Source of the DNA: Teredinibacter turnerae
GTDB lineage: Bacteria; Pseudomonadota; Gammaproteobacteria; Pseudomonadales; Cellvibrionaceae
Direction: 5' to 3'
Assembly (NCBI RefSeq): GCF_037935975.1
Contig: NZ_CP149817.1
Location: forward strand, 3,720,001 to 3,784,000
DNA: 64,000 bases
The notes beneath the pieces were generated by a model. The model ran no database searches. It was not told the origin of the DNA and worked only from the letters and a program-made list of their open reading frames with translations. Within the stretch, counting starts at the first letter, position 1; each line of letters opens with the position of its first letter. The translations under genes and the position numbers were made by a program. Of this stretch, positions 1 through 64,000 are shown one piece after another.

Positions 1-103
1 CCCGCCAAAAATATTGGTGAGCTCAGACTGATAAACGATTTCATCAGTATAAAATTTTGGCGAAAGTCGTCTGAACTCAGTGTCTAATGGTGTGCAGCTC
101 ATA

Positions 104-1249
104 TCAGGCCCCGACAAGTTCCATTTTTTCTGGTTCTTCAGCTTGCTGAGCGACGGGCTCCTCAACATCGGCTGCCGCGAAATGAACGACAAGATCCGCA
201 ATCCTAGCCATGACAACGCCCAGCATCGCCCAGCCTTTCTCCTGGATTTCGAGCAGCGGAGCAAGATCGCCCACCGGATATTCGCGGATAAAGTCGTATC
301 CCATTTTTACGTGCTCGTGGTCGTGCATGGAATGTTCATCAAAATGCTTGTCAGTACTTTCTGTCTGCATCGCAGGCTTAACATGCTTGTAGAAAAACGT
401 TGCAGAGCACTCCACAACCAAATGTACCAACACCACTTTTTCGATATCGCTCAGCGTTTGAATAATATTTTGAAACCAGGCAGCGGACGATTCGAGAACC
501 GGGTCGAATACTGGTGTTTTCTTGGTTCTGGCCTCAGACAAATCCCGATTGTGACCTAACTCTTCAATCAAGTGGTCCCAAGCCAGGTCCTCATGTGCAC
601 CTTCACGCGTACACAACACTCGCGCAAACACCATTTTTTGGAAATAGTTGGACCAAACCTGGAAACAGTCTAAAAATCGCGCCTTGTTAGCCGGTTTGTT
701 TAGCAGCCCTTTATTGATCAGTGCGAATAAGCGGTGCTTGTCAAAACGCTCCATATAATATTCGTTGCGCTGAAATAATAGCTCTTTGGGATCGTCGCGC
801 AGCGCCATAGCATCGGCTTCGCGCTTTTCAAACGATGCCCATGGATCTGTAATTTCCTCATACAGGCCACGCGAATCAAATTGTAGCGAAAGCCCCCAAA
901 ACCCGTTCGGCTGCCCGCCGATAAAGCCGTGATCTTTACCCGGCGGCACAACCAAAATGTCGCCGGCGTTCATACTGCTTTTCACATCACCGATGGTTTC
1001 AGCACTACCTTCACACAACAGAATCATCGAATCGACTGGGTGAGTGTGTTCATCCAACTGCTCACCCGCTTCCAAGCGAACCCACGCCATGGAAATACGA
1101 TTGTCTTTCGGTAAAAAATCCACCAATGCGCTGTGCTTGGTAAAATCCTTAACATGCCCCAGCCAATGCTCTACGCCGTTTACCACAACTGTTCGCATCG
1201 AGGGGATATCGTCCCTGTTGATCAATTGAACTTGTTTGGTCGTGCTCAT
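104..1249 (-). CDS. Cupin domain fused to a heme-oxygenase-like (putative diiron) domain
   Basis: A 381-residue protein with two parts. Residues about 50-125 form a cupin barrel with metal-ligand-like residues EHTH (67-70) and a later His107 in the segment PPGKDHGF. Residues about 155-345 are helical and carry a pattern like heme-oxygenase-like diiron oxidases: Glu229/Glu230 and His233 in EELGH, Glu280 in a hydrophobic helix, then a His/Asp/Glu-rich cluster at 302-313. An acidic tail follows. The start has a good ribosome site (GGAGAAAG, about 4 bases upstream). It lies 38 bases from the end of the di-heme oxidoreductase gene on the same strand, with a GST gene further upstream, so the three may form one unit. 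Substrate unknown. The domain reading is by eye; the cupin is secure, the diiron assignment is inference. Confidence 0.75.
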   Translation of the reverse strand: MSTTKQVQLINRDDIPSMRTVVVNGVEHWLGHVKDFTKHSALVDFLPKDNRISMAWVRLEAGEQLDEHTHPVDSMILLCEGSAETIGDVKSSMNAGDILVVPPGKDHGFIGGQPNGFWGLSLQFDSRGLYEEITDPWASFEKREADAMALRDDPKELLFQRNEYYMERFDKHRLFALINKGLLNKPANKARFLDCFQVWSNYFQKMVFARVLCTREGAHEDLAWDHLIEELGHNRDLSEARTKKTPVFDPVLESSAAWFQNIIQTLSDIEKVVLVHLVVECSATFFYKHVKPAMQTESTDKHFDEHSMHDHEHVKMGYDFIREYPVGDLAPLLEIQEKGWAMLGVVMARIADLVVHFAAADVEEPVAQQAEEPEKMELVGA

Positions 1250-1286
1250 AACTTTCTCCGTTTCCGCTAGGCATTAAGAATTATGT

Positions 1287-2711
1287 TTATAGTGTGTCGC
1301 GCTCAACGACTTGCAATGATTTCAAAAACTCAACGAGTTTGGCCTTTTTGTCCGAATCCAGTTGATCAAAGTTATCCCGGGAAGCTCGTGCCTCACCGCC
1401 GTGGTACAGAATGGCTTCAGTGATGGTGGTAATATCCCCGCGATGGCCATAAGGGGCGGAGCTGCCGACGTCCCACAATTTTCGCGTAAGAAATAACTCG
1501 GCGCCTGGTCGGCCATCCTGCGCACGTCGGTCTTGATCCAATACTTCATTGCAGTAAAAGCGAATGGCATCTTCTCGCTCTGGTGCATCACACAAGTTAT
1601 GCAGTTTGAGGTCGGTGTAGGCTTGCACTGGAATATCTCCGTTCGCCTCCGCTCGAAGTCGCGGACGGGGGCCCTCTGTCGTCATATTCCAGACAATCGA
1701 TTGGGTTACATCACGGAAAGTGTGTTCGAGGTTAAGCGGGCTCGGCTCGGAAAACAGCGGGGAATTCAGCTTGAGTGATGGTTTATGGCATGAATCGCAA
1801 CCGACATTTTCAAACTCCCGCTTGCCGTCTCGAATGCGATGCTGCAACCTGCGGTTTTCTGGCATAACCTGGATGGGCACAGGCAGCGACGCCTGCCACA
1901 CTGTAAGTGCAGTTATATCGCCAATGGAAAGCTCACGATGTACACCGTCCAAATCGTGGTCGCTGTCGAACCCTTTACCCGCAAACAAGTCGAAGCGTTC
2001 TTCAGCTTGCATACCGTGGTGGTGGTTCATCGCATCTATCGTGAAGTGTCGGAGCGAGGCAATATTGCCCGATTGCGCAAACGGTCTCACCATCAAATCC
2101 GGTCGAATACCTTTGCTGTCAATCACTTCACCGTCTGCTACGGTAATCTCGAAATCCACGCCTTTACTGGAAATTACATGCTCGCCATCGGCCAGCCCCT
2201 CGGCCTGTGCACGCAACTCATAGGTCATTTCTCTCGCGACCATTTCAATCGCACCGGCGCCATGCATACCCAGAGTATTGCGTTCATTGCTGAATTCGTT
2301 CGAAACGGATTCAGTTACCGGGTCCAGGCGTTGCGCGAGAATGAACGCGTTAACAACAAATTCACCAGCACCACCAACAAAGGGCTGCGAGTGGCACCCG
2401 GCACAAGAATTGGTTTCCGGTGCAGAGGTGCGAATAAATGCAGGCTGCGTTGGCTCACGTTTCTCACCACCGCCTGTCGTCGCCGGGCGCCCTAGCCCAT
2501 CGCAAATATTAAATTTTGCGGTAAACAAATGCTCGCCAAGCTCGCGAATCTTACGCAGCGATGCGGCGCCATTTGCTATATCCGCGTGCTCCACATGCGG
2601 CCCCATCACGCCTTGCTCCGGGTAGTCCGCCGGACAATCTGCATAGGAAAAAAGCGGCAAGCCCAGGCCTACCATCAGAGTCAAAACACTTTTTTTACGA
2701 AAAATATCCAC
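1287..2711 (-). CDS. Periplasmic di-heme c-type cytochrome oxidoreductase (DHOR/cytochrome c peroxidase-like)
   Basis: About 474 residues from a GTG start at 2711. This start gives a clean Sec signal peptide (basic DIFRKK, hydrophobic core, cleavage near SYA-DC), is preceded by GGGGGA, and avoids overlap with the GST gene; an in-frame ATG at 2771 would add 20 residues. Two c-type heme sites are visible: CAGCH (about residues 103-107) and CDSCH (about 305-309). The size and spacing fit the DUF1111-like di-heme oxidoreductase family, related to MauG and bacterial cytochrome c peroxidases. It should act in the periplasm after heme attachment, passing electrons between a c-type donor and an unknown substrate. 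It sits between a GST gene and a cupin/heme-oxygenase-like gene on the same strand. Confidence 0.8.
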   Translation of the reverse strand: MDIFRKKSVLTLMVGLGLPLFSYADCPADYPEQGVMGPHVEHADIANGAASLRKIRELGEHLFTAKFNICDGLGRPATTGGGEKREPTQPAFIRTSAPETNSCAGCHSQPFVGGAGEFVVNAFILAQRLDPVTESVSNEFSNERNTLGMHGAGAIEMVAREMTYELRAQAEGLADGEHVISSKGVDFEITVADGEVIDSKGIRPDLMVRPFAQSGNIASLRHFTIDAMNHHHGMQAEERFDLFAGKGFDSDHDLDGVHRELSIGDITALTVWQASLPVPIQVMPENRRLQHRIRDGKREFENVGCDSCHKPSLKLNSPLFSEPSPLNLEHTFRDVTQSIVWNMTTEGPRPRLRAEANGDIPVQAYTDLKLHNLCDAPEREDAIRFYCNEVLDQDRRAQDGRPGAELFLTRKLWDVGSSAPYGHRGDITTITEAILYHGGEARASRDNFDQLDSDKKAKLVEFLKSLQVVERDTL

Positions 2712-2757
2712 ACGTCCCCCGACATCGAAAATAGCTGTTAATAAAGCGTCAATACGA

Positions 2758-3372
2758 CTATTTCTTGGCATTCATCGAAATAAAGCCGTTGATTGATTCC
2801 ACATTCCCCAACCAATGCCTAATATTCGAATAGATATCCATTTTTACCCCCGCTTCCGGCGCGAGCTTGGTGTAGGTGTACAGGGCGATATCGGCGATAG
2901 TATGTTGCTCGCCAACCATCCACTCGCGGCCATTGAGATATTCATCCAGCAAATTGAGAAGAGAAATGGATTCATTGATGGCTGCGGTGTAGTCCAGGTC
3001 TTTGCCGAGTAATTTGATCGCTCGTGCAGTGACCAGACCCTTCACCATCTGGTGTGAGGCTATCGATAAAAAACGCTGTATTTCGGCCAACTCCACTGCG
3101 GCGTCCGGCAACCATGCACCCGTCTTATCGTAAGTTTTTGCGAGATACACCAGAATTGCACTGGAGTCAGCAATAACCGTATCGCCATCCACCAATACCG
3201 GAACCTGACCAAGCATATTCAGTTTGCGAAATTGCGGCTTTTTGTGCTCGCCGTTTTTCAGGTCTACGTTTATAAGCTCATAATCCAAACCAAGAATTGA
3301 GAGCATCAGCTCTGCTCTATGTGAATGCCCGGATATAGGATGACGGTACAACTTGAGATTGCTCACATGCAC
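2758..3372 (-). CDS. Glutathione S-transferase family protein
   Basis: 204 residues, the usual GST length. The N-terminal thioredoxin-like half (about 3-80) contains the cis-proline loop QVPVL and the glutathione-contacting ADSSAIL segment. The C-terminal helical half contains TIADIALYTY, which fits the conserved N-capping box of GSTs. It probably conjugates or reduces an electrophile with glutathione in the cytoplasm; the substrate cannot be told. It is the most upstream gene of a possible three-gene unit (GST, di-heme oxidoreductase, cupin/heme-oxygenase-like protein). Confidence 0.88.
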   Translation of the reverse strand: MHVSNLKLYRHPISGHSHRAELMLSILGLDYELINVDLKNGEHKKPQFRKLNMLGQVPVLVDGDTVIADSSAILVYLAKTYDKTGAWLPDAAVELAEIQRFLSIASHQMVKGLVTARAIKLLGKDLDYTAAINESISLLNLLDEYLNGREWMVGEQHTIADIALYTYTKLAPEAGVKMDIYSNIRHWLGNVESINGFISMNAKK

Positions 3373-3918
3373 TCCAAATAAAAGCCACGAAATTCAGGCG
3401 GCTATTCAACGTGAATGCGAGCGTGTTTTATAGATAGCAAAAGTAGATATTGAGTTTATAAATTGTTGACAATGCGACAGTTGACTTTCCTACAAGCCCG
3501 CAAAAACCTGCGGATTTTAGAGCGTAGTGGTTAGGAATGGCTTCGGCTTAAGGCCTAATTTAGGCTGGAAAAAAACTTCCGATACGCGTGAGAGTGTGAC
3601 TCATGTCCTAAAATTGAATGATTACAGCGGGGAGTTTTTACAGCACGAGCACCAGCGAAAATCTGCGCGCTGGTGCCTGAATTTTTCTACTGACGCGAGT
3701 TTCATTTGCTTTGGCACGCTACGATGATTAAGTCCGCGGCGGTCGTAGACACACTCACAGTATGTAGACAAGTACGCACATTCACCTTCAAGCCTAAAAC
3801 AAGGTAATACACGCTTTAAGGATTTGATTTAGCCCTACCCAACGGGTGGAGCAGGCAAGATGTGCAATTAAGCAGCTAATCAAGTAAGCAGGTAATTTTG
3901 TAAGCAGACAAGCGGCAC
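3373..3918. other. Intergenic stretch without a recognised gene
   Basis: About 545 bases with no convincing gene. A 66-codon plus-strand frame at 3527-3727 lacks a recognisable domain and I do not call it. The only structure I see is a GC-rich hairpin at 3649-3676 followed by a T run, listed separately. Confidence 0.5.
3649..3688 (+). terminator. Terminator-like hairpin
   Basis: Perfect 9-bp stem GCACCAGCG / CGCTGGTGC followed within four bases by TTTTT on the plus strand. No upstream plus-strand gene is recognised, so it may end an unannotated small RNA or be incidental. Confidence 0.35.
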
Positions 3919-5652
3919 TTAACAACAGCCGCCGTACCGCTTTTGCTTGGATGTTTTGCCAATACCGGAATTGAATGTATTGGTGGGGTCGAGGCTGCGG
4001 TAGAACGCTTCTGTTTCTGGTGGGACTTGGTACAGATGGCCAAAGTTATGCTCGGCAGGATAAGCTGCTTGACGCGTATCCTGGTAGGCCAACAGGGCTT
4101 TTTTTACGTCCTTCGCGCAATAGCCTTTCTTCACCAGATAATCCTGATGGAACACATGGCAAAAAAAGTGACCGTAGTATAGAGGAGGCAGAATTTTTTC
4201 ACTGATTTCACTGGGCAGCGCCTCAAACCAGTTGGATTCATTGCGCTTTAGGGCAATATCCAGTGCGACAATATCTTCAACTTCCTCGGTATTTACCTGC
4301 AAATAGCGCACTCCCGCACCCGCCACCGCAAAGCGGTGCAACATTGCATCTGTGGATTCATCCACGGTACACGCAATGTAAGCGCCGTTGGCGGCGGCAT
4401 GACTTTTATCCGCTCGCTCATGCCCGTTTTCATTGCCAAACAGCGAGGCGAGATACCTGTTTAATTCTGCGATACCGTCACCCGACATTTTTATAATCAA
4501 GTGATGTTCGTATTGCGCGTGAAATTGCAGCAGGCGGTTGGGCAGATGCTGTGGAAACAGCTTACTCGCCCACTGCATCATTCTATCTGGCAAATCTTTC
4601 GGCAGTAGAGGAACACTATTTAACACCGACGTAAAGTAGCCCTTAACTGAAAAAAGTCTGGGCATAGCATCGGTGCCCAACCGCTTTATCGCGATAAAGG
4701 TATCCTTGCCATAGTCCCGCGCCACATCAAACGCGGTTTTATGAATATACTCGCCTAATACCGGCATGTGCTCGAAGGAGCTCAGAATATGCCGCCGAAT
4801 TTCGGTAAATACGGCGGCATCGTTGGTACCCAAATAAAACACTTGCGACTGCTCTTCAGCAACAAAGGTATCGAGCCGTACGGCGAATACCGCCAGCTTG
4901 CCCGCACAGCCGCTAGACTCAAACTGGCGGCGCGGATCAGCGTTATAACGCGCTGGGGTTTCCGCGTTTACATCGCGTACCCGCGCAATATATTCCCGGT
5001 CAGATGCCATTTTGTCCGTTGCAGGCGCGTTCGACTCTGCTGGCAGCGCCTCTAGTCGCTGTAGTATCTCCTGCGGTGAATCGCCCAACTCCAAGCCCAA
5101 ATGATTAACCAGAGTAAGCTCGCCCTGCTCGTTCACCTGGGCATAAAGGGACAGTTCTGTATAAGCTGGCCCACGCTGTACAAGCGCGCCACCAGAGTTA
5201 TTGGCAATACCGCCCACCACAGAAGCACCTATGCACGAAGAACCAATAACCGAGTGCGGTTCACGCTTTAGCGGCTTGAGCGCATTTTCCAGTTGATACA
5301 ACGAGGTACCAGGAAAAGCCAGCACCTGCGAACCTTCGTTAAGCAGCACCAGCTTGTCCAGTTTTTTGCCGCTGATAATCACCACCGGCCGGTCGTAATC
5401 GTGGCCGCTCGGGCTGGAACCTTCCGTTAAACCAGTGTTTGCAGCTTGCATAATGATGATGGCCCCCGCATTAACGCAGGCCTGGAGCACCTGCCACTGA
5501 ACCCATAAACTGGAGGGAAAGACAACCGCAACAGCGCTGCCCTCCCCTGAGCGAAATCCGGTGCGGTAATAACGGGTTTGTTTGCTCGAGGTTAAAACGT
5601 TCTCTTCGCCCGCCACCTGTTGTAACGCACGGATCAGCTCACTATTGCTCAT
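3919..5652 (-). CDS. dld: Quinone-dependent D-lactate dehydrogenase
   Basis: About 577 residues, close to the 571 of E. coli Dld. It is a peripheral inner-membrane flavoprotein that oxidises D-lactate to pyruvate and reduces quinone. The N-terminal FAD-binding half shows the PCMH-type segments QAANTGLTEGSSP and SSCIGASVVGGIANNSGG. The C-terminal half has the Dld-type membrane/cap region, ending with HNFGHLYQ and DPTNTFNSGIGKTS, typical of this subfamily. I prefer the ATG at 5652 over the one nine bases earlier because E. coli Dld also begins shortly before the first helix. The DJ-1/PfpI gene lies 29 bases upstream on the same strand, suggesting co-transcription. Confidence 0.93.
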   Translation of the reverse strand: MSNSELIRALQQVAGEENVLTSSKQTRYYRTGFRSGEGSAVAVVFPSSLWVQWQVLQACVNAGAIIIMQAANTGLTEGSSPSGHDYDRPVVIISGKKLDKLVLLNEGSQVLAFPGTSLYQLENALKPLKREPHSVIGSSCIGASVVGGIANNSGGALVQRGPAYTELSLYAQVNEQGELTLVNHLGLELGDSPQEILQRLEALPAESNAPATDKMASDREYIARVRDVNAETPARYNADPRRQFESSGCAGKLAVFAVRLDTFVAEEQSQVFYLGTNDAAVFTEIRRHILSSFEHMPVLGEYIHKTAFDVARDYGKDTFIAIKRLGTDAMPRLFSVKGYFTSVLNSVPLLPKDLPDRMMQWASKLFPQHLPNRLLQFHAQYEHHLIIKMSGDGIAELNRYLASLFGNENGHERADKSHAAANGAYIACTVDESTDAMLHRFAVAGAGVRYLQVNTEEVEDIVALDIALKRNESNWFEALPSEISEKILPPLYYGHFFCHVFHQDYLVKKGYCAKDVKKALLAYQDTRQAAYPAEHNFGHLYQVPPETEAFYRSLDPTNTFNSGIGKTSKQKRYGGCC

Positions 5653-5681
5653 GCTACACATTGCCCTGAAAAAGGATATCT

Positions 5682-6245
5682 CTATTTATTAAGTAACTCG
5701 TTAAACTGTTTCAGCCAGGCGGGATGCGCAGGCCAAGCAGGCGCGGTTACCAGATTGCCATCGGTGATAGCGTCGTCCACCGCGATATCCGCATAGTCGC
5801 CACCCGCAAGTTTAACTTCCGGTGCGCACGCAGGATAAGCCGATACTTTCTTGCCTTCAATAATCTTCGCCGCAGCCAGCAGTTGCGCGCCATGGCAAAT
5901 TGCGGCAATTGGCTTGGCACTGGCGGCAAAGGCGCAGACAATGTCGATAACCGCAGGGTTCAGTCGCAAGTACTCCGGCGCTCGACCACCGGGTATCACC
6001 AACGCATCAAACTGACTCTCGCTTACATCCGCAAAACTGGCGTTCAAGGTAAACGCGTGGCCAGGCTTTTCTGAATAGGTCTGGTCGCCTTCGAAATCGT
6101 GAATCGCCGTTTTTATTTTGTCCCCGGCAGATTTATCCGGGCATACCGCCGACACCTCGTGCCCCATCGCCTGCAGCGCCTGAAAAGGCACCATCAACTC
6201 ATAATCCTCAACAAAATCACCTGCAATAACCAGTACTTTAGCCAT
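5682..6245 (-). CDS. DJ-1/PfpI family protein
   Basis: 187 residues forming a single glutamine-amidotransferase-like domain. The nucleophile elbow is AAICHGAQ with Cys117-His118; Glu14 in the first loop (DFVEDYE) is placed like the glutamate that polarises the cysteine in DJ-1 family members, and [10 protein letters not shown] (about 85-94) is the conserved glycine loop. Family members include glyoxalase III/deglycase-type and stress-associated proteins. Its position directly upstream of D-lactate dehydrogenase is suggestive, because a glutathione-independent glyoxalase would produce D-lactate from methylglyoxal; that link is inference. Strong ribosome site GAGGAG before the ATG. Confidence 0.88.
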
Positions 6246-6713
6246 CGTTATTCTCCTCGGAACTCAACTGAAACATAAATGTTAATTTTCACGCCACAAA
6301 AGCGCGAGCAAAGACAAACCGCAGCCTAGAGCGTGCGCGTCGTATCTTAGGCGGCTTAGAGTGTTGAAATTGTGAATAGTGCAGTATGGGGATAGCCGAT
6401 TTAACGCTATGAACGTGTCTACCAAATCAAAGAGATTCAAACTGACACATTAAATTAGTCTGCTTGACATGAATCAGGATCAAGCCAGTACATCCAACTA
6501 AGAAAATATATAATATCGGGACGACTCTGTGTACAGTTACCGGTATAGGGCATTGGCAGACCTCATGACTCAAGAAAAACTCGAGAAATATATAATCATG
6601 CATAACTAGCCAATAAGATAGAGTTTTCCGATATTAATATAAACTGATCATTTATACTAGCGAGCTTGACCTTATTTTACCCACCCCCATGCCTCCCAAA
6701 AATATTTGGACCC
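6246..6713. other. Intergenic stretch, boundary of the accessory island
   Basis: About 470 bases that become AT-rich toward the right. No gene, tRNA or clear inverted repeat seen. It separates the GC-richer core genes from the AT-rich accessory genes starting at 6714. Confidence 0.45.
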
Positions 6714-7550
6714 ATGAAACAAAAACATATTCCACGAATTGCATTTCCAGAATACATAGACCCAAGGGTTTCGAGCGCCATCGAAAAATCCGAAAGTCAA
6801 GGGCTAATTAAGGCAGTGAGACCTAACTTCTCGCAAAACGCCAACACCAAAAATGAGATTATTACTTCGCTATACGAAGCAGCCGTTAAACTTGTAGAAG
6901 ACGGTGTAGCTGACGGCATAATTGCCGGAGCTTGCGCCTCAAAAAAAGATATCATTAAAATCATATTAAAGAACAACAAGGGCAACCTCAAAAACCGACT
7001 TTTTACAATAGCTCCTTTAAGACTTAAATTCGCCAACACCAGCAACGTAACATACATGCTTGACCCAATAATAAAAACAAAAAAGAGTGCCCCAGCCCTA
7101 AAAGAAGTAATTATACAGGCCATATCTTTTTTCTCAGAACTTACAAATCGAGAACCTCTGGTAGCCTTGATAACAAACAACGAGCACGAAGAAGATACCG
7201 AAGAGATTTTTAAATCTTTCACAAACCTATATTCAGGAGAATTATCAGAAAACCTATACCCATATCCTGTACAACTGGACGTGGCTCTCAACAAGAAGAT
7301 AAGGGAATACAAACTAAAGCTAACCATAGAAAATGCGGATATTTTAGTGTTTGATGACTTAACCAGTGCAAATATTTTTTACAAATCTGCAAGTCTTCTT
7401 CAAAACGCAACGAGCGGAGCTATAATGCTTGGATTAAAAAAAGGAATATATGGCCTAATATCGAGAGGAGCCGAAAAAGATGAAATACTTCGCTTAATAA
7501 AATTTGTATCAACGCGATACAATTCAACGACCAAAATCAAGTTTCCGTGA
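6714..7550 (+). CDS. Phosphate acetyl/butyryltransferase-like protein, partner of a membrane protein
   Basis: 278 residues covering the whole Pta/Ptb catalytic-domain pattern but divergent. Recognisable blocks in order: RIAFPEYIDPRVSSAI near the N-terminus, ADGIIAGACAS, PVQLDVALN, then ADILVFDDLTSANIFYK and GLKKGIYGLISRGA near the C-terminus; these match the Pta order. The usual GP-x-x-x-G block before the SRG motif is altered to SGAIMLG, so catalysis is uncertain and the fold may be used for binding acetyl-phosphate, acyl-CoA or another ligand. A TTG 48 bases upstream would add 16 odd residues, so I use the ATG. The gene is AT-rich, stands alone from acetate metabolism genes (no ackA), and is followed 18 bases later by a membrane protein gene, inside a defence-type island. 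Function in defence is inference. Confidence 0.7.
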   Translation: MKQKHIPRIAFPEYIDPRVSSAIEKSESQGLIKAVRPNFSQNANTKNEIITSLYEAAVKLVEDGVADGIIAGACASKKDIIKIILKNNKGNLKNRLFTIAPLRLKFANTSNVTYMLDPIIKTKKSAPALKEVIIQAISFFSELTNREPLVALITNNEHEEDTEEIFKSFTNLYSGELSENLYPYPVQLDVALNKKIREYKLKLTIENADILVFDDLTSANIFYKSASLLQNATSGAIMLGLKKGIYGLISRGAEKDEILRLIKFVSTRYNSTTKIKFP

Positions 7551-7568
7551 CACCACAGAGGGTACAGG

Positions 7569-8609
7569 ATGATCCGCAACGAGCTAGCAAAAAAACATAA
7601 AACAATATCGATTTGGTCAGCATCAATAACATTTGCTGCGTTATCATTCCCCTACAAAACCGCAACCCTAAAAACAGATGCAGACGAATCCATCACAACA
7701 ACAATTCAAATTTTATTAAATAAAACTGGTTTTATCGACCCTTTGATCACATTTGTAATGACTGCCGTAGGAACTTCAGTATTCATACTCACATTCAAAG
7801 TACTCCTATCCCTCTATTCACGAGTCTTTTGGAGATTACGTTGCCCTACTGGATATTTGGGGGGGAAGTGGCATTTATTTTACGATGTTTATGAAAACAG
7901 CTATGACGGGACGACAAATTCTAAGAGATTCGAGCGTCACAGCTTAATTGGAGAGGCCGATATCTACCACTCGATCGAAGGAGTAACCATTAACGCTAGA
8001 AGCTTCGACACAAATACTGAAACTCTTTCTGCTGACGCCAAATCGCTTTGGACAACTAATTCTAGTAACTTATTCTATGAAATTATAAATGGCAGCATGG
8101 TTCTCTCGAACCAAAAAGGCCAGTCAGTTGGAACCATGATTTTACACATAGTGCCAAACGATAGTAGGAACTTTACATTCAAATCGCTACAAACTACTGA
8201 GCACAGTTTATACAGCTATTTATCTTTAGTATCTGCAATTTTTACCAACTTCATCATTTTTATACAGAAACTATTCTTGTATTTAGTCACCCTTTTAAGA
8301 GAAGTTGGCTATTTATCCCCAAGCAACCCCCGTAAAATAAGCGGACATTACTCTTTCGTAATTGGACCAAAGCTGACACAAGGACGAATCACCCTAATAA
8401 AGAAAGGAAGCAATCCTGAGATAGACGAACCTAGAGAGTCATCTTGCAAATCACTATCCAGACAGCGCATCGAAAAAATCCGAAACTGGGGGTACACAGC
8501 AGATAGGGAGAACAACGTAACTGCAAGCTATTCCTACACCGCGTTTCAAAATATTAAAAACTTTGAATTCCGACCAGTGCAGCGAGAACCCGAAAGTGCA
8601 GAGGTATGA
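7569..8609 (+). CDS. Two-TM, beta-rich membrane protein (effector-like)
   Basis: 346 residues, not assigned to a named family. Two hydrophobic segments lie near residues 14-30 and 58-82, followed by a soluble part rich in alternating hydrophobic residues beginning GYLGGKWHLFYDVYEN. A third hydrophobic stretch lies at about 217-245, and a final strand-like segment GHYSFVIGPKLTQGRITLIKKG precedes the tail. The N-terminal two-TM plus beta-barrel layout resembles the S-2TM-beta/Cap15 type of effectors in antiphage systems, but this is shape resemblance only. It follows the Pta-like gene by 18 bases with ribosome site GAGGGTACAGG, so the two are almost certainly one operon. An IS5-family element begins 56 bases after its stop. 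Confidence 0.65.
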   Translation: MIRNELAKKHKTISIWSASITFAALSFPYKTATLKTDADESITTTIQILLNKTGFIDPLITFVMTAVGTSVFILTFKVLLSLYSRVFWRLRCPTGYLGGKWHLFYDVYENSYDGTTNSKRFERHSLIGEADIYHSIEGVTINARSFDTNTETLSADAKSLWTTNSSNLFYEIINGSMVLSNQKGQSVGTMILHIVPNDSRNFTFKSLQTTEHSLYSYLSLVSAIFTNFIIFIQKLFLYLVTLLREVGYLSPSNPRKISGHYSFVIGPKLTQGRITLIKKGSNPEIDEPRESSCKSLSRQRIEKIRNWGYTADRENNVTASYSYTAFQNIKNFEFRPVQREPESAEV

Positions 8610-8665
8610 GGATATTGCTCGCAGAGATCAATTTGGGTACGCGAATTTATATCCGGCTTATTTAG

Positions 8666-9811
8666 GGAACCTCTGAATTTTACGCAAATTTTAGAGATTT
8701 AATTAAATTTTCAGTATTTTCCCCCAATAAGAAAAAAATCGCAGCATATCCTCGGTAATTTACCCTAAATTCAGGCCAAAACCTGAATTCAGGGCGCACT
8801 GCCCCTCAGGACAGCAAATACCGCTTGCATGTAACAAGGTTTGCGAACCCCGCCAACAAATATAAACGCTCCGTATTTTTCGCCAATCCGCGATAGCGGG
8901 TTTTACTGTAACCAAACTGCTGTTTAATAATGCGAAACGGATGTTCCACTTTCGCGCGTACACTCGCCTTGATTTTTTCAAGCTGTGCCGCTGCGCCGCT
9001 TAAGGTCTTTCGTTTTCCGGGGCGGCAGCCAACAAACCAGTCTATATCCAGGTTTTGTACCTCGTCCCGTTTTTCAATCCCGAGGTAACCCGCATCACCC
9101 CACATACGATTTTCGTTACCATGCAGTAATTGTCTGCCCAAATTTATATCGTGAACATTTGCCGGGGTAGTATCCATGCTATGGATTACACCAAACGCAT
9201 CGTCTACGCCAATGTGCATTTTCATTCCAAAATGCCATTCATTTCCCTTTTTGGTTTGGTGCATCTCGAGATCTCGCTGGCCGGATTCGTTTTTTGTCGA
9301 AGTCGGCGCGCTGATAATAGTGGCATCAACAATCGTGCCTTCCTTAAAGGAAAGGCCTTGTTTGGCTAGGTGTTTGTTTATTTTGGAAAACAGTTTCTTC
9401 CCGAGGTTATGTCTTTCGAGCAAGTGACGGAAATTTAAAATCGTTGTTTCGTCCGGAACAGTATCAATACTGATTCCGGCAAAGCGTCTCATGGATTCAA
9501 CTTCGTACAAGGTGTCCTCCATCGCAGGGTCGCTGAGATTATAAAACAGTTGCATGCAGTGAATGCGAAGCATGCTTGAAAGCGGGAACGGTTTTCGACC
9601 CCGCAGTGATTTTGAGTAGTAGCGGGCTATCGGCCTTTCGAGCTCACTCCAGGGGAGGAGCTTATCCATCTCAAGAAGGAATCTTTCCCTGCGGGTTTGT
9701 TTGCGTTTTGCCTGGCCTTCGGCATCTGAAAAGCTTAACAGGGACATAATATTTGCTCCGACTTGAGATGACCCGTATTATCGCAGATATTCGGTATTTT
9801 TCAGAGGTTCC
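8666..9811 (-). mobile_element. IS5-family insertion sequence, complete
   Basis: 1146 bp bounded by perfect 12-bp terminal inverted repeats (GGAACCTCTGAA at the left end, its reverse complement at the right), which continue imperfectly inward. TTAG occurs immediately outside both ends (8662-8665 and 9812-9815), a 4-bp target duplication of the YTAR type known for IS5-group elements. It contains one intact transposase gene. It lies between the membrane-protein gene and the 3' flank of the reverse-transcriptase locus. Confidence 0.92.
8806..9747 (-). CDS. IS5-family transposase (DDE)
   Basis: 313 residues, full length for the family. An N-terminal DUF772-type region (RYYSKSLRGRKPFPLSSMLRIHCMQ area) is followed by the DDE domain: first Asp in GTIVDATII, second Asp in MWGDAGYLG, and Glu in KVEHPFRIIK. 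Intact, with both element ends and a target duplication present, so the copy may still be active. Confidence 0.95.
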   Translation of the reverse strand: MSLLSFSDAEGQAKRKQTRRERFLLEMDKLLPWSELERPIARYYSKSLRGRKPFPLSSMLRIHCMQLFYNLSDPAMEDTLYEVESMRRFAGISIDTVPDETTILNFRHLLERHNLGKKLFSKINKHLAKQGLSFKEGTIVDATIISAPTSTKNESGQRDLEMHQTKKGNEWHFGMKMHIGVDDAFGVIHSMDTTPANVHDINLGRQLLHGNENRMWGDAGYLGIEKRDEVQNLDIDWFVGCRPGKRKTLSGAAAQLEKIKASVRAKVEHPFRIIKQQFGYSKTRYRGLAKNTERLYLLAGFANLVTCKRYLLS

Positions 9812-9899
9812 TTAGCAAATGAAAGTTCAGCACAATACTGGCAAGGCAAAAAGCAACGCATTGGAGGCTTTGGCTGATACCTCTTTACTCGTGACCCTT

Positions 9900-10144
9900 A
9901 CCCTTACGATAGGGCTGAATTGGAGCTATGCAAATTATTATACACTCCAAATCAAAGAGGGGTGGTGAGATGCTCAGAACGTCGAGTGTGTGCAATATAA
10001 ACATTGCTCTATTTGCGCAACTGCTCAACCACTTAAGAACAATTACACAAAAAGTTTGAACGCTAACTCAGTCGCTGCTTGGCTTCGCAGCGCCTGACAA
10101 AAGCGCTAGAGTTCGCTTTTGCATGCTCACCGCCAGTAAATGTA
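9900..10144 (-). ncRNA. Candidate DRT3 template ncRNA downstream of drt3b
   Basis: The stretch between the drt3b stop and the IS5 element has no gene but is structured. Read on the minus strand it begins with a long imperfect stem-loop at about 10112-10055 (outer arms GCGAACTC/GAGTTAGC, inner arms CGCTGC/GCAGCG). It then has a small hairpin GCAAT-GTTTAT-ATTGC at 10008-9993, followed at once by the tract CACACAC (9992-9986), and later a stem TTGGAG/CTCCAA (9950-9920). DRT3 systems are known to carry a structured ncRNA, and recent work describes an AC-repeat template copied by Drt3a. Position, structure and the AC tract fit. Ends are estimated; expression cannot be seen. Confidence 0.55.
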
Positions 10145-12097
10145 TCATGAGTAGGAACCAACTCTCAATTCTTTCTTTTCAATTAGGTTTAAAAGATCAA
10201 GCCTATTCCAATCTACAAACCAAGGATTCTGCGACATAAAAGTTAACTCTTTCTCAGCCTCCGCACTATTCAGTGCTCGCAATCCATTACTTTTCCTAAA
10301 GTCTTTTAGAATCGCTTTTCTGAATCCCGCATCTACGTGAGGGCAAGAAATCACATCCAACATAATATGGATAGACTCAGAATCATCTATTATTCTTGAC
10401 ATATGCAACTTCAAGCGCTCTAGCCGCACCATGATTTTCTCAGATATAACAGCGTATTCATCTCTACCCCCAATGTAAAATAGCAAAGATATTATTTCGT
10501 AGTATCCCAAATTCCTATCTCCAATCACCTGGCTACAAATAAAATCTGAAGGCAACAAGTACTCATCACCCAGCTCTCGCAAAGCAATTAGCACATTAAT
10601 TTTTTCAAGAGAAACGTGATTATCAACATAACTGGGCGAGGCGACTTCCGGAGATTTCAAAAAGGCAACCCCGCCTTCGTACATTCTTTGAAAAATCATT
10701 TCCGAGAAATCTGGAAATTCCCTTTTGAAGAATCTAGACACAAGAACAACAAATTTCAATAGGTCAAATGAAGAGCCAACCAGAGGAAATACTGAATAGA
10801 AATAAAATACGATCTGAGAAAAAACATCAAAACACCGCAAATACAAAGCACCTTCACGCCCTCCACACTCGTCATTAAAATCTTCTATCAGCAGGGCTGA
10901 ACGTCTAAAAATAGCAGAAATAATGTAAGAAGACGCCACCTCATACCCCAGATCAGCCTTAGCAAGTATAGACTTCACTCTACCGACAAAATCAACATAT
11001 AACCGATGGCGATACCGAACATAAACAGGCGCTAGACCTCCATCATTTTTTTGAGTCATTATTTTTACAAAAAAATCGTTTAACAAATCAGATAATGATT
11101 TCATCGCGGACGACCTTGAAGTTAAAAAAGGCCGCTCCATACGATTAGTTTTTGATTCGTTCACGAACAAATTATAATTCATTAACTCATCAATATAATG
11201 CCCCTCAATCTCATCACGCGCCCCCTCATCATTACAAAAAATATAAAAATCATCGACATATCTTCTAATTACGTAGTCCACACCCAGTTTGAGACTTTGA
11301 CGCTCCAATCTACGCACGACAGCTTTATCAACGCCTTCCATAAGAACTTCCGCAAACACTCTGGATATTTCGGGGCCGACGGGGATTCCGTTTGTTTCGC
11401 CATGATTAGAATTTTGCATTAGCCGGTCAAAATCACCAGAAAAGTAGCTAGCCCGATTTAGATCTTTAGAGAATTCTTTTCCATGTGTGGACCAACTTAA
11501 ACTGTGGGTATAGATCGACGAAAAAAAAGCACTAACATCTATCATTAATAGATACCGATAGCGTTTCTCAAGCTTTAACAACTCAAAAGAATTCCAAAAC
11601 TTGTGCAACCGAGTGTAACCTCTGTAAGAAAAATACGAGATAGCGTACTTTTTGTACAACTCTTCACCGCTTATCAAAATCGAATTGTCACGATATTTAT
11701 CCGGAAGAAAAACTGGAGAATCCACGTAGTAGATGTCGCCCACTTTTGTCGGTGAGCGAATTGATGTTTTCGACCTTCGACAATAATATGCAATGATATT
11801 ATCGTATTCTTTTAAAAATTTTGCGTAAGCAACCTGCGATGCTGGGTGAACTAAAAACAATTCCCGAAGCCCACCACCCTCCTTGTTTACTTTATATTTG
11901 TAGGGTTTGGTTCGCTTCTTAAAACCGAGGATTTTATCCACTATATCGTAAAATTCAAACGAATCGTTTTCTAATTTTTTAGCATGTTCATACAACCCAA
12001 CCCCACAAGTAATAATCGGCATCTCATAAGGCGTAACATCTGTTAATAATGCCCGAAGATAATCCTTTCTGTCCGCTTTTACTTGAACTCTAGACAT
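10145..12097 (-). CDS. drt3b: Antiviral reverse transcriptase Drt3b (UG8-like)
   Basis: 650 residues. A reverse-transcriptase core is evident: motif A LLMIDVSAFFSSIYTHSL with Asp187, motif B-like GIPVGPEISRVFAEVLM (about 237-253), and catalytic YVDD at 280-283 within RRYVDDFYIFCND. About 300 residues of helical C-terminal region follow with no recognised domain. The length and the pairing with a shorter upstream RT match DRT3, which combines UG3 (Drt3a) and UG8 (Drt3b) reverse transcriptases with an ncRNA for phage defence. It overlaps the upstream drt3a gene by eight bases, implying translational coupling. AT-rich like the rest of the island. The a/b assignment is from size and order; a profile search would settle it. 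Confidence 0.82.
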   Translation of the reverse strand: MSRVQVKADRKDYLRALLTDVTPYEMPIITCGVGLYEHAKKLENDSFEFYDIVDKILGFKKRTKPYKYKVNKEGGGLRELFLVHPASQVAYAKFLKEYDNIIAYYCRRSKTSIRSPTKVGDIYYVDSPVFLPDKYRDNSILISGEELYKKYAISYFSYRGYTRLHKFWNSFELLKLEKRYRYLLMIDVSAFFSSIYTHSLSWSTHGKEFSKDLNRASYFSGDFDRLMQNSNHGETNGIPVGPEISRVFAEVLMEGVDKAVVRRLERQSLKLGVDYVIRRYVDDFYIFCNDEGARDEIEGHYIDELMNYNLFVNESKTNRMERPFLTSRSSAMKSLSDLLNDFFVKIMTQKNDGGLAPVYVRYRHRLYVDFVGRVKSILAKADLGYEVASSYIISAIFRRSALLIEDFNDECGGREGALYLRCFDVFSQIVFYFYSVFPLVGSSFDLLKFVVLVSRFFKREFPDFSEMIFQRMYEGGVAFLKSPEVASPSYVDNHVSLEKINVLIALRELGDEYLLPSDFICSQVIGDRNLGYYEIISLLFYIGGRDEYAVISEKIMVRLERLKLHMSRIIDDSESIHIMLDVISCPHVDAGFRKAILKDFRKSNGLRALNSAEAEKELTFMSQNPWFVDWNRLDLLNLIEKKELRVGSYS

Positions 12098-13325
12098 TTA
12101 CCCAGCATCTCTTAATACTACGATAGTCAGCCGAACTAAAGTGGTATTTAATCCGAGAGGCAAACCCCCTACAAAAGGAATAGGACAAGAGCTTACGCCT
12201 TTGCTCCCGAGTAATTAATTCCATTATCCCTGCTGATAACTTTCCACCACCTCCAAGAAGCATAGCCTTAAAATATAAATCAAGCTCTCTTAAGCGATCC
12301 TCCACATTCACCCGTTTGTAATTATAAAAAATACCAGCCATCCGTATCCGATCTTGATCGGGATCATATATTGCGTAGTTACTGGTTAAATATCGAATCC
12401 GCATATCTAACAATTCAAAATTACTATTTTTGTTGAAACTTAATAATGAAAGAGCTATTTTCGTTTTAATTCGCTTAGACTTCGATTCACAAATATCAAC
12501 CAAAACCCCTCTTGCACAATGTTCTTGAGCTGGATTTTTTATCGTCAATTCGTAACCGAGAAAATTAAAACAGTGCCTTATTTTTCCAAAATCATTTTTT
12601 TTAGGCTGGCGTAAAATACACCCGATATCAGTCTTGCAATCATTAAATTTAAGCTCTCCAGGAAGCTTATCGCCCAACCAGCTAACAAAATCTTTCGGGT
12701 TTTCTGTGCCGTCCGTAATAACTATGAGATCATCAACATAGCGATTATAAAAAAATACCTTTTCACTCGCCAAAACTGCAGCATCAAAATCACGAATGAA
12801 AAGCTCCGACAAGGTCGCACTTAGAGAGATCCCTCTGGGCAATCCTACAATTCTTTTATTCGATAGCTCACAAAAAAAAGATTTAACTAACCGAGCGGTT
12901 GAGCGAGAAACTGATGTATCACGATATAACCGTGAAATTAGGATTTCGGGAGATACAGACTCGTAAAAGCTTTGAATATCTAGCTTGTAAATACGATAAT
13001 TTATGTCTGACTTTAAGAAACCGATCAAATCCCCAACTATGATATCTCTGCTAGCTTGCTTCACCCAAGTTAACCTACGAATATTATTCGATATTTTCCT
13101 TATCACAAGTTGTTGAGGTAACGATTCAACCACCCAAACAGCTTTTCCCTTTCTAAATTCTTGCCGGAGGCTCATGCAAGCCTCAAAACCGTCCACTGAA
13201 ATTTCCACTGCCTTTTGGACTTGATCAACCAACCAAGCATTCAAGTCCTCCTTTCTAGCCGCCTGAAAGTCCTTAGATTTTAACTCTCCCCTCAAGCTAA
13301 TCGCAGAAAAAGCACTGTTATACAT
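12090..13325 (-). CDS. drt3a: Antiviral reverse transcriptase Drt3a (UG3-like)
   Basis: 411 residues. RT motifs: motif A YKLDIQSFYESVS (Asp116), motif B GLPRGISLSATLSELFIRDFD (about 161-181), catalytic YVDD at 196-199, and the primer-grip-like HCFNFLGYEL near 268-277. No maturase, endonuclease or integrase domain, and no group II intron or retron RNA context, so this is an unknown-group defence RT rather than an intron protein. It is the first gene of the pair and overlaps drt3b by eight bases. In DRT3 the smaller RT is Drt3a, reported to copy the AC-repeat of the ncRNA; a matching candidate lies past drt3b. Confidence 0.82.
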   Translation of the reverse strand: MYNSAFSAISLRGELKSKDFQAARKEDLNAWLVDQVQKAVEISVDGFEACMSLRQEFRKGKAVWVVESLPQQLVIRKISNNIRRLTWVKQASRDIIVGDLIGFLKSDINYRIYKLDIQSFYESVSPEILISRLYRDTSVSRSTARLVKSFFCELSNKRIVGLPRGISLSATLSELFIRDFDAAVLASEKVFFYNRYVDDLIVITDGTENPKDFVSWLGDKLPGELKFNDCKTDIGCILRQPKKNDFGKIRHCFNFLGYELTIKNPAQEHCARGVLVDICESKSKRIKTKIALSLLSFNKNSNFELLDMRIRYLTSNYAIYDPDQDRIRMAGIFYNYKRVNVEDRLRELDLYFKAMLLGGGGKLSAGIMELITREQRRKLLSYSFCRGFASRIKYHFSSADYRSIKRCWVNV

Positions 13326-14192
13326 CCCTGCCGCCCCCTGTTTGATAAATCAAGTTAACCACACAACAGTAAAAAGATACCATATCTGAAAATTTCTACG
13401 CTTAACATGACAGCTGAACTCAATAAGGACTCAAATTACGATACCAAAAGCCCGCGCATAATACCGGCACCTTAGTTAAAAACAGCACTAAAAACTTAAT
13501 GGGATCCGGATTTAACTCGGTAATTCGCACCTTGGGCTGCGCCCCCCTAATGGACGACCAAATTTGAACTTAGCTGCAGATATTGCCGTGCGATTTTCCA
13601 TAGAAGCACATATAGCCAAGTCAACACATACAACTGCTTTCTGCGTGCATTTGGCTGGCTCAACAGAGAGGTCTATCAGAGGACAATTGGATAAATAGAT
13701 ACCATAACAGTGCCAAGCATTGCACTGGTACTTTTGGTTAGCGAAAGTAGGGGCCAGCGCCTCGTGGTGAGTTGGGGTTATGTTCTCCCCCTTATCGTAT
13801 CTGAACTCCATTCAAGCACATCCGATTTGCCTTACGAATTCTGGGAGTTTATGGGGGGAGTTGGAAGCTTGTCAAATATTGATCACTGGCATTCATAGTC
13901 ACCTGTTACTGCCGCCCCTTTACTGGAGTCGAGTCCGCGGCGTTGCCAATGTAGCAAGACCCAACATTGAACCACCCAGGGAACGTCTTACGCCAAAACA
14001 CGCTTCAAATTTGGACTTAATATGGACTAAATTGCGGGTACAACAAAGCTAAGCCAAGTAGAGGGGCTCCAAGCTCAAGATTTAACAGCGTTTTTGTTCG
14101 CCCAGACCACCGCCAACTTTCGGAGCTAGAGACGTCGCAAAACCCAAAAAAGTACATCAAAGAACATTTTTTGGTCACCGCAGTCTAGACCT
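13326..14192. other. Intergenic stretch upstream of drt3a
   Basis: About 870 bases without a recognised gene. It should contain the drt3a promoter on the minus strand, but I cannot place it. Several frames of 60-100 codons run through it; none has a domain or a convincing ribosome site. A short GC hairpin (TTGGGCTGCGCCC near 13530) resembles hairpins found elsewhere in the window. Confidence 0.45.
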
Positions 14193-14249
14193 ACCTACAA
14201 AATAGGTATATAAACCTACTTTGTAGGTTATATTACCTTAATCTTAGGT
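14193..14249 (+). promoter_or_regulatory. Multi-palindrome operator/promoter of the winged-helix gene
   Basis: Three successive inverted repeats share ACCTA/TAGGT half-sites: ACCTA-CAAAA-TAGGT (14193-14207), the perfect 17-bp AACCTACTTTGTAGGTT (14213-14229), and a weaker ACCTTAATCTTAGGT (14235-14249). They lie directly upstream of a gene for a small winged-helix protein starting at 14256, as expected for autoregulation. AT-rich hexamers between the repeats could form the promoter. Confidence 0.7.
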
Positions 14250-14255
14250 TTTATT

Positions 14256-14585
14256 ATGATTGAAGCGATTGTTGGCTCTACTAGTGCAGAGCGTGTGCTC
14301 ATGTTTATCACCGCTCGCGAATCCGGGTATGCGGCAGAAATTGCAAAAACTTTTTCTACCGATATAAGCCCTATTCAAAAACAACTGGACCGCCTTGAGC
14401 GAGATGGCCTGCTCATCAATGAGAAAATAGGCAGAACGAGGTTGTACAAATACAACCCGCGGTACCCTTTTGTACCAGAGCTAAAGGCACTGATTGATAA
14501 GGCGCTAGCGATGGCGCCGGAGGCGATTCAAGACACTCTGCTTTACGACCGTCGCAGGCCACGTAAGAAGGATAAACCCTTATGA
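14256..14585 (+). CDS. Winged-helix (ArsR-like) regulator, probable antitoxin partner
   Basis: 109 residues. Residues about 10-70 form a winged helix-turn-helix (AEIAKTFSTDISPIQKQLDRLERDGLLINEKIGRTRLYKYNP) typical of ArsR/MarR-like folds, followed by a helix and a strongly basic tail (DRRRPRKKDKPL). No metal-binding cysteines, so a metal sensor is unlikely. It overlaps the downstream nucleotidyltransferase gene by an ATGA junction and sits behind three palindromes with a common half-site. The pair looks like a toxin-antitoxin or abortive-infection unit in which this protein represses its own operon; that role is inference. Confidence 0.78.
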   Translation: MIEAIVGSTSAERVLMFITARESGYAAEIAKTFSTDISPIQKQLDRLERDGLLINEKIGRTRLYKYNPRYPFVPELKALIDKALAMAPEAIQDTLLYDRRRPRKKDKPL

Positions 14586-15133
14586 AATCACTAAAAGGGT
14601 TTTCCCGTTTGGAATTAGCGTCAATCATTGCCGAAGAACTTAGAAGTAAGGGTATCGACGTTGTTCTTTCGGGTGGCTCGTGCGTTTCTATCTATTCTTC
14701 CGAAAAATATGTTTCCAAAGATTTGGACTTTATAGATATCAGCTTGAAATCCAACCGGCAAATAGCAGCGGCTATTCGTTCCTTGGGGTTTGAAAATCGG
14801 CCTAAAAACAGTCGCCACTTTGTTCACCCAGACACTAAATTAACGGTGGAATTTCCCGCTGCGCCACTCACTGTTGGCGATGAATTCATACCAGCAAACG
14901 CCGTACATTCCATTAGCACAGAGCAAGGCACCTTAAAGTTGCTTACCCCAACCGATTGTGTAAAGGACCGCCTGGCAAACTACTACTACTTCCGCGATAA
15001 CCAATGTTTTGACCAAGCGATATTAGTGGCGAAATCTCACCCTATCGATCTTGACTCTATTGAAGTATGGCACGCAAATGAAAAGCAGCAAAAGGGGTAT
15101 CAAGAATTCCTGAAGCGGTTGCGAACCAGCTAG
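14582..15133 (+). CDS. Nucleotidyltransferase-fold protein (AbiEii/DUF6036-like)
   Basis: 183 residues. The nucleotidyltransferase signature is visible as LSGGSCVSIYSS (about 29-40) followed by SKDLDFID, giving candidate metal-binding Asp47 and Asp49. The rest matches the small AbiEii/DUF6036-type NTases that modify tRNA or other targets in toxin-antitoxin systems. Translationally coupled (ATGA) to the winged-helix gene before it. Predicted as the toxin or effector of the pair; the target cannot be read from the sequence. Confidence 0.75.
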   Translation: MKSLKGFSRLELASIIAEELRSKGIDVVLSGGSCVSIYSSEKYVSKDLDFIDISLKSNRQIAAAIRSLGFENRPKNSRHFVHPDTKLTVEFPAAPLTVGDEFIPANAVHSISTEQGTLKLLTPTDCVKDRLANYYYFRDNQCFDQAILVAKSHPIDLDSIEVWHANEKQQKGYQEFLKRLRTS

Positions 15134-15169
15134 GGCCCACCAGGGATTTATACGTGACCTTTTAACCAC

Positions 15170-15300
15170 ATTTGGCAGCGGACCCAGGCGGGTTGTTGTG
15201 GCCGGAATGGACTCGGTGCTTTGCACCTCGGGCTGCGCCCGCCCTCCGGGCGCCCAAATTTGCCTTTGGCAAATTAGTGAACCGAGGTCTAAGAACAACG
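15170..15300. repeat. Cluster of short GC-rich hairpins
   Basis: Successive perfect or near-perfect palindromes: GGGCTGCGCCC, GCCCTCCGGGC and AAATTTGCCTTTGGCAAATT. They resemble the variable-stem hairpins that make up the larger arrays at 38-42 kb, but lack the GTTCC linker. Confidence 0.5.
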
Positions 15301-15321
15301 TCCGTCACTTCAACCGGCAAA

Positions 15322-15357
15322 CAAAAAAAGGCCACCCAATGGGTGGCCTTTTTTTGT
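15322..15357 (-). terminator. Bidirectional intrinsic terminator after tRNA-Pro
   Basis: Stem GGCCACCC/GGGTGGCC with loop AAT, flanked by A run on the left and T run on the right, so it can act on both strands. It lies just past the 3' end of tRNA-Pro on the minus strand. Confidence 0.85.
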
Positions 15358-15362
15358 TTGAT

Positions 15363-15439
15363 TGGTCGGAGTGGCCGGATTTGAACCGACGACCACCACA
15401 CCCCCAGTGTGGTGCGCTACCAGGCTGCGCTACACTCCG
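15363..15439 (-). tRNA. tRNA-Pro (GGG)
   Basis: A cloverleaf folds on the minus strand: acceptor CGGAGTG/CACTCCG, D arm AGCGCAGCCTGGTAGCGC, anticodon stem CCACA/TGTGG enclosing CTGGGGG (anticodon GGG), T arm GTCGGTTCAAATCCGGC. The discriminator A and CCA end are encoded. Its 3' end faces the accessory island at 6.7-15.1 kb. Confidence 0.95.
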
Positions 15440-15532
15440 AATTCGCTGCGTACAATGGCAGGCGAGGCGCACATCATACGGATTACAGGGCTTTATGCAA
15501 GCCCCTTTTTTTGCTGTATTTTGGCGGCTTGA

Positions 15533-15886
15533 TTAGCTTTTGAGCATCGCCAAAACGGCTTCCAGCTCTCTGATCATATCCTGTACAACATCGCCCAGAA
15601 CAAGCTCTTCTGGCTTGCCGTCAGTGGTCATTTGCTGGCGCGCACCGCCGATGGTAAAGCCTTGATCGTAGAGCAGGGAGCGGATTTGGCGGATGGTAAG
15701 TACATCGGACCGCTGATAGTACCGGCGGTTGCCGCGGCGTTTAACCGGTTTGAGTTGCGGAAACTCCTGTTCCCAATAACGAAGAACGTGCGGTTTTACC
15801 GCACACAACTCGCTGACTTCTCCAATGGTGAAGTAGCGCTTGCCAGGGATTACGGGTAATTCGTCGTTATTACTCGGTTCCAGCAT
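15533..15886 (-). CDS. MerR-family transcriptional regulator
   Basis: 117 residues. An N-terminal MerR helix-turn-helix is clear: [45 protein letters not shown] (about 18-62), followed by a helical dimerisation segment. No cysteine-based effector site. This short MerR gene directly following ihfA, before tRNA-Pro, is a conserved arrangement in many gammaproteobacteria. It overlaps the end of ihfA by about 17 bases. Confidence 0.9.
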
Positions 15887-16193
15887 ACGCTTCGACTCGT
15901 GCCTTTAATTTTTGTCCTGGCCGAAATGTTACCACTCTTCGCGCGGTGATAGGGATCTCTTCCCCGGTTTTGGGATTTCTGCCCGGACGCTGTTTCTTGT
16001 CGCGCAAATCAAAGTTTCCGAAGCCGCTCAGCTTCACTTGCTCGTTGTTTTCGAGCGCGTTGCGAATCTCTTCGAAGAAGTACTCTACCAGTTCTTTGGC
16101 TTCACGCTTGTTGAAGCCAAGTTCCTCGTAGAGGTTTTCTGCCAAATCCGCTTTGGTTAACGATTCTTTTGAGCCATTATCGGAGGCTTGCAT
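15870..16193 (-). CDS. ihfA: Integration host factor subunit alpha
   Basis: About 107 residues from the ATG at 16193. The HU/IHF fold is unmistakable: [33 protein letters not shown], then [14 protein letters not shown] and the DNA-contacting arm [23 protein letters not shown]-alpha and beta bend DNA for replication, recombination and transcription. I choose this ATG because GGGG lies about eight bases ahead; in-frame ATGs at 16202 and 16217 are possible. The start overlaps the end of pheT, as is common for pheT-ihfA. Confidence 0.95.
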
Positions 16194-18561
16194 CGAATTC
16201 ATCCCCCAGTTGCGCAACGATTGCGCTCACTGCACTGTTGATTTCTTCTTCATTAAGAGTGCGTGAAGGATGCTGAAAGGTCAAGCTAAAAGCAAGACTT
16301 TTTCTTTTAGGATCAATACCTTCGCCGCTATAAACGTCAAAAACCTTTAACTTCTTCAAGCTTTTGCCAGCATTATTTCTGATGACATTTTCGAGCTGTG
16401 CACTGCTGATACCCTTGTCGACAAGTACGGCCAAATCTCGGGTAACGCCCGGGAATTTAGACAATGGCTTAAACTCGGGCACGGTGCCTTCGGCGACAGC
16501 TTGTTGGTCCAGCTCGAACACGAATACTGGGCGTGCGATACTTAGCTGCTTCTGAACTGCCGGGTGAATGGCACCTAAATAGCCTACAATCTTGTCGTTC
16601 AAGACCACATCAGCACACTGACCAGGGTGCATGGCGGGGCGTGTGCTGGGTACAAACTGGAACGCCTGAGCGGTAATCGCCAACAGCGACTCCAGGTCCC
16701 CTTTCAGGTCGTAAAAATCCACTTCACCTTTGTCCGCGGACCAGGCCGCCTCGTAACGCGGACCGTAGATTAAACCGGCAATACCCGGTACCTGGGTTAG
16801 CCCTGCTTCGGAAGGGACAAAACGCAGGCCTTTCTCGTATAGTCGCACGCGGCTTTGCTGGCGGTTGAGGTTGCGTACCAGGGTATCCACCAGACCGGGA
16901 ACCAGCGAAGTGCGCATGGTGCTCATATCGGCAGAAATCGGGTTGAGCAATTCAACGGCTTCTCCACCTTCGAAGAGCTGGTGCAATTTCGGGTCGATAA
17001 AGCTATAGGTAATTGCTTCCTGATAACCACGCCCTATCAACTGGCGTGCGACACGGTCTTCCGGAATTTTCTGCTCGCGAATAAGCGGCAATTCCGCGGT
17101 AATACGCATCTGGGTGCTGGGCAGGTTGTTGTAGCCGTAGATACGCGCCAATTCCTCGAGCAGATCCTCTTCGATACTGATGTCAAAGCGGTAACTCGGT
17201 ACGTTGAATTCCCAGCCTGTTGCGGTGGTATCCCGCAGTTCCAAACCAAGGCGCGCGAGAATATCCAGCACTTCGTCGTCCGGAATAGCGAAGCCAAGAC
17301 CCATCTCGATGCGTTCGCGACGCAGGGTCACGCTGCGTGCAGCAGGCAATTCTGTTGGCAACTCCTGGCAAACTACTGGCCCTGCTTCACCGCCGACAAT
17401 GTCGAGTAACAGCTGGGTCGCTCGCTCTAATGCGGCGACTGTGCCATTGAAGTCTACGCCGCGCTCAAAGCGATGCGAGGAGTCGGTATGCAGGCCATAG
17501 GAGCGCGCGCGACCGGCAATAGCCAGCGGCGAGAAGAACGCACTTTCGAGGAATATATTGGTGGTAGCGTTAGTAACCGACGAGGGCTCGCCCCCCATGA
17601 TACCGGCCATGGCCAGCGGGCCTGTGGCATCTGCGATCACCAGGGTGTCGCTGTTAAGTTTTACCTCCTGGCCGTCCAACAGCGTCAGGCATTCATCCTG
17701 TTCGGCCATGCGCACACGGATACCGCCATTCAGTTTGTCCAGGTCGAACGCGTGCATCGGCTGACCCAGTTCGAGCAGGATGTAGTTGGTTACGTCCACA
17801 ATGGCATCGATGGAGCGAATACCGCCGCGGCGCAGGCGTTCCTGCAGCCATTGCGGGCTAGGTGCACTCACATCAACACCCTTGATAACGCGTCCGGCGT
17901 AGCGAGCACAGGCATTGCCCGCCAGCAGCTCAACCGGGAAAGATACCGCTGATTGGGGCGCTACTGGTGCAATCTCGGGGTAGCTCACCTCGCATCGGTT
18001 CAATACGCCCACTTCGCGCGCAAGGCCCTTCAGGCTCAGGCAATCACTGCGGTTTGGCGTGAGGTCTACCTCAATAATGGTGTCGTTAAGACGGAGGTAT
18101 TCGCGTAAATCGGTGCCTACAGGCGCGTCTAGGGCGAGTTCCATCAAGCCGGAATCGTCGTCACCCACTTGCAGTTCGGTTTCTGCGCACAGCATTCCCA
18201 TGGATTCCACGCCGCGCAACTTGGCCTTTTTAATTTTGAACGCTTTACCGTCGTCACCCGGTGGCAGTTGGGCACCCACCAGGGCGAATGGAATTTTGAT
18301 GCCCACGCGCGCATTGGGCGCACCGCAGACCACTTGCTTGATGCCGTCTGGCGCACCGGCAACCTTACATACGCGCAGTTTGTCCGCGTCCGGGTGTTGT
18401 TCGGCTTCCAGAATTTCGCCGACGACCACCTGGCTAAAGCTGCCGGCCACTGGCTCTACGCCGTCCACTTCCAGGCCAGCCATGGTGAGCTGTTCTACGA
18501 GTTGTTCTGTGTTAATGCTGGGGTTTACCCAGGTACGCAACCAGGATTCGCTGAATTTCAT
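16177..18561 (-). CDS. pheT: Phenylalanyl-tRNA synthetase beta subunit
   Basis: 794 residues, matching the E. coli enzyme (795). Domains in order: N-terminal B1 and EMAP/OB-type tRNA-binding domain (about 40-150, with [20 protein letters not shown]), B3/B4 editing domain, B5, the catalytic-like core, and a C-terminal anticodon-binding ferredoxin-like domain ([15 protein letters not shown] onward). With PheS it forms the alpha2beta2 synthetase that charges tRNA-Phe. Gene order pheS-pheT-ihfA is the standard one. Confidence 0.97.
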
Positions 18562-18663
18562 GTTTTTTAGCTCTTTATTCTGTGGAAGCCGGACATTCCA
18601 CCCTGTATTAATTATTTGCTCGCACGGCCACGCACGCGCAAGCTTTCTGCTCTGACCGTTGAC

Positions 18664-19826
<1,163 letters not shown>

Positions 19827-19867
19827 ATGATCGTTTTACAAACCCATTGGTTACCCAATGACTTTGA

Positions 19868-20227
19868 TCAAGCAGCCAGCGCGTCTTTTGCCTTCGCTAC
19901 AATAGCGGCAAATGCAGGCTTGTCGTGAATAGCCAGGTCGGCCAACACACGACGATCCAGCGTAATCTCCGCTTTTTTCAGACCAGCGATCAAACGGCTG
20001 TAGCTCATGCCTTCGGCGCGAGACTGTGCGTTGATACGGGTGATCCAAAGCGCGCGGAAATTGCGCTTCTTGTTGCGACGGTCGCGATACGCGTACTGAC
20101 CCGCCTTAATAACGGCTTGTTTAGCTACACGGAATACGCGTGAACGAGCACCGTAATAACCTTTTGCTGCTTTTAAAACTTTCTTGTGGCTGCGGCGCGC
20201 CACCACTCCACGTTTAACTCGAGCCAT
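19868..20227 (-). CDS. rplT: 50S ribosomal protein L20
   Basis: 119 residues, canonical L20 ([39 protein letters not shown]). It binds 23S rRNA early in 50S assembly and in many proteobacteria represses its own operon. It follows rpmI by 36 bases. Confidence 0.98.
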
Positions 20228-20263
20228 GTGAACTCCTCTCTAAATAATTACTGGTGGGGCCAA

Positions 20264-20458
20264 TTACTTGGCGCGCAACATACGATCTACCGCTGGCACA
20301 TCAGCCGCGTTCAGCGTACTGGTACCGCGCAACTGACGCTTGCGCTTGGTAGTCATCTTAGTGAGGATGTGGCTTTTGAAAGCGTGTTTGTGCTTGTAAC
20401 CGCCAGCAGTCTTTTTGAACCGCTTGGCTGCACCGCTATGTACTTTAGCTTTTGGCAT
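20264..20458 (-). CDS. rpmI: 50S ribosomal protein L35
   Basis: 64 residues, full-length L35 ([17 protein letters not shown] at the start, basic [12 protein letters not shown] in the middle). Normally rpmI follows infC directly; here the upstream neighbour is a GT87-like membrane glycosyltransferase gene and infC is about 2.4 kb away, so rpmI-rplT probably use their own promoter in the 450-base gap upstream. Confidence 0.97.
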
Positions 20459-20911
20459 TTGTCTTCTCCAAAATCGGGTTTTAAACCCAGAGTGTTACTT
20501 TCAGAACCAACTAGGCAGCTAAAAAGCCTGAAGGTTCGTTTGTTAGGCCAGAACCTGCGCGAATACGTGCACAGCCCCTGCCCTGCTTTACGCCAAGCAC
20601 TTACGTATGACGTAAAATCCGTGAGCTACGCGCCTCGCCAAAGCTGTATCCAGCGAATAAAAAACGCGCAACATCGAAATACTATTTTTCCCAACGAAGC
20701 CCGAACCGGCTGCTCGAAGCATCAACTCAGACCTTCGATTTAAACCATCACCTCTAACCAGCAAAAACAACAGCTTGTACCTTGTGCCAGTTCTCGTGAC
20801 CAGCCATGCCCGGATCGCGAAGCTTGCGGATTTTAAAGGTGATTCGCCGAATACTCAAGTGATACAGAGCCAATCAATTGAAGTAAGTACCAACTTAAGG
20901 CGTGAAAGGCG
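20459..20911. other. Intergenic leader region upstream of rpmI
   Basis: About 450 bases between the GT87-like gene and rpmI. No gene is supported. It is the likely place of an rpmI-rplT promoter and any L20 regulatory leader, but I cannot delimit one by eye. Confidence 0.4.
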
Positions 20912-22180
20912 TTACACCAGCCTTTTTTGCGGCTTACTCCAAACGCGCACGGCCAATGTGCCCTGCACAGGGAAACATGACGTTGTGAGTACACACGCCA
21001 AACCGAGTGTTGAAAGAGTAAGCACCATAGACCTGTCGACAGGTAAGCCGATGCTGTCCAACATGGTAGATACATTGATATAGCGTGCGGCCGCCAGAAA
21101 CAACCCGGCGAATATCACAAACTGCACTCGACTCAACACAGGCAGCGCAATGAGTGCGCCCGCGAGCAAGGTGTAGTCATAGTCGTGCAACGGCATGCAA
21201 AGGAGCGTTATGAGGAACACAAGGGCGACGTATTGGGGCGCGAACGGTGACCTTACCCACTCGGCAACAACCAAATGGCGATGAACAAGCGCCACCACAG
21301 CAACGAGAAAGGTGCCTAACATAGCAACCGTCGCTGTAGTCCAGCCTGTGAGTGAGCGCAGGCCAGGCAGGATACCAGCATCATTCGGCCCACCTGCATG
21401 CTGGTAATCGGCGATAGAACGTTGCAACTCTGGCAGTGGGTTTAGATCGCCCCCCCAGAGCAACAAGGCGCCGTTAAACAGCCCCACCACCAGTGCCGCG
21501 CGGAAAAATATTGGCCGCCGAACAGGCTGCGCAAGTAAGAACCCCATCAAAAGCAACGATAGATGCGGCTTAATCGACGCAACCAGCACACAGATCGCGA
21601 CCAGCCAGTAGCGTCGCAGCTCCAAAAAGTAGAGCGCGCCGAGTATGCCAGCCATGGCAAAAAGCGAGGTTTGCTCTACGTAAATAGTCGCGGCCACCGA
21701 ACTGACCATGCTGGCGGCCCCAACGACAACAGCAATACTCAGCGCCTTGTGTTTGTTTATTACTGCCGCGTTTGTATGGCGTGAGATGAGCATCCACAAC
21801 AGAGCGAGGGTAATTAACCAAACGAGAATATTGATACCGGCTAACAACCAGCGCGCCGCGTTCCAGCTACCCGATAAAGCAATGGGAACCGTAACCAACG
21901 CCAAAGATGGTGGGTAAAGATGCGCCGCATCGCCGCCCTGGTCGCCGTATAGCGTCGGGCGAAAATTTTCGCCCTGCATTTCCTCTGCCCATACTTTTTG
22001 ATACAACAGATGATCGTAGGGGCTGTTACCCGAGAGCCATATTTTGCCGCTCACGTAGAGATGCCTGCCATCAAGAAATTTGTTGGGTGCCGAGCCACCC
22101 ATGGGTTTTAGTAACAGCAACAACGTACATGCGGCAAACAGCACGGCCAACAAGCGAAAAATAACGGGAGAAGCTTTCAT
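20912..22180 (-). CDS. GT87/DUF2029-like polytopic membrane glycosyltransferase
   Basis: 422 residues with about ten hydrophobic segments. Near the N-terminus, the first periplasmic loop has the family pattern DGRHLYVSGKIWLSGNSPYD followed by HLYPPSLALV, matching the GT-C-fold glycosyltransferase family 87 (DUF2029), which uses polyprenyl-phosphate sugar donors, the Asp near the N-terminus being typical. Donor and acceptor are unknown. It occupies a place between infC and rpmI where most gammaproteobacteria have only a short spacer, and is flanked by long non-coding gaps, suggesting insertion into the translation operon. Confidence 0.78.
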   Translation of the reverse strand: MKASPVIFRLLAVLFAACTLLLLLKPMGGSAPNKFLDGRHLYVSGKIWLSGNSPYDHLLYQKVWAEEMQGENFRPTLYGDQGGDAAHLYPPSLALVTVPIALSGSWNAARWLLAGINILVWLITLALLWMLISRHTNAAVINKHKALSIAVVVGAASMVSSVAATIYVEQTSLFAMAGILGALYFLELRRYWLVAICVLVASIKPHLSLLLMGFLLAQPVRRPIFFRAALVVGLFNGALLLWGGDLNPLPELQRSIADYQHAGGPNDAGILPGLRSLTGWTTATVAMLGTFLVAVVALVHRHLVVAEWVRSPFAPQYVALVFLITLLCMPLHDYDYTLLAGALIALPVLSRVQFVIFAGLFLAAARYINVSTMLDSIGLPVDRSMVLTLSTLGLACVLTTSCFPVQGTLAVRVWSKPQKRLV

Positions 22181-22678
22181 AAACTGTACCTTCCATGAAT
22201 AACAGTTTGTCGGGATGCTTTACCCATAAATCCGGCAGTGAACTAACATCAATACCGCCGGATTAAATCGAGTTTTAACGAGCTGGTACAAAGGAACACG
22301 CTGGAAAAAGTGCGCATGTTTCTTCATCGGAAAAACTCAATCAGCAATATGTTTTCACACATGCCACAACTTCGGAGTAAAACGTTCCCAGCGAGAAAAG
22401 CACGCCAATTAACTGGCTCCGGTGCGGTTCCTTGGAATCCAATCCAGTGGCGTACAGCTTCTTTTACATGAGCAATCCATATGCCGTTATCAATTGGCTG
22501 AATATCGCCTGTGACGTGCTAGATTGCGTTTTTTTGACTTAAAAGGAAGGAAGTTTTTTCAATGGCGCGTGGAGTTTTTTACAAAGTTTTTCTGATGCCA
22601 AAAACAAAACGGCGCAAATGGGAGTGAGGGAGTTAGGCACGTAAAAAAATATAAAAATAATTTTTTATAAGCCCTAAA
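22181..22678. other. Intergenic stretch downstream of infC
   Basis: About 500 bases between the GT87-like gene and the infC terminator. Nothing recognised apart from AT-rich tracts near 22640-22670. Confidence 0.4.
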
Positions 22679-22736
22679 CAAAAAATGCGCCCAACCGGTG
22701 CGAAAAAACTTTCACACTAAAGGTTGTGCGCATTTT
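22679..22736 (-). terminator. Intrinsic terminator downstream of infC
   Basis: Long stem AAAATGCGC..CAACC / GGTTG..GCGCATTTT (one internal mismatch) followed on the minus strand by a run of T. Lying after infC, it would separate thrS-infC from downstream genes. Confidence 0.8.
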
Positions 22737-22849
22737 CAGTGACGTAAACTTTTACAACGGCTTACGCCTTGCGACTTTTTACCCAGACCACAAACACATT
22801 AAAACTGTTGTTTGCTATTGCCAGAGTTCAGCCGCAGATGTTTTGCGGA

Positions 22850-23392
22850 TTATTTACGCTTCTTGGGCGCTAACACCATAATTAACTGGCGCCCTTCCAT
22901 CTTCGGATACTGCTCTACTGACGCGATTTCATCCAGATCTACTTCGATACGTTTCATCATCTCCATACCCAGCTCCTGGTGAGCCATTTCACGGCCCCGG
23001 TAGCGCAGAGAGACTTTCGCTTTGTCGCCATGCTCAATAAAACGCTGCAAGTTACGCAGTTTAACTTTGTAGTCGCCCTCTTCAGTACCAGGACGAAACT
23101 TCATTTCTTTAACCTGCTGTTGCTTCTGTTTCTTTTTAGCTGCCGCTTTTTGCTTCTTAATCTCAAAAAGATGTTTGCCATAATCCATGATTTTGCAAAC
23201 GATTGGCTCGGCCTCGGAAGCAATTTCCACCAGGTCGAGGCTGGCAGCCTGAGCGGCCTCCAACGCTTCCGTGAGGGTCACAATCCCAACTTGTTGACCA
23301 TCGGCGCCTATAAGGCGTACTTGTTTAGCTTGTATCTGATCATTAATCGCCGCTTTCTTTGAACGCCCTTTGGCAGTATCACGATTGTTAAT
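22850..23392 (-). CDS. infC: Translation initiation factor IF-3 (AUU start)
   Basis: 180 residues when started at ATT at 23390-23392, equal in length to E. coli IF-3. The N-terminal part [18 protein letters not shown] and following residues are lost if only ATG starts are allowed (first in-frame ATG is 23281). The ribosome site GAGGAG lies about nine bases before the ATT. The rare AUU start is conserved in infC and serves IF-3 autoregulation, since IF-3 discriminates against non-canonical start codons. N-domain, basic linker helix ([15 protein letters not shown]) and C-domain ([19 protein letters not shown]) are all present. thrS lies just upstream. Confidence 0.96.
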
Positions 23393-23455
23393 GGTGCATT
23401 TCTCCTCTGCAAATTAATCGTTATCCAGCATCCGCTTTCTTTTATAAGGCGAAAA

Positions 23456-25369
23456 CTATGCCCGCCCACGCTTGGCGACGCTGTCTGCCAAGAGTGTAGC
23501 AAAATCGTCAACGGAGTATGTTCCCAGGTCTTTGCCTTCGCGAGTGCGAACCGCAACGGAGTTGTTTTCCATTTCCTGGTCGCCGACGACCAGCAGATAG
23601 GGAACCTTCTGGATTGTGTGCTCGCGGATTTTAAAGCCGATTTTTTCATTTCTCAAGTCGGAAACCACCCTAAAACCTTCGTTTTGCAGGGAGTTACGGA
23701 CTTTTTCGGCATATTCGGCTTGATTATCTGTGATATTCATAACAACGACCTGCTCCGGCGCCAGCCAGGGGGGGAAGGCGCCCTCGTAGTTCTCGATCAG
23801 AATACCAATAAAACGCTCGAACGACCCGAGAATGGCGCGGTGCAGCATTACTGGCACCTGACGGGACCCATCTTCGGCGACAAATTGCGCATCCAGGCGT
23901 GCCGGCATTGAGAAATCCACTTGAATAGTGCCGCACTGCCATACACGCCCAATGCAGTCTTTCAGGGAGAATTCGATCTTCGGCCCATAAAATGCGCCTT
24001 CACCGGGCAGATACTCAAATGCCAGATCTTTTGCATTGAGAGCGTCCGCGAGGGCCTTTTCAGATTTGTCCCACACTTCCTCGCTGCCAACCCTTTGTTC
24101 CGGGCGGGTAGACAAGCGGATGATCACGTCCTCAAAGCCGAAATCCCGGTATACCTCGTACAACAGGTCGGTAAAGATGGAGACTTCGCTCTGAATGTCG
24201 TCCTCAGCACAGAAAATATGGCCATCGTCCTGAGTGAACGCACGAACACGCATAATGCCCTGCAAGGTACCTGAGGCCTCATTGCGGTGGCAGGAGCCGA
24301 ACTCAGCGAATCGCAGCGGCAGGTCGCGATAACTCTTCAGGCCCTGATTGAACACCTGAATATGGCAAGGGCAGTTCATCGGCTTAACTGCGTAATCACG
24401 GGATTCAGACTCAACGGTGAACATGCCATCGCGGAATTTATCCCAGTGCCCGGAGCGCTCCCACAAGCTTCTGTCCACCACCTGCGGTGTTTTAATCTCC
24501 TTATAACCGTTTTCCCGCTGCACTTTACGCATGTACTGTTCGATCGCGGTGTAAACGGACCAGCCTTTGGGGTGCCAAAACACCATACCTGGCGCTTCTT
24601 CCTGCAAGTGAAAGAGGTCGAACTTTTTGCCAAGCTTGCGATGGTCGCGTTTTTCCGCTTCTTCCAGCCGGTGCAGGTAGGCTTTCAAGTCCTTCTTATT
24701 CGCCCATGCGGTACCGTATATCCGCTGCAGCATTTCGTTTTTTGCATCACCACGCCAGTACGCGCCCGCGACTTTCATCAGCTTAAAGTACTTGAGTTTG
24801 CCCGTTGACGGCACGTGGGGACCGCGGCAAAGGTCTTCGAAATCGCCCTGCTTATAGAGGGAAAGGTCTTCGTTCGCGGGAATACTCTCAATAATCTCCG
24901 CTTTATAGTCTTCGCCAATACCACGGAAAAAAGCCACAGCGTCGTCGCGCGGCAGTACCCGACGGGAGACAGGAATATCCTGTTGAGAAAGCTCCGTCAT
25001 TTTTTTCTCAATGGCGGCTAGATCTTCCGGGGTGAACGCCCGCGAGTAGGCGAAATCATAGTAAAAGCCGTCGTCAATAACCGGCCCGATGGTCACTTGA
25101 GCTTCTGGAAACAGTGTTTTCACCGCTTGCGCCAACAAGTGAGCTGTAGAGTGGCGGATCACCTCCAGACCTTCTGGCGATTTTTCCGTCACAATAGAGA
25201 GCGCCGCATCTTGCTCAATGGTGAATCCGGCATCTACTTCTTTGCCGTCCACAATGCCAGCCAGTGTTGCTTTGGCCAGACCTGGGCCAATATCAGAGGC
25301 AACATCCAGAACAGTAATGGGGTTGGCGAATTCGCGCTTGGAACCGTCGGGGAGAGTTATAACAGGCAT
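23456..25369 (-). CDS. thrS: Threonyl-tRNA synthetase
   Basis: 637 residues from the ATG at 25369, which has ribosome site GAGGA; an in-frame ATG at 25447 would add 26 atypical residues. Domains: N-terminal TGS ([14 protein letters not shown]), editing domain N2 with [10 protein letters not shown] near residue 73, class II catalytic core with [10 protein letters not shown] and [22 protein letters not shown]-type motifs, and C-terminal anticodon-binding domain. It charges tRNA-Thr. Order thrS-infC is standard. Confidence 0.97.
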
Positions 25370-25601
25370 ATTGGTATCCTCAGTGGTGACCCCTACGAAA
25401 GGCCACGTGATTAGGGGTGCGACGGACAGAATATGTTCACCGCACATAAAAAAGCGAGCCGCGGATTATATAGACAAGCGACGTACAAGTCTAAATTCAC
25501 GACACGTTTGAAATTGTAATCCATCGTTGACTGACCGCCAAAAGCCCTTATCATGCAGCTCTCGCTTAACGCCTTAAGAAACTCAAGGATCACCACCGGT
25601 T

Positions 25602-27002
25602 TTGCTTCCCCTTCACCCTGCAACGCTCGCCAGATATCTCGTGATAACGCTGCTTGCCACAGCGTATAAACAGAGTGCTGCATCGCCATGGGTAGACGCC
25701 GGAGACGCCCGTACCCGCCACCACCTTCTGGTGCTAAAAGACGCAGGTAAAATCCGACTGCCACTGAATACCTGGCCGCTCATGTGGAGCGGAGTAAAGA
25801 GTGAGTTGGACGAATTGCGAGCAGAATCCCTCAGTCAGCGAGAGCTGTGGTCGTATCAATATTTGCGGCACCAGCTTAAACGCGCGATGCGTGAAAGAGA
25901 GCTTGCCATTCAGGCGCAAGCGGCGAGCAGCCCAGGCGCATTTGCCGGTTTTTCAGCGCCCGAAAACGACCCGCAGTTCGGTCGCATCTCATCAACATTT
26001 ACCCGCAGTAACTTTGCTGTCAAGCTGTCGCGAAGTTACGTATTCGACCCGCTGGACGACCACACGAATCGCTACGATGGCTCCTATCTCGCCACTACAC
26101 TTGGCAACTGGGTGCTTGGCGTCGGCGCACAATCGCGCTGGTGGAGCCCAGGCTGGCAATCGAGCCAGCCGCTGAGCACTAATGCCCGCCCAACGCCCGC
26201 ATTGTTTGTTCAGCGCAAAGATGCAAGTGCCGCGAAAAACACCTACCGCACCCCCGTAAGCTGGGACATTGTGCTCTTTGCTGGCGAGCTGCAACAAAAC
26301 GACTACCAACAAAAGCCACTGTTCTCCGGTGCCCGGCTCTCTGTGTCGCCTTCGCGCTTTCTGGAAATTGGTGCAGCGACCACGCAAATATCGAGCGGTG
26401 AACTAAAGCAAAGCGACGACTCGGCGGAAGAAACCGACAGCTACAGATTAATCAGCTTGGACTGGCGCGTGAGCACGAATGCGTCCTGGGGCCAACTGGC
26501 GGTTTATCAGCAACTAGCTCAGGACAATTCTGAGCAAGGCGAGAACAGTTACGTTTTCGGTATCGAAAACGCGATGCTTCTGGGTGATACCCATACCCGC
26601 GTTGCCATCGAATATAACGACAACGCACCGGTAACAAATGCAAATACCGACCTGGTTCATGGCTACCGCAGCTACGAGCGCAGCCTGGGGTCAGCGTTCG
26701 ACTTCAACAAGCACAACCAAAGCGCAACACTGTTGGCGCAACACTATTTCAGTAACGGCCACCAACTACACTGGAAACTAGGCAGAGTTACCTTGAACAA
26801 CGATAATACGCCCGAAGTAGCAGCTGCGGAGGTCGCAGAACAGCATGCGCAGAACACCTCTTTTGCTACAGTACGCTACTCAGCGCCAGTTAACAGCTGG
26901 CTGAAAATCTCCGTCGGTGTTAATTACTTCGCAAATAACATACACCTGGCAGACGAAACAATCAGCTCCGGCGGCTACGCAACCTTCGATCTTCAATTTT
27001 AA
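25602..27002 (+). CDS. wzi: Wzi-like capsule assembly outer-membrane beta-barrel
   Basis: 466 residues with an N-terminal signal-like segment (LARYLVITLLATAYKQSAA), then SPWVDAGDARTRHHLLVLKDAG, which matches the periplasmic plug start of Wzi-type proteins, and a region of alternating strands ending in Phe (ATFDLQF), as for outer-membrane barrels. The segment GNWVLGVGAQSRWWSPGW is the typical Wzi barrel motif. Wzi helps attach or organise surface polysaccharide at the cell surface. It is followed with no gap by a Wza-like export gene, away from the main polysaccharide locus at 46-64 kb. Confidence 0.85.
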   Translation: MLPLHPATLARYLVITLLATAYKQSAASPWVDAGDARTRHHLLVLKDAGKIRLPLNTWPLMWSGVKSELDELRAESLSQRELWSYQYLRHQLKRAMRERELAIQAQAASSPGAFAGFSAPENDPQFGRISSTFTRSNFAVKLSRSYVFDPLDDHTNRYDGSYLATTLGNWVLGVGAQSRWWSPGWQSSQPLSTNARPTPALFVQRKDASAAKNTYRTPVSWDIVLFAGELQQNDYQQKPLFSGARLSVSPSRFLEIGAATTQISSGELKQSDDSAEETDSYRLISLDWRVSTNASWGQLAVYQQLAQDNSEQGENSYVFGIENAMLLGDTHTRVAIEYNDNAPVTNANTDLVHGYRSYERSLGSAFDFNKHNQSATLLAQHYFSNGHQLHWKLGRVTLNNDNTPEVAAAEVAEQHAQNTSFATVRYSAPVNSWLKISVGVNYFANNIHLADETISSGGYATFDLQF

Positions 27003-27077
27003 ATGCACCTGGAAACGAGAATCAGCACGGAAACCACTCATCACATGAATGTCCATCCTACACAAACCCGCTTTATG

Positions 27078-29579
27078 AACGTGAAAAGATTCAGCTATCT
27101 ATTTGGCCTCCTCGTCTGTCTGTTCGCCAGCCTGCATATCAACGCTCAGGGTCTGGGTTTTACCCCTACCCCGGAACAGATCGAAAAATTCAAGCAGATG
27201 TCGCCCGCCGAGCAAGAAGCGCTCGCTCGCTCGATGGGAATAAACCTGGACGACTTTCAAAGCCTGCTGGGCAATGGCAAAAACGCTGCTGCCACCCCCA
27301 AGGGTGAATCTGTTTCAGGGAAACGCGATAGAGACAGCTTGCTAAAAAGCGTAAAGCAAGGTGAATCCGAAGTCGAAAAAACCGCTTTGCTTGGTGTGGA
27401 TGAGCTAAGCCTGGAAGAAGATAAAGAAAAAGATACGATCAACGAAAAGCTTGAGCTCTTCGGTTACGACATCTTCCAATTCGGGGCAGATACCTTCTCG
27501 CCAAGCGTTGACATCCCTATTCCCTCGGATTACGTCTTAGGACCGGGCGATACGATCAACGTACAGCTTTACGGCAAGGAAAACACCACGCACAGCCTGA
27601 CAGTTGATCGCGACGGCCAGGTGATGTTCCCGAATATTGGGCCTGTATCCTTGGCTGGTTTGTCGTACTCCAAGGGCACGGCAAAAATCGAAGAAATTGT
27701 CAGCCAGCAAATGATTGGGGTTAAAAGCTCAGTCACCATGGGCACGCTGCGCACTGTGCGGGTGTTTGTGCTTGGTGAGGCAAATGTCCCCGGCTCCTAC
27801 GTGGTGGGTTCGCTGTCCACTATGACCAACGCCATTTTTGCTTCCGGTGGCATTACCAAAATCGGTTCGCTGCGCAATATTCAGTTGAAACGCCAGGGCA
27901 AGATCGTTACGACACTGGATCTATATGATCTACTGCTCCACGGCGACACCAGCAAAGATGCACGGCTTTTACCCGGCGATGTTATTTTCGTACCACCCAT
28001 CGGTAAAACCGTCGGCGTGGCGGGCGAAGTAAAACGCCCTGCTATTTACGAATTACTAAAAGAAAAGAGCGTTGCCGATGTTATCAGCCTCGCCGGCGGC
28101 CTACTTCCTACCGCGTTTGTGCCCGCTTCGCGGATCGAACGTATTTTGCAGGACAGCGGTGAGAAAACGCTGGTAAACCTGGACCTTTCGACCAATTCCG
28201 GCCGCAGTTTTAAGGTGCGCGACGCCGACGTGGTACAGATCTTTTCTACGCTGGAAACCATGCGCGACATCGTCAAGCTCGAAGGTCACGTAAAGCGCCC
28301 CGGCGGTTTTGCCTGGCGACCCAATATGCGGTTTACCGATATTGTCAGCAACGTGGACGATTTACTGGCCAACCCCGATATTGAAATTGGCATTATTCAG
28401 CGTGAAGAAAAATCGACCCGCAAAGTTCATGTGCTGACATTTTCACCGAAAATGGCGTTCGCCAACCCAAATAGCCAAGCGAATATCAAATTGGAATCGC
28501 GCGATACCGTCACTCTGTTCGATTACGAAACAGATCGCAGCGAGCTGCTTGAGCCCCTGATGGAGCGCCTGGAAACCCAGGCCAGCATTAACCTCCGCCA
28601 ACAAATTATGGAGGTATCGGGCAGTGTTCGCTTTCCTGGTAAATATCCACTCGCCAAGGACATGGACGCAAAGCAAGCGATTAACCTTGCTGGCGGCCTC
28701 ACCGAGAGCGCATTGGGAACAGCGGCAGAAATCACTCGATACGACCTTAATGAACAACGCACAACGGTCGTTATGCATATAAGCCTGGATATGCAACTGG
28801 ATAACCCAGTGCTGATGGCCGGCGACACCCTGCGCATCAAACAAATTCCTCTGTGGCAGAAAAAAGAATCTATCTCTCTCCTGGGGGAAGTTGTACACCC
28901 GGGCAATTACACTATTCTGCCGGGCGAAACCATTATGGACGTCCTTCACCGCGCAGGCGGCCTAACCCCGCATGCCTATCCTGAAGGCGCCGTTTTTTCT
29001 CGCGAGGAGCTTCGCCAGCTGGAAGCTGAGCGACTCGAAGATCTGCGCGATAAAATTGAATCGGATATCGCCGCGGTAAGCCTGCAGGAAGGTAAAGTCA
29101 GCGACGAAAAATCCGAGCAAATTCTCGAGAACTTGAACCAGGTGAAAGCGCTGGGCCGCATGGTTATCGACCTGCCCGCCATTATGTCGCATCCGAACGA
29201 ACTGGATTTTCAAATGGTGGATGGCGATAGCCTGGAAGTACCCCGCTACAAGCCGTCCGTGACTGTGGTCGGAGAGGTGCAATTCCCGACCTCGCACTTT
29301 TACGACAAGCGCCTTACGGTGGACGATTACGTGGATCGCTCCGGCGGCACCAAGTACAACGCAGATAAAAAACGTATTTACGTAGTAAAAGCCAATGGCC
29401 GCGTATTTCTGCCCAGCAACTCCGCCTGGTTTAAAAATCGTAGCCAGGCAATCGACCCCGGCGACACCATTATCGTACCGCTGGATACTGATCGCGTGGA
29501 CCGCTTGACGGTCTGGAGCAGTGTGACGCAGATTATGTATCAGGCGGCGTTGGGTATTGCGGCAATCGGGAAGTTGTAG
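27078..29579 (+). CDS. Wza-like polysaccharide export protein with multiple SLBB domains
   Basis: About 833 residues from ATG 27078, which gives a good signal peptide (KRFSYLFGLLVCLFASLHINAQ); an earlier in-frame start at 27003 abuts wzi. After a linker, the polysaccharide-export domain starts at DYVLGPGDTINVQLYGKENTT, followed by several SLBB-type repeats (e.g. VFVLGEANVPGSYVVG, VGVAGEVKRPAIYELL, ISLLGEVVHPGNYTILPGE, VTVVGEVQFPTSHFY). It is about twice the length of E. coli Wza (379) and resembles the long SLBB-rich exporters. Predicted to form the periplasmic/outer-membrane channel. No Wzc kinase gene lies beside it. Confidence 0.87.
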   Translation, partial: NVKRFSYLFGLLVCLFASLHINAQGLGFTPTPEQIEKFKQMSPAEQEALARSMGINLDDFQSLLGNGKNAAATPKGESVSGKRDRDSLLKSVKQGESEVEKTALLGVDELSLEEDKEKDTINEKLELFGYDIFQFGADTFSPSVDIPIPSDYVLGPGDTINVQLYGKENTTHSLTVDRDGQVMFPNIGPVSLAGLSYSKGTAKIEEIVSQQMIGVKSSVTMGTLRTVRVFVLGEANVPGSYVVGSLSTMTNAIFASGGITKIGSLRNIQLKRQGKIVTTLDLYDLLLHGDTSKDARLLPGDVIFVPPIGKTVGVAGEVKRPAIYELLKEKSVADVISLAGGLLPTAFVPASRIERILQDSGEKTLVNLDLSTNSGRSFKVRDADVVQIFSTLETMRDIVKLEGHVKRPGGFAWRPNMRFTDIVSNVDDLLANPDIEIGIIQREEKSTRKVHVLTFSPKMAFANPNSQANIKLESRDTVTLFDYETDRSELLEPLMERLETQASINLRQQIMEVSGSVRFPGKYPLAKDMDAKQAINLAGGLTESALGTAAEITRYDLNEQRTTVVMHISLDMQLDNPVLMAGDTLRIKQIPLWQKKESISLLGEVVHPGNYTILPGETIMDVLHRAGGLTPHAYPEGAVFSREELRQLEAERLEDLRDKIESDIAAVSLQEGKVSDEKSEQILENLNQVKALGRMVIDLPAIMSHPNELDFQMVDGDSLEVPRYKPSVTVVGEVQFPTSHFYDKRLTVDDYVDRSGGTKYNADKKRIYVVKANGRVFLPSNSAWFKNRSQAIDPGDTIIVPLDTDRVDRLTVWSSVTQIMYQAALGIAAIGKL

Positions 29580-29594
29580 GCCCGCCGAAGGCGG

Positions 29595-30150
29595 GCTTAG
29601 GGAACACTCCCTTTGGTCGTTTCTGGGAGCGCCGCCGCGATGCGGTGGCTTAGGGAACACTCCCTTTGGTCGTTTCTGGGAGCGCCGCCGCGATGCGGTG
29701 GCTTAGGGAACACTCCCTTTGGTCGTTGCTGGGAGCGCCGCCGCGATGCGGGGCTTGGGGAACACTCCCTTTGGTCGTTTCTGGGAGCGCCACCGCGATG
29801 CGGGGCTTTGGGAGCACTCCCTTTGGTCGTTTCTGGGAGCGCCGCCGCTGCGCGGGGCTTGAGGAACACTCCCTTTGGTCGTTTCTGAGAGCGTCGCCGC
29901 TGTGCGGGGCTTGGGGGACACTCCCTTTGGTCGTTGCTGGGACGCTGCGCTGCTGGGGGCGCTTTCCTTTGGTCGCTTTGGGGTAACGGCATCAAGATTT
30001 GGGAAATAGTGCAATCTGAGTATTGGGTTAGCGTGGGAAACTATGTCGACGGAGCGCCGCCGCTGTGCGGGGCTTGGGCACTCCCTTTGGTCGTTGCTGG
30101 GACGCTGCGCTGCTGGGAGCGCTTTCCTTTGGTCGCTTTGGGAACACACC
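29595..30150. repeat. 52/53-bp tandem repeat array
   Basis: Seven tandem units with starts at 29595, 29648, 29701, 29753, 29805, 29857 and 29909, so the period is 53 then 52. Core: ACTCCCTTTGGTCGTTTCTG and a GC-rich hairpin GCCGCCGCGATGCGGTGGC that drifts from unit to unit. A degenerate copy reappears at about 30050-30145. The frames open through it are products of the repeat, not genes. Confidence 0.9.
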
Positions 30151-30300
30151 TACCGCAAGTTGCAAAGAGTAGGATTAGAGTGTTTGTTTGGGTTGGATAG
30201 CTTGTTAAGCTGATAAATCCCGGTAACTCAAAAGCACCAACTACGGAATAAAGTGCTTCGGAACAAAAGCACCAGGAACTCACCTTGAAAATGGAATTTC

Positions 30301-31863
30301 ATGAACACATCACACAATCTCATTGTTAGCGATTCTTTTGGCAATTGTTACGAGCTCGTGCTCGGGTATAACCCTCCGGGTGACGTCCGCCGGGAATATC
30401 ATCGGTTTACTGACACGGTTTATGCCATGCAGTTCGTTGCCCGACTCAACGTAGCCAACCAGCAATGGCCAGCACTGCTGGGGCGTTGGCTTAGCGGTAC
30501 CAACGAGCACGAAAGTATGGCCTACCGGGTCGCGGCGCTTGTGGTTCGGGGAGTTGTTAACTTTTTCAAAGTACCTCGATTGGACGAAGCAACGCCCATC
30601 CCCATCGAATTGGGTAAAGCACTCGTATTTTCGCCAGCGGTGGAAAACACGCCTACCCCATTCGCCGCACAAAAACAGCAATTGTCGAATAGAGCTGAAG
30701 CAGAAGCACTGACGGCGGCCCTCACACCCACGCAGCTTAATCAAATACAGGTGGATTGTGGCTTTATCAGTCGAACCCAGGCGGGTTTTAGCCCGCCTGA
30801 TGCGCAACTCGCACGAAGCCAGCTGACCGATGCGCTTGTTCGCGGCGATATCTGGGCATGGAAAATAGACTTCCGACCGCACGCACCCAGCAGCAACACG
30901 AAAAGTGAGGTTTCATCTGCAGCAGATATACCGGGAAACCGGAAAATACCCTTAGCTCCGGAACCTGCCTCCACCACATCGACCCAAGCCGCCCCGCAAC
31001 CTGCGCCCATCGAAACAAGTATTGCCGGTAAAAAAACTGACCCCCAAAATTTTGCCGACGCCAAACGACAGCTGGCAAAACGGCGAGTGCAAATCCAGAA
31101 CGAAGGTAAGGTACCGGAAAAATACACGCAGGAAGAGCTTGTACATATCACCAGCCAGGGGGAAATTAATGAAAAATACATCGTGCGCATTATAGAAACG
31201 CGACACATAAAAGATGGAGACGGCTATTTGGGAACTATAGAAAACGGCGCGATGAAGTACTGGAGTACCACCTTCGACCAGCTTGAAGCCAACGATACCG
31301 ACCCCAGATTAATCTGCGCCGCCACCGGCAAAGCCTATAAACCTGAAGAAGAGTACACCCTAGCGATTATCGATAAGCAGCAGGTTATGGACAAAGACGG
31401 CAGTTACGCATTTGTACCCACCTATGAGAATATGAGCAACTTAGCCAAACAGGAAATCGCAGGCAAGTTACCTCACCCAGAGCTGCTGGAAGAAACCCTC
31501 TCGCAAGAAACGAGTGAAAAATATTTTGAGGCGGTAACCGCGATGGAGAGTGTTAAGGAAGGGGGCTCGAAAGAAGGCGATATTCAGAAGGCCTACTTTA
31601 GAGATAACAACATTTCCAGGCACGACCAAAAACTATTTAAAAATCGGGCCAAACTTCAAAAAGAGACCGGCGCCAACGAGCACTTTCTAGGCAACGGCCT
31701 TACCAAGAACCTGAAAAACCCAGAAGGCGGCAGTAATGTTTACGGTGTAATGGAAACCTATTCCTACGACAAAAATCCGCAAACGTTCAAGCAAATGCAG
31801 GCCGGTAATAACCCAGCGGTAACCACGATAAAATTAACACCCATTCAAGGATTACACGCATGA
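30301..31863 (+). CDS. Unrecognised effector-like protein, possible polymorphic toxin
   Basis: 520 residues, no family recognised. No signal peptide or membrane segment. Layout: an N-terminal globular part (1-190), a Ser/Thr/Pro/Ala-rich linker (about 195-250, TSTQAAPQPAPIETS), a charged helical piece (DAKRQLAKRRVQIQNEGKVPEKY), then a C-terminal domain (about 290-520) beginning EKYIVRIIETRHIKDGDGYLGT. Such a linker between a conserved front and a distinct C-terminus is common in secreted polymorphic toxins. It overlaps by ATGA the first of two paralogous small genes, the arrangement expected for a toxin with duplicated immunity genes. No secretion genes are nearby. Function is inference. Confidence 0.65.
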   Translation: MNTSHNLIVSDSFGNCYELVLGYNPPGDVRREYHRFTDTVYAMQFVARLNVANQQWPALLGRWLSGTNEHESMAYRVAALVVRGVVNFFKVPRLDEATPIPIELGKALVFSPAVENTPTPFAAQKQQLSNRAEAEALTAALTPTQLNQIQVDCGFISRTQAGFSPPDAQLARSQLTDALVRGDIWAWKIDFRPHAPSSNTKSEVSSAADIPGNRKIPLAPEPASTTSTQAAPQPAPIETSIAGKKTDPQNFADAKRQLAKRRVQIQNEGKVPEKYTQEELVHITSQGEINEKYIVRIIETRHIKDGDGYLGTIENGAMKYWSTTFDQLEANDTDPRLICAATGKAYKPEEEYTLAIIDKQQVMDKDGSYAFVPTYENMSNLAKQEIAGKLPHPELLEETLSQETSEKYFEAVTAMESVKEGGSKEGDIQKAYFRDNNISRHDQKLFKNRAKLQKETGANEHFLGNGLTKNLKNPEGGSNVYGVMETYSYDKNPQTFKQMQAGNNPAVTTIKLTPIQGLHA

Positions 31864-32423
31864 AGCCCCCGAAGTTCGACGATAAAAACTGGAAGCCCGT
31901 ACCCCGTATTCCAGAATGGTCGGTGTATCAGCCTGAAGCTATACCAACCGATTGGAAGCTAATCACCACAACTTACGAAAAACGGGGGAGCAGTGATTAC
32001 GATTGGAAATTTTATTTCCGCCAAGAAATACTTATCATCTATCGCTATTTAGATACGATTAGTCCCTTTAGCGGAACGCCAATCCGCCATATAGAGCAAT
32101 ACGAATTCCCCATTCAGGGTGCCCGCTGGTTTGTAGGCAATATCAAGCGTTTCTTTCTAAAACCCGGCGAGCCGGGTGCCTTGCCAGCCCATAAATTTTC
32201 ACTGGCCGAGTACTGCGGCGACGAAAAGCTAGGGATATCCCGGTTAGTAGATTGCTATGCCAGTACGCCAGGATATGCGCTCGAAAATCTCAGCCGTTGC
32301 GAACACCCAGATCAGGACTTATGTCAGTGCTTCGACATGAGCGACGAAGCCCTGTTTAAAGAAGGCGGCTACCTGGCGTTGTTTACGGATATTGCAGAAA
32401 GGTACGAGCGTGGGGAGTTATAA
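31860..32423 (+). CDS. Small cytoplasmic protein, putative immunity protein 1
   Basis: 187 residues, no known family. Starts with MKPPKFDDKNWKPVPRIPEW and has Cys-containing segments near the C-terminus (SRCEHPDQDLCQCFDMSDEA). Coupled by ATGA to the effector-like gene. It is a paralogue of the next gene: the C-terminal half is almost identical while residues about 20-75 differ strongly, as if only the part facing a partner has diverged. Confidence 0.65.
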   Translation: MKPPKFDDKNWKPVPRIPEWSVYQPEAIPTDWKLITTTYEKRGSSDYDWKFYFRQEILIIYRYLDTISPFSGTPIRHIEQYEFPIQGARWFVGNIKRFFLKPGEPGALPAHKFSLAEYCGDEKLGISRLVDCYASTPGYALENLSRCEHPDQDLCQCFDMSDEALFKEGGYLALFTDIAERYERGEL

Positions 32424-32487
32424 AGGAGTGCGATTTTGGTTTGTCTACCGGTAAATCGAACCCGCAATACGCTTAAAGGATTAACGC

Positions 32488-33063
32488 ATGAAGCCACCGG
32501 AATTCGATGAAAAAAACTGGAAACCCGTACCCCGTGTTCCGGAGTGGCCGCTCTTTCAGCCAGAAGCGTTACCTGAAAACTGGAAAATTGTACAGAAACA
32601 TTTTGAAGATCGCGCGGGGGACGACTACAACTGGCATTTGTACTTCGATGGAAAAATGCTAATCATTTATGAATGCGACGACACAATAAATAGATTTAAC
32701 GGAGAACCAATCCGTCACATATTCCAATACGAATTCCCCATCCAAGGCGCCCGTTGGTTTGTGGATAATATCAAGCGTTTCTTTCTAAAACCCGGCGAGC
32801 CGGGCGCCTTACCTGCCCATAAATTTTCGCTAACCGAATACTGCGGCGACGAAAAACTGGGTATCTCACGCCTAGTAGATTGCTATGCCAGCACACCCGG
32901 TTATTGCTTTAAAAATCAAAGCCGTTGTGGCCACCCGAACAGGGACCTATGTCAGTGTTTCGACATGAGCGACGAAGCCCTGTTTAAAGAAGGCGGCTAC
33001 CTGGCGTTGTTTACGGATATTGCCGAAAGATATGAGCGTGGGGAGTTAGAAGAAAAACCGTAG
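32488..33063 (+). CDS. Small cytoplasmic protein, putative immunity protein 2 (paralogue)
   Basis: 191 residues, paralogous to the preceding gene. Shared blocks include YEFPIQGARWFV.NIKRFF, LKPGEPGALPAHKFSL and MSDEALFKEGGYLALFTDIA; the variable block is residues about 20-75 and a short piece around 140-150. The 64-base spacer contains a fresh start context, consistent with tandem duplication after the first gene. Likely protects against a variant of the same toxin; inference. Confidence 0.65.
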   Translation: MKPPEFDEKNWKPVPRVPEWPLFQPEALPENWKIVQKHFEDRAGDDYNWHLYFDGKMLIIYECDDTINRFNGEPIRHIFQYEFPIQGARWFVDNIKRFFLKPGEPGALPAHKFSLTEYCGDEKLGISRLVDCYASTPGYCFKNQSRCGHPNRDLCQCFDMSDEALFKEGGYLALFTDIAERYERGELEEKP

Positions 33064-33340
33064 AAGTGCAGCGCAGCGAAACGCCCCAGAAGCCGGTTCG
33101 ACAAACCGGCGTTCCAGCAATCCTTTAGGATTGCTAAAAACAACCAAATCAAAAAAGCCCGATCATTTCTGACCGGGCTTCCGAATGTGTTGGCCCCTCC
33201 GGGGTTCGGGCGGTATCCCTCACCCGTTCACCGCTGAAAAAGCGATGCTTTTTCCGGGCGCGGTTCACCCAACTGGGCTACGCCCAGCAGTCTCCGCCAA
33301 ATCAAAAAAGCCCGATCATTTCTGACCGGGCTTTTTTGAT
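33064..33340. repeat. Hairpin cluster with two identical 35-bp terminator-like units
   Basis: Includes GCCGGTTCGACAAACCGGC then GTTCC then AGCAATCCTTTAGGATTGCT, i.e. the same linker and variable stems as the arrays at 38-42 kb. A 35-base unit with stem AGCCCG/CGGGCT occurs at 33146-33180 and again, identical, at 33299-33333; the second copy extends into T and A runs and serves as terminator for tRNA-Asn. Confidence 0.7.
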
Positions 33341-33341
33341 T

Positions 33342-33417
33342 TGGCTCCGCCTGCTGGGCTCGAACCAGCGACCCAATGATTAACAGTCATTTGCTCTACC
33401 AACTGAGCTAAGGCGGA
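33342..33417 (-). tRNA. tRNA-Asn (GTT)
   Basis: Minus-strand cloverleaf: acceptor TCCGCCT/GGCGGA, D arm AGCTCAGTTGGTAGAGC, anticodon loop CTGTTAA (GTT), T arm GCTGGTTCGAGCCCAGC, encoded CCA. A hairpin with T run follows immediately. Confidence 0.95.
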
Positions 33418-33524
33418 ATGGCTTTGGGCTCTTGCCCGAAAGAGCGCGTATCTTACTGATGCGGCCCTGGGGTGTCAACCCCTAATAAAACTTTTTAACT
33501 CGTTGATTTTTCTCGGGTTTATAG

Positions 33525-33601
<77 letters not shown>

Positions 33602-33982
33602 ACTATATCCCGCAACGAGAGGGCGCGTATTGTATATAGGAATATCTGCCATCGCAACAGAAAAATCCGCGCGGAACGTTAGCCTCTCAGCGTGGACAAA
33701 AGCTTGGTTTAATTTGATCGCAGACAGGAATGAAAGGTATTACGCGCCGACATGTATGTAAGTACGCGCCTTCATTCTGCTAGAATGGCGACCCGATACC
33801 TGTGTGTTTTGATTGGGGGCGCACATTATCCCGCGTTCTTTAAGGCTGCCACAGAGCATACAAGAGCCATAGAACCACATAAGAAGCAGAAGGCCCTAGA
33901 CTGAATAGAGCCCTACCAGAGTGAAATTTGAGTATTCTTTCCTCAAATTTTGTTGTTCTTCCACGCATATGAATAACTAAAA
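33602..33982. other. Intergenic region upstream of the sugar symporter
   Basis: About 380 bases between divergent transcripts (tRNA-Val left, symporter right). It must hold promoters for both, but no clear operator palindrome or regulator gene is visible. Confidence 0.4.
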
Positions 33983-35452
33983 ATGAATACACAATCCGAT
34001 AAATTATCCGTAATGGAGAAAGTGGGCTACAGCCTTGGCGACCTTGCCGCCAACCTGGTATTCCAAACGCTAGTAACCTATATCGTGTTTTTTTACACCG
34101 ACGTATACAAACTGGGCGCCGGTGCTGCTCAAACTGTCATTTTCTGGTGTGGTATTTTAGGTGGTGTTGTCTTTGCCCCCATCATGGGGATGATCGCCGA
34201 CCGGACGCACACCCGCTGGGGCAAATATCGCCCGTGGGTACTCTGGACCGCGGTTCCATTCGCCGTCATGATTTTCCTTACCTTTACCACACCCGACCTA
34301 GGGCCAACCGGTAAAGTGGTATATGCCTTTGTTACTTACCTGCTGCTGGTAATGCTCTATTCTGCCAACAACCTGCCTTACGCCTCATTGAGCGGCGTGT
34401 TAACGGGTAACATGGCTGAGCGCAACAGTCTGTCTTCTTATCGGTTTGTTGCGGTTATGGCCGCACAATTTATTATCCAGGTACTGATGCTGCCGATCAT
34501 TCTAATGGTAGGTAAAGGTGATCAGGCGCTGGGTTTTCGCATGGTAATGAGTGTGTTCGCGGTTGCCGGCGTAATCTGTTTTATTATCACCTTTCTCACC
34601 ACAAGAGAACGGGTTGTGGTCGCTCAGGAAGAGTCCAAAATCTCCGATGACCTCCGCGACCTGATGAAAAACCTGCCCTGGCTCATTATGCTCGGCGTCG
34701 TTATTTTGGTCTTCATCACGCTCGCGTTAAAAGGTGGTATGTACATCTACTACTTTAACAACTATGTCGATGAAGCCGCGCTTGCGCAGTTCCTGACCAA
34801 CATCGGATTTTACAGCTTTATCGATTGGCTGACCGTCGTGTTCCACAGCATGGGCCTGAATTTCGAGTGGCCACGCGAAGCCACGGCTTCTGGCTACGGC
34901 TTGTTTAATGGTGGCGGTATTATTCTGATGATCGTCGGTATTGGCTTTTCCAAGCCTCTTGCCGATAAATTCGGTAAACGCAATATCTACCGCTTGTTCC
35001 TCGCTGTATCCACATTGTTCGTTTTAGCGTTTATCGCATTCCCGAAAGACGCCATCGGCATGATGTTTATGTCGCAAATTCTGCACGGCTTCTTTTATGG
35101 CATCACCATTCCATTGATGTGGGCAATGATTGCAGACGTCGCTGACTATTCCGAGTGGAAAAACAAGCGTCGCGCAACCGGTATGATTTTTTCAGCCAGC
35201 ATTCTCGGCCTAAAAGGTGGCCTGACCTTGGGTAGCACTATCGCCTCCATGATTTTGGAGCACTACCACTACAACCCGGAACTGGACGTGCAAGCAGAGG
35301 AAACGGTGCAGGGAATTCGCCTGGCCATCAGCCTTTATGCGTCTATCCCGTTCTTCCTGGCGGCGGCGATTCTGTTTTTATACGAAATTAACAAACGTAT
35401 GGAAGCTCAGATCGAGAACGATCTGGCCGAGCGACGAACTGCTACACTCTAA
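33983..35452 (+). CDS. GPH-family sugar:cation symporter (MFS)
   Basis: 489 residues with about twelve membrane segments. The N-terminal signature matches the glycoside-pentoside-hexuronide family: MEKVGYSLGDLAANLVFQ in TM1 and GMIADRTHTRWGKYRPW in the loop after TM2. Members import xylosides, melibiose, glucuronides and similar sugars with Na+ or H+. The next gene is a signal-less GH43 enzyme, so the pair likely imports and then cleaves xylo- or arabino-oligosaccharides. A short loop insertion near residues 255-300 (with IGFYSFIDWLTVVFHSMG) lengthens the protein slightly. Confidence 0.92.
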   Translation: MNTQSDKLSVMEKVGYSLGDLAANLVFQTLVTYIVFFYTDVYKLGAGAAQTVIFWCGILGGVVFAPIMGMIADRTHTRWGKYRPWVLWTAVPFAVMIFLTFTTPDLGPTGKVVYAFVTYLLLVMLYSANNLPYASLSGVLTGNMAERNSLSSYRFVAVMAAQFIIQVLMLPIILMVGKGDQALGFRMVMSVFAVAGVICFIITFLTTRERVVVAQEESKISDDLRDLMKNLPWLIMLGVVILVFITLALKGGMYIYYFNNYVDEAALAQFLTNIGFYSFIDWLTVVFHSMGLNFEWPREATASGYGLFNGGGIILMIVGIGFSKPLADKFGKRNIYRLFLAVSTLFVLAFIAFPKDAIGMMFMSQILHGFFYGITIPLMWAMIADVADYSEWKNKRRATGMIFSASILGLKGGLTLGSTIASMILEHYHYNPELDVQAEETVQGIRLAISLYASIPFFLAAAILFLYEINKRMEAQIENDLAERRTATL

Positions 35453-35471
35453 ACACTTTTTACCCTTTTTC

Positions 35472-35503
35472 GCCGGGCGCCTTTACGGGTACCCGGCTTT
35501 TTC
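35472..35503 (+). terminator. Terminator-like hairpin between symporter and GH43 genes
   Basis: Stem GCCGGG/CCCGGC followed by TTTTTC on the plus strand. It may reduce or uncouple transcription of the downstream GH43 gene. Confidence 0.6.
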
Positions 35504-35534
35504 ATAAACACCCAAGCGAAGGTTCTACATTCCT

Positions 35535-36554
35535 ATGGCCGACGAAGAATATACCCAACTGGACTTTGACGAAGTAAACGCCAAGGCAATTTCGCAGCCA
35601 CTGGTTAAAAACATCTACACCGCAGACCCGTCCGCACATGTTTTTAACGGCAAGATATACATCTACCCCTCACACGATATCGACGCAGGCATTCCATTCA
35701 ACGACAACGGCGACCACTTCGGCATGGAGGATTACCACGTAATCTCCATGGACAGCCCGGAAGCAGAAGCTGTCGATAACGGCGTTGCGCTGCATGTTAA
35801 AGATGTACCCTGGGCAGCCCGCCAGATGTGGGCTCCCGATGCCGCCCACAAAGATGGCAAATACTACCTGTACTTCCCCGCCAAGCGCGAAGACGATATT
35901 TTTCAAATTGGCGTTGCGGTAAGCGACTCACCGACCGGCCCTTTCGTTGCTCAGCCAGAAGCCATTAAAGGCAGCTACACCATCGACCCGGCGGTATTCG
36001 AAGACGACGACGGCAACTACTACATGTACTTTGGTGGAATCTGGGGTGGTCAGCTGCAGAACTACCGCAACAACACCTATAGCGCATCTAACCAGGAGCC
36101 TGCGGACAACGAGCCTGCGTTAGGCCCGATTGCCGCAAAAATGAGCGACGATATGTTGGAGTTCGCGGAAGAGCCGCGCGAGCTGCAAATTATTGACGAC
36201 GAAGGCAACCCGTTGCTCGCTGGCGACCACGACCGCCGCTTCTTCGAAGCCTCGTGGATGCACAAATATAACGGTAAGTACTATTTCTCGTACTCTACGG
36301 GCGATACCCACTTCCTGTGCTACGCCATAGGCGACAACCCCTACGGCCCGTTCACTTACGCTGGCCGTATTCTGAACCCGGTTGTTGGCTGGACCACGCA
36401 CCACTCCATCTGTGCTTACGAAGATCGCTGGTTCCTTTTCTACCACGACTCCACCCTGTCCAAGGGCGTCACTCACCTTCGCTCCATTAAAATGGCGGAA
36501 ATTAAGTACGATGCGGATGGGAAAATTATTACGATGGACCCGTACAGAGACTAG
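35535..36554 (+). CDS. GH43 glycoside hydrolase (beta-xylosidase/arabinofuranosidase type), cytoplasmic
   Basis: 339 residues, a single five-bladed GH43 propeller with no signal peptide. The three catalytic acids are placeable: general base Asp31 in YTADPSAHVF, pKa modulator Asp151 in TIDPAVFEDD, and general acid Glu238 in RFFEASWMHKYNGKYYFSYS. MWAPDAAHKDGKYYLYF is also typical. Predicted to release xylose or arabinose from imported oligosaccharides. It follows the GPH symporter by about 80 bases. Confidence 0.92.
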   Translation: MADEEYTQLDFDEVNAKAISQPLVKNIYTADPSAHVFNGKIYIYPSHDIDAGIPFNDNGDHFGMEDYHVISMDSPEAEAVDNGVALHVKDVPWAARQMWAPDAAHKDGKYYLYFPAKREDDIFQIGVAVSDSPTGPFVAQPEAIKGSYTIDPAVFEDDDGNYYMYFGGIWGGQLQNYRNNTYSASNQEPADNEPALGPIAAKMSDDMLEFAEEPRELQIIDDEGNPLLAGDHDRRFFEASWMHKYNGKYYFSYSTGDTHFLCYAIGDNPYGPFTYAGRILNPVVGWTTHHSICAYEDRWFLFYHDSTLSKGVTHLRSIKMAEIKYDADGKIITMDPYRD

Positions 36555-36559
36555 GCCAG

Positions 36560-36705
36560 AAAGAAAGCCTGCACCGCAGGCTTCTTAGAAAGACCGGCCG
36601 CACTCCAGCAGGAAGCAAAGCGGCCGTACCGCAAAAGTGGTGAAGTGGCCCAGGCCACTAGCCGAAAGCAGGGCGAAAGCCCTGCTCTCCACACGCGCTA
36701 CATGC
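36560..36705. repeat. Cluster of short palindromes between GH43 and ugd
   Basis: Consecutive small hairpins: AAGCCTGCACCGCAGGCTT, GGCCG..CGGCC, AGTGGCCCAGGCCACT and AGCAGGGCGAAAGCCCTGCT. They lie between convergent genes, so the first may serve as a terminator. Similar in style to the large arrays nearby, but without GTTCC linkers. Confidence 0.6.
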
Positions 36706-36710
36706 GTGAA

Positions 36711-37877
36711 TTAATCACTGTTAAACAAATCACGCGTGTAAACCTTTTCGGCCACATCGCGAATATCGTCAACCATTCGGTTGGCTACAATCACATCACT
36801 CTGCGCTTTAAACTCGGCCAGATCGTTAACAACGGGCGAGTTAAAGAAGTCTGCTTCCGTCAGTACCGGCTCATACACAATAACGCGAATACCCTTTGCT
36901 TTAATGCGTTTCATCACGCCCTGAATGGATGACGCGCGGAAATTGTCCGACCCCGCCTTCATAATCAAGCGATAAACACCCACTGTTTTAGGCTGCTTGC
37001 CGATAATGGAGTCGGCAATAAAATCCTTACGGGTGCGATTTGCATCTACAATGGCGGCAATCAGGTTATTGGGCACATCGTGATAATTCGCCAGCAACTG
37101 CTTGGTATCTTTCGGCAAACAGTAACCGCCGTAGCCAAATGAGGGATTGTTGTAGTGCGTACCGATACGTGGGTCCAGGCACACACCTTCAATTATCTGG
37201 CGAGAATTCAGCCCGTGGCGCTCGGCATAGCTGTCCAGCTCGTTGAAATAGGCTACGCGCATGGCCAGGTACGTATTGGAAAACAGCTTAATCGCTTCGG
37301 CTTCGGTAGAATCGGTAAACAGAATATCGATGTCTTTTTTCTCAGCGCCTTCCGAAAGTAAGCCCGCAAAAATGCGCGCGCGCTCAGACTGCTCACCCAC
37401 AATAATGCGCGACGGGTGCAAGTTGTCGTACAGCGCCTTACCCTCCCGCAAAAACTCCGGTGAGAACATAACCTGCTCTGTATTCAACGACTCTTTAATT
37501 GACTGAGTGAAACCCACTGGCACGGTAGATTTCACGATCATGGTCGCATCGGGGTTGAGTTCGATAACATCTTTGATCACCGCTTCCACCGAGCGCGTAT
37601 TGAAGTAGTTGGTTTCTACATCGTAGTCCGTCGGTGTGGCGATAATAACGAACTCAGCACCGTCATAGGCTTCTGCCTTATCGAGAGTTGCTCGCAGATT
37701 GAGATTCTTGTTAGCCAGAAAATCCTCGATTTCGGCATCAACAATCGGGGATTTCTTATTGTTAATAAGATCCACTTTTTCCGGAATAAGGTCCAGCGCC
37801 ACTACCTCGTGATGCTGAGCCAACAAAACAGCGTTGGACAACCCAACATACCCTGTACCTGCAACGGCTATTTTCAT
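36711..37877 (-). CDS. ugd: UDP-glucose 6-dehydrogenase
   Basis: 388 residues, same length as E. coli Ugd. Rossmann motif [16 protein letters not shown], central helix with [13 protein letters not shown], and the catalytic cysteine at residue 253 in [22 protein letters not shown] is the conserved substrate-side motif. It oxidises UDP-glucose twice to UDP-glucuronate, a precursor for acidic surface polysaccharides. A UDP-glucuronate epimerase gene lies 4 kb away, and the polysaccharide assembly genes begin at 46 kb. It stands alone on its strand next to hairpin arrays. Confidence 0.96.
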
Positions 37878-38144
37878 AGAGCAACCTGTGTTGATTAAAA
37901 ATTCAGTCTCGAATTTTACCCCATCCGCAGGGGGTAAAAAATGTTAAATAATTGTCGGAAAAATTTACCTCTGTCGCCCTCGCGAACGGAAGTGTTCATC
38001 GTCGCGTCACTGCAGCACCCTCTCCGCAAGTCGCTAACAGGGCGCGGCCCGCGGCCACCGCTGGATCGCTACGCCACGCTTCACGCCTGGAACCCCCACT
38101 ATCGCCAACGCCCAAAGCCCGACATCGGGTTTTACTAGCAATGA
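37878..38144. other. Upstream region of ugd
   Basis: About 270 bases with no gene recognised; should contain the ugd promoter on the minus strand. Hairpin array material starts at about 38150. Confidence 0.4.
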
Positions 38145-38745
38145 ATGTTCCGGACTAGCGAGGCGATGGCCTCGCTGGAACGTTCCGCTGTGCTTCACTG
38201 CTGGGGCGCTCCCAGGGGGAGCTTGGGGAGCACGTGCCTCCGGCCGTGCTGGAACGCTTCGCTGCTGGGAACGCAAGCAAGCTTGCTGCTGGGAGTGGGG
38301 CGAGGCTATGGCCTCGCTGGAACGTTCCGCTACGCTCCACTGCTGGGGCGCTCCCTGGGGGAGCTTGGGAAGCACGGCCAGAGGCGCGTGTTGGAACGCT
38401 TCGCTGTTGGGAACGCAAGCAAGCTTGCTTCTAGGAAAACCAAGAAGCGAGCAGCGCGAGTGTTCCCAGAAGCGGTCGCAGACCGCGTTCCCCAAAGTGG
38501 CCAAAGGCCACGACCCCAAAAGCTGGACGAAGTCCAGCGTTCCACCAATTCACAAGAATTGGTCCCCAGAAGGGCGAAGCCCGTTCCTAGAAGCGGGCGC
38601 AGACCGCGTTCCCCAAAGCGGCCAAAGGCCACGACCCTAGAAGCTGGACAAAGTCCAGCGTTCCACCAATTCGCAAGAATTGGCCCCCAAAAGCTGGACG
38701 AAGTCCAGCGCCCCACCTGCCCCCAGGGCGGGCATTCTGCTAAAC
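38145..38745. repeat. Hairpin array B: variable stems, constant GTTCC linker
   Basis: A run of palindromes with different stems joined by GTTCC/GGAAC. Examples: GCGAGGCTATGGCCTCGC, GCGGTCGCAGACCGC, GTGGCCAAAGGCCAC, GCTGGACGAAGTCCAGC, CCAATTCACAAGAATTGG. Open frames in all directions here are artefacts of the GC-rich repeats. About 260 bases (38300-38562) recur almost identically at 39418-39680. Confidence 0.85.
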
Positions 38746-38778
38746 TGGTACCGTTTTCCCGTACATCGAGTTCTTACA

Positions 38779-39051
38779 ATGAATACAGTGAGTGTCAACC
38801 AATTTAGGGATAAGCTAAAAGCCTTCGTCGAAGAGGTGGTAACGAATCATATGCCACTCAAAGTAACCCGAAGAAGTGGCGAGGCGTTTGTTGTTATCAG
38901 TGCAGACGATTGGGAAAGGGAACAAGAAACCTTATATGTTCTGCAAAACTCTAGTTTGATAAAACAAATTGCTGAATCCAGTATCTCCCATACAGCAGGC
39001 AGAGGTTACACCCCAACGAGTGAGCAAATGAATGAGATCACTGGTATTTGA
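38779..39051 (+). CDS. Phd/YefM-family antitoxin
   Basis: 90 residues from the ATG at 38779; a longer frame from 38680 reads through hairpin repeats and is rejected. The N-terminus MNTVSVNQFRDKLKAFVEEV and PLKVTRRSGEAFVVISADDWE match the YefM/Phd DNA-binding dimer. The C-terminal tail would wrap and neutralise the toxin. It overlaps the YoeB-like toxin gene by 20 bases. The pair is flanked on both sides by hairpin arrays that share a near-identical 260-bp segment. Confidence 0.92.
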   Translation: MNTVSVNQFRDKLKAFVEEVVTNHMPLKVTRRSGEAFVVISADDWEREQETLYVLQNSSLIKQIAESSISHTAGRGYTPTSEQMNEITGI

Positions 39052-39295
39052 GGGCAAAACGTGGGAGACCTACGAAGCACTCAGAGAGAAGGACAAAAAA
39101 CTACACAAAGCGCTCTGTAAAATATTAAAAGAAATGTTGCGCAGTGATCCAGGGAAAGGGTTAGGAAAGCCAGAACAACTTCGCCACAATCTTACTGGCC
39201 TATGGTCAAAGCGAATCTCACAAAAAGACAGACTAATCTATAAATTTGACGACCATTACATCTACATTTTTGCGATTGGCGGGCATTATGAATGA
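39032..39295 (+). CDS. yoeB: Txe/YoeB-family mRNA interferase toxin
   Basis: 87 residues, full length for YoeB (84). Conserved features: WETYEALREKDKKLHKAL at the N-terminus, GLGKPEQLRHNLTGLWSKRISQKDRLIYK in the core (with the catalytic-type Glu and Arg), and the C-terminal GGHYE with the His-Tyr of the active site. Cleaves mRNA at the ribosome when freed from its antitoxin. Confidence 0.93.
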   Translation: MRSLVFEGKTWETYEALREKDKKLHKALCKILKEMLRSDPGKGLGKPEQLRHNLTGLWSKRISQKDRLIYKFDDHYIYIFAIGGHYE

Positions 39296-39296
39296 G

Positions 39297-39728
39297 AAAA
39301 GCGAGGCCATAGCCTCGCTGGGACGTTCCGCTTTGCTTCACTGCTAGGGCGCTCCCCTGGGGGAGCTTGGGGGCACGGCCGGAGGCGGCGCTGGAACGCT
39401 TCGCTAAAGGGAGAGGAGCGAGGCATTAGCCTCGCTGGAACGTTCCGCTACGCTCCACTGCTGGGGCGCTCCCTGGGGGAGCTTGGGAAGCACGGCCAGA
39501 GGCGCGTGTTGGAACGCTTCGCTGTAGGGAACGCAAGCAAGCTTGCTTCTAGGAAAACCAAGAAGCGAGCAGCGCGAGTGTTCCCAGAAGCGGTCGCAGA
39601 CCGCGTTCCCCAAAGTGGCCAAAGGCCACGACCCCAAAAGCTGGACGAAGTCCAGCGTTCCACCAATTCACAAGAATTGGCCCCCAGCAGCTGGGCAAAG
39701 CCCAGCGTTCCAGCAATCCCGGGGGGAT
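39297..39728. repeat. Hairpin array C
   Basis: Same type as array B, starting directly after the toxin gene with GCGAGGCCATAGCCTCGC. Positions 39418-39680 repeat 38300-38562 nearly base for base. Near 39690 the stem GCTGGGCAAAGCCCAGC shows a paired change relative to GCTGGACAAAGTCCAGC. Confidence 0.85.
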
Positions 39729-39730
39729 TG

Positions 39731-41128
39731 CTATAAAACCTCTACCCCCTTAATCATTTCTTCCAACTTCTTTCCCAATACCTTTTTAGCATCGGGTTCG
39801 CCGTGGATCAGGCGGATTTGGGTGGGGCCTATGCGGGTACGTTTTACAAAATTGAGCAGATTTTTCTGGTCGGCGTGGGCGCTGTATCCGCCGATGGTGA
39901 GCACTTGGGCGTTAATGGCATAGCGTTGACCGTCGATCATCACCCACCCGCCCTCCTTGGCGCCGTAGTGCTGAATCGAACTGCCAATAGTGCCACGCGC
40001 CTGATAGCCGACAAATAGAATCGCATGGCGGGGGTTCTCGATAAGTGCCTTGGCGTAGTTGAGGCTGCGACCGCCGTTGAGCATACCGCTTGCCGCGATT
40101 ACCACCGTCGGGCGTGTACTGCTTGCCATGTATTCAACCGTCTGCAAGTGTTCTTCGTGAGAGCCCACCGTATAAAGGTTGTCAAAACTCAACGGGTGCC
40201 TTCCCTGTCTTAGTCTGCGTTGTGCTTCCGCGTCCCAATAGGGTTTGAGCTCCCGATAAACCTCCGTGAATTTTGCGGCCAATGGGGAATCGACAATCAC
40301 TTCAAGATTTCCCCACCGCGCCTGCTCGGCAGAAATGATCGATTCCAGTTCGTAGAGCAACTCCTGGGTACGACCGATACTGAACGCGGGAATCAGCACC
40401 GTTCCCCCATCCTCAAACGCGCGCTCTAAGGCGGCAAACAACCGTTGTTTACGCTTGGCGCGGCTTTCATGCTGCTTGTTGCCGTAGGTGCTTTCGAGAA
40501 CCAAGGTATCGGCGCGATAGGGTGATCGCGGCGCAGGCAACAGAGGCGCATAAGGCGCGCCCAAATCTCCGGAGAAAACCGTACGATGGGTGTAATCGGG
40601 GTATTTTGCATCTAATTCAACGTAAGCGGAGCCGAGTATATGGCCCGCCCGCTGCAGCTTAAGTCGCAATGTGCAGCTTTCGCTCTCCACCAGCGGGAGC
40701 CAGGTTCCGTAATCCAGCGGCCGCAACATTCCACCCACCTTTGCCAGAAATCGCTCGATTAAACGGGAATCCCGGGTAAAACCGACTTTTAATGCATCCT
40801 CGATAACCAGCGGCAGCAGCCGCGCCGAGGGAATAGAAGTATAAATAGGCCCGCTAAACCCCGCGCCCAGCAAATAAGGAATACGACCGACATGATCTAT
40901 ATGCACATGGGTAACGATAAGACCGCGAACCTGGGATATATCGAAATCAATCTCATGCAGGTTACCAGCACCACCGGCCCCCTCCTCCCCCTGAAAAAGC
41001 CCGCAATCGATCAGAAAGTGGTTTGACGGCGACGCAATAAAACGATGGCAACTGCCAGTAACGCCAGACAAGGCGCCGTGATGTTCAAATTTAGGGTATG
41101 GGTGTTTATCTAGTTTTTGAGTTTTCAT
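39731..41128 (-). CDS. MBL-fold beta-CASP RNA metallo-hydrolase
   Basis: About 465 residues from ATG 41128, which has ribosome site AAAAGGA; the open frame upstream to 41422 is repeat sequence. Metallo-beta-lactamase zinc motif HVHIDH at 74-79 and the beta-CASP segment follow in order: LESTYGNKQH, DSPLAAKFTEVY, VVIAASGMLNGGRS, HAILFVGYQARGTIG, and terminal SAHADQKNLL (RMMBL). The family includes CPSF73-like and RNase J-related RNA processing nucleases. In bacteria this stand-alone form is widespread, with unclear role. No partner gene; it is bounded by hairpin arrays on both sides, and its 3' end abuts a hairpin that could terminate it. Confidence 0.9.
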   Translation of the reverse strand: MKTQKLDKHPYPKFEHHGALSGVTGSCHRFIASPSNHFLIDCGLFQGEEGAGGAGNLHEIDFDISQVRGLIVTHVHIDHVGRIPYLLGAGFSGPIYTSIPSARLLPLVIEDALKVGFTRDSRLIERFLAKVGGMLRPLDYGTWLPLVESESCTLRLKLQRAGHILGSAYVELDAKYPDYTHRTVFSGDLGAPYAPLLPAPRSPYRADTLVLESTYGNKQHESRAKRKQRLFAALERAFEDGGTVLIPAFSIGRTQELLYELESIISAEQARWGNLEVIVDSPLAAKFTEVYRELKPYWDAEAQRRLRQGRHPLSFDNLYTVGSHEEHLQTVEYMASSTRPTVVIAASGMLNGGRSLNYAKALIENPRHAILFVGYQARGTIGSSIQHYGAKEGGWVMIDGQRYAINAQVLTIGGYSAHADQKNLLNFVKRTRIGPTQIRLIHGEPDAKKVLGKKLEEMIKGVEVL

Positions 41129-41149
41129 AAAAGTCCTTTTTATAAAAAG

Positions 41150-41845
41150 CGGGGGAAGCGAGGCTTTGGCCCCGCTGGAACGTTCCGCTACGCTCCACTG
41201 CTGGGGCGCTCCCCAGGGGAGCACGGCCGGAGGCGCGTGCTGGAACGCTTTGCTTAAGGGAGAGGAGCGAGGCATTAGCCTCGCTGGAACGCTCCGCTTT
41301 GCTTCGCTGCTGGGAACGCAAGCAAGCTTGCTTCTAGGAAAACCAAGAAGCGAGCAGAGCGAGTGTTCCCAGAAGCGGGCGCAGACCGCGTTCCCCAAAG
41401 TGGCCAAAGGCCACGACCCCAAAAGCTGGACAAGGTCCAGCGTTCCACCAAATCAAAAGAATTGGTCCCCAGCAGGGCGAAGCCCGTTCCTAGAAGCGGT
41501 CGCAGTCCGCGTTCCCCAAGTGGCCAATGGCCACGACCCAGTAGCTGGACAAAGTCCAGCGTTCCACCAATTCAAAAGAATTGGTCCCCAGGGCGAAGCC
41601 CGTTCCTAGAAGCGGTCGCAGACCGCGTTCCCCAAGTGGCCAATGGCCACGACCCAGTAGCTGGACAAAGTCCGCGTTCCACCAATTCGCAAGAATTGGT
41701 CCCCAGCAGGGCGAAGCCCGTTCCCAGAAGCGGTCGCAGACCGCGTTCCCCAAAGTGGCCAAAGGCCACGCCCCCAGCAGCTGGACAAAGCCCAGCGTTC
41801 CACCAATTCGCAAGAATTGGCCCCCTCAGCGCCCTCCGGGCGAGC
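41150..41845. repeat. Hairpin array D
   Basis: About 700 bases of the same palindrome type. It contains several successive near-copies of the subunit GGGCGAAGCCC-GTTCC-TAGAAGCGGTCGCAGACCGC-class hairpins, and stems CCAATTCGCAAGAATTGG. A stem at about 41781 (CTGGAC/GCCCAG) has one mismatch and is intermediate between the two fully paired forms seen elsewhere. Confidence 0.85.
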
Positions 41846-41894
41846 ATTCTGCTAAACTACGCCTTTGAAAAATTTAAGGCAACGTTTCCATTCC

Positions 41895-42896
41895 ATGAAA
41901 TATTTAGTTACTGGCTCCGCCGGATTTATCGGTGCAGCTACCGCAAAACGCCTAGTGGACGAAGGCCACGACGTATTTGGCCTCGACAATCTGAACAGCT
42001 ATTACGACCCTGCGCTAAAGCGCCACCGCCTGGAAAAACTCCTACCTTGCGAGAACTACCATCAGGTAACTATGGATCTCGCTGACCGTGAGGGTGTTGC
42101 CAAACTATTTGCTAACGAGAAATTTCAACGGGTAATCCACCTTGGTGCGCAAGCAGGCGTAAGACATTCCATAAACGCGCCTTTCGAATACATTGATGGC
42201 AATGTTGTGGGCACCATGACTATTCTGGAAGGGTGCCGCCACAACAATGTGGAGCACCTCGTATACGCTTCGTCTAGCTCCGTATACGGCATGAACCCAA
42301 AAGTGCCGTTTTCCGAAAGCGATAACGTGGACCACCCGGTATCACTCTACGCCGCCACTAAAAAGTCCAACGAGCTGATGGCCCACGCCTATTCAAATCT
42401 GTATGGCATACCGACCACTGGATTACGATTTTTTACCGTGTACGGCCCAGCTGGCCGCCCGGATATGGCACCCTGGCTGTTTACGGAAGCCATTTTAAAA
42501 GGCGAGCCAATAAAGGTATTTAACGAAGGAAAAATGCAACGCGACTTTACCTACATAGACGATATTGTCGAAGGCATTCTACGTATTCAAAACGTGATAC
42601 CCGCACCCAACCCGGATGACGACGGAAGCAACCCCGCCACCAGCCGGGCACCCTACCGTATATACAATATTGGGAATAACAACCCGGTTGAGCTGGCCAC
42701 CTTTATCGATGCCATCGAACAGGCCTGTGGCAAAAAAGCGGAGAAAATATTGTTACCGATGCAGGCAGGGGATGTGGTTAGGACTTATGCAGATATTGAT
42801 GCATTGACTAAGGCCACACAACATAAGCCCGCAGTTAATATATACGATGGAGTAGTTCAATTTGTGAACTGGTACAAGCATTACAAACAGCTTTAG
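41895..42896 (+). CDS. UDP-glucuronate 4-epimerase-type SDR
   Basis: 333 residues from ATG 41895. Extended SDR with NAD motif GSAGFIG (7-13), DNLNSYYDPALKRHRLEKL, ASSSSVYG and catalytic Tyr152-x-x-x-Lys156 (LYAATKK). The NLNSYYDP and RFFTVYGPAGRPDMA segments are characteristic of UDP-glucuronate 4-epimerases (LspL/Gla type), giving UDP-galacturonate. With ugd it would supply uronic acids for the surface polysaccharide. Confidence 0.9.
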   Translation: MKYLVTGSAGFIGAATAKRLVDEGHDVFGLDNLNSYYDPALKRHRLEKLLPCENYHQVTMDLADREGVAKLFANEKFQRVIHLGAQAGVRHSINAPFEYIDGNVVGTMTILEGCRHNNVEHLVYASSSSVYGMNPKVPFSESDNVDHPVSLYAATKKSNELMAHAYSNLYGIPTTGLRFFTVYGPAGRPDMAPWLFTEAILKGEPIKVFNEGKMQRDFTYIDDIVEGILRIQNVIPAPNPDDDGSNPATSRAPYRIYNIGNNNPVELATFIDAIEQACGKKAEKILLPMQAGDVVRTYADIDALTKATQHKPAVNIYDGVVQFVNWYKHYKQL

Positions 42897-43282
42897 CTCG
42901 AAAGCGGAAACCTCATATATATTGTTTTATAATCGGTCAGCAAGGTTAATATGGACATACCCGCCAGACTGAACGATATGCGCTGAAAAACAGCTGAGCG
43001 TTTACATTTTATAAGCATTTACAGGGATAGAAATACTCGAGAAAAAACCTGGACAGGCATACTGATTACAGTCGGCATTCCGCCAAAACGACTTTTGCAA
43101 CTTCCTCACATCACAAATTCCCATCACTCAGCAGAGCATGGTTTTATTCGTACCGCATTGGATAGCAGTGACCAGATTCTAGCGAGCTAAGGAACCTGTG
43201 AGCTGCCATTACATGCCATTTACCTGTTAACCAACAACTCACGAGTAAAAACTGCGCTCACCGCGTTATTAAAAGGTGTCGT
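42897..43282. other. Intergenic stretch before the IS66 cluster
   Basis: About 385 bases. A 35-codon plus-strand frame ending near 43190 has no recognised match. Probably decayed sequence at the edge of the insertion cluster. Confidence 0.4.
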
Positions 43283-43385
43283 GTAACCGCCAAACGAACC
43301 CCACACTATACAAAGATGGTAGTGAGAGGCTACATATTATGTGAATAGAGGATTTCCAGATAGGGTGTGCTGGTTTGGCGCTTAC
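43283..43385. mobile_element. 103-bp element with IS66-like ends (MITE-like)
   Basis: Left end GTAACCGCCAAACGAACC and right end whose reverse complement is GTAAGCGCCAAACCAGC are both close to the termini of the intact IS66 nearby. The interior is 50-60 bases and non-coding. No 8-bp target duplication is visible (GGTGTCGT left, CGTATAAA right). Confidence 0.55.
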
Positions 43386-43710
43386 CGTATAAAAGACGAA
43401 CCGCCCGATAAACGCTATGCGATTCAATACCAAGAAGCCGAGCCCATTCTCAGGAGACTCAAAGACTAAATCAAAAGAGCCTGCACAGGCTGACATCAAA
43501 AACGGCGATCGGCAAGGCGTTGGTGTATCTCAATAATCAGTGGGGCCGACTGGTTGCCTATCTGGAGGACGGTCGATATCCCATGGATAACAACGCCGCT
43601 GAATACTACCTCAGGCCGTTTACCATCGGCCGCAAGAACTGGTTGTTTAGTAAAAGTCAGGCAGGGGCGAAAGCCAGCGCAAACCTCTATAGTCTAATCG
43701 AAACCGCTAA
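43386..43710 (+). pseudogene. Decayed IS66 transposase, 3' part, interrupted by a younger IS66
   Basis: Plus-strand reading gives IKDEPPDKRYAI..EAEPILRRLKD with stop codons, then IGKALVYLNNQWGRLVAYLEDG and NNAAE..LRPFTIGRKNWLFSK, clearly the C-terminal part of the same transposase as the intact copy. It is cut at 43710 by the intact IS66 and continues at 45995/46003. Confidence 0.85.
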
Positions 43711-43733
43711 GTAAGCGCCAATCCAACCCCACC

Positions 43734-45254
43734 CTACACAAGGTTGGTATTCCAAGGTAATAAAGCTTCAATATCCTCAATGCTCTGCGCATTGGGTAGC
43801 TCTTTAAAAACGTGAGTTAAATAATCGTAGATATTGAGTTTATTAGCTTTAGCGGTTTCGATTAGACTATAGAGGTTTGCGCTGGCTTTCGCCCCTGCCT
43901 GACTTTTACTAAACAACCAGTTCTTACGGCCAATGGTAAATGGCCTGATGGCGCGTTCAGCAGCGTTGTTATCCATCGGATATCGACCGTCCTCCAGATA
44001 GGCAACCAGCCGGCCCCACTGATTATTGAGATACACCAACGCCTTACCAATCGCCGTTTTTGGTGGCACGGTGTTCAGGCTCTTTTCCATCCAGTCTTTG
44101 AGTTTTTTGAGGACAGGTGCAGCTTCTTTGTGTCGAATCGCAAAGCGTTTATCGGGCGGTTTGTCTTTTATACGTTTTTCGATGGCATAAAGACGCCGTA
44201 TAAAGGCCAGTGCTTGATCCGCTTTGCCGGTTTTTCCCTTTTTCTGGAGATCTTGCGCCTCTTTAAACTTACGCCGGGCATGCGCCCAGCACCCTAAGCG
44301 CGTAATACCGTAGTCGTCACAGGCTTTTTGATACCCCTCATAACCATCAACCATAATGGCGGTGTTTTCGGCACTTAATAGGTTAAGCGGGATCTGTTGG
44401 CCGCGACTGTCTGCGTAATGGAAGATGCATGCGGGTTGTTCACCGTCATGTGCCATGACCCACATGTAACTTTTGCTCTGAGCGGTTTTACCCGGCTCAT
44501 CCAGCACTTGTAGCGGCGTTTCGTCCAAGTGAAGGTAGGTTTGCTTATGCAGATGCTCAATCAACAGGTTGATCAAGGACTGGACCAGCTCACCACATGT
44601 CACCATCCAGTTTGCCATGTTGGTGCGATCCAGCTCGATACCGATACGTTTGAACATCTCGCTTTGGCGGTACAGTGGCAGTGCATCGCCGTACTTCTGC
44701 ACGGCGATAAACGCGAGTAAACCGGGACTGGCAATACTTTTTTCGATAGGCTGTTTGGGTTTAGCGGCTGTAACGATGTGGCCCTCACAGCAGGGGCAGG
44801 CATACTTTAATCGCTTATGCCGGATGACTTTGATCGTTGCGGGAACGATGTCCAGCTGTTCATGATCGTCGCTGCCAATATTTTTTAACGTGCTACCATC
44901 GTGCGGGCAGACTTTCTCCGATTCGGGGATATCGTGAATAATCTCTTCGCGTGGAAAGTGATCAGGAATGCTGACGCGGGGTTTTCGTGTACGGGTGTGG
45001 CCTTTAACCGGGGTGGCTTCTGGTTCTGCTTCCGCGACGTCCTCGGCCAGAACATCTTCTGCTTCGTTAAATAGGCCCAATTGATCGGGTGAGCTTTTTT
45101 CGCTGGATGCGCCAAAGCGTTGTTTAAGAAGCAATTGTATTTTTTCGTTAAGAGCGGCAATTTGGGCTTCATGTTTGACGCGCACACTTTTTTCTGCGGC
45201 CAGTTGCTTGCGCAATAAATCGTTTTCTTTTTGTAAATCAGCCACGTGATTCAT
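43734..45254 (-). CDS. tnpC: IS66 family transposase (TnpC)
   Basis: 506 residues, full length. N-terminal coiled coil (KENDLLRKQLAAEKSVRVKHEAQIAALNEKIQLLLKQRFG), zinc-binding-type region (CPCCEGH), and the DDE domain with YLHLDETPLQVL, IMVDGYEGY and NNAAERAIRPFTIGRKNWLFS. Last gene of the element, 22 bases after tnpB. Confidence 0.96.
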   Translation of the reverse strand: MNHVADLQKENDLLRKQLAAEKSVRVKHEAQIAALNEKIQLLLKQRFGASSEKSSPDQLGLFNEAEDVLAEDVAEAEPEATPVKGHTRTRKPRVSIPDHFPREEIIHDIPESEKVCPHDGSTLKNIGSDDHEQLDIVPATIKVIRHKRLKYACPCCEGHIVTAAKPKQPIEKSIASPGLLAFIAVQKYGDALPLYRQSEMFKRIGIELDRTNMANWMVTCGELVQSLINLLIEHLHKQTYLHLDETPLQVLDEPGKTAQSKSYMWVMAHDGEQPACIFHYADSRGQQIPLNLLSAENTAIMVDGYEGYQKACDDYGITRLGCWAHARRKFKEAQDLQKKGKTGKADQALAFIRRLYAIEKRIKDKPPDKRFAIRHKEAAPVLKKLKDWMEKSLNTVPPKTAIGKALVYLNNQWGRLVAYLEDGRYPMDNNAAERAIRPFTIGRKNWLFSKSQAGAKASANLYSLIETAKANKLNIYDYLTHVFKELPNAQSIEDIEALLPWNTNLV

Positions 45255-45276
45255 GATGGCCTATTATACAAAATAA

Positions 45277-45633
45277 TTAAGCAACGTCGGTAAAATGTAG
45301 GGTGTGATGGGGTTTAAAGTCGCGGTAATCAAAGCCCCGCAACAACCAGCACCACTGTTCGTGGGTCAGCGTAATAGTGGAAAGCCGATCTTTGCGAGGC
45401 CATTTGAACTTGTCCCGCTCAAGACGCTTTTGCCAGAGTGCAAAGCCGGTTTGATCCCAGTAGAGCACCTTAAGCTGTGACCGGTTTTTGTTGCAGAAGA
45501 CGAAAAGCGCGGAGCTGTAAACATCCAGCGCCATCGATTCACTCACAATCACCGCCAGCCCGTTGATGGCCTTGCGGAAATCGACGGGGTCACGGTGCAG
45601 ATAAATGGGGATAGAATCTGGCCAATGAATCAT
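45277..45633 (-). CDS. tnpB: IS66 accessory protein TnpB (Orf2)
   Basis: 118 residues from ATG 45633, overlapping tnpA by ATGA. Contains the family blocks VDFRKAINGLAVIV, ALFVFCNKNRSQLKVLYWDQTGFALWQKRLE. Required together with TnpA for transposition of IS66 elements. Confidence 0.94.
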   Translation of the reverse strand: MIHWPDSIPIYLHRDPVDFRKAINGLAVIVSESMALDVYSSALFVFCNKNRSQLKVLYWDQTGFALWQKRLERDKFKWPRKDRLSTITLTHEQWCWLLRGFDYRDFKPHHTLHFTDVA

Positions 45634-45914
45634 ACCAGCGCTTTTACCAGAGCGACGAGTGAGGGAATTGGCATGGTGCTGGGGCACAGAATTTTACAAT
45701 GGCCGATGTGTAAAACCAAGCTGGTCGTGTATTCAACCTCCGGTTGTACAATGGCTTTCGCGAAAGGGCTGCCCTCAGAGGCTTTGCGCTTTGAAAGCTT
45801 CAAGCTGAAGTACTTCGGATTGATTTCGTGCTGTTTACAGAATTCTGTTTGCGACAGGCCTGATTGCTCATAGTCAGAAAAGAGCTGGGGCCAGTTGTAC
45901 TTTTTGTTGGGCAT
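45630..45914 (-). CDS. tnpA: IS66 accessory protein TnpA (Orf1)
   Basis: 94 residues with an N-terminal helix-turn-helix (WPQLFSDYEQSGLSQTEFCKQHEINPKYFSLKLSKRK). First gene of the IS66 element; its last codons overlap the tnpB start. Confidence 0.92.
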   Translation of the reverse strand: MPNKKYNWPQLFSDYEQSGLSQTEFCKQHEINPKYFSLKLSKRKASEGSPFAKAIVQPEVEYTTSLVLHIGHCKILCPSTMPIPSLVALVKALV

Positions 45915-46002
45915 GAGGGCTCCTTGTTAGATGGAGCCTTTACGTTACATTGGCTTTTAAAGTCTTGGTAGGGTGTGGTTCGTTTGGCGCTTACACCGCT
46001 AA

Positions 46003-46140
46003 AGCTAATAACCTCAATATCTACGACTATTTAACTCACGTTTTTAAAGAGCTACCCAATGCGCATAGCATTGAGGATGTTGAAGCTTTATTACCTTGGA
46101 ATACCAACCTTGTGTAGGGTGGGGTTGGATTGGCGCTTAC
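46003..46140 (+). pseudogene. Tail of the older IS66 transposase and its terminus
   Basis: Reads NNLNIYDYLTHVFKELPNA.SIEDVEALLPWNTNLV then stop, matching the last residues of the intact TnpC, followed by the terminal repeat ending GGCGCTTAC at 46140. It joins 43386-43710 once the younger element and one copy of ACCGCTAA are removed. Confidence 0.88.
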
Positions 46141-46424
46141 TAAAACCAGGCTGGTCGTGTACTCAACCTCAGGTTGTACAATCGCTTTCGCGAAAGGGCT
46201 ACTCTCAGAGGCTTTGCGCTTTGAAAGCATCAAGCTGAAGTACTTCGGGTTGATTCCGTGCTGTTTACAGAATTCTGTTTGCGACAGGCCTGATTGCTCG
46301 TAGTCAGCAAAGAGCTGGGGCCAGTTGTACTTTATGTTGGGCATGGGGGCTCCTCGTTGGATGGAGCCTTTACGTTACATTGACTTTTAAAGTCTGGGTA
46401 GGGTGTGGTTCGTTTGGCGCTTAC
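46141..46424 (-). pseudogene. Third IS66 remnant: truncated tnpA with terminus
   Basis: Minus-strand reading from 46344 gives MPNIKYNWPQLFADYEQSGLSQTEFCKQHGIN and continues to TTSLVL, where it is cut by the end of the older IS66 at 46140. Its outer terminus (GTAAGCGCCAAACGAACC on the minus strand) starts at 46424. It differs from the intact tnpA at several residues. Confidence 0.88.
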
Positions 46425-46425
46425 T

Positions 46426-46563
46426 CTATTGCTTGCGGTGATCGAAACTTTCCCCGGTGGAAAATTCTTCACTACACAAATAGGCACGAGGCACACAGTG
46501 CACGTGCCAGTGATAAAACGGCGTCGCATCCAGGCAGACTTGATTTTCTCTACTGATGGTCAT
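46426..46563 (-). pseudogene. N-terminal remnant of a Y1/REP-associated tyrosine transposase
   Basis: Minus-strand reading from ATG 46563: SRENQVCLDATPFYH, then W-H-V-H-C-V-P-R-A-Y-L-C, and TGESFDHRKQ before a stop at 46426, directly next to the IS66 remnant end. This matches the start of IS200-like/RAYT (Y1_Tnp) transposases, including the HUH-region lead-in. The remainder is missing. Family identification is from memory of the conserved start. Confidence 0.6.
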
Positions 46564-46695
46564 GGTTAGGGGTTATAAAGCGGAAAGTTATACCAACTAC
46601 TCAGAGAAAATACTTTGAGTATTTGGGTGTCCTATATATAATGCTATATACATCCTTACAGATGTCCTATATATTTTAAATACATATTCTTTAAT

Positions 46696-47445
46696 CTATT
46701 TTTTGTTTGTAATACAAGCCTTGAATACGACAATATTGGAACGAAACAACCTAAAAAGCCAAAGCAAAAATTTACTTTTACCAATAAAAGAGTACTTGCC
46801 CTTTTTATAGTATTTTAGCAAGTAATTGGTATAGTTTCCGTAATACTCGAAGCCTCCGCTTTCAAAAGCTTTAATTATCTCGCTAACTTTTCTATACTCC
46901 GTAAATTCTTTCACATAATTATGTGCCTTTAAAGACGAACCTTTGTACTTCTTATAACACAACCCCATGTTACAACACAGCCGAAAATAGGAACGACTAG
47001 TAATAAACCCACCTAGCGGTACCCCAACATGGGGCTCAATCAACGAATACATGGACGGAAAATAGTGTATCGAATAACCATTAGCTCTGATTACCCGCCT
47101 ATTCTCAGCAACAAATTCATCCATGTTTTTTACGTGCTCTACAACCGCCCTACTGGCAACAGAATCAAAACTAGAATCTTCAAATGGCCACAAATAATTA
47201 GCATTGGTTTCCGTTATATCCTTTCTGGAAACTGCCTCAATTTTCTTGAGCTTACCTTCCTGAATTAGCCTTTCCAAATGAGCCCCTGGCTTAAATTCCA
47301 CATCAGTCCCAAACGCATCGTACCCCTTTTGAGAAAGCGCAAAAACATACTGACCACTACCACAGCCCACATCTAAAACTTTATGATCACTACTTTTTGT
47401 TCGTAATTCTGAGGTTAAAATCGCATCTATGAATTCTGAGTACAT
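46696..47445 (-). CDS. Class I SAM-dependent methyltransferase
   Basis: 249 residues. Motif I KVLDVGCGSGQYVFALS (about 23-39), then DAFGTDVEFK, and SFDSVASRAVVEHVKNMDEFV with the acidic and VEH elements of Methyltransf_11-type enzymes; the C-terminal half is less typical and basic. Last gene of the minus-strand polysaccharide cluster, so it probably methylates a sugar of the glycan. Strongly AT-rich. Confidence 0.82.
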   Translation of the reverse strand: MYSEFIDAILTSELRTKSSDHKVLDVGCGSGQYVFALSQKGYDAFGTDVEFKPGAHLERLIQEGKLKKIEAVSRKDITETNANYLWPFEDSSFDSVASRAVVEHVKNMDEFVAENRRVIRANGYSIHYFPSMYSLIEPHVGVPLGGFITSRSYFRLCCNMGLCYKKYKGSSLKAHNYVKEFTEYRKVSEIIKAFESGGFEYYGNYTNYLLKYYKKGKYSFIGKSKFLLWLFRLFRSNIVVFKACITNKK

Positions 47446-47622
47446 TGGTTACACCTATAAAATATCGGTGATAAAAACTAGCAAAAATCCATTTTATATC
47501 TAATATGCCATCTAGATTATCTTTTGTTACGTGGATTTACATTTTCTCTCATCTAGCAGCTTTAAAACGCTAATTTTGGCGTTTCCTTGACATTTAAAAC
47601 ACTGACTCATTTTCAGTGTAGT

Positions 47623-49515
47623 TCATGAGTTATTAGAGACTAGTTCAGATATTTTACTTGCAACAATACGCGCTGCATATTCTGACAAGTGTGAACCGTC
47701 ATACCAAACAATGAACTCACGACTATCACGGCTATATGCTGCACATGAGAGATTATTCTGGTCGCATAAAAGATCAATTGGATCAATAATAAACGCAGAC
47801 GTATGCTGAATAGATAGCTTTAAACGATTATTAAAATCAGAAAATTCCTTAATAGGCACAGTTACGGATCGCGCCATGCCAATATCTTTTCTAATTGATA
47901 CTTCCAACCCTTCAAATTTTGGTGGTGATAGAACCACGACAGGCTTTAAATTATGTTCTTCAGCCCATCTTATCGTCCTCAGAAGACTGCTTACGACGGC
48001 TTCGTTAGTATCAACACCTTCGATTGGCAATAATATCGATTCATCATTCGAGTTTCTTCCAGTTGAATACCAATAATATGCCGACGTCAGCACTAAAAAT
48101 CGAGGTTTTTTTTCGCTAGCATCTATTGCACTTTTTACATTTTCATTAAATTTAAAACAATTCTGAGCAAACCCATACCCAAGACGGCTCGGCTCATTCC
48201 GGAAAACTCCTAGCAGCGATGGGCAAGAATGTTTTATGTAAGAATAAAATCCGACTTGTGATTTATCTAAAACATCATTTAGTGGATATGCCAACGCATC
48301 GGCAAAGCTATCCCCCCAAATGATAAAATCCTTCGCAGGATCTTTACTGAACTGGTTCGGATCCGCTACCTTTCTACGTGAAAACAATCCTCCGTATGGA
48401 TCGTCCCTAAATAGCACGAGCGAATTACCTAAATTTAAGCTACCAGAGACACCAATTACAGTTAGAAAAGTATATCCTACGGCCAACGTGCATATTAGAC
48501 CCATCGTGCTCACAGCATGAGAAGATCGAAATGGTTTTTCAATAAACCTCCAGCTGATATATGCAAGCGATAAGCTCGCGACTACAATTAAGCTAATACC
48601 TATGGTATCGGTATCAAATCTATATTTGTATATACTTAAAAGTGGCTGATGCCATAAGTATGCTGAGTAGCTAATCAAACCAATGCCAACGAATAACCTT
48701 GCGCTAAGCAATTTAGCTACATAGGTTTCTTTCCTAGCAAATATAATAATGAGCGACACTCCTACCACCGGAACCAAGGCATAGACGCTTGGAAAATAAG
48801 TGCTTTCGTCGTACACAAAAATAGAAAAAACGACTGCAGCCAATCCGAAAAATGCCAATGCGTTATTTTTCCGCACTCCTTTCCAATGAATAAAAAACGC
48901 AACTAAAGATCCAGCAAACAGCTCCCACGCTCGCGTTAGCGCTAGGTAGAAGTTAGCAGTTGGCTTGTTACGCCAACCCCATTCGCTCAGTAGTAAGCTA
49001 GCTGCCGCCATCACGACAACCATCCAAAACACTCTGCTCTTACCAAAACGCCAAGCAAGTATTAGAAATATAGGAAATAGCACGTAATACTGTTCTTCTA
49101 CTGCTAAGCTCCATGTATGAAGCAAAGGCTTCAACTCTGCCGACGTACCAAAGTAGTCACTTTCTCGCCAAAAAAAGACATTTGAGGAAAATAATAGTAC
49201 TGAAACTATTGATTGCGAAAATTCTTGCAAATCCCTTGGCAGCATCCATACCCAAGAAAAAGGAATGCATACGAGCATAACGAACAATAGCGCTGGCAAT
49301 ATTCTTCTCGCTCGTCTTTTATAAAAGCCAGTAAACGTAAATCGTTTTCTTTCTATATCTTCAATTAGGATCGTTGTAATCAGATAACCACTGATTACAA
49401 AAAACACATCTACGCCTACAAAGCCCCCTCGAAACAGTTCAAACCCAGCGTGAAACAAGATTACGGGGACAACAGCGAGTGCTCGCAAGCCATCTATTTC
49501 GGCACGATATTTCAT
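47623..49515 (-). CDS. OafA/YrhL-type acyltransferase with SGNH domain
   Basis: About 630 residues from ATG 49515 (the frame upstream to 49617 is not typical). N-terminal acyltransferase-3 domain with ten or so membrane helices: YRAEIDGLRALAVVPVILFHAG, FRGGFVGVDVFFVISGYLI, and RRARRILPAL. C-terminal SGNH-like domain with DFIIWGDSFADAL (Ser nucleophile in GDS) and a late Asp/His in WYDGSHLSEYAA. Such enzymes O-acetylate surface polysaccharides, moving the acetyl group across the inner membrane. Confidence 0.92.
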   Translation of the reverse strand: MKYRAEIDGLRALAVVPVILFHAGFELFRGGFVGVDVFFVISGYLITTILIEDIERKRFTFTGFYKRRARRILPALLFVMLVCIPFSWVWMLPRDLQEFSQSIVSVLLFSSNVFFWRESDYFGTSAELKPLLHTWSLAVEEQYYVLFPIFLILAWRFGKSRVFWMVVVMAAASLLLSEWGWRNKPTANFYLALTRAWELFAGSLVAFFIHWKGVRKNNALAFFGLAAVVFSIFVYDESTYFPSVYALVPVVGVSLIIIFARKETYVAKLLSARLFVGIGLISYSAYLWHQPLLSIYKYRFDTDTIGISLIVVASLSLAYISWRFIEKPFRSSHAVSTMGLICTLAVGYTFLTVIGVSGSLNLGNSLVLFRDDPYGGLFSRRKVADPNQFSKDPAKDFIIWGDSFADALAYPLNDVLDKSQVGFYSYIKHSCPSLLGVFRNEPSRLGYGFAQNCFKFNENVKSAIDASEKKPRFLVLTSAYYWYSTGRNSNDESILLPIEGVDTNEAVVSSLLRTIRWAEEHNLKPVVVLSPPKFEGLEVSIRKDIGMARSVTVPIKEFSDFNNRLKLSIQHTSAFIIDPIDLLCDQNNLSCAAYSRDSREFIVWYDGSHLSEYAARIVASKISELVSNNS

Positions 49516-49814
49516 GTTAACAACCCTACAAACTATATCAAATATATGGATGTATTTTACTCTCGCCACACATAATAAAAAATGCAAATGAGACGTTACA
49601 CCCGATAAAAGGGTCACTTTTCAGGTGTACCGATAACCCCTAGAGAACAACGAGCAAAGCTGCCGCCCGTCAACACTATGATAAGTTTGCTTCAATCAGT
49701 TAATTGTTAACTCGGCATGCTTTTAAACAGCCAACCTTTTATTATTTATTATACCGAGCAAGGCATATTTAGATTGGCGTTTTTCTATTAGCAACAGAAG
49801 GTAAAACATACCAT

Positions 49815-50801
49815 TCACTCACTAAAAAAAACTGGCTCTTTTGAGTTATCTTCCAAAAATTCGAACTGGAGAGTTTTATCAATAGCAGTTTCCAAATCGA
49901 CTGGCGGCCTAAAATTTGTATTTTCAACCGAGGTTGAATACATCGAATCAGCGCAAAACTTTTTCACACGAATTGAACTGATTGCGAACTTTTTACCAGT
50001 AACAAGCGCTAATAAATCGAAGCCATATCCTACGGACATTCCAAACCACTTAGGCAGACGGAGTCCAACCCCTCCCCTGCCAGTGAGCTTTTCATTACAA
50101 TTACTAACCAATGTATTCATATCGAAATCTGGCTTGTCGATATAATTATAAGTGTATACACCTGGTTCTAGCGATAGCGAATGTTCTATAAAAGCTGCTA
50201 CATTCTCAACGTACGCCATCGATTTTCGATTAGTACCTTTACCTATCATAAGAAACTTACCGGAGGCGATTTGACGAAGCAAGTTAAATACATTTCCGCG
50301 ATTACGCTCCCCAAAAACAACGGTTGGTCGGATGACGACCAAAGTGCGGTCATTCGGAGCTTCTGCTTGCCACGCATGGAAAATCTGTTCAGCCTCCCAT
50401 TTAGTGCGGCCATAGTCATTAAAGGGATTGATCACGCCATCTTCACCCGTTCCAACTGGGGCGAAGCCGTAAACTGCAACAGAGCTAGTAAACACAATTT
50501 TATTAATGGAATTTAAACTTGCTGCCTCACAAATATTACGAGCACCGTTAACGTTAACCTCGTCATAGAGTGATTTTGGTGACACATCATCCCGATGTTC
50601 AGCTGCCAAGTTTACTATCGCTGAAACACCTCCAAGAGACACTTTCAATTTCGACAGATCACGAACATCCGCTATTGTTGTGCGCTCAGGAAATACAGCG
50701 CTTCTATTTTTATCGACTATAGTAAACTCATTTTTTGAGCGCTCAAGACGCGCGCATAGTCTCGTGCCTATAAAACCTGACCCACCTATTATAGAAAACA
50801 C
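49815..50801 (-). CDS. NAD-dependent epimerase/dehydratase (extended SDR)
   Basis: 328 residues. Rossmann motif IIGGSGFIGTRL at the start, TSSVAVYG and Tyr-x-x-x-Lys in YGRTKWE, and RPTVVFGERNRGN. Typical of sugar-nucleotide epimerases/dehydratases in O-antigen clusters; substrate cannot be told. It lies between the acyltransferase and a GT2 gene on the same strand. Confidence 0.88.
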   Translation of the reverse strand: MFSIIGGSGFIGTRLCARLERSKNEFTIVDKNRSAVFPERTTIADVRDLSKLKVSLGGVSAIVNLAAEHRDDVSPKSLYDEVNVNGARNICEAASLNSINKIVFTSSVAVYGFAPVGTGEDGVINPFNDYGRTKWEAEQIFHAWQAEAPNDRTLVVIRPTVVFGERNRGNVFNLLRQIASGKFLMIGKGTNRKSMAYVENVAAFIEHSLSLEPGVYTYNYIDKPDFDMNTLVSNCNEKLTGRGGVGLRLPKWFGMSVGYGFDLLALVTGKKFAISSIRVKKFCADSMYSTSVENTNFRPPVDLETAIDKTLQFEFLEDNSKEPVFFSE

Positions 50802-50876
50802 CCGAACACTCCTAAGATCTGTAAACCTTCTAGCAATTAATAATTTAAAACCTAGTATATTAGGCCGTTAAAGAAT

Positions 50877-51716
50877 CTAGTTTTGAACCCGGAGTAACCG
50901 ATACAATACAGATTGAACATACCGAGGAGAACACCTAAACACCGCGCGAATAACCATATTTTTCAAAGCACCGCCCCAATTGATAAGACCAATACGCCTC
51001 TGGTATAAAATAATTTTAATTTCATATAGCAGATAAGAAGTCCCTCGTCTAACAAACAAATCACTTCCAGCCCTCATATTTACGAGTGAATCTGGTAAAT
51101 TAGCGAACAGAACACCTTTCATTAATAAAAGAGACCAAAGTGCGTAATCCTGAGATTTTCGAAACAAAGGGTAGCCTCCGTGACTTAAAACGATCGATTT
51201 TCGAAATACGACTGCAGGATGACTAATCGGGTTTCTAGATTTCGCCATTTGGAATATACTTTCATGGTCCAAGGGCAATCGGCGAACCGAGTTTACTTTT
51301 TCAGAAACTGGATCAATTTCATTTACCGAGCAACTAACAACTCCTATTGAAGTATTTTCATCCATGTAAGATATTTGCTTCTCAAACCTGTCTGGTAGAG
51401 AGACATCGTCAGAATCCATTCTAGCGACCAACTCATAGTTTACGAAGGATAATCCCTCGTTGAGAGCATGCGCTAATCCTTGGTTCGACTTGAGTCGAAT
51501 AACTTCAATTGGAACAGCAGAGTTTTTAACCCAATATTCAATGATTCTATCCAATGCTTTTGTCAAAGGCCCATCGCAAACTAAAATTATCTCTGTAGGT
51601 GGAGCGGTTTGTAACTCGCAAACACTTTCAAGAGACGAACTCAAGTAGTCCGGGTTGTCGCCATTATATACAGACAGCAGAACAGAAAATTCTGAGAGCT
51701 TACGAGAACGCATCAT
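50877..51716 (-). CDS. GT2-family glycosyltransferase
   Basis: 279 residues, GT-A fold. FSVLLSVYNGDNPDYLSSSLESV at the N-terminus, nucleotide-binding DGPLTKALD, NQGLAHALNEGL, and the DxD-type ARMDSDDVSLPDRFEKQISYM; SHPAVVFRKSIV follows. Adds one sugar to the lipid-linked repeat unit at the cytoplasmic face. Its start overlaps the end of the propeller gene by ATGA. Confidence 0.92.
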   Translation of the reverse strand: MMRSRKLSEFSVLLSVYNGDNPDYLSSSLESVCELQTAPPTEIILVCDGPLTKALDRIIEYWVKNSAVPIEVIRLKSNQGLAHALNEGLSFVNYELVARMDSDDVSLPDRFEKQISYMDENTSIGVVSCSVNEIDPVSEKVNSVRRLPLDHESIFQMAKSRNPISHPAVVFRKSIVLSHGGYPLFRKSQDYALWSLLLMKGVLFANLPDSLVNMRAGSDLFVRRGTSYLLYEIKIILYQRRIGLINWGGALKNMVIRAVFRCSPRYVQSVLYRLLRVQN

Positions 51717-52980
51717 ACACTATCCAATTTACGCTCCAAGATAATCTCGTACAACTGACGACGTCCGGAGTGGTCAGAATCTATAAAAACCTTTCCAGTT
51801 GTTTCATCATACCGTGGATGTAAATCACAGCGCGCTTCGCTATCCATTTTTATTGGTTCGAAAAATTCAGCCATTAACTTAACAGTTTTATTTGCTAAAT
51901 CAACGTATAGCAAAGACTTCATCCGTGCTTTATTAGGATAGGTATCAGTAATAAAACTCGTTTTAGAGACTCTAGCGGGATGACCATCTCCGTACGATTT
52001 TAACTCGGGAATATCGACATCAACAACATCAATTACGTCATCAAAAGTTATAACAAAGTATCCTTCAAGATCACCATAGCGCATATAACAAATAAGTTGA
52101 TTGTCACTAAGCCAATCGTAGTGACTAACCATTCCACTATCAATCGCCAAAGAGAAACCCGATTCAATAGAATTGAGATCCAAATGTAGTAAACGGTCCT
52201 GACGTACACCTTCAGGATAACTCCTATGTATCAACACAACACGAGATTTGTCTGGAGATACACTAGCGTGATTTAAGCACTGTTGTTTTGCATCGCTAAA
52301 AATATTTAATTGCTTGTTTATTTGCTGCATCGTCCAAAGATGCACCAGAGAGCCATCTTGATTGACAATGGCGAAATAGGGTTCTTCACTAGTATTTAAA
52401 GCTTGGTAATAACCATAATCCGGATTAAGCCGCGTTAACGAGCCAAAGCTGAGAGAAATATAGCGGCTGTTGTCGAGAACTTCGTAAATCGGAAATGGAA
52501 GCTCTTCTACTCCACAGATGGATAGGGTAACCAATTTTGAAACAATTTTTCCATTACTATCAAGATCGTTGTATATACACCGGTCGTCATCTATCCAAGT
52601 AATTTTCGCTCCCTGCTGCCAATTAAACGCACGAGTATTCGCCCTGTACAGCTCCTTTCCGTGCGCATCCGAGCACACAACTTGAACAACTGATCTTCCG
52701 GTTGCAAATCGCCTCGGCGAATTATGAGTAGGAATATCAGAATTGTGATATATAACGCGGTTTTTTTTTCTACAGATTGCGCAAAATACCCAAAAAAGGT
52801 TTCACCTGTATCAGAATATTTGATAATTCTGTGAACATCTTCGTACAGTTTGTGACTATAGCCTTTTTTGTAACTAAGATACATTAAAAGTTGAAAGAGC
52901 AACTTCGCATACACTTTAAACTTGGGAAATCTTCGAAGATGCTGAGCAATCCTTCTTTCCATAGAATTGTAAGCAGTCAT
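51713..52980 (-). pseudogene. Beta-propeller-like polysaccharide-cluster protein, frameshifted at A9 (or rescued by slippage)
   Basis: Two frames give one protein of about 420 residues. The first runs from ATG 52980 (coupled by ATGA to the upstream GT4) through SHKLYEDVHRIIKYSDTG and ETFFGYFAQSVEKK. The second continues as NRVIYHNSDIPTH and on to SV at 51713, with blade-like repeats (SPDKSRVVLIHRSYPEG, DEYDETTG-type loops). The switch falls exactly on nine consecutive A (plus-strand T at 52761-52769); one extra A restores the frame. ETFFGYF near the start and the propeller resemble a protein family seen in O-antigen loci, of unknown role. Either a recent frameshift, an assembly error, or a site of transcriptional slippage. 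Confidence 0.75.
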
Positions 52981-54059
52981 GAAACGTGCCTTACCTTTCG
53001 ATAAAGTTCTTGATATTTTCTAATCATACCTTTACACGACAACTCATCGTTTATTCGGTCGACTACGCCTTTCTCTAGCCTCAATAAGTCATATGAACTA
53101 AATATACTACTTAGGTTTACAATATCCCCGTTTGAAAAAAGGTTTACTTTGCGCTCTCCTGCCACGCCGAATAGCTCTTTGTGGGGTTCGATGTCGGATA
53201 GAATACAAGGCAAACCGAACAACAACGCTTCGAGAACTGCGTTAGGCATTCCTTCAGATAGTGAGGCGGACACAAAGCAATCGCTCAAAGACAAGTAATC
53301 GGGTACATTACTTACATTTCCCTCATAGTAAATAGAGTTTGTAAATGCGCGTTTAAGCTCTTTACTAAGCGGTCCATCGCCTATGACCAATAAACACCCT
53401 TTGCCACCTTGCTTTTTGTAGTTATCGAATGCGCTAATAAGGTTCCTAATATTTTTTCTTTCAATAAGACTGCCAACTGTTACATATACTGGCTTTTCTA
53501 AGTTAACATTGAACTGAAATGTTTCTGATGGTGAACCGGGTTGAGCACCGTTGCGAATTGCCAATGCAAACACACCTTTTTTAGAAAGGAGTTTTGAGAT
53601 TGAACTGGAGCATGCTACGACATTCTTGCATTTCTTGTGTACGTCAATATGCTTGATAGCCATAAACCAGCCTTTTAACTTACCATATTTCATTGGATAA
53701 TCATGGAATGGATAATTACGACTTGTTAGGATCCAACGATCCCTAATAGAAGACTCCAAGGAAGAAACTAAACTATCCGCTCTAATCCCCTGAGTATGAA
53801 TAACTTCTGGTTTAACTTCTTTTATAAGCTTATCAATGTCGCGCTTGGCTTTAAATAAAGTAGAGATTCTAGACATTCCCAACGAAATAAATCTTATTTG
53901 TAAATCTATAAACCTTTCAACCATTGTGTCTGATGGCTCAGGCGACAAAGTCACTACACATACTTCGCAACCACGTTCTACCGCGCCTGTAACAAGGTAG
54001 TAAAGCTGATTAGTGGGCCCACCGCGCGCCAGGGTACTAACAATATACATTAGCTTCAT
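52977..54059 (-). CDS. GT4-family glycosyltransferase
   Basis: 360 residues, GT-B fold. N-terminal YIVSTLARGGPTNQLYYLV, central VTVGSLIERKNIRNLISAF, and C-terminal SASLSEGMPNAVLEALLFGLPCILSDIEPHKEL with the E-x7-E motif of GT4. Predicted to transfer a sugar from a nucleotide donor to the undecaprenyl-linked intermediate. Stop overlaps the next gene by ATGA. Confidence 0.92.
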   Translation of the reverse strand: MKLMYIVSTLARGGPTNQLYYLVTGAVERGCEVCVVTLSPEPSDTMVERFIDLQIRFISLGMSRISTLFKAKRDIDKLIKEVKPEVIHTQGIRADSLVSSLESSIRDRWILTSRNYPFHDYPMKYGKLKGWFMAIKHIDVHKKCKNVVACSSSISKLLSKKGVFALAIRNGAQPGSPSETFQFNVNLEKPVYVTVGSLIERKNIRNLISAFDNYKKQGGKGCLLVIGDGPLSKELKRAFTNSIYYEGNVSNVPDYLSLSDCFVSASLSEGMPNAVLEALLFGLPCILSDIEPHKELFGVAGERKVNLFSNGDIVNLSSIFSSYDLLRLEKGVVDRINDELSCKGMIRKYQELYRKVRHVS

Positions 54060-54287
54060 ATTATTAAACTTACCTTCTTATAAACAGTATGCACTACTCA
54101 TATTAATTATGACGGTGGTAGCCCCAAATATAATCAACAACACACGCTCATAAATTAAATACCTGTGATTTATATGAACAATTTATACGAGTGGCGTAAA
54201 TCTTTTTTTATGCCGCAACACAAATATTCCACCTAAAGTACGGAACTAATAACTCTACAACAAAAATACTTTACACCACCTAAAAAT

Positions 54288-54880
54288 ACGCATTCCAATG
54301 CTTAAACTTTCTCATTTCAGCAAGCTCGAACCATGCATACAGTAAGACCTCACATACCTCTTTCATTAAATATTCTATTACGTAACCCATATGCCCTAGC
54401 TGGTTTAGCTTTATCTATTCTCTCACAGGCCTTAGATCTGTTCGACCAGAAAAAAACAGCAACTGTCTTACAGCAAATCCGTTTGGGCTTGCAATGTACA
54501 AAAAACCACCGGCTGGCAGAAAATCAAATATTTTTTTAACTGCACCAAGCGCACATCAATTCTGAGATTCTCGAAAACCTCAGAAAAAACTATAATATCT
54601 GGAGCACCAACCATCTATCGTAGTTTTTCTATTTCGCTCGTCTCAATATTTATTAAAAGTACATTTATTCCCAAATTTTCGATAACTTCAGAAAATCTTT
54701 CCCATCGAGATCAAGAGAAATCAGCATCAGTTATGGATGCCTTTCCCTTAACGAATATTCTAACAAAAAAGGGGCTGCGCCTAAATTTAAGGCTGCTTTA
54801 TCATTCCCACTCAATAGATTAGATATCTTTTGCGCATCCCCTTCTACACGACTGAACTGGAACATATATTATTTTCCGAC
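54288..54880 (-). pseudogene. Decayed SAM-dependent methyltransferase
   Basis: Minus-strand frames, joined across shifts and one internal stop, read in order as ALNLGAAPFLLEYSL (motif I), FSEVIENLGINVLLINIET, then MVGAPDIIVFSEVFENLRID, and PAGGFLYIASPNGFAVRQLL, and finally EVCEVLLYAWFELAEM. This is the order of a class I methyltransferase (PDIIVFSEVFE, GGFLYIASPNG). At least two frameshifts and a stop make it non-functional. A 68-codon plus-strand frame at 54333-54539 is its shadow. Lies between the Wzx-like gene and a GT4. Confidence 0.7.
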
Positions 54881-54955
54881 CCGGGACTCACTAGACATTC
54901 TAAAAACTCGTCATTATTCATATATTTCTCTGTATTTTTAAAACCGGAAATATAC

Positions 54956-56149
54956 CTATCTTACGTGGCGAAAACATAAATAAACAGAATATAAAACTCT
55001 CGCAACGTTATCAAATACGTAAACCAACATTAAACCAATCGCCAAGGACAAAACACCAAAACGCTCGTACATCAACGCAGCGACCACCAGTATGGCAAAG
55101 GAGACAACCCCATTGATGTATAATATTTTCGTTTTACGAAGACCCGTAATAACTAACAATGAAGGCCCTGTAATAGAATTGACACAAAAACCTACCAGTA
55201 TATAAAAAGACCAAGTGACATCATCATCGAATGAAAACCCCCACAAACCAAAAATAATTTCTGAAAAACGGCCAACTATTACTAAAAAGAAAAAAATAAC
55301 AAAACAGTTTAAAGCAACCGCTTTAAAGTAATCATAGGTTAATTTAGTGATTTCTTTGCAATGTAACGACCGCACAATTCTGCGATTGAACTTTGTGTTA
55401 ATTACACCGCTCGCAACATTTACTAGGGAGTATACCCTAACATATACAAAAAACTTAGCCAGCAATATTAGGTCACCATCCTTCTTCAACAAGTAAGCAA
55501 AAAGAAATGGATAAACAGAAGAATACAAAGAAGACACAAAATTAGGTAACCCGCCCTTTAAATAATCAATAATATAACTAAACGAAAATTCTTCTTTAAG
55601 TTGAGCAGGTACAAACTTAGTAATATGCATCAGCAACCCTAAAATCACTAAAACAGAAGAAACTAAAATTACGTATTGGATTGAAGATAACGCTAGCACA
55701 AGCGAAAACATAAGAACAATTGATCTAACAAAAACAATATAGGCATCTTTACAAAAAATTGATTTTTGTAAGCATCCCAAACCAGTATATATCGCTCCAA
55801 ATACTTTACATAAAATAATTGCGACAATGGTCATAGATATCGCTAAAGCATCTAGATACGACTTTTCGGGCGCAAGAAGCGTTGAATACAATACACCTAC
55901 GCCCCCACCAAAAGTGGCTAAAGCGAAGGAAAAATATGTATCGTTTAAACTAAAATTATCATAAGTTGCATTCCTGTTGGCTACAATTTGATCGCTACCA
56001 AGTCGCACAATTGCACTTATCGATGTCGCTATCATCAATATATACGACCATTGACCCAAAGCCTCTTGCCCTAGCTGATTGCTTAACGCAATAGTGGCTA
56101 ACAAACTAGCTGCAAGCGCGCCAAATCTCTGAAGTAAAGCTAACAACAT
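54956..56149 (-). CDS. Wzx-like polysaccharide flippase
   Basis: 397 residues with about twelve hydrophobic segments, few charges, and the MVF/PST-type opening (RFGALAASLLATIALSNQLGQEALGQWSYILM). Expected to flip undecaprenyl-linked repeat units across the inner membrane. It is the only flippase candidate in the cluster. Low GC and rich in rare codons like its neighbours. Confidence 0.82.
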   Translation of the reverse strand: MLLALLQRFGALAASLLATIALSNQLGQEALGQWSYILMIATSISAIVRLGSDQIVANRNATYDNFSLNDTYFSFALATFGGGVGVLYSTLLAPEKSYLDALAISMTIVAIILCKVFGAIYTGLGCLQKSIFCKDAYIVFVRSIVLMFSLVLALSSIQYVILVSSVLVILGLLMHITKFVPAQLKEEFSFSYIIDYLKGGLPNFVSSLYSSVYPFLFAYLLKKDGDLILLAKFFVYVRVYSLVNVASGVINTKFNRRIVRSLHCKEITKLTYDYFKAVALNCFVIFFFLVIVGRFSEIIFGLWGFSFDDDVTWSFYILVGFCVNSITGPSLLVITGLRKTKILYINGVVSFAILVVAALMYERFGVLSLAIGLMLVYVFDNVARVLYSVYLCFRHVR

Positions 56150-56274
56150 GCTAATAACGACCGTACAGATACAATTAATTTATTCATATGAGTAGCCGGA
56201 AGAAAAATGCCAGCGAATTAACTGAGACGCATATTTAAAATACGTGACAAAGATTTATTTCGTTACAAAATCTT

Positions 56275-57288
56275 TTAAAGGGGGAATACATCTTTTAGGT
56301 AAATCGGTGTATTCTTTTTAAACTTTTGAAGTTTAATAAAGTTATCACCTTCCAGTTTTTGATTCATTATACTGGAAAATAATTTCTTAAAAAACGCCGA
56401 ATAAATTAAAGACTTAGATAAAGCAGAAGCATGCAAATAACAATCACCGCCTTGCGCCCAAGCATCCAAAATGGCACCAGAAGCAAGTGTCACGCACACA
56501 GGCCTCTTTACGATTTCTTTTACCTCATCTAGAGAGGCTATTCGCAAATCACCGAAACAACCATCGGTCGTATAGCTCTTCATCCTGGGGTGACATAAGT
56601 ATACAGGCAATCGTCCTATCGATTCGGCAAAAATGCGAAAATCACTCACCGCGTCCTTTTCTAACTCTCTAACCCCCAAAGCATTAAAATCACATCCGAT
56701 AAAATATATATTCTTATCATGATACTCGCCGCGCCAAAGCGAATAGACATCAAAAACCACAATAGACGTATAATTTTTTTTTGTTATTTTTGGAAGACAT
56801 TCAGGATATCTACAGACAAGGACATCGCCAGCAACACTCTTGCCTTGCTCTTTAAAAGTGGACCTATAGAGCTTTTTAAAAAAAGCCCAATATAATATTT
56901 TTGTAACTGAACGAAGTATTTTTTTCTTCCATGATCCAATATCTTTTCCATCATAATATAAACCCACTCCCTCTTCCAGCAAGGTAAATGTTTTCACCTC
57001 GCATTCATGACAGATTGCTTGAACTATTGGCACCTTGTCTACGAAAGTGTAAAGCCGTATAGGTCCAACTTTTCTAAGATACCTGCATATTTTTTTTAGC
57101 TCAACAAAGTAGCCAAAAGTATTCTTTATACCCTTTGATATTTCAATAATTTCCAATTCATCTCGAAGCTTACTATCTATTGATACTTTATTCTCGCAAA
57201 CAATAATTACGTCGCCATCGATCGCATCGAAGAAATCGTCAAAACACTTCAAATGCCAATACGAGTTTATATAAATTACACTTTTCAT
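56275..57288 (-). CDS. Sialyltransferase/polysialyltransferase-like glycosyltransferase
   Basis: 337 residues from ATG 57288, overlapping the Wzy-like gene by ATGA; a frame upstream to 57357 lies inside that gene. Weak similarity by eye to GT52/polysialyltransferase-type enzymes: LYTFVDKVPIVQAICHE, TFTLLEEGVGLYYDG, and the C-terminal VYLCHPRMKSYTTDG followed by RPVCVTLASGAILDAW, which fit the HP and S/T motifs of bacterial sialyltransferases. No CMP-sialic acid synthesis genes are in the window, so the donor is uncertain. Probable cytoplasmic glycan-building role. Confidence 0.65.
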   Translation of the reverse strand: MKSVIYINSYWHLKCFDDFFDAIDGDVIIVCENKVSIDSKLRDELEIIEISKGIKNTFGYFVELKKICRYLRKVGPIRLYTFVDKVPIVQAICHECEVKTFTLLEEGVGLYYDGKDIGSWKKKILRSVTKILYWAFFKKLYRSTFKEQGKSVAGDVLVCRYPECLPKITKKNYTSIVVFDVYSLWRGEYHDKNIYFIGCDFNALGVRELEKDAVSDFRIFAESIGRLPVYLCHPRMKSYTTDGCFGDLRIASLDEVKEIVKRPVCVTLASGAILDAWAQGGDCYLHASALSKSLIYSAFFKKLFSSIMNQKLEGDNFIKLQKFKKNTPIYLKDVFPL

Positions 57289-58559
57289 AGTTTTAAGTAA
57301 AAATAGAGAGAATGGATTAATAAAACAAAGCCGCCTGAAGCTAGCAATAGAAAACATTTCTGTTTGCTTCTATAAAAATAGATCACAGCGCCCATATACA
57401 AATAAGGATAGAAAGCAGACGCTTTACCGTGTTCAATCGTGAATCTACCGAGAAGAAATAGAAGCACAAAAGAAGCGCAATATACTGCATCCTCCTTTGA
57501 TAGCCTCACACTTTTTAACATTGATTTAAGACATTGAAAAAATTTCAAAACAATGAAGACAAACATGAAATTATGAAAAACGATTCCAATGTATAGAATA
57601 AACGAAGTGGGCGGGTAGAAAACTCCATGATAATAGGAAGCGCCCAATCCATCAAAATCAGACTTAGCATTAAAACTTAAATAATTGGTATTCGGAAGCG
57701 ATCCTAGTATATTGGCTATTCCTAACATTAAAAAATCAAACGGAAAGGGTAGCGATCTCGCGGCTTCCAAACCTCCTCCAGTACTATTTTTGGTACCTCC
57801 CAAAGCCTTCCCTGTATAAAACTCAACAATAGCAGATCTGAAAATAACAACCGCCAATACCAATCCAACAAGGAAAAACACAATTAAAATGAAAACTGAC
57901 TTTTCTGGCCAACCAGAAAATATTCTATAAAGAAGATAAAAAGCTAAAAAAAATAAAACCGATTCCGGCCTAATAGCAAATCCGAAAGCCGTTATGAGCG
58001 CAAGTCTAAGCGCAACGGTAATACTAAATCTTGAAAAATTAACGATTTCAACAACGAAAGCTAACAATGCAAAAGTAAAAAGAGCATCCCGGACCCCAGA
58101 TATCGAGTAGTAAATTAGGATAGGAGACAAAACCACAAGCAATATTTGGGATTTTTTGAATCCCGCTGAACACTTGTATATTGAGTACAAAAAACAAAGA
58201 TAAAATGTCGAAAAAATAAACGAAAGGAGCTTATTTGTAAACCCATTTAAACCTAGTCCTATTTCGTTTATTTTTTTCAATACCCAAACATAACCGTAAA
58301 AATCCGATTGAATCCTCAAAGTTCTCAGCTCAGAGCCAAAGACATGTCCTTTGCCATGATAAAAGAACTTCAGCTCATCATTGTCCAGCAAAATATTGCC
58401 AAAAAAATGATAATTCAATAAAGAAAAGAGTACTAACGTCAGCATTCCCGCAACTAAATAAATAGCCGTATAAGGAAGCATTTCTCTGTACGAATGAATA
58501 ATATCAAGGCGCAACTTCTTCGACATAGTTTTATGAATCTGCCTAGTTACGTATAACAC
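57285..58559 (-). CDS. Wzy-like O-antigen/exopolysaccharide polymerase
   Basis: 424 residues with about ten membrane helices, a large periplasmic loop (about 245-300, IVEFYTGKALGGTKNSTGGGLEAARS) and little sequence signature. Topology and position between glycosyltransferases and Wzx fit a Wzy polymerase (EpsG/Wzy-like). MSKKLRLD at residue 12 (58526) is an equally plausible start. Sequence divergence is normal for Wzy proteins, so the call rests on topology and context. Confidence 0.7.
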   Translation of the reverse strand: MLYVTRQIHKTMSKKLRLDIIHSYREMLPYTAIYLVAGMLTLVLFSLLNYHFFGNILLDNDELKFFYHGKGHVFGSELRTLRIQSDFYGYVWVLKKINEIGLGLNGFTNKLLSFIFSTFYLCFLYSIYKCSAGFKKSQILLVVLSPILIYYSISGVRDALFTFALLAFVVEIVNFSRFSITVALRLALITAFGFAIRPESVLFFLAFYLLYRIFSGWPEKSVFILIVFFLVGLVLAVVIFRSAIVEFYTGKALGGTKNSTGGGLEAARSLPFPFDFLMLGIANILGSLPNTNYLSFNAKSDFDGLGASYYHGVFYPPTSFILYIGIVFHNFMFVFIVLKFFQCLKSMLKSVRLSKEDAVYCASFVLLFLLGRFTIEHGKASAFYPYLYMGAVIYFYRSKQKCFLLLASGGFVLLIHSLYFYLKL

Positions 58560-58593
58560 TCATAGCATTAGCATCACCCACGTACATGGAACA

Positions 58594-59712
58594 TCAGGAT
58601 TCAAGTAGTTCTAAAAACTTGTTCGCCTGAGAGATTACTGAAAATCTAGCCATTACCTCTTCACGACCCATTTGTTTCGATAGCGTTTCTTCGCCAAATT
58701 GGTCTAGGTACCTAGCAATGCTATTAATTTCAGGTTGCACGATAGCGGCACCGATCTCTCTAGCCACTTCGCCAGCACCGTCTACATCAAACGCAAGCAC
58801 CTTCAACCCTCTAGCCGCAGCTTCGACAATTGTCAAACCAAAACCCTCCACCGTAAAATTATGCCGACCTGCGCAAACTACGCAAACATCAGCGAACAAA
58901 TACTGATTGTTTAACTCTTCGTCAGATATCCTGCCATAAAATATAACTTTATCCGAAAGAGATAGCTCTTCGGTTAGCTTTACCAATGCGCCCGAGGTGA
59001 CCCCCGAGCCAACAATATGTAGTCGTATTTCTCTTTTGGCGAGCTTGATAGCTCTAATAAGTAAGTCAATCCGTTTTCTATGATCCAACCTTCCAACTGA
59101 TAGTAAGTTTAGGCACTCTTCCTTTTTTATCTTGCTCTTTTCTTTTCTCGAACATTCATCAATAGAATTTACGGAAAACCCATTCACTGAATTATAAACA
59201 ACCTCTATTTTATCTTTTAACCTGTAGCCAAAGTTACTTCGATCAACCAGCCCCTTAACAAATCGACTGATACAAACAACTTTTATCGATTTAGCTAGAA
59301 ATCGCGTAAATAAATATCGGAAAATTTTACTTTTTTCAGAAATACTATTACAACGCAAGAACTCGCTACCATGAAATATTACTATATAACTAGTTTTTCC
59401 GCGTGGAAGAGAAAGCAAACCAAGAAGCAACGAGCCATAGCACGCAAATATGTAAGACGTATCTATTTTGTTTTTCGCCATATACTTTCGCAGAAATAAT
59501 ATATTCCGCAAAACAAGCAATGGATTTATAAAACTTCTATATAGACGAGGCTGTACTTTGTAACCAGAAAATTGGTGTGAAGCATGTCCCTTGTGAGTTA
59601 CAACTTCTAACTCCGCACCGTGCTCTACCAATCCTTTTGCCAACAGATCAACGTAGCGCCCAACACCTCCCGTATCAGGCCACAGTTCATTTGTTATAAT
59701 TGAAATTTTCAT
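58594..59712 (-). CDS. GT4-family glycosyltransferase
   Basis: 372 residues, GT-B fold. N-terminal ITNELWPDTGGVGRYVDLLAKGL, nucleotide-binding LLSVGRLDHRKRIDLLIRAI, and EGFGLTIVEAAARGLKVLAFDVDGAGEV with the GT4 E-x7-E pattern. Overlaps the sulfotransferase gene upstream by 26 bases. Adds a sugar to the repeat unit. Confidence 0.93.
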   Translation of the reverse strand: MKISIITNELWPDTGGVGRYVDLLAKGLVEHGAELEVVTHKGHASHQFSGYKVQPRLYRSFINPLLVLRNILFLRKYMAKNKIDTSYIFACYGSLLLGLLSLPRGKTSYIVIFHGSEFLRCNSISEKSKIFRYLFTRFLAKSIKVVCISRFVKGLVDRSNFGYRLKDKIEVVYNSVNGFSVNSIDECSRKEKSKIKKEECLNLLSVGRLDHRKRIDLLIRAIKLAKREIRLHIVGSGVTSGALVKLTEELSLSDKVIFYGRISDEELNNQYLFADVCVVCAGRHNFTVEGFGLTIVEAAARGLKVLAFDVDGAGEVAREIGAAIVQPEINSIARYLDQFGEETLSKQMGREEVMARFSVISQANKFLELLES

Positions 59713-60397
59713 GTTCTGAATAACCTAATAGTTTAATATCTCGTTTATACAATTCTCTTAGCTTTCTCATGCTGTTTTCGTTTAGCGTTTCTAAATTTTT
59801 CTGTTTTGTCTTATTTGCATGAGGAAGAGATAAACCACCCCTCCCTATAATGAGCGCGAGTCGTTTAAAGTCTTCTTCTAAATTTTCGTAACGTCCAATA
59901 AAGTCTACGAGCAGAAAATCATCATCGTCATACAAATAGTAGGTTTGCGGTATAAAGTGAACATATTCCCACATTGTCTTTTCATTCAACCATAACGCCA
60001 CAAAATCATTCACATCAGAATAATCAACTAGTACGTTATCTCTAAAAGCCAGATCAGATTTATTTTTTCCTCCCGCCTTTAGATATGCATATGCAGATAA
60101 AAACCGGTCTATTGGTTCTCTAACGAAGGAAAAGATCAAATATTCAATCTTTTTATTACCGAGCTTCTCAATATAATTTTTCGCTCGAATATGCCCTGGC
60201 TTGTCATGTCCATAAAGAGACACAGCGACACTAGAACCCGCTGCTTTTGGAATATGTACAAATATCGCTTTATTTTTGACGAAACCTTCCTGTATCAGCC
60301 TTTTATCTCTAAAGTAGTTCCCCTTTTTCTCTCTCGCCCAATAAGGAACGGTAACCCTGTACACAGATTTAATAACACCTTCAACGCTCACGGCCAC
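59687..60397 (-). CDS. Sulfotransferase family 2 protein
   Basis: 236 residues. The PAPS-binding 5'-phosphosulfate loop is IFVHIPKAAGSS (about 45-56) and the 3'-phosphate motif is FSFVREPIDRFLSAY (about 89-103), as in carbohydrate sulfotransferases of the HS2ST/heparan type (Sulfotransfer_2). Position among glycosyltransferases implies sulfation of the polysaccharide or its precursor. Its start lies 17 bases inside the end of the Wzz gene. No PAPS synthesis genes are in the window. Confidence 0.88.
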   Translation of the reverse strand: MAVSVEGVIKSVYRVTVPYWAREKKGNYFRDKRLIQEGFVKNKAIFVHIPKAAGSSVAVSLYGHDKPGHIRAKNYIEKLGNKKIEYLIFSFVREPIDRFLSAYAYLKAGGKNKSDLAFRDNVLVDYSDVNDFVALWLNEKTMWEYVHFIPQTYYLYDDDDFLLVDFIGRYENLEEDFKRLALIIGRGGLSLPHANKTKQKNLETLNENSMRKLRELYKRDIKLLGYSEHENFNYNK

Positions 60398-61403
60398 CTC
60401 CTATGAGGTACCTTATCAATACCACTACCAAGCCCAACACCCCCCCCAAAAAAGTTATTGCAATTACAAGAAAAGCTCTTCTGGGCTTTACTTTTAGTTC
60501 CGGAACAACCGCATCGTCAATTGTTTTGAATACATATTCATCCCTCACTTTCGCAAACATAACCGTTTTTGTTTGCTCTTCGATTAGTTCGTAAAATACA
60601 ACTTTCAATTCCGCCAAGGCCGTTTTTTCCAACTGACCCGAAAGGAATGCAATGCTTTTGTTCGCCTCAGCAACATCTCTACTTTTAATTTCTTCATTTA
60701 TATCTAAAATGAGTAGATCTACCCATTCTTTCGCCAAATACGGCGAGTAGTGTTCTACGCTTAAGTTCACCAAGCCTGTGTTTTCGTCCACCGAGATGGA
60801 CATTAAATTTATAAATTTCTCATATGCTTCCAGAGCAGAGGGCTCAGCTTCACGCGGCGGCTTGGGGGCGCGCACCCATTTTCGGCTTTTTTCATCATAA
60901 ATATTATTGTCGATTATTAACGTATCCTGAGTACGATCCCACCCTTTTACTGCCATGAGTGGAATTAGTATTTTATGCTTTCTCACAAATTTGGAAATGA
61001 ATTCGCGAGACTTTAAAATTTCGACTGCGATGGTCGTTTTATCGGCTTTAGCACCTACAAGATCCACTCCCGCCAGACTTGCCAATCCGCCTAAACAGCC
61101 TGCCATCCTAGACAAGCCACCACCAGAATTTTCTTCAGCTGGAGCCAATAAGGCTTCTGACTTATAAATATTTGGAAGTGATAATGCGAAAATTACAGAA
61201 GCAATAGCGAAAAGAAAAGTAATGCCAATAATTATCCACTTACCATTCCAAAGCGCATCCCATAGTTCCCGCAAATCAATTTCATCACCGCTTGCGGCCG
61301 GATTCTGCAAACCAAAAATTCGAGGGTCGGAATAAGGGAAGCGTGATTTAGACATTTCGTCTAGTTGTTTTTCTATTTTTTCTAACTTTTTTTCTAAATT
61401 CAT
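60381..61403 (-). CDS. wzz: Wzz-family chain-length determinant
   Basis: 340 residues. N-terminal coiled coil, then IDLRELWDALWNGKWIIIGITFLFAIASVIFAL (TM1 with the Wzz box), periplasmic domain, and a C-terminal TM2 preceded by VVPELKVKPRRAFLVIAITFLGGVLG with the Pro-rich motif. No kinase domain, so not a Wzc. Controls chain length with the Wzy polymerase in the periplasm. Confidence 0.92.
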   Translation of the reverse strand: MNLEKKLEKIEKQLDEMSKSRFPYSDPRIFGLQNPAASGDEIDLRELWDALWNGKWIIIGITFLFAIASVIFALSLPNIYKSEALLAPAEENSGGGLSRMAGCLGGLASLAGVDLVGAKADKTTIAVEILKSREFISKFVRKHKILIPLMAVKGWDRTQDTLIIDNNIYDEKSRKWVRAPKPPREAEPSALEAYEKFINLMSISVDENTGLVNLSVEHYSPYLAKEWVDLLILDINEEIKSRDVAEANKSIAFLSGQLEKTALAELKVVFYELIEEQTKTVMFAKVRDEYVFKTIDDAVVPELKVKPRRAFLVIAITFLGGVLGLVVVLIRYLIGGGRER

Positions 61404-61509
61404 TTTAGTTCGCTATCGCTAATAAACCTGTAGACGAGATTTGGGAAAGCCACTACGTGGGTTAAGGCTCAAGAGACGGTATTCTCGTTTTCTCAATTCC
61501 TGTTTTTTA

Positions 61510-61877
61510 TCATTCATACTCTTGCTGCCCTTTATACTCTTTGGCTAATGCTTTTGCCTCAAGCTTAAGCTGCTCAATCTCTTGTTCTAATTGTTTGTAC
61601 TGTACTTGTTTTTGCTTTAAAAAGCGTAATATTACCACCGCTTTTTCGGCAGCACCTTTGGGTGTAAGCACATACACATAATTTAATTTGCTGTTGGAGC
61701 GGGCGAAATTTCCGCCCTTTACCCTACACGCTTCAATGAGAGCTTTTAGACAATAGGTTGTTTTACCCAAGCTCACGCCAAGAATACCAGCCAGTTCACG
61801 CTGACTAATTTCGGGGTTATCCGCTTTTCTCTTAATAGCTTCTAACGCAGTTCATCGGGAATGGCAGGCTCAGGCAT
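61510..61877 (-). pseudogene. EPS-associated MarR-like regulator, frameshifted near the start
   Basis: ATG 61877 gives MPEPAIPDELR then a stop; the next frame gives LEAIKRKADNPEISQRELAG, joining the intact VSLGKTTYCLKALIEACRVKG (HTH) and the coiled coil YKQLEQEIEQLKLEAKALAKE. Together they match the EPS-associated MarR-family regulators that sit next to wzz-like genes. A loss of one or two bases near 61843 explains the frame change. Either truncated in the cell or a sequencing slip. Internal ATG 61776 would give an 88-residue product without the full DNA-binding domain. Confidence 0.7.
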
Positions 61878-61995
61878 ACAGATTCAATACGAGTCAATGG
61901 CGTTGCTAGGATGATACGCTTTGAACACCTTGTGTTCAGTTGAACGCTCAACGTAGTAAAAAAGGCAGCTACATATTTCGCTGCCTTCTATATTT

Positions 61996-63078
61996 TTATG
62001 ACTGGGGTTGTGCTGCTGTAAACAAGTTCCGTTTACTCCACCGAATAAACCGCCAAGACCGCTTCATCAGCAGTTGATAAAGCAAAACCAGAACAACTGC
62101 ACACAAAAACGAAAACCAGTCCGGTGCTTTGTACACGTGCAGTGTGGCGCCTACCACCACAAACAACCCCTGCACGCACAGCATAATGTACAAGGTTTGT
62201 TTCGCGTTAAAGCCTGCCCGCAGAATAATGTGGTGGATATGGGTTCGATCTGGCGCCATGGGTGAGCGACCGCGTTTTACTCGGCGGTACATGATGGTGA
62301 ACATATCGGTGATGGGCAGCAGTACAAACCAGAGCGCGGTAACCGGGCTAAATGCAGCGGACTCGCCTTGGGAGCCGTAAATAAGCAACACCCCTAACGA
62401 CAACCCCATAAACATACTGCCGGAGTCGCCCATAAAGATTTTGCCAATGCGCTTGGGCTTTCTGGCGCCCCACAGGTTAAAAATAAGGAAGGCACCGGTA
62501 GAGCCGATAAAGGTCATGCACAGGTACTGGAAGGTGGTATTGCCATTTGCGCCGAAGAGCGCGACCAGGCCAATAAAGGAAACCATGGCGATGGAGCCTA
62601 CCAGGCCGTCCATGCCATCCATCATGTTCATGGCGTTAATCGCCGCCATAATGGAGAGCACAGCCAGCGGGTAGCCCAGCCAGCCGGGGTTTAGCTCGCC
62701 AATACCAAACAAGTCTCCAAACGAATGAAAGTGCACCTCCAGCGCGTAGACAAAAATGCAGGAGATCAGGAACTGACCCACCAGGCGAAAGCGCGCGCTG
62801 AGTTCATAACGGTCGTCGACCATTCCCATAAACACGATTAGCCCACCAGCCAATAGAAAAAGCCGTATTTCTATTGGCTGCTCAATAAAGAGAAAGGTGG
62901 TTAGCAAAATACTGGCATAAATAGCCAGTCCACCGACTAACGGAATAACGCCTTGATGCTGTTTACGCCCGCCGGGTTTGTCGACAAGTTGCGCCCAGTC
63001 GGCAAGAGGCTGAAGTAACTTTACTGCGGCAAATGCGAGTACAAAAGACATTGCCAAAATAATGTAGCCTAGTTCCAT
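61996..63078 (-). CDS. WecA/WbpL-type undecaprenyl-phosphate sugar-1-phosphate transferase
   Basis: 360 residues, polytopic member of the MraY/WecA family. Conserved cytoplasmic motifs: DKPGGRKQHQGVIPLVGGLAI near the start, MVDDRYELSARFRLVGQ, NAMNMMDGMDGLVG with the Asp-rich metal site, and GDSGSMFMGLSLGV; HIHHIILRAG is the C-terminal sugar-recognition loop. Initiates the repeat unit by moving GlcNAc-1-P (or a relative) onto undecaprenyl phosphate at the cytoplasmic face of the inner membrane. Confidence 0.93.
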   Translation of the reverse strand: MELGYIILAMSFVLAFAAVKLLQPLADWAQLVDKPGGRKQHQGVIPLVGGLAIYASILLTTFLFIEQPIEIRLFLLAGGLIVFMGMVDDRYELSARFRLVGQFLISCIFVYALEVHFHSFGDLFGIGELNPGWLGYPLAVLSIMAAINAMNMMDGMDGLVGSIAMVSFIGLVALFGANGNTTFQYLCMTFIGSTGAFLIFNLWGARKPKRIGKIFMGDSGSMFMGLSLGVLLIYGSQGESAAFSPVTALWFVLLPITDMFTIMYRRVKRGRSPMAPDRTHIHHIILRAGFNAKQTLYIMLCVQGLFVVVGATLHVYKAPDWFSFLCAVVLVLLYQLLMKRSWRFIRWSKRNLFTAAQPQS

Positions 63079-63114
63079 GTTGTTTCGCTTACTCTTTAGG
63101 TAGGTTTAACTGTT

Positions 63115-64000
63115 TTATTCCGCTCTGCCGTAGGCATCCTGAAAACGTACAATGTCGTCTTCACCCAGGTAACCACCACTGCGCACCTCAATAAGGTGTA
63201 ATGGCAGCTTGCCTGGATTGCTCAGACGGTGCTTTTCCCCTAGAGGAATGTAGATAGATTCATTCTCGCCGAGCAGCTGCTCCTGCTCGCCCTTTTGAAC
63301 GAGCGCTGTTCCTTCCACCACCACCCAGTGTTCCGCGCGATGGTGATGCATTTGCAACGAAATACTGGCGCCGGGTTTTACTTCTATTCTTTTTACCTGG
63401 AAACGCTTGCCTGCATCGAGGGTATCGAAGCTGCCCCATGGACGGTGCACCTGGCGGTGATGCTGAAACTCGTTGCGATCCTGCTGTTTCAGCCAATCCA
63501 CCACGTATTTTACATCCTGAGTTGCTTCGCGATTGACAACCAGTAAGGCATCATCGCTCTCGATAATAGCGATATTCTCCAGGCCAATTGCGGCCACGAA
63601 ACGATCTTCTGAGTGGATCAGACTGCCAGTGCAGTTTTTGATAAAGGCGTCGCCAAAGACGGCATTGCCGTTTTCGTCCTTCGCGCTGGACTCCCAAAGA
63701 GATTCCCAACTGCCAAGGTCACTCCAACCCGCATCCAGGGGCACCATCCAGGCCTTTGGCGTTTTCTCCATCACAGCATAGTCAATTGAGATATTTTCAC
63801 ATTGCGCGAACTCAGGCTCTGCGAGACGAATAAAGTCGAGATCGGTTTCGGCGTTAACTAACGATGCTTCACAATGCGCTAACCAATCGCCGCCCAGACT
63901 GGCCACTTCGGCAAGCAGCAGATCTGCTGGAAAAACAAACATGCCGCTGTTCCAGGTGTAAGTACCTGCTGCCAGGTAAGATTGCGCGGTGGCGAGATCT
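63115..64000 (-). CDS. manC: Mannose-1-phosphate guanylyltransferase/mannose-6-phosphate isomerase, partial
   Basis: Only the C-terminal part, about 295 residues, is in the window; the gene runs off the right edge. It includes the end of the nucleotidyltransferase domain (DAGWSDLGSWESLWE, VGREA-type VVNREATQDVKYVVDWLKQQDR) and the complete cupin isomerase domain (VHRPWGSFDTLDAGKRFQVKRIEVKPG, LQMHHHRAEHWVVVEGTA). The bifunctional enzyme makes GDP-mannose from fructose-6-phosphate via mannose-6-phosphate. First gene of the polysaccharide cluster as seen here. Confidence 0.94.
   Translation of the reverse strand, partial: DLATAQSYLAAGTYTWNSGMFVFPADLLLAEVASLGGDWLAHCEASLVNAETDLDFIRLAEPEFAQCENISIDYAVMEKTPKAWMVPLDAGWSDLGSWESLWESSAKDENGNAVFGDAFIKNCTGSLIHSEDRFVAAIGLENIAIIESDDALLVVNREATQDVKYVVDWLKQQDRNEFQHHRQVHRPWGSFDTLDAGKRFQVKRIEVKPGASISLQMHHHRAEHWVVVEGTALVQKGEQEQLLGENESIYIPLGEKHRLSNPGKLPLHLIEVRSGGYLGEDDIVRFQDAYGRAE

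Follow-up and report, generated by a model that had tools for sequence, protein, structure and literature searches.

The window, a stretch of 64,000 nucleotides of Teredinibacter turnerae DNA (contig NZ_CP149817.1, positions 3,720,001 to 3,784,000), carries on its minus strand two adjacent, co-oriented and intact reverse transcriptase genes. drt3a (12090–13325) encodes a class 2 (UG3) reverse transcriptase of 411 residues, with its YVDD codons at 12740–12729, and drt3b (10145–12097) encodes a class 1 (UG8) reverse transcriptase of 650 residues, with its YVDD codons at 11260–11249. The ORF coordinates bear out both protein lengths and the 8-base overlap of the drt3a 3′ end with the drt3b 5′ end (12090–12097, minus strand) given in a preliminary description of this DNA; the same overlap occurs in relatives, for example loci L042, L043, L044, L063 and L064 of the comparison set described below. 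Three other RVT_1 matches in the window's genome all lie distant from the locus.

Both proteins passed curated cut-offs for DRT3. Drt3a matched NCBIfam NF041747 at 359.4 bits (cut-off 200) and the PADLOC Drt3a model at E 1.6e-134; Drt3b matched NCBIfam NF041748 at 589.9 bits (cut-off 350) and the PADLOC Drt3b model at E 2.2e-205. Near whole-length sequence matches were also obtained to the solved E. coli DRT3 complex PDB 9z6y, which comes from a different lineage and whose depositors use the names Drt3a and Drt3b: Drt3a matched chain A (E 4.5e-62) and Drt3b matched chain H (E 1.9e-109). The preliminary assignment of the pair as Drt3a plus Drt3b is thereby confirmed.

Functional residues of Drt3b were located by alignment with L078, an E. 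coli locus in which E22, R71, D182, R241, D278 and Y666 fall at exactly the numbers reported for E. coli DRT3 (EcoDRT3) in the accessible text of a bioRxiv preprint (Wang et al., PMC13174585). According to that source, DRT3b synthesizes poly(dCdA) from Y666, with E22 and R241 acting as gates. The window protein has E25, R78, D187, R246, YVDD (280–283) and Tyr649. Glu25 (codon 12023–12025, minus strand) is the equivalent of E22, which favours dATP, and Arg246 (codon 11360–11362, minus strand) is that of R241, the dCTP switch. Tyr649 (codon 10151–10153, minus strand), in the C-terminal tail, is the candidate priming tyrosine equivalent to Y666; it is the penultimate residue of a protein ending in ...VGSYS, and the automatic alignment column sets S648 opposite Y666, so that Tyr649 lies one residue off. 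Among 25 loci, Glu occupies the first gate in 22 and Asp in three, and Arg occupies the second gate in every one. The equivalent of R71 is Arg in 24 of the 25 (exception L068), the equivalent of catalytic D278 is present in all 25, a Tyr stands among the last four Drt3b residues in 24 (exception L077), and the catalytic DD of Drt3a is found in 25/25.

Between the drt3b stop and the boundary of a neighbouring IS element lie 329 bases (9816–10144). The preliminary description had put structured non-coding DNA here: structure is borne out by prediction, and the length of 245 bases is not. The RNA fold of 9955–10144 has a minimum free energy of −67.9 kcal/mol; 200 shuffles averaged −50.8 (z −4.27), and none of them was as stable. 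This fold, together with like folds in relatives and the position known from EcoDRT3, points to a predicted DRT3 ncRNA core of about 174 nt (9961–10134, minus strand). The minimum-energy structure comprises, in order, a closing helix, internal stem-loops, a hairpin at 10007–9992 and then an unpaired ACACAC. In the predicted closing helix, P1, the 5′ strand (10121–10134, minus strand) pairs with the 3′ strand (9961–9973, minus strand) through 12 base pairs, interrupted by a mismatch and a bulge. The 6-bp hairpin GCAATG-TTTA-TATTGC (9992–10007, minus strand) lies directly 5′ of the template and is comparable with EcoDRT3 stem-loop 4. It is followed at once by CACACAC (9986–9992, minus strand), as had been proposed; the first C of the tract belongs to the hairpin, and ACACAC (9991–9986) is the predicted poly(dTdG) template. 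Folded in isolation, the 36 nt before the window template favour a different hairpin. The RNA region is single-copy in the genome. Searches against Rfam returned only three tRNAs over the whole window at gathering thresholds and no match for 9816–10200 at E values up to 1.

The neighbouring element is an IS5-type insertion sequence (8666–9811, minus strand) with a transposase at 8806–9747, co-oriented with the DRT3 operon, and 12-bp terminal inverted repeats. It is flanked by a 4-bp target duplication, TTAG, at 8662–8665 and 9812–9815, and it starts 149 bases past the predicted RNA core, outside the predicted RNA. Four further copies are present in the genome, 97–98% identical over 1144–1146 bases. 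No direct repeats of at least 16 bases marking island ends were found at 5600–16300.

The arrangement agrees with the published system. The accessible text of PMC13174585 places the ncRNA of E. coli DRT3 downstream of drt3b and reports that a conserved 5′-ACACAC-3′ next to stem-loop 4 is the template from which DRT3a makes poly(dTdG); copying is described as running on into stem-loop 4, and we therefore infer that this stem-loop lies 5′ of the template. That text also reports that RecBCD restrains the DRT3 product; a helix closing the RNA was not found in it. The main DRT3 points of Deng et al. 2026 are relayed by a review (PMC13314766) and a commentary (PMC13213688). EcoDRT3, for which L078 fits all six residue numbers, and the window locus share the order drt3a then drt3b, the E/R gates and a C-terminal Tyr and, by prediction in the window, an ncRNA downstream of drt3b with a stem-loop beside its ACACAC template. 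The position of the modelled segment and its ACACAC beside a stem-loop fit the published E. coli ncRNA, and by this analogy ACACAC is probably the copying template at the window locus. The preliminary description placed the RNA 3′ of the operon with an AC template. The fold and the 25/25 loci support this placement of the putative RNA; the implied novelty does not stand, since the E. coli experiments in PMC13174585 had already located both ncRNA and template.

The window locus also differs from its E. coli counterpart: its Drt3b is approximately 31% identical to that of L078, its template lies at +153 rather than +129, and its drt3a and drt3b overlap by eight bases whereas those of L078 are separate. 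The closest relative found, L042 from the same family, has Drt3b and Drt3a proteins 42% and 39% identical to those of the window and CACACAC at +200, and its RNA is alignable with the window RNA at the template only. DRT10 and telomerase, to which PMC13174585 likens DRT3a, also copy a short RNA template repeatedly; in the accessible sources no partner for protein-templated synthesis was found described for them.

For comparison, we collected 26 DRT3 loci: the window (L010), 14 loci from genomes, eight plasmid loci and three E. coli records. The plasmid loci are the first eight of 206 matching records, and six of the eight cover at least 80% of the query; the E. coli loci are three of 22 records and represent, once each, the distinct match patterns of the 20 matches listed. 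Three plasmid matches with 47% coverage (H9–H11) and genome matches below the Drt3b cut-off were left out, and L065, an E. coli plasmid locus with an interrupted drt3b, was excluded from all 25-locus counts. The 25 Drt3b proteins are divergent, with a median pairwise identity of 29% and a maximum of 82%.

The template is conserved in every locus of this set. ACACAC occurs within 250 nt after the drt3b stop in 25/25 loci, against 1.64 predicted by shuffles and 0.95 expected from its density elsewhere in the same loci, and the opposite-strand control GTGTGT occurs in only one. Tracts of at least 7 nt are present in 21 of the 25 loci, against 0.73 expected. L065 likewise has CACACAC, at +42, which brings the count to 26/26, and each of the 26 loci has exactly one ACACAC-containing tract within 400 nt. 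In a MAFFT alignment of the RNA regions of the window clade of eight, with a mean identity of 41%, CACACAC accounts for seven of the nine invariant columns out of 328 and is the only invariant run; with the window removed, it accounts for seven of ten invariant columns out of 307. The preliminary description held that an AC tract conserved no better than its surroundings would speak against it, and the 328-column alignment demonstrates the opposite. Apart from the template, these clade alignments match hardly anything, and no meaningful consensus structure could be derived from them. The rule that a hairpin precedes the template is only modestly backed by predicted folds of isolated 36-nt segments: the hairpin-to-template gap is at most 4 nt in 18/25 loci versus a fraction of 0.48 of 912 control positions, and at most 1 nt in 13/25 versus 0.23 of controls, with the window at 6 nt.

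A Drt3b tree of the 25 loci points to two arrangements of the predicted RNA. Ten loci form one clade (support 100/100) in which the template lies 39–68 nt after the stop, at 39–43 nt in eight of them; we call this the compact clade. In the other 15 loci the template lies 63–222 nt after the stop, so that the two ranges just touch; the window, at 153 nt, belongs to this extended type, and the tree places it in a group of eight (99/98) and joins it with L042 and L043 in a group of three (98/99). A GGCTG-type hairpin stands directly before the tract in four of the ten compact-clade folds (L070, L071, L072 and L079), and the string TTAATGGCTG is found in six of the ten loci.

The closing helix was compared over the same loci. 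For each, the sequence that immediately follows drt3b was paired with that immediately 3′ of the template, and this cognate pairing was ranked against between-locus pairings. By duplex energy, 13 of the 15 loci outside the compact clade had their cognate P1 at ranks 1–6 of 49, with the window at 5; the two exceptions, L078 (rank 12) and L077 (rank 18), are both E. coli loci. For the ten compact-clade loci the ranks were 16–44 of 49, no better than pairings between loci. An ungapped-helix score agreed in direction, less sharply: outside the compact clade, ranks were 1–3 in ten loci, 6 in L077, 7 in L078, 9 of 49 in the window, and 13 in both L062 and L063, and inside it they were 11–43. A third measure, the long-flank duplex against shuffles, separated the two groups poorly, with p <0.05 in 8/15 loci outside and 2/10 inside the compact clade. 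From one lineage to another the P1 strands mostly show no sequence relationship, but they remain complementary within each locus, a pattern that favours a selected RNA structure. In the window locus alone the predicted helix has no significance by itself (p 0.30 by the long-flank test) and is suggestive only.

These results can be read as one essentially unchangeable DRT3 DNA output carried by at least two RNA build types tied to the Drt3b tree, a proposal to which we give even odds. In the extended type, to which the window belongs, a long P1 helix, free to drift, would close the RNA. In the compact type, a template 39–68 nt from the stop leaves space for approximately one hairpin, so the 5′ side of the RNA would reach or enter the end of drt3b. 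On this proposal, the template and the protein gates would be locked together because both strands must remain complementary. No description of the compact type was found in the accessible text of PMC13174585, PMC13314766 and PMC13213688.

DRT3 stands out as a system in which a protein serves as the template for DNA synthesis, and a June 2026 review (PMC13314766, accessible text) lists as open whether it has one architecture or subtypes with other motif outputs. Our comparison bears on this question: across 25 divergent loci ACACAC and the Glu/Asp and Arg gates are fixed, and in the window clade the RNA outside the template is no longer alignable while the motif and gates are unchanged. Some fresh value lies in this comparative result, that template and gates stay constant while the RNA changes its build. 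The window locus is itself one more well-preserved member of DRT3, a correct but ordinary finding.

The identity of the genes, their intact motifs, the position and predicted fold of the RNA and the deeply conserved template together point to a complete DRT3 anti-phage locus that would work as E. coli DRT3 does, a reading to which we assign a probability of roughly 0.93. By analogy with E. coli DRT3, Drt3a would bind the RNA from the segment directly 3′ of drt3b and copy its unpaired ACACAC over and over into poly(dTdG), and the hairpin 5′ of the template should be the point where copying stops and resets. Drt3b, presumably a hexamer primed by its own C-terminal tyrosine, would synthesize poly(dCdA) with no nucleic acid as template, and Glu25 and Arg246 would impose the alternation. 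The two strands would anneal into repeat double-stranded DNA, which may trigger abortive infection. For the window locus, what the enzymes do, how Drt3b assembles, what is made and the defence itself are all predicted from the E. coli system.

That the proteins might instead be a retron, a group II intron or another UG-type reverse transcriptase pair is scarcely credible. Both do match such families weakly, yet Drt3a reached only 38.9 bits with retron St85 (cut-off 235) and 49.6 bits with the group II maturase (cut-off 300), and Drt3b reached 31.7 and 34.7 bits, again below the cut-offs. The preliminary description, which noted the lack of a retron or intron context, had proposed a profile search of both proteins (UG3/UG8) as a check, and in it the DRT3 models, above their curated cut-offs, lead by hundreds of bits. 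A different view accepts the genes as DRT3 and places the functional RNA elsewhere, leaving CACACAC as incidental 3′ untranslated sequence. Taken alone, the window gives this view some room, in that its P1 lies within chance and its tract is only mildly unusual: in dinucleotide shuffles of this locus, the first 250 nt after drt3b contain ACACAC in 4.3% of cases and a 7-nt tract in 2.4%. The recurrence of the tract after drt3b in every one of the 25 loci, the fact that no other run in the clade alignment is invariant and the E. coli experiments that put the RNA downstream of drt3b (PMC13174585, accessible text) make it very improbable.

The locus could also be a DRT3 system that no longer works, for example through disturbance of RNA 3′ end formation by the adjacent IS. 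This possibility shares the gene identity with our preferred reading and differs on activity, so the odds of the two are not exclusive. An IS5-type copy 149 bases past P1, from an element with four further copies at 97–98% identity, lends it some weight, as does the lack of any terminator-like site found at 9700–13700. The coding motifs are nevertheless intact, the RNA core is uninterrupted, and the insertion lies 3′ of both the template and the predicted closing helix; we regard loss of function as unlikely.

The occurrence of Drt3b was surveyed in overlapping samples, each of which counts the window's own genome. Drt3b scored above the cut-off in 6/144 genomes of the window's family, with none among the seven further members of its genus sampled there, and in 7/195 relatives, 9/390 genomes of the order, 2/369 of the class and 2/398 of the phylum. 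The Drt3b query found only three distant reverse transcriptases among genome contigs (28–29% identity over residues 180–289), no match among viral contigs and nine phage records, none reaching 80% query coverage; the window's own DNA had no match in E. coli genomes. The patchy distribution fits a mobile defence gene set.

Comparison of the DRT3 loci revealed a group in which the ACACAC template motif lies unusually close to the operon. In ten of them (L039–L041, L067, L069–L072, L076 and L079), which together form a well-supported clade in the Drt3b tree, ACACAC lies 39–68 nt past the drt3b stop codon. An E. coli plasmid locus omitted from that tree (L065, CP083496.1) has similarly short spacing. 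The interval before the template in the clade accommodates little beyond one hairpin, consistent with a possible compact type of DRT3 RNA.

The proteins also vary among loci. Alignment demonstrated that Asp replaces Glu at the Drt3b dATP gate in L043, L062 and L075, and the RNA motif is nevertheless still ACACAC in all three. At the other end of the protein, the annotated Drt3b of the E. coli locus L077 (NZ_CP031134.1), 82% identical to that of the E. coli reference locus L078, differs at its C-terminus and lacks the terminal tyrosine present in L078; protein priming may therefore have been lost in L077. The L077 match pattern is common to 12 of 22 E. coli records among the matches listed, with the C-terminus read in L077 alone. 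Two genes are apparently interrupted, judging from their reading frames: drt3b of L065, annotated as a pair of separate ORFs, and the drt3a gene of L039, whose match is spread over two frames.

Beside the window's operon, and in the same orientation, lies an IS5-type element (8666–9811) with a TTAG target duplication; the genome holds four more near-identical copies. Nearby, a gene pair at 6666–8609 encodes a phosphate acetyl/butyryl transferase-like domain protein and a 346-aa protein whose match to a 2TM effector model is weak (E = 0.0037); the two may form a further defence or signalling pair. At 14256–15133, adjoining tRNA-Pro(GGG) (15363–15439), genes for a 109-aa and then a 183-aa protein were found; the latter had no family matches, and the former gave weak helix-turn-helix matches (PADLOC candidate PDC-M05A, E = 5.9e-12). 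Two further loci in this genome (L003 and L005; G000:C1:4411249-4411740 and G000:C1:235722-236216) comprise a reverse transcriptase of the UG9-small type (PADLOC E = 1.9e-238) and a protein in which Cas6-like and reverse transcriptase segments occur together.
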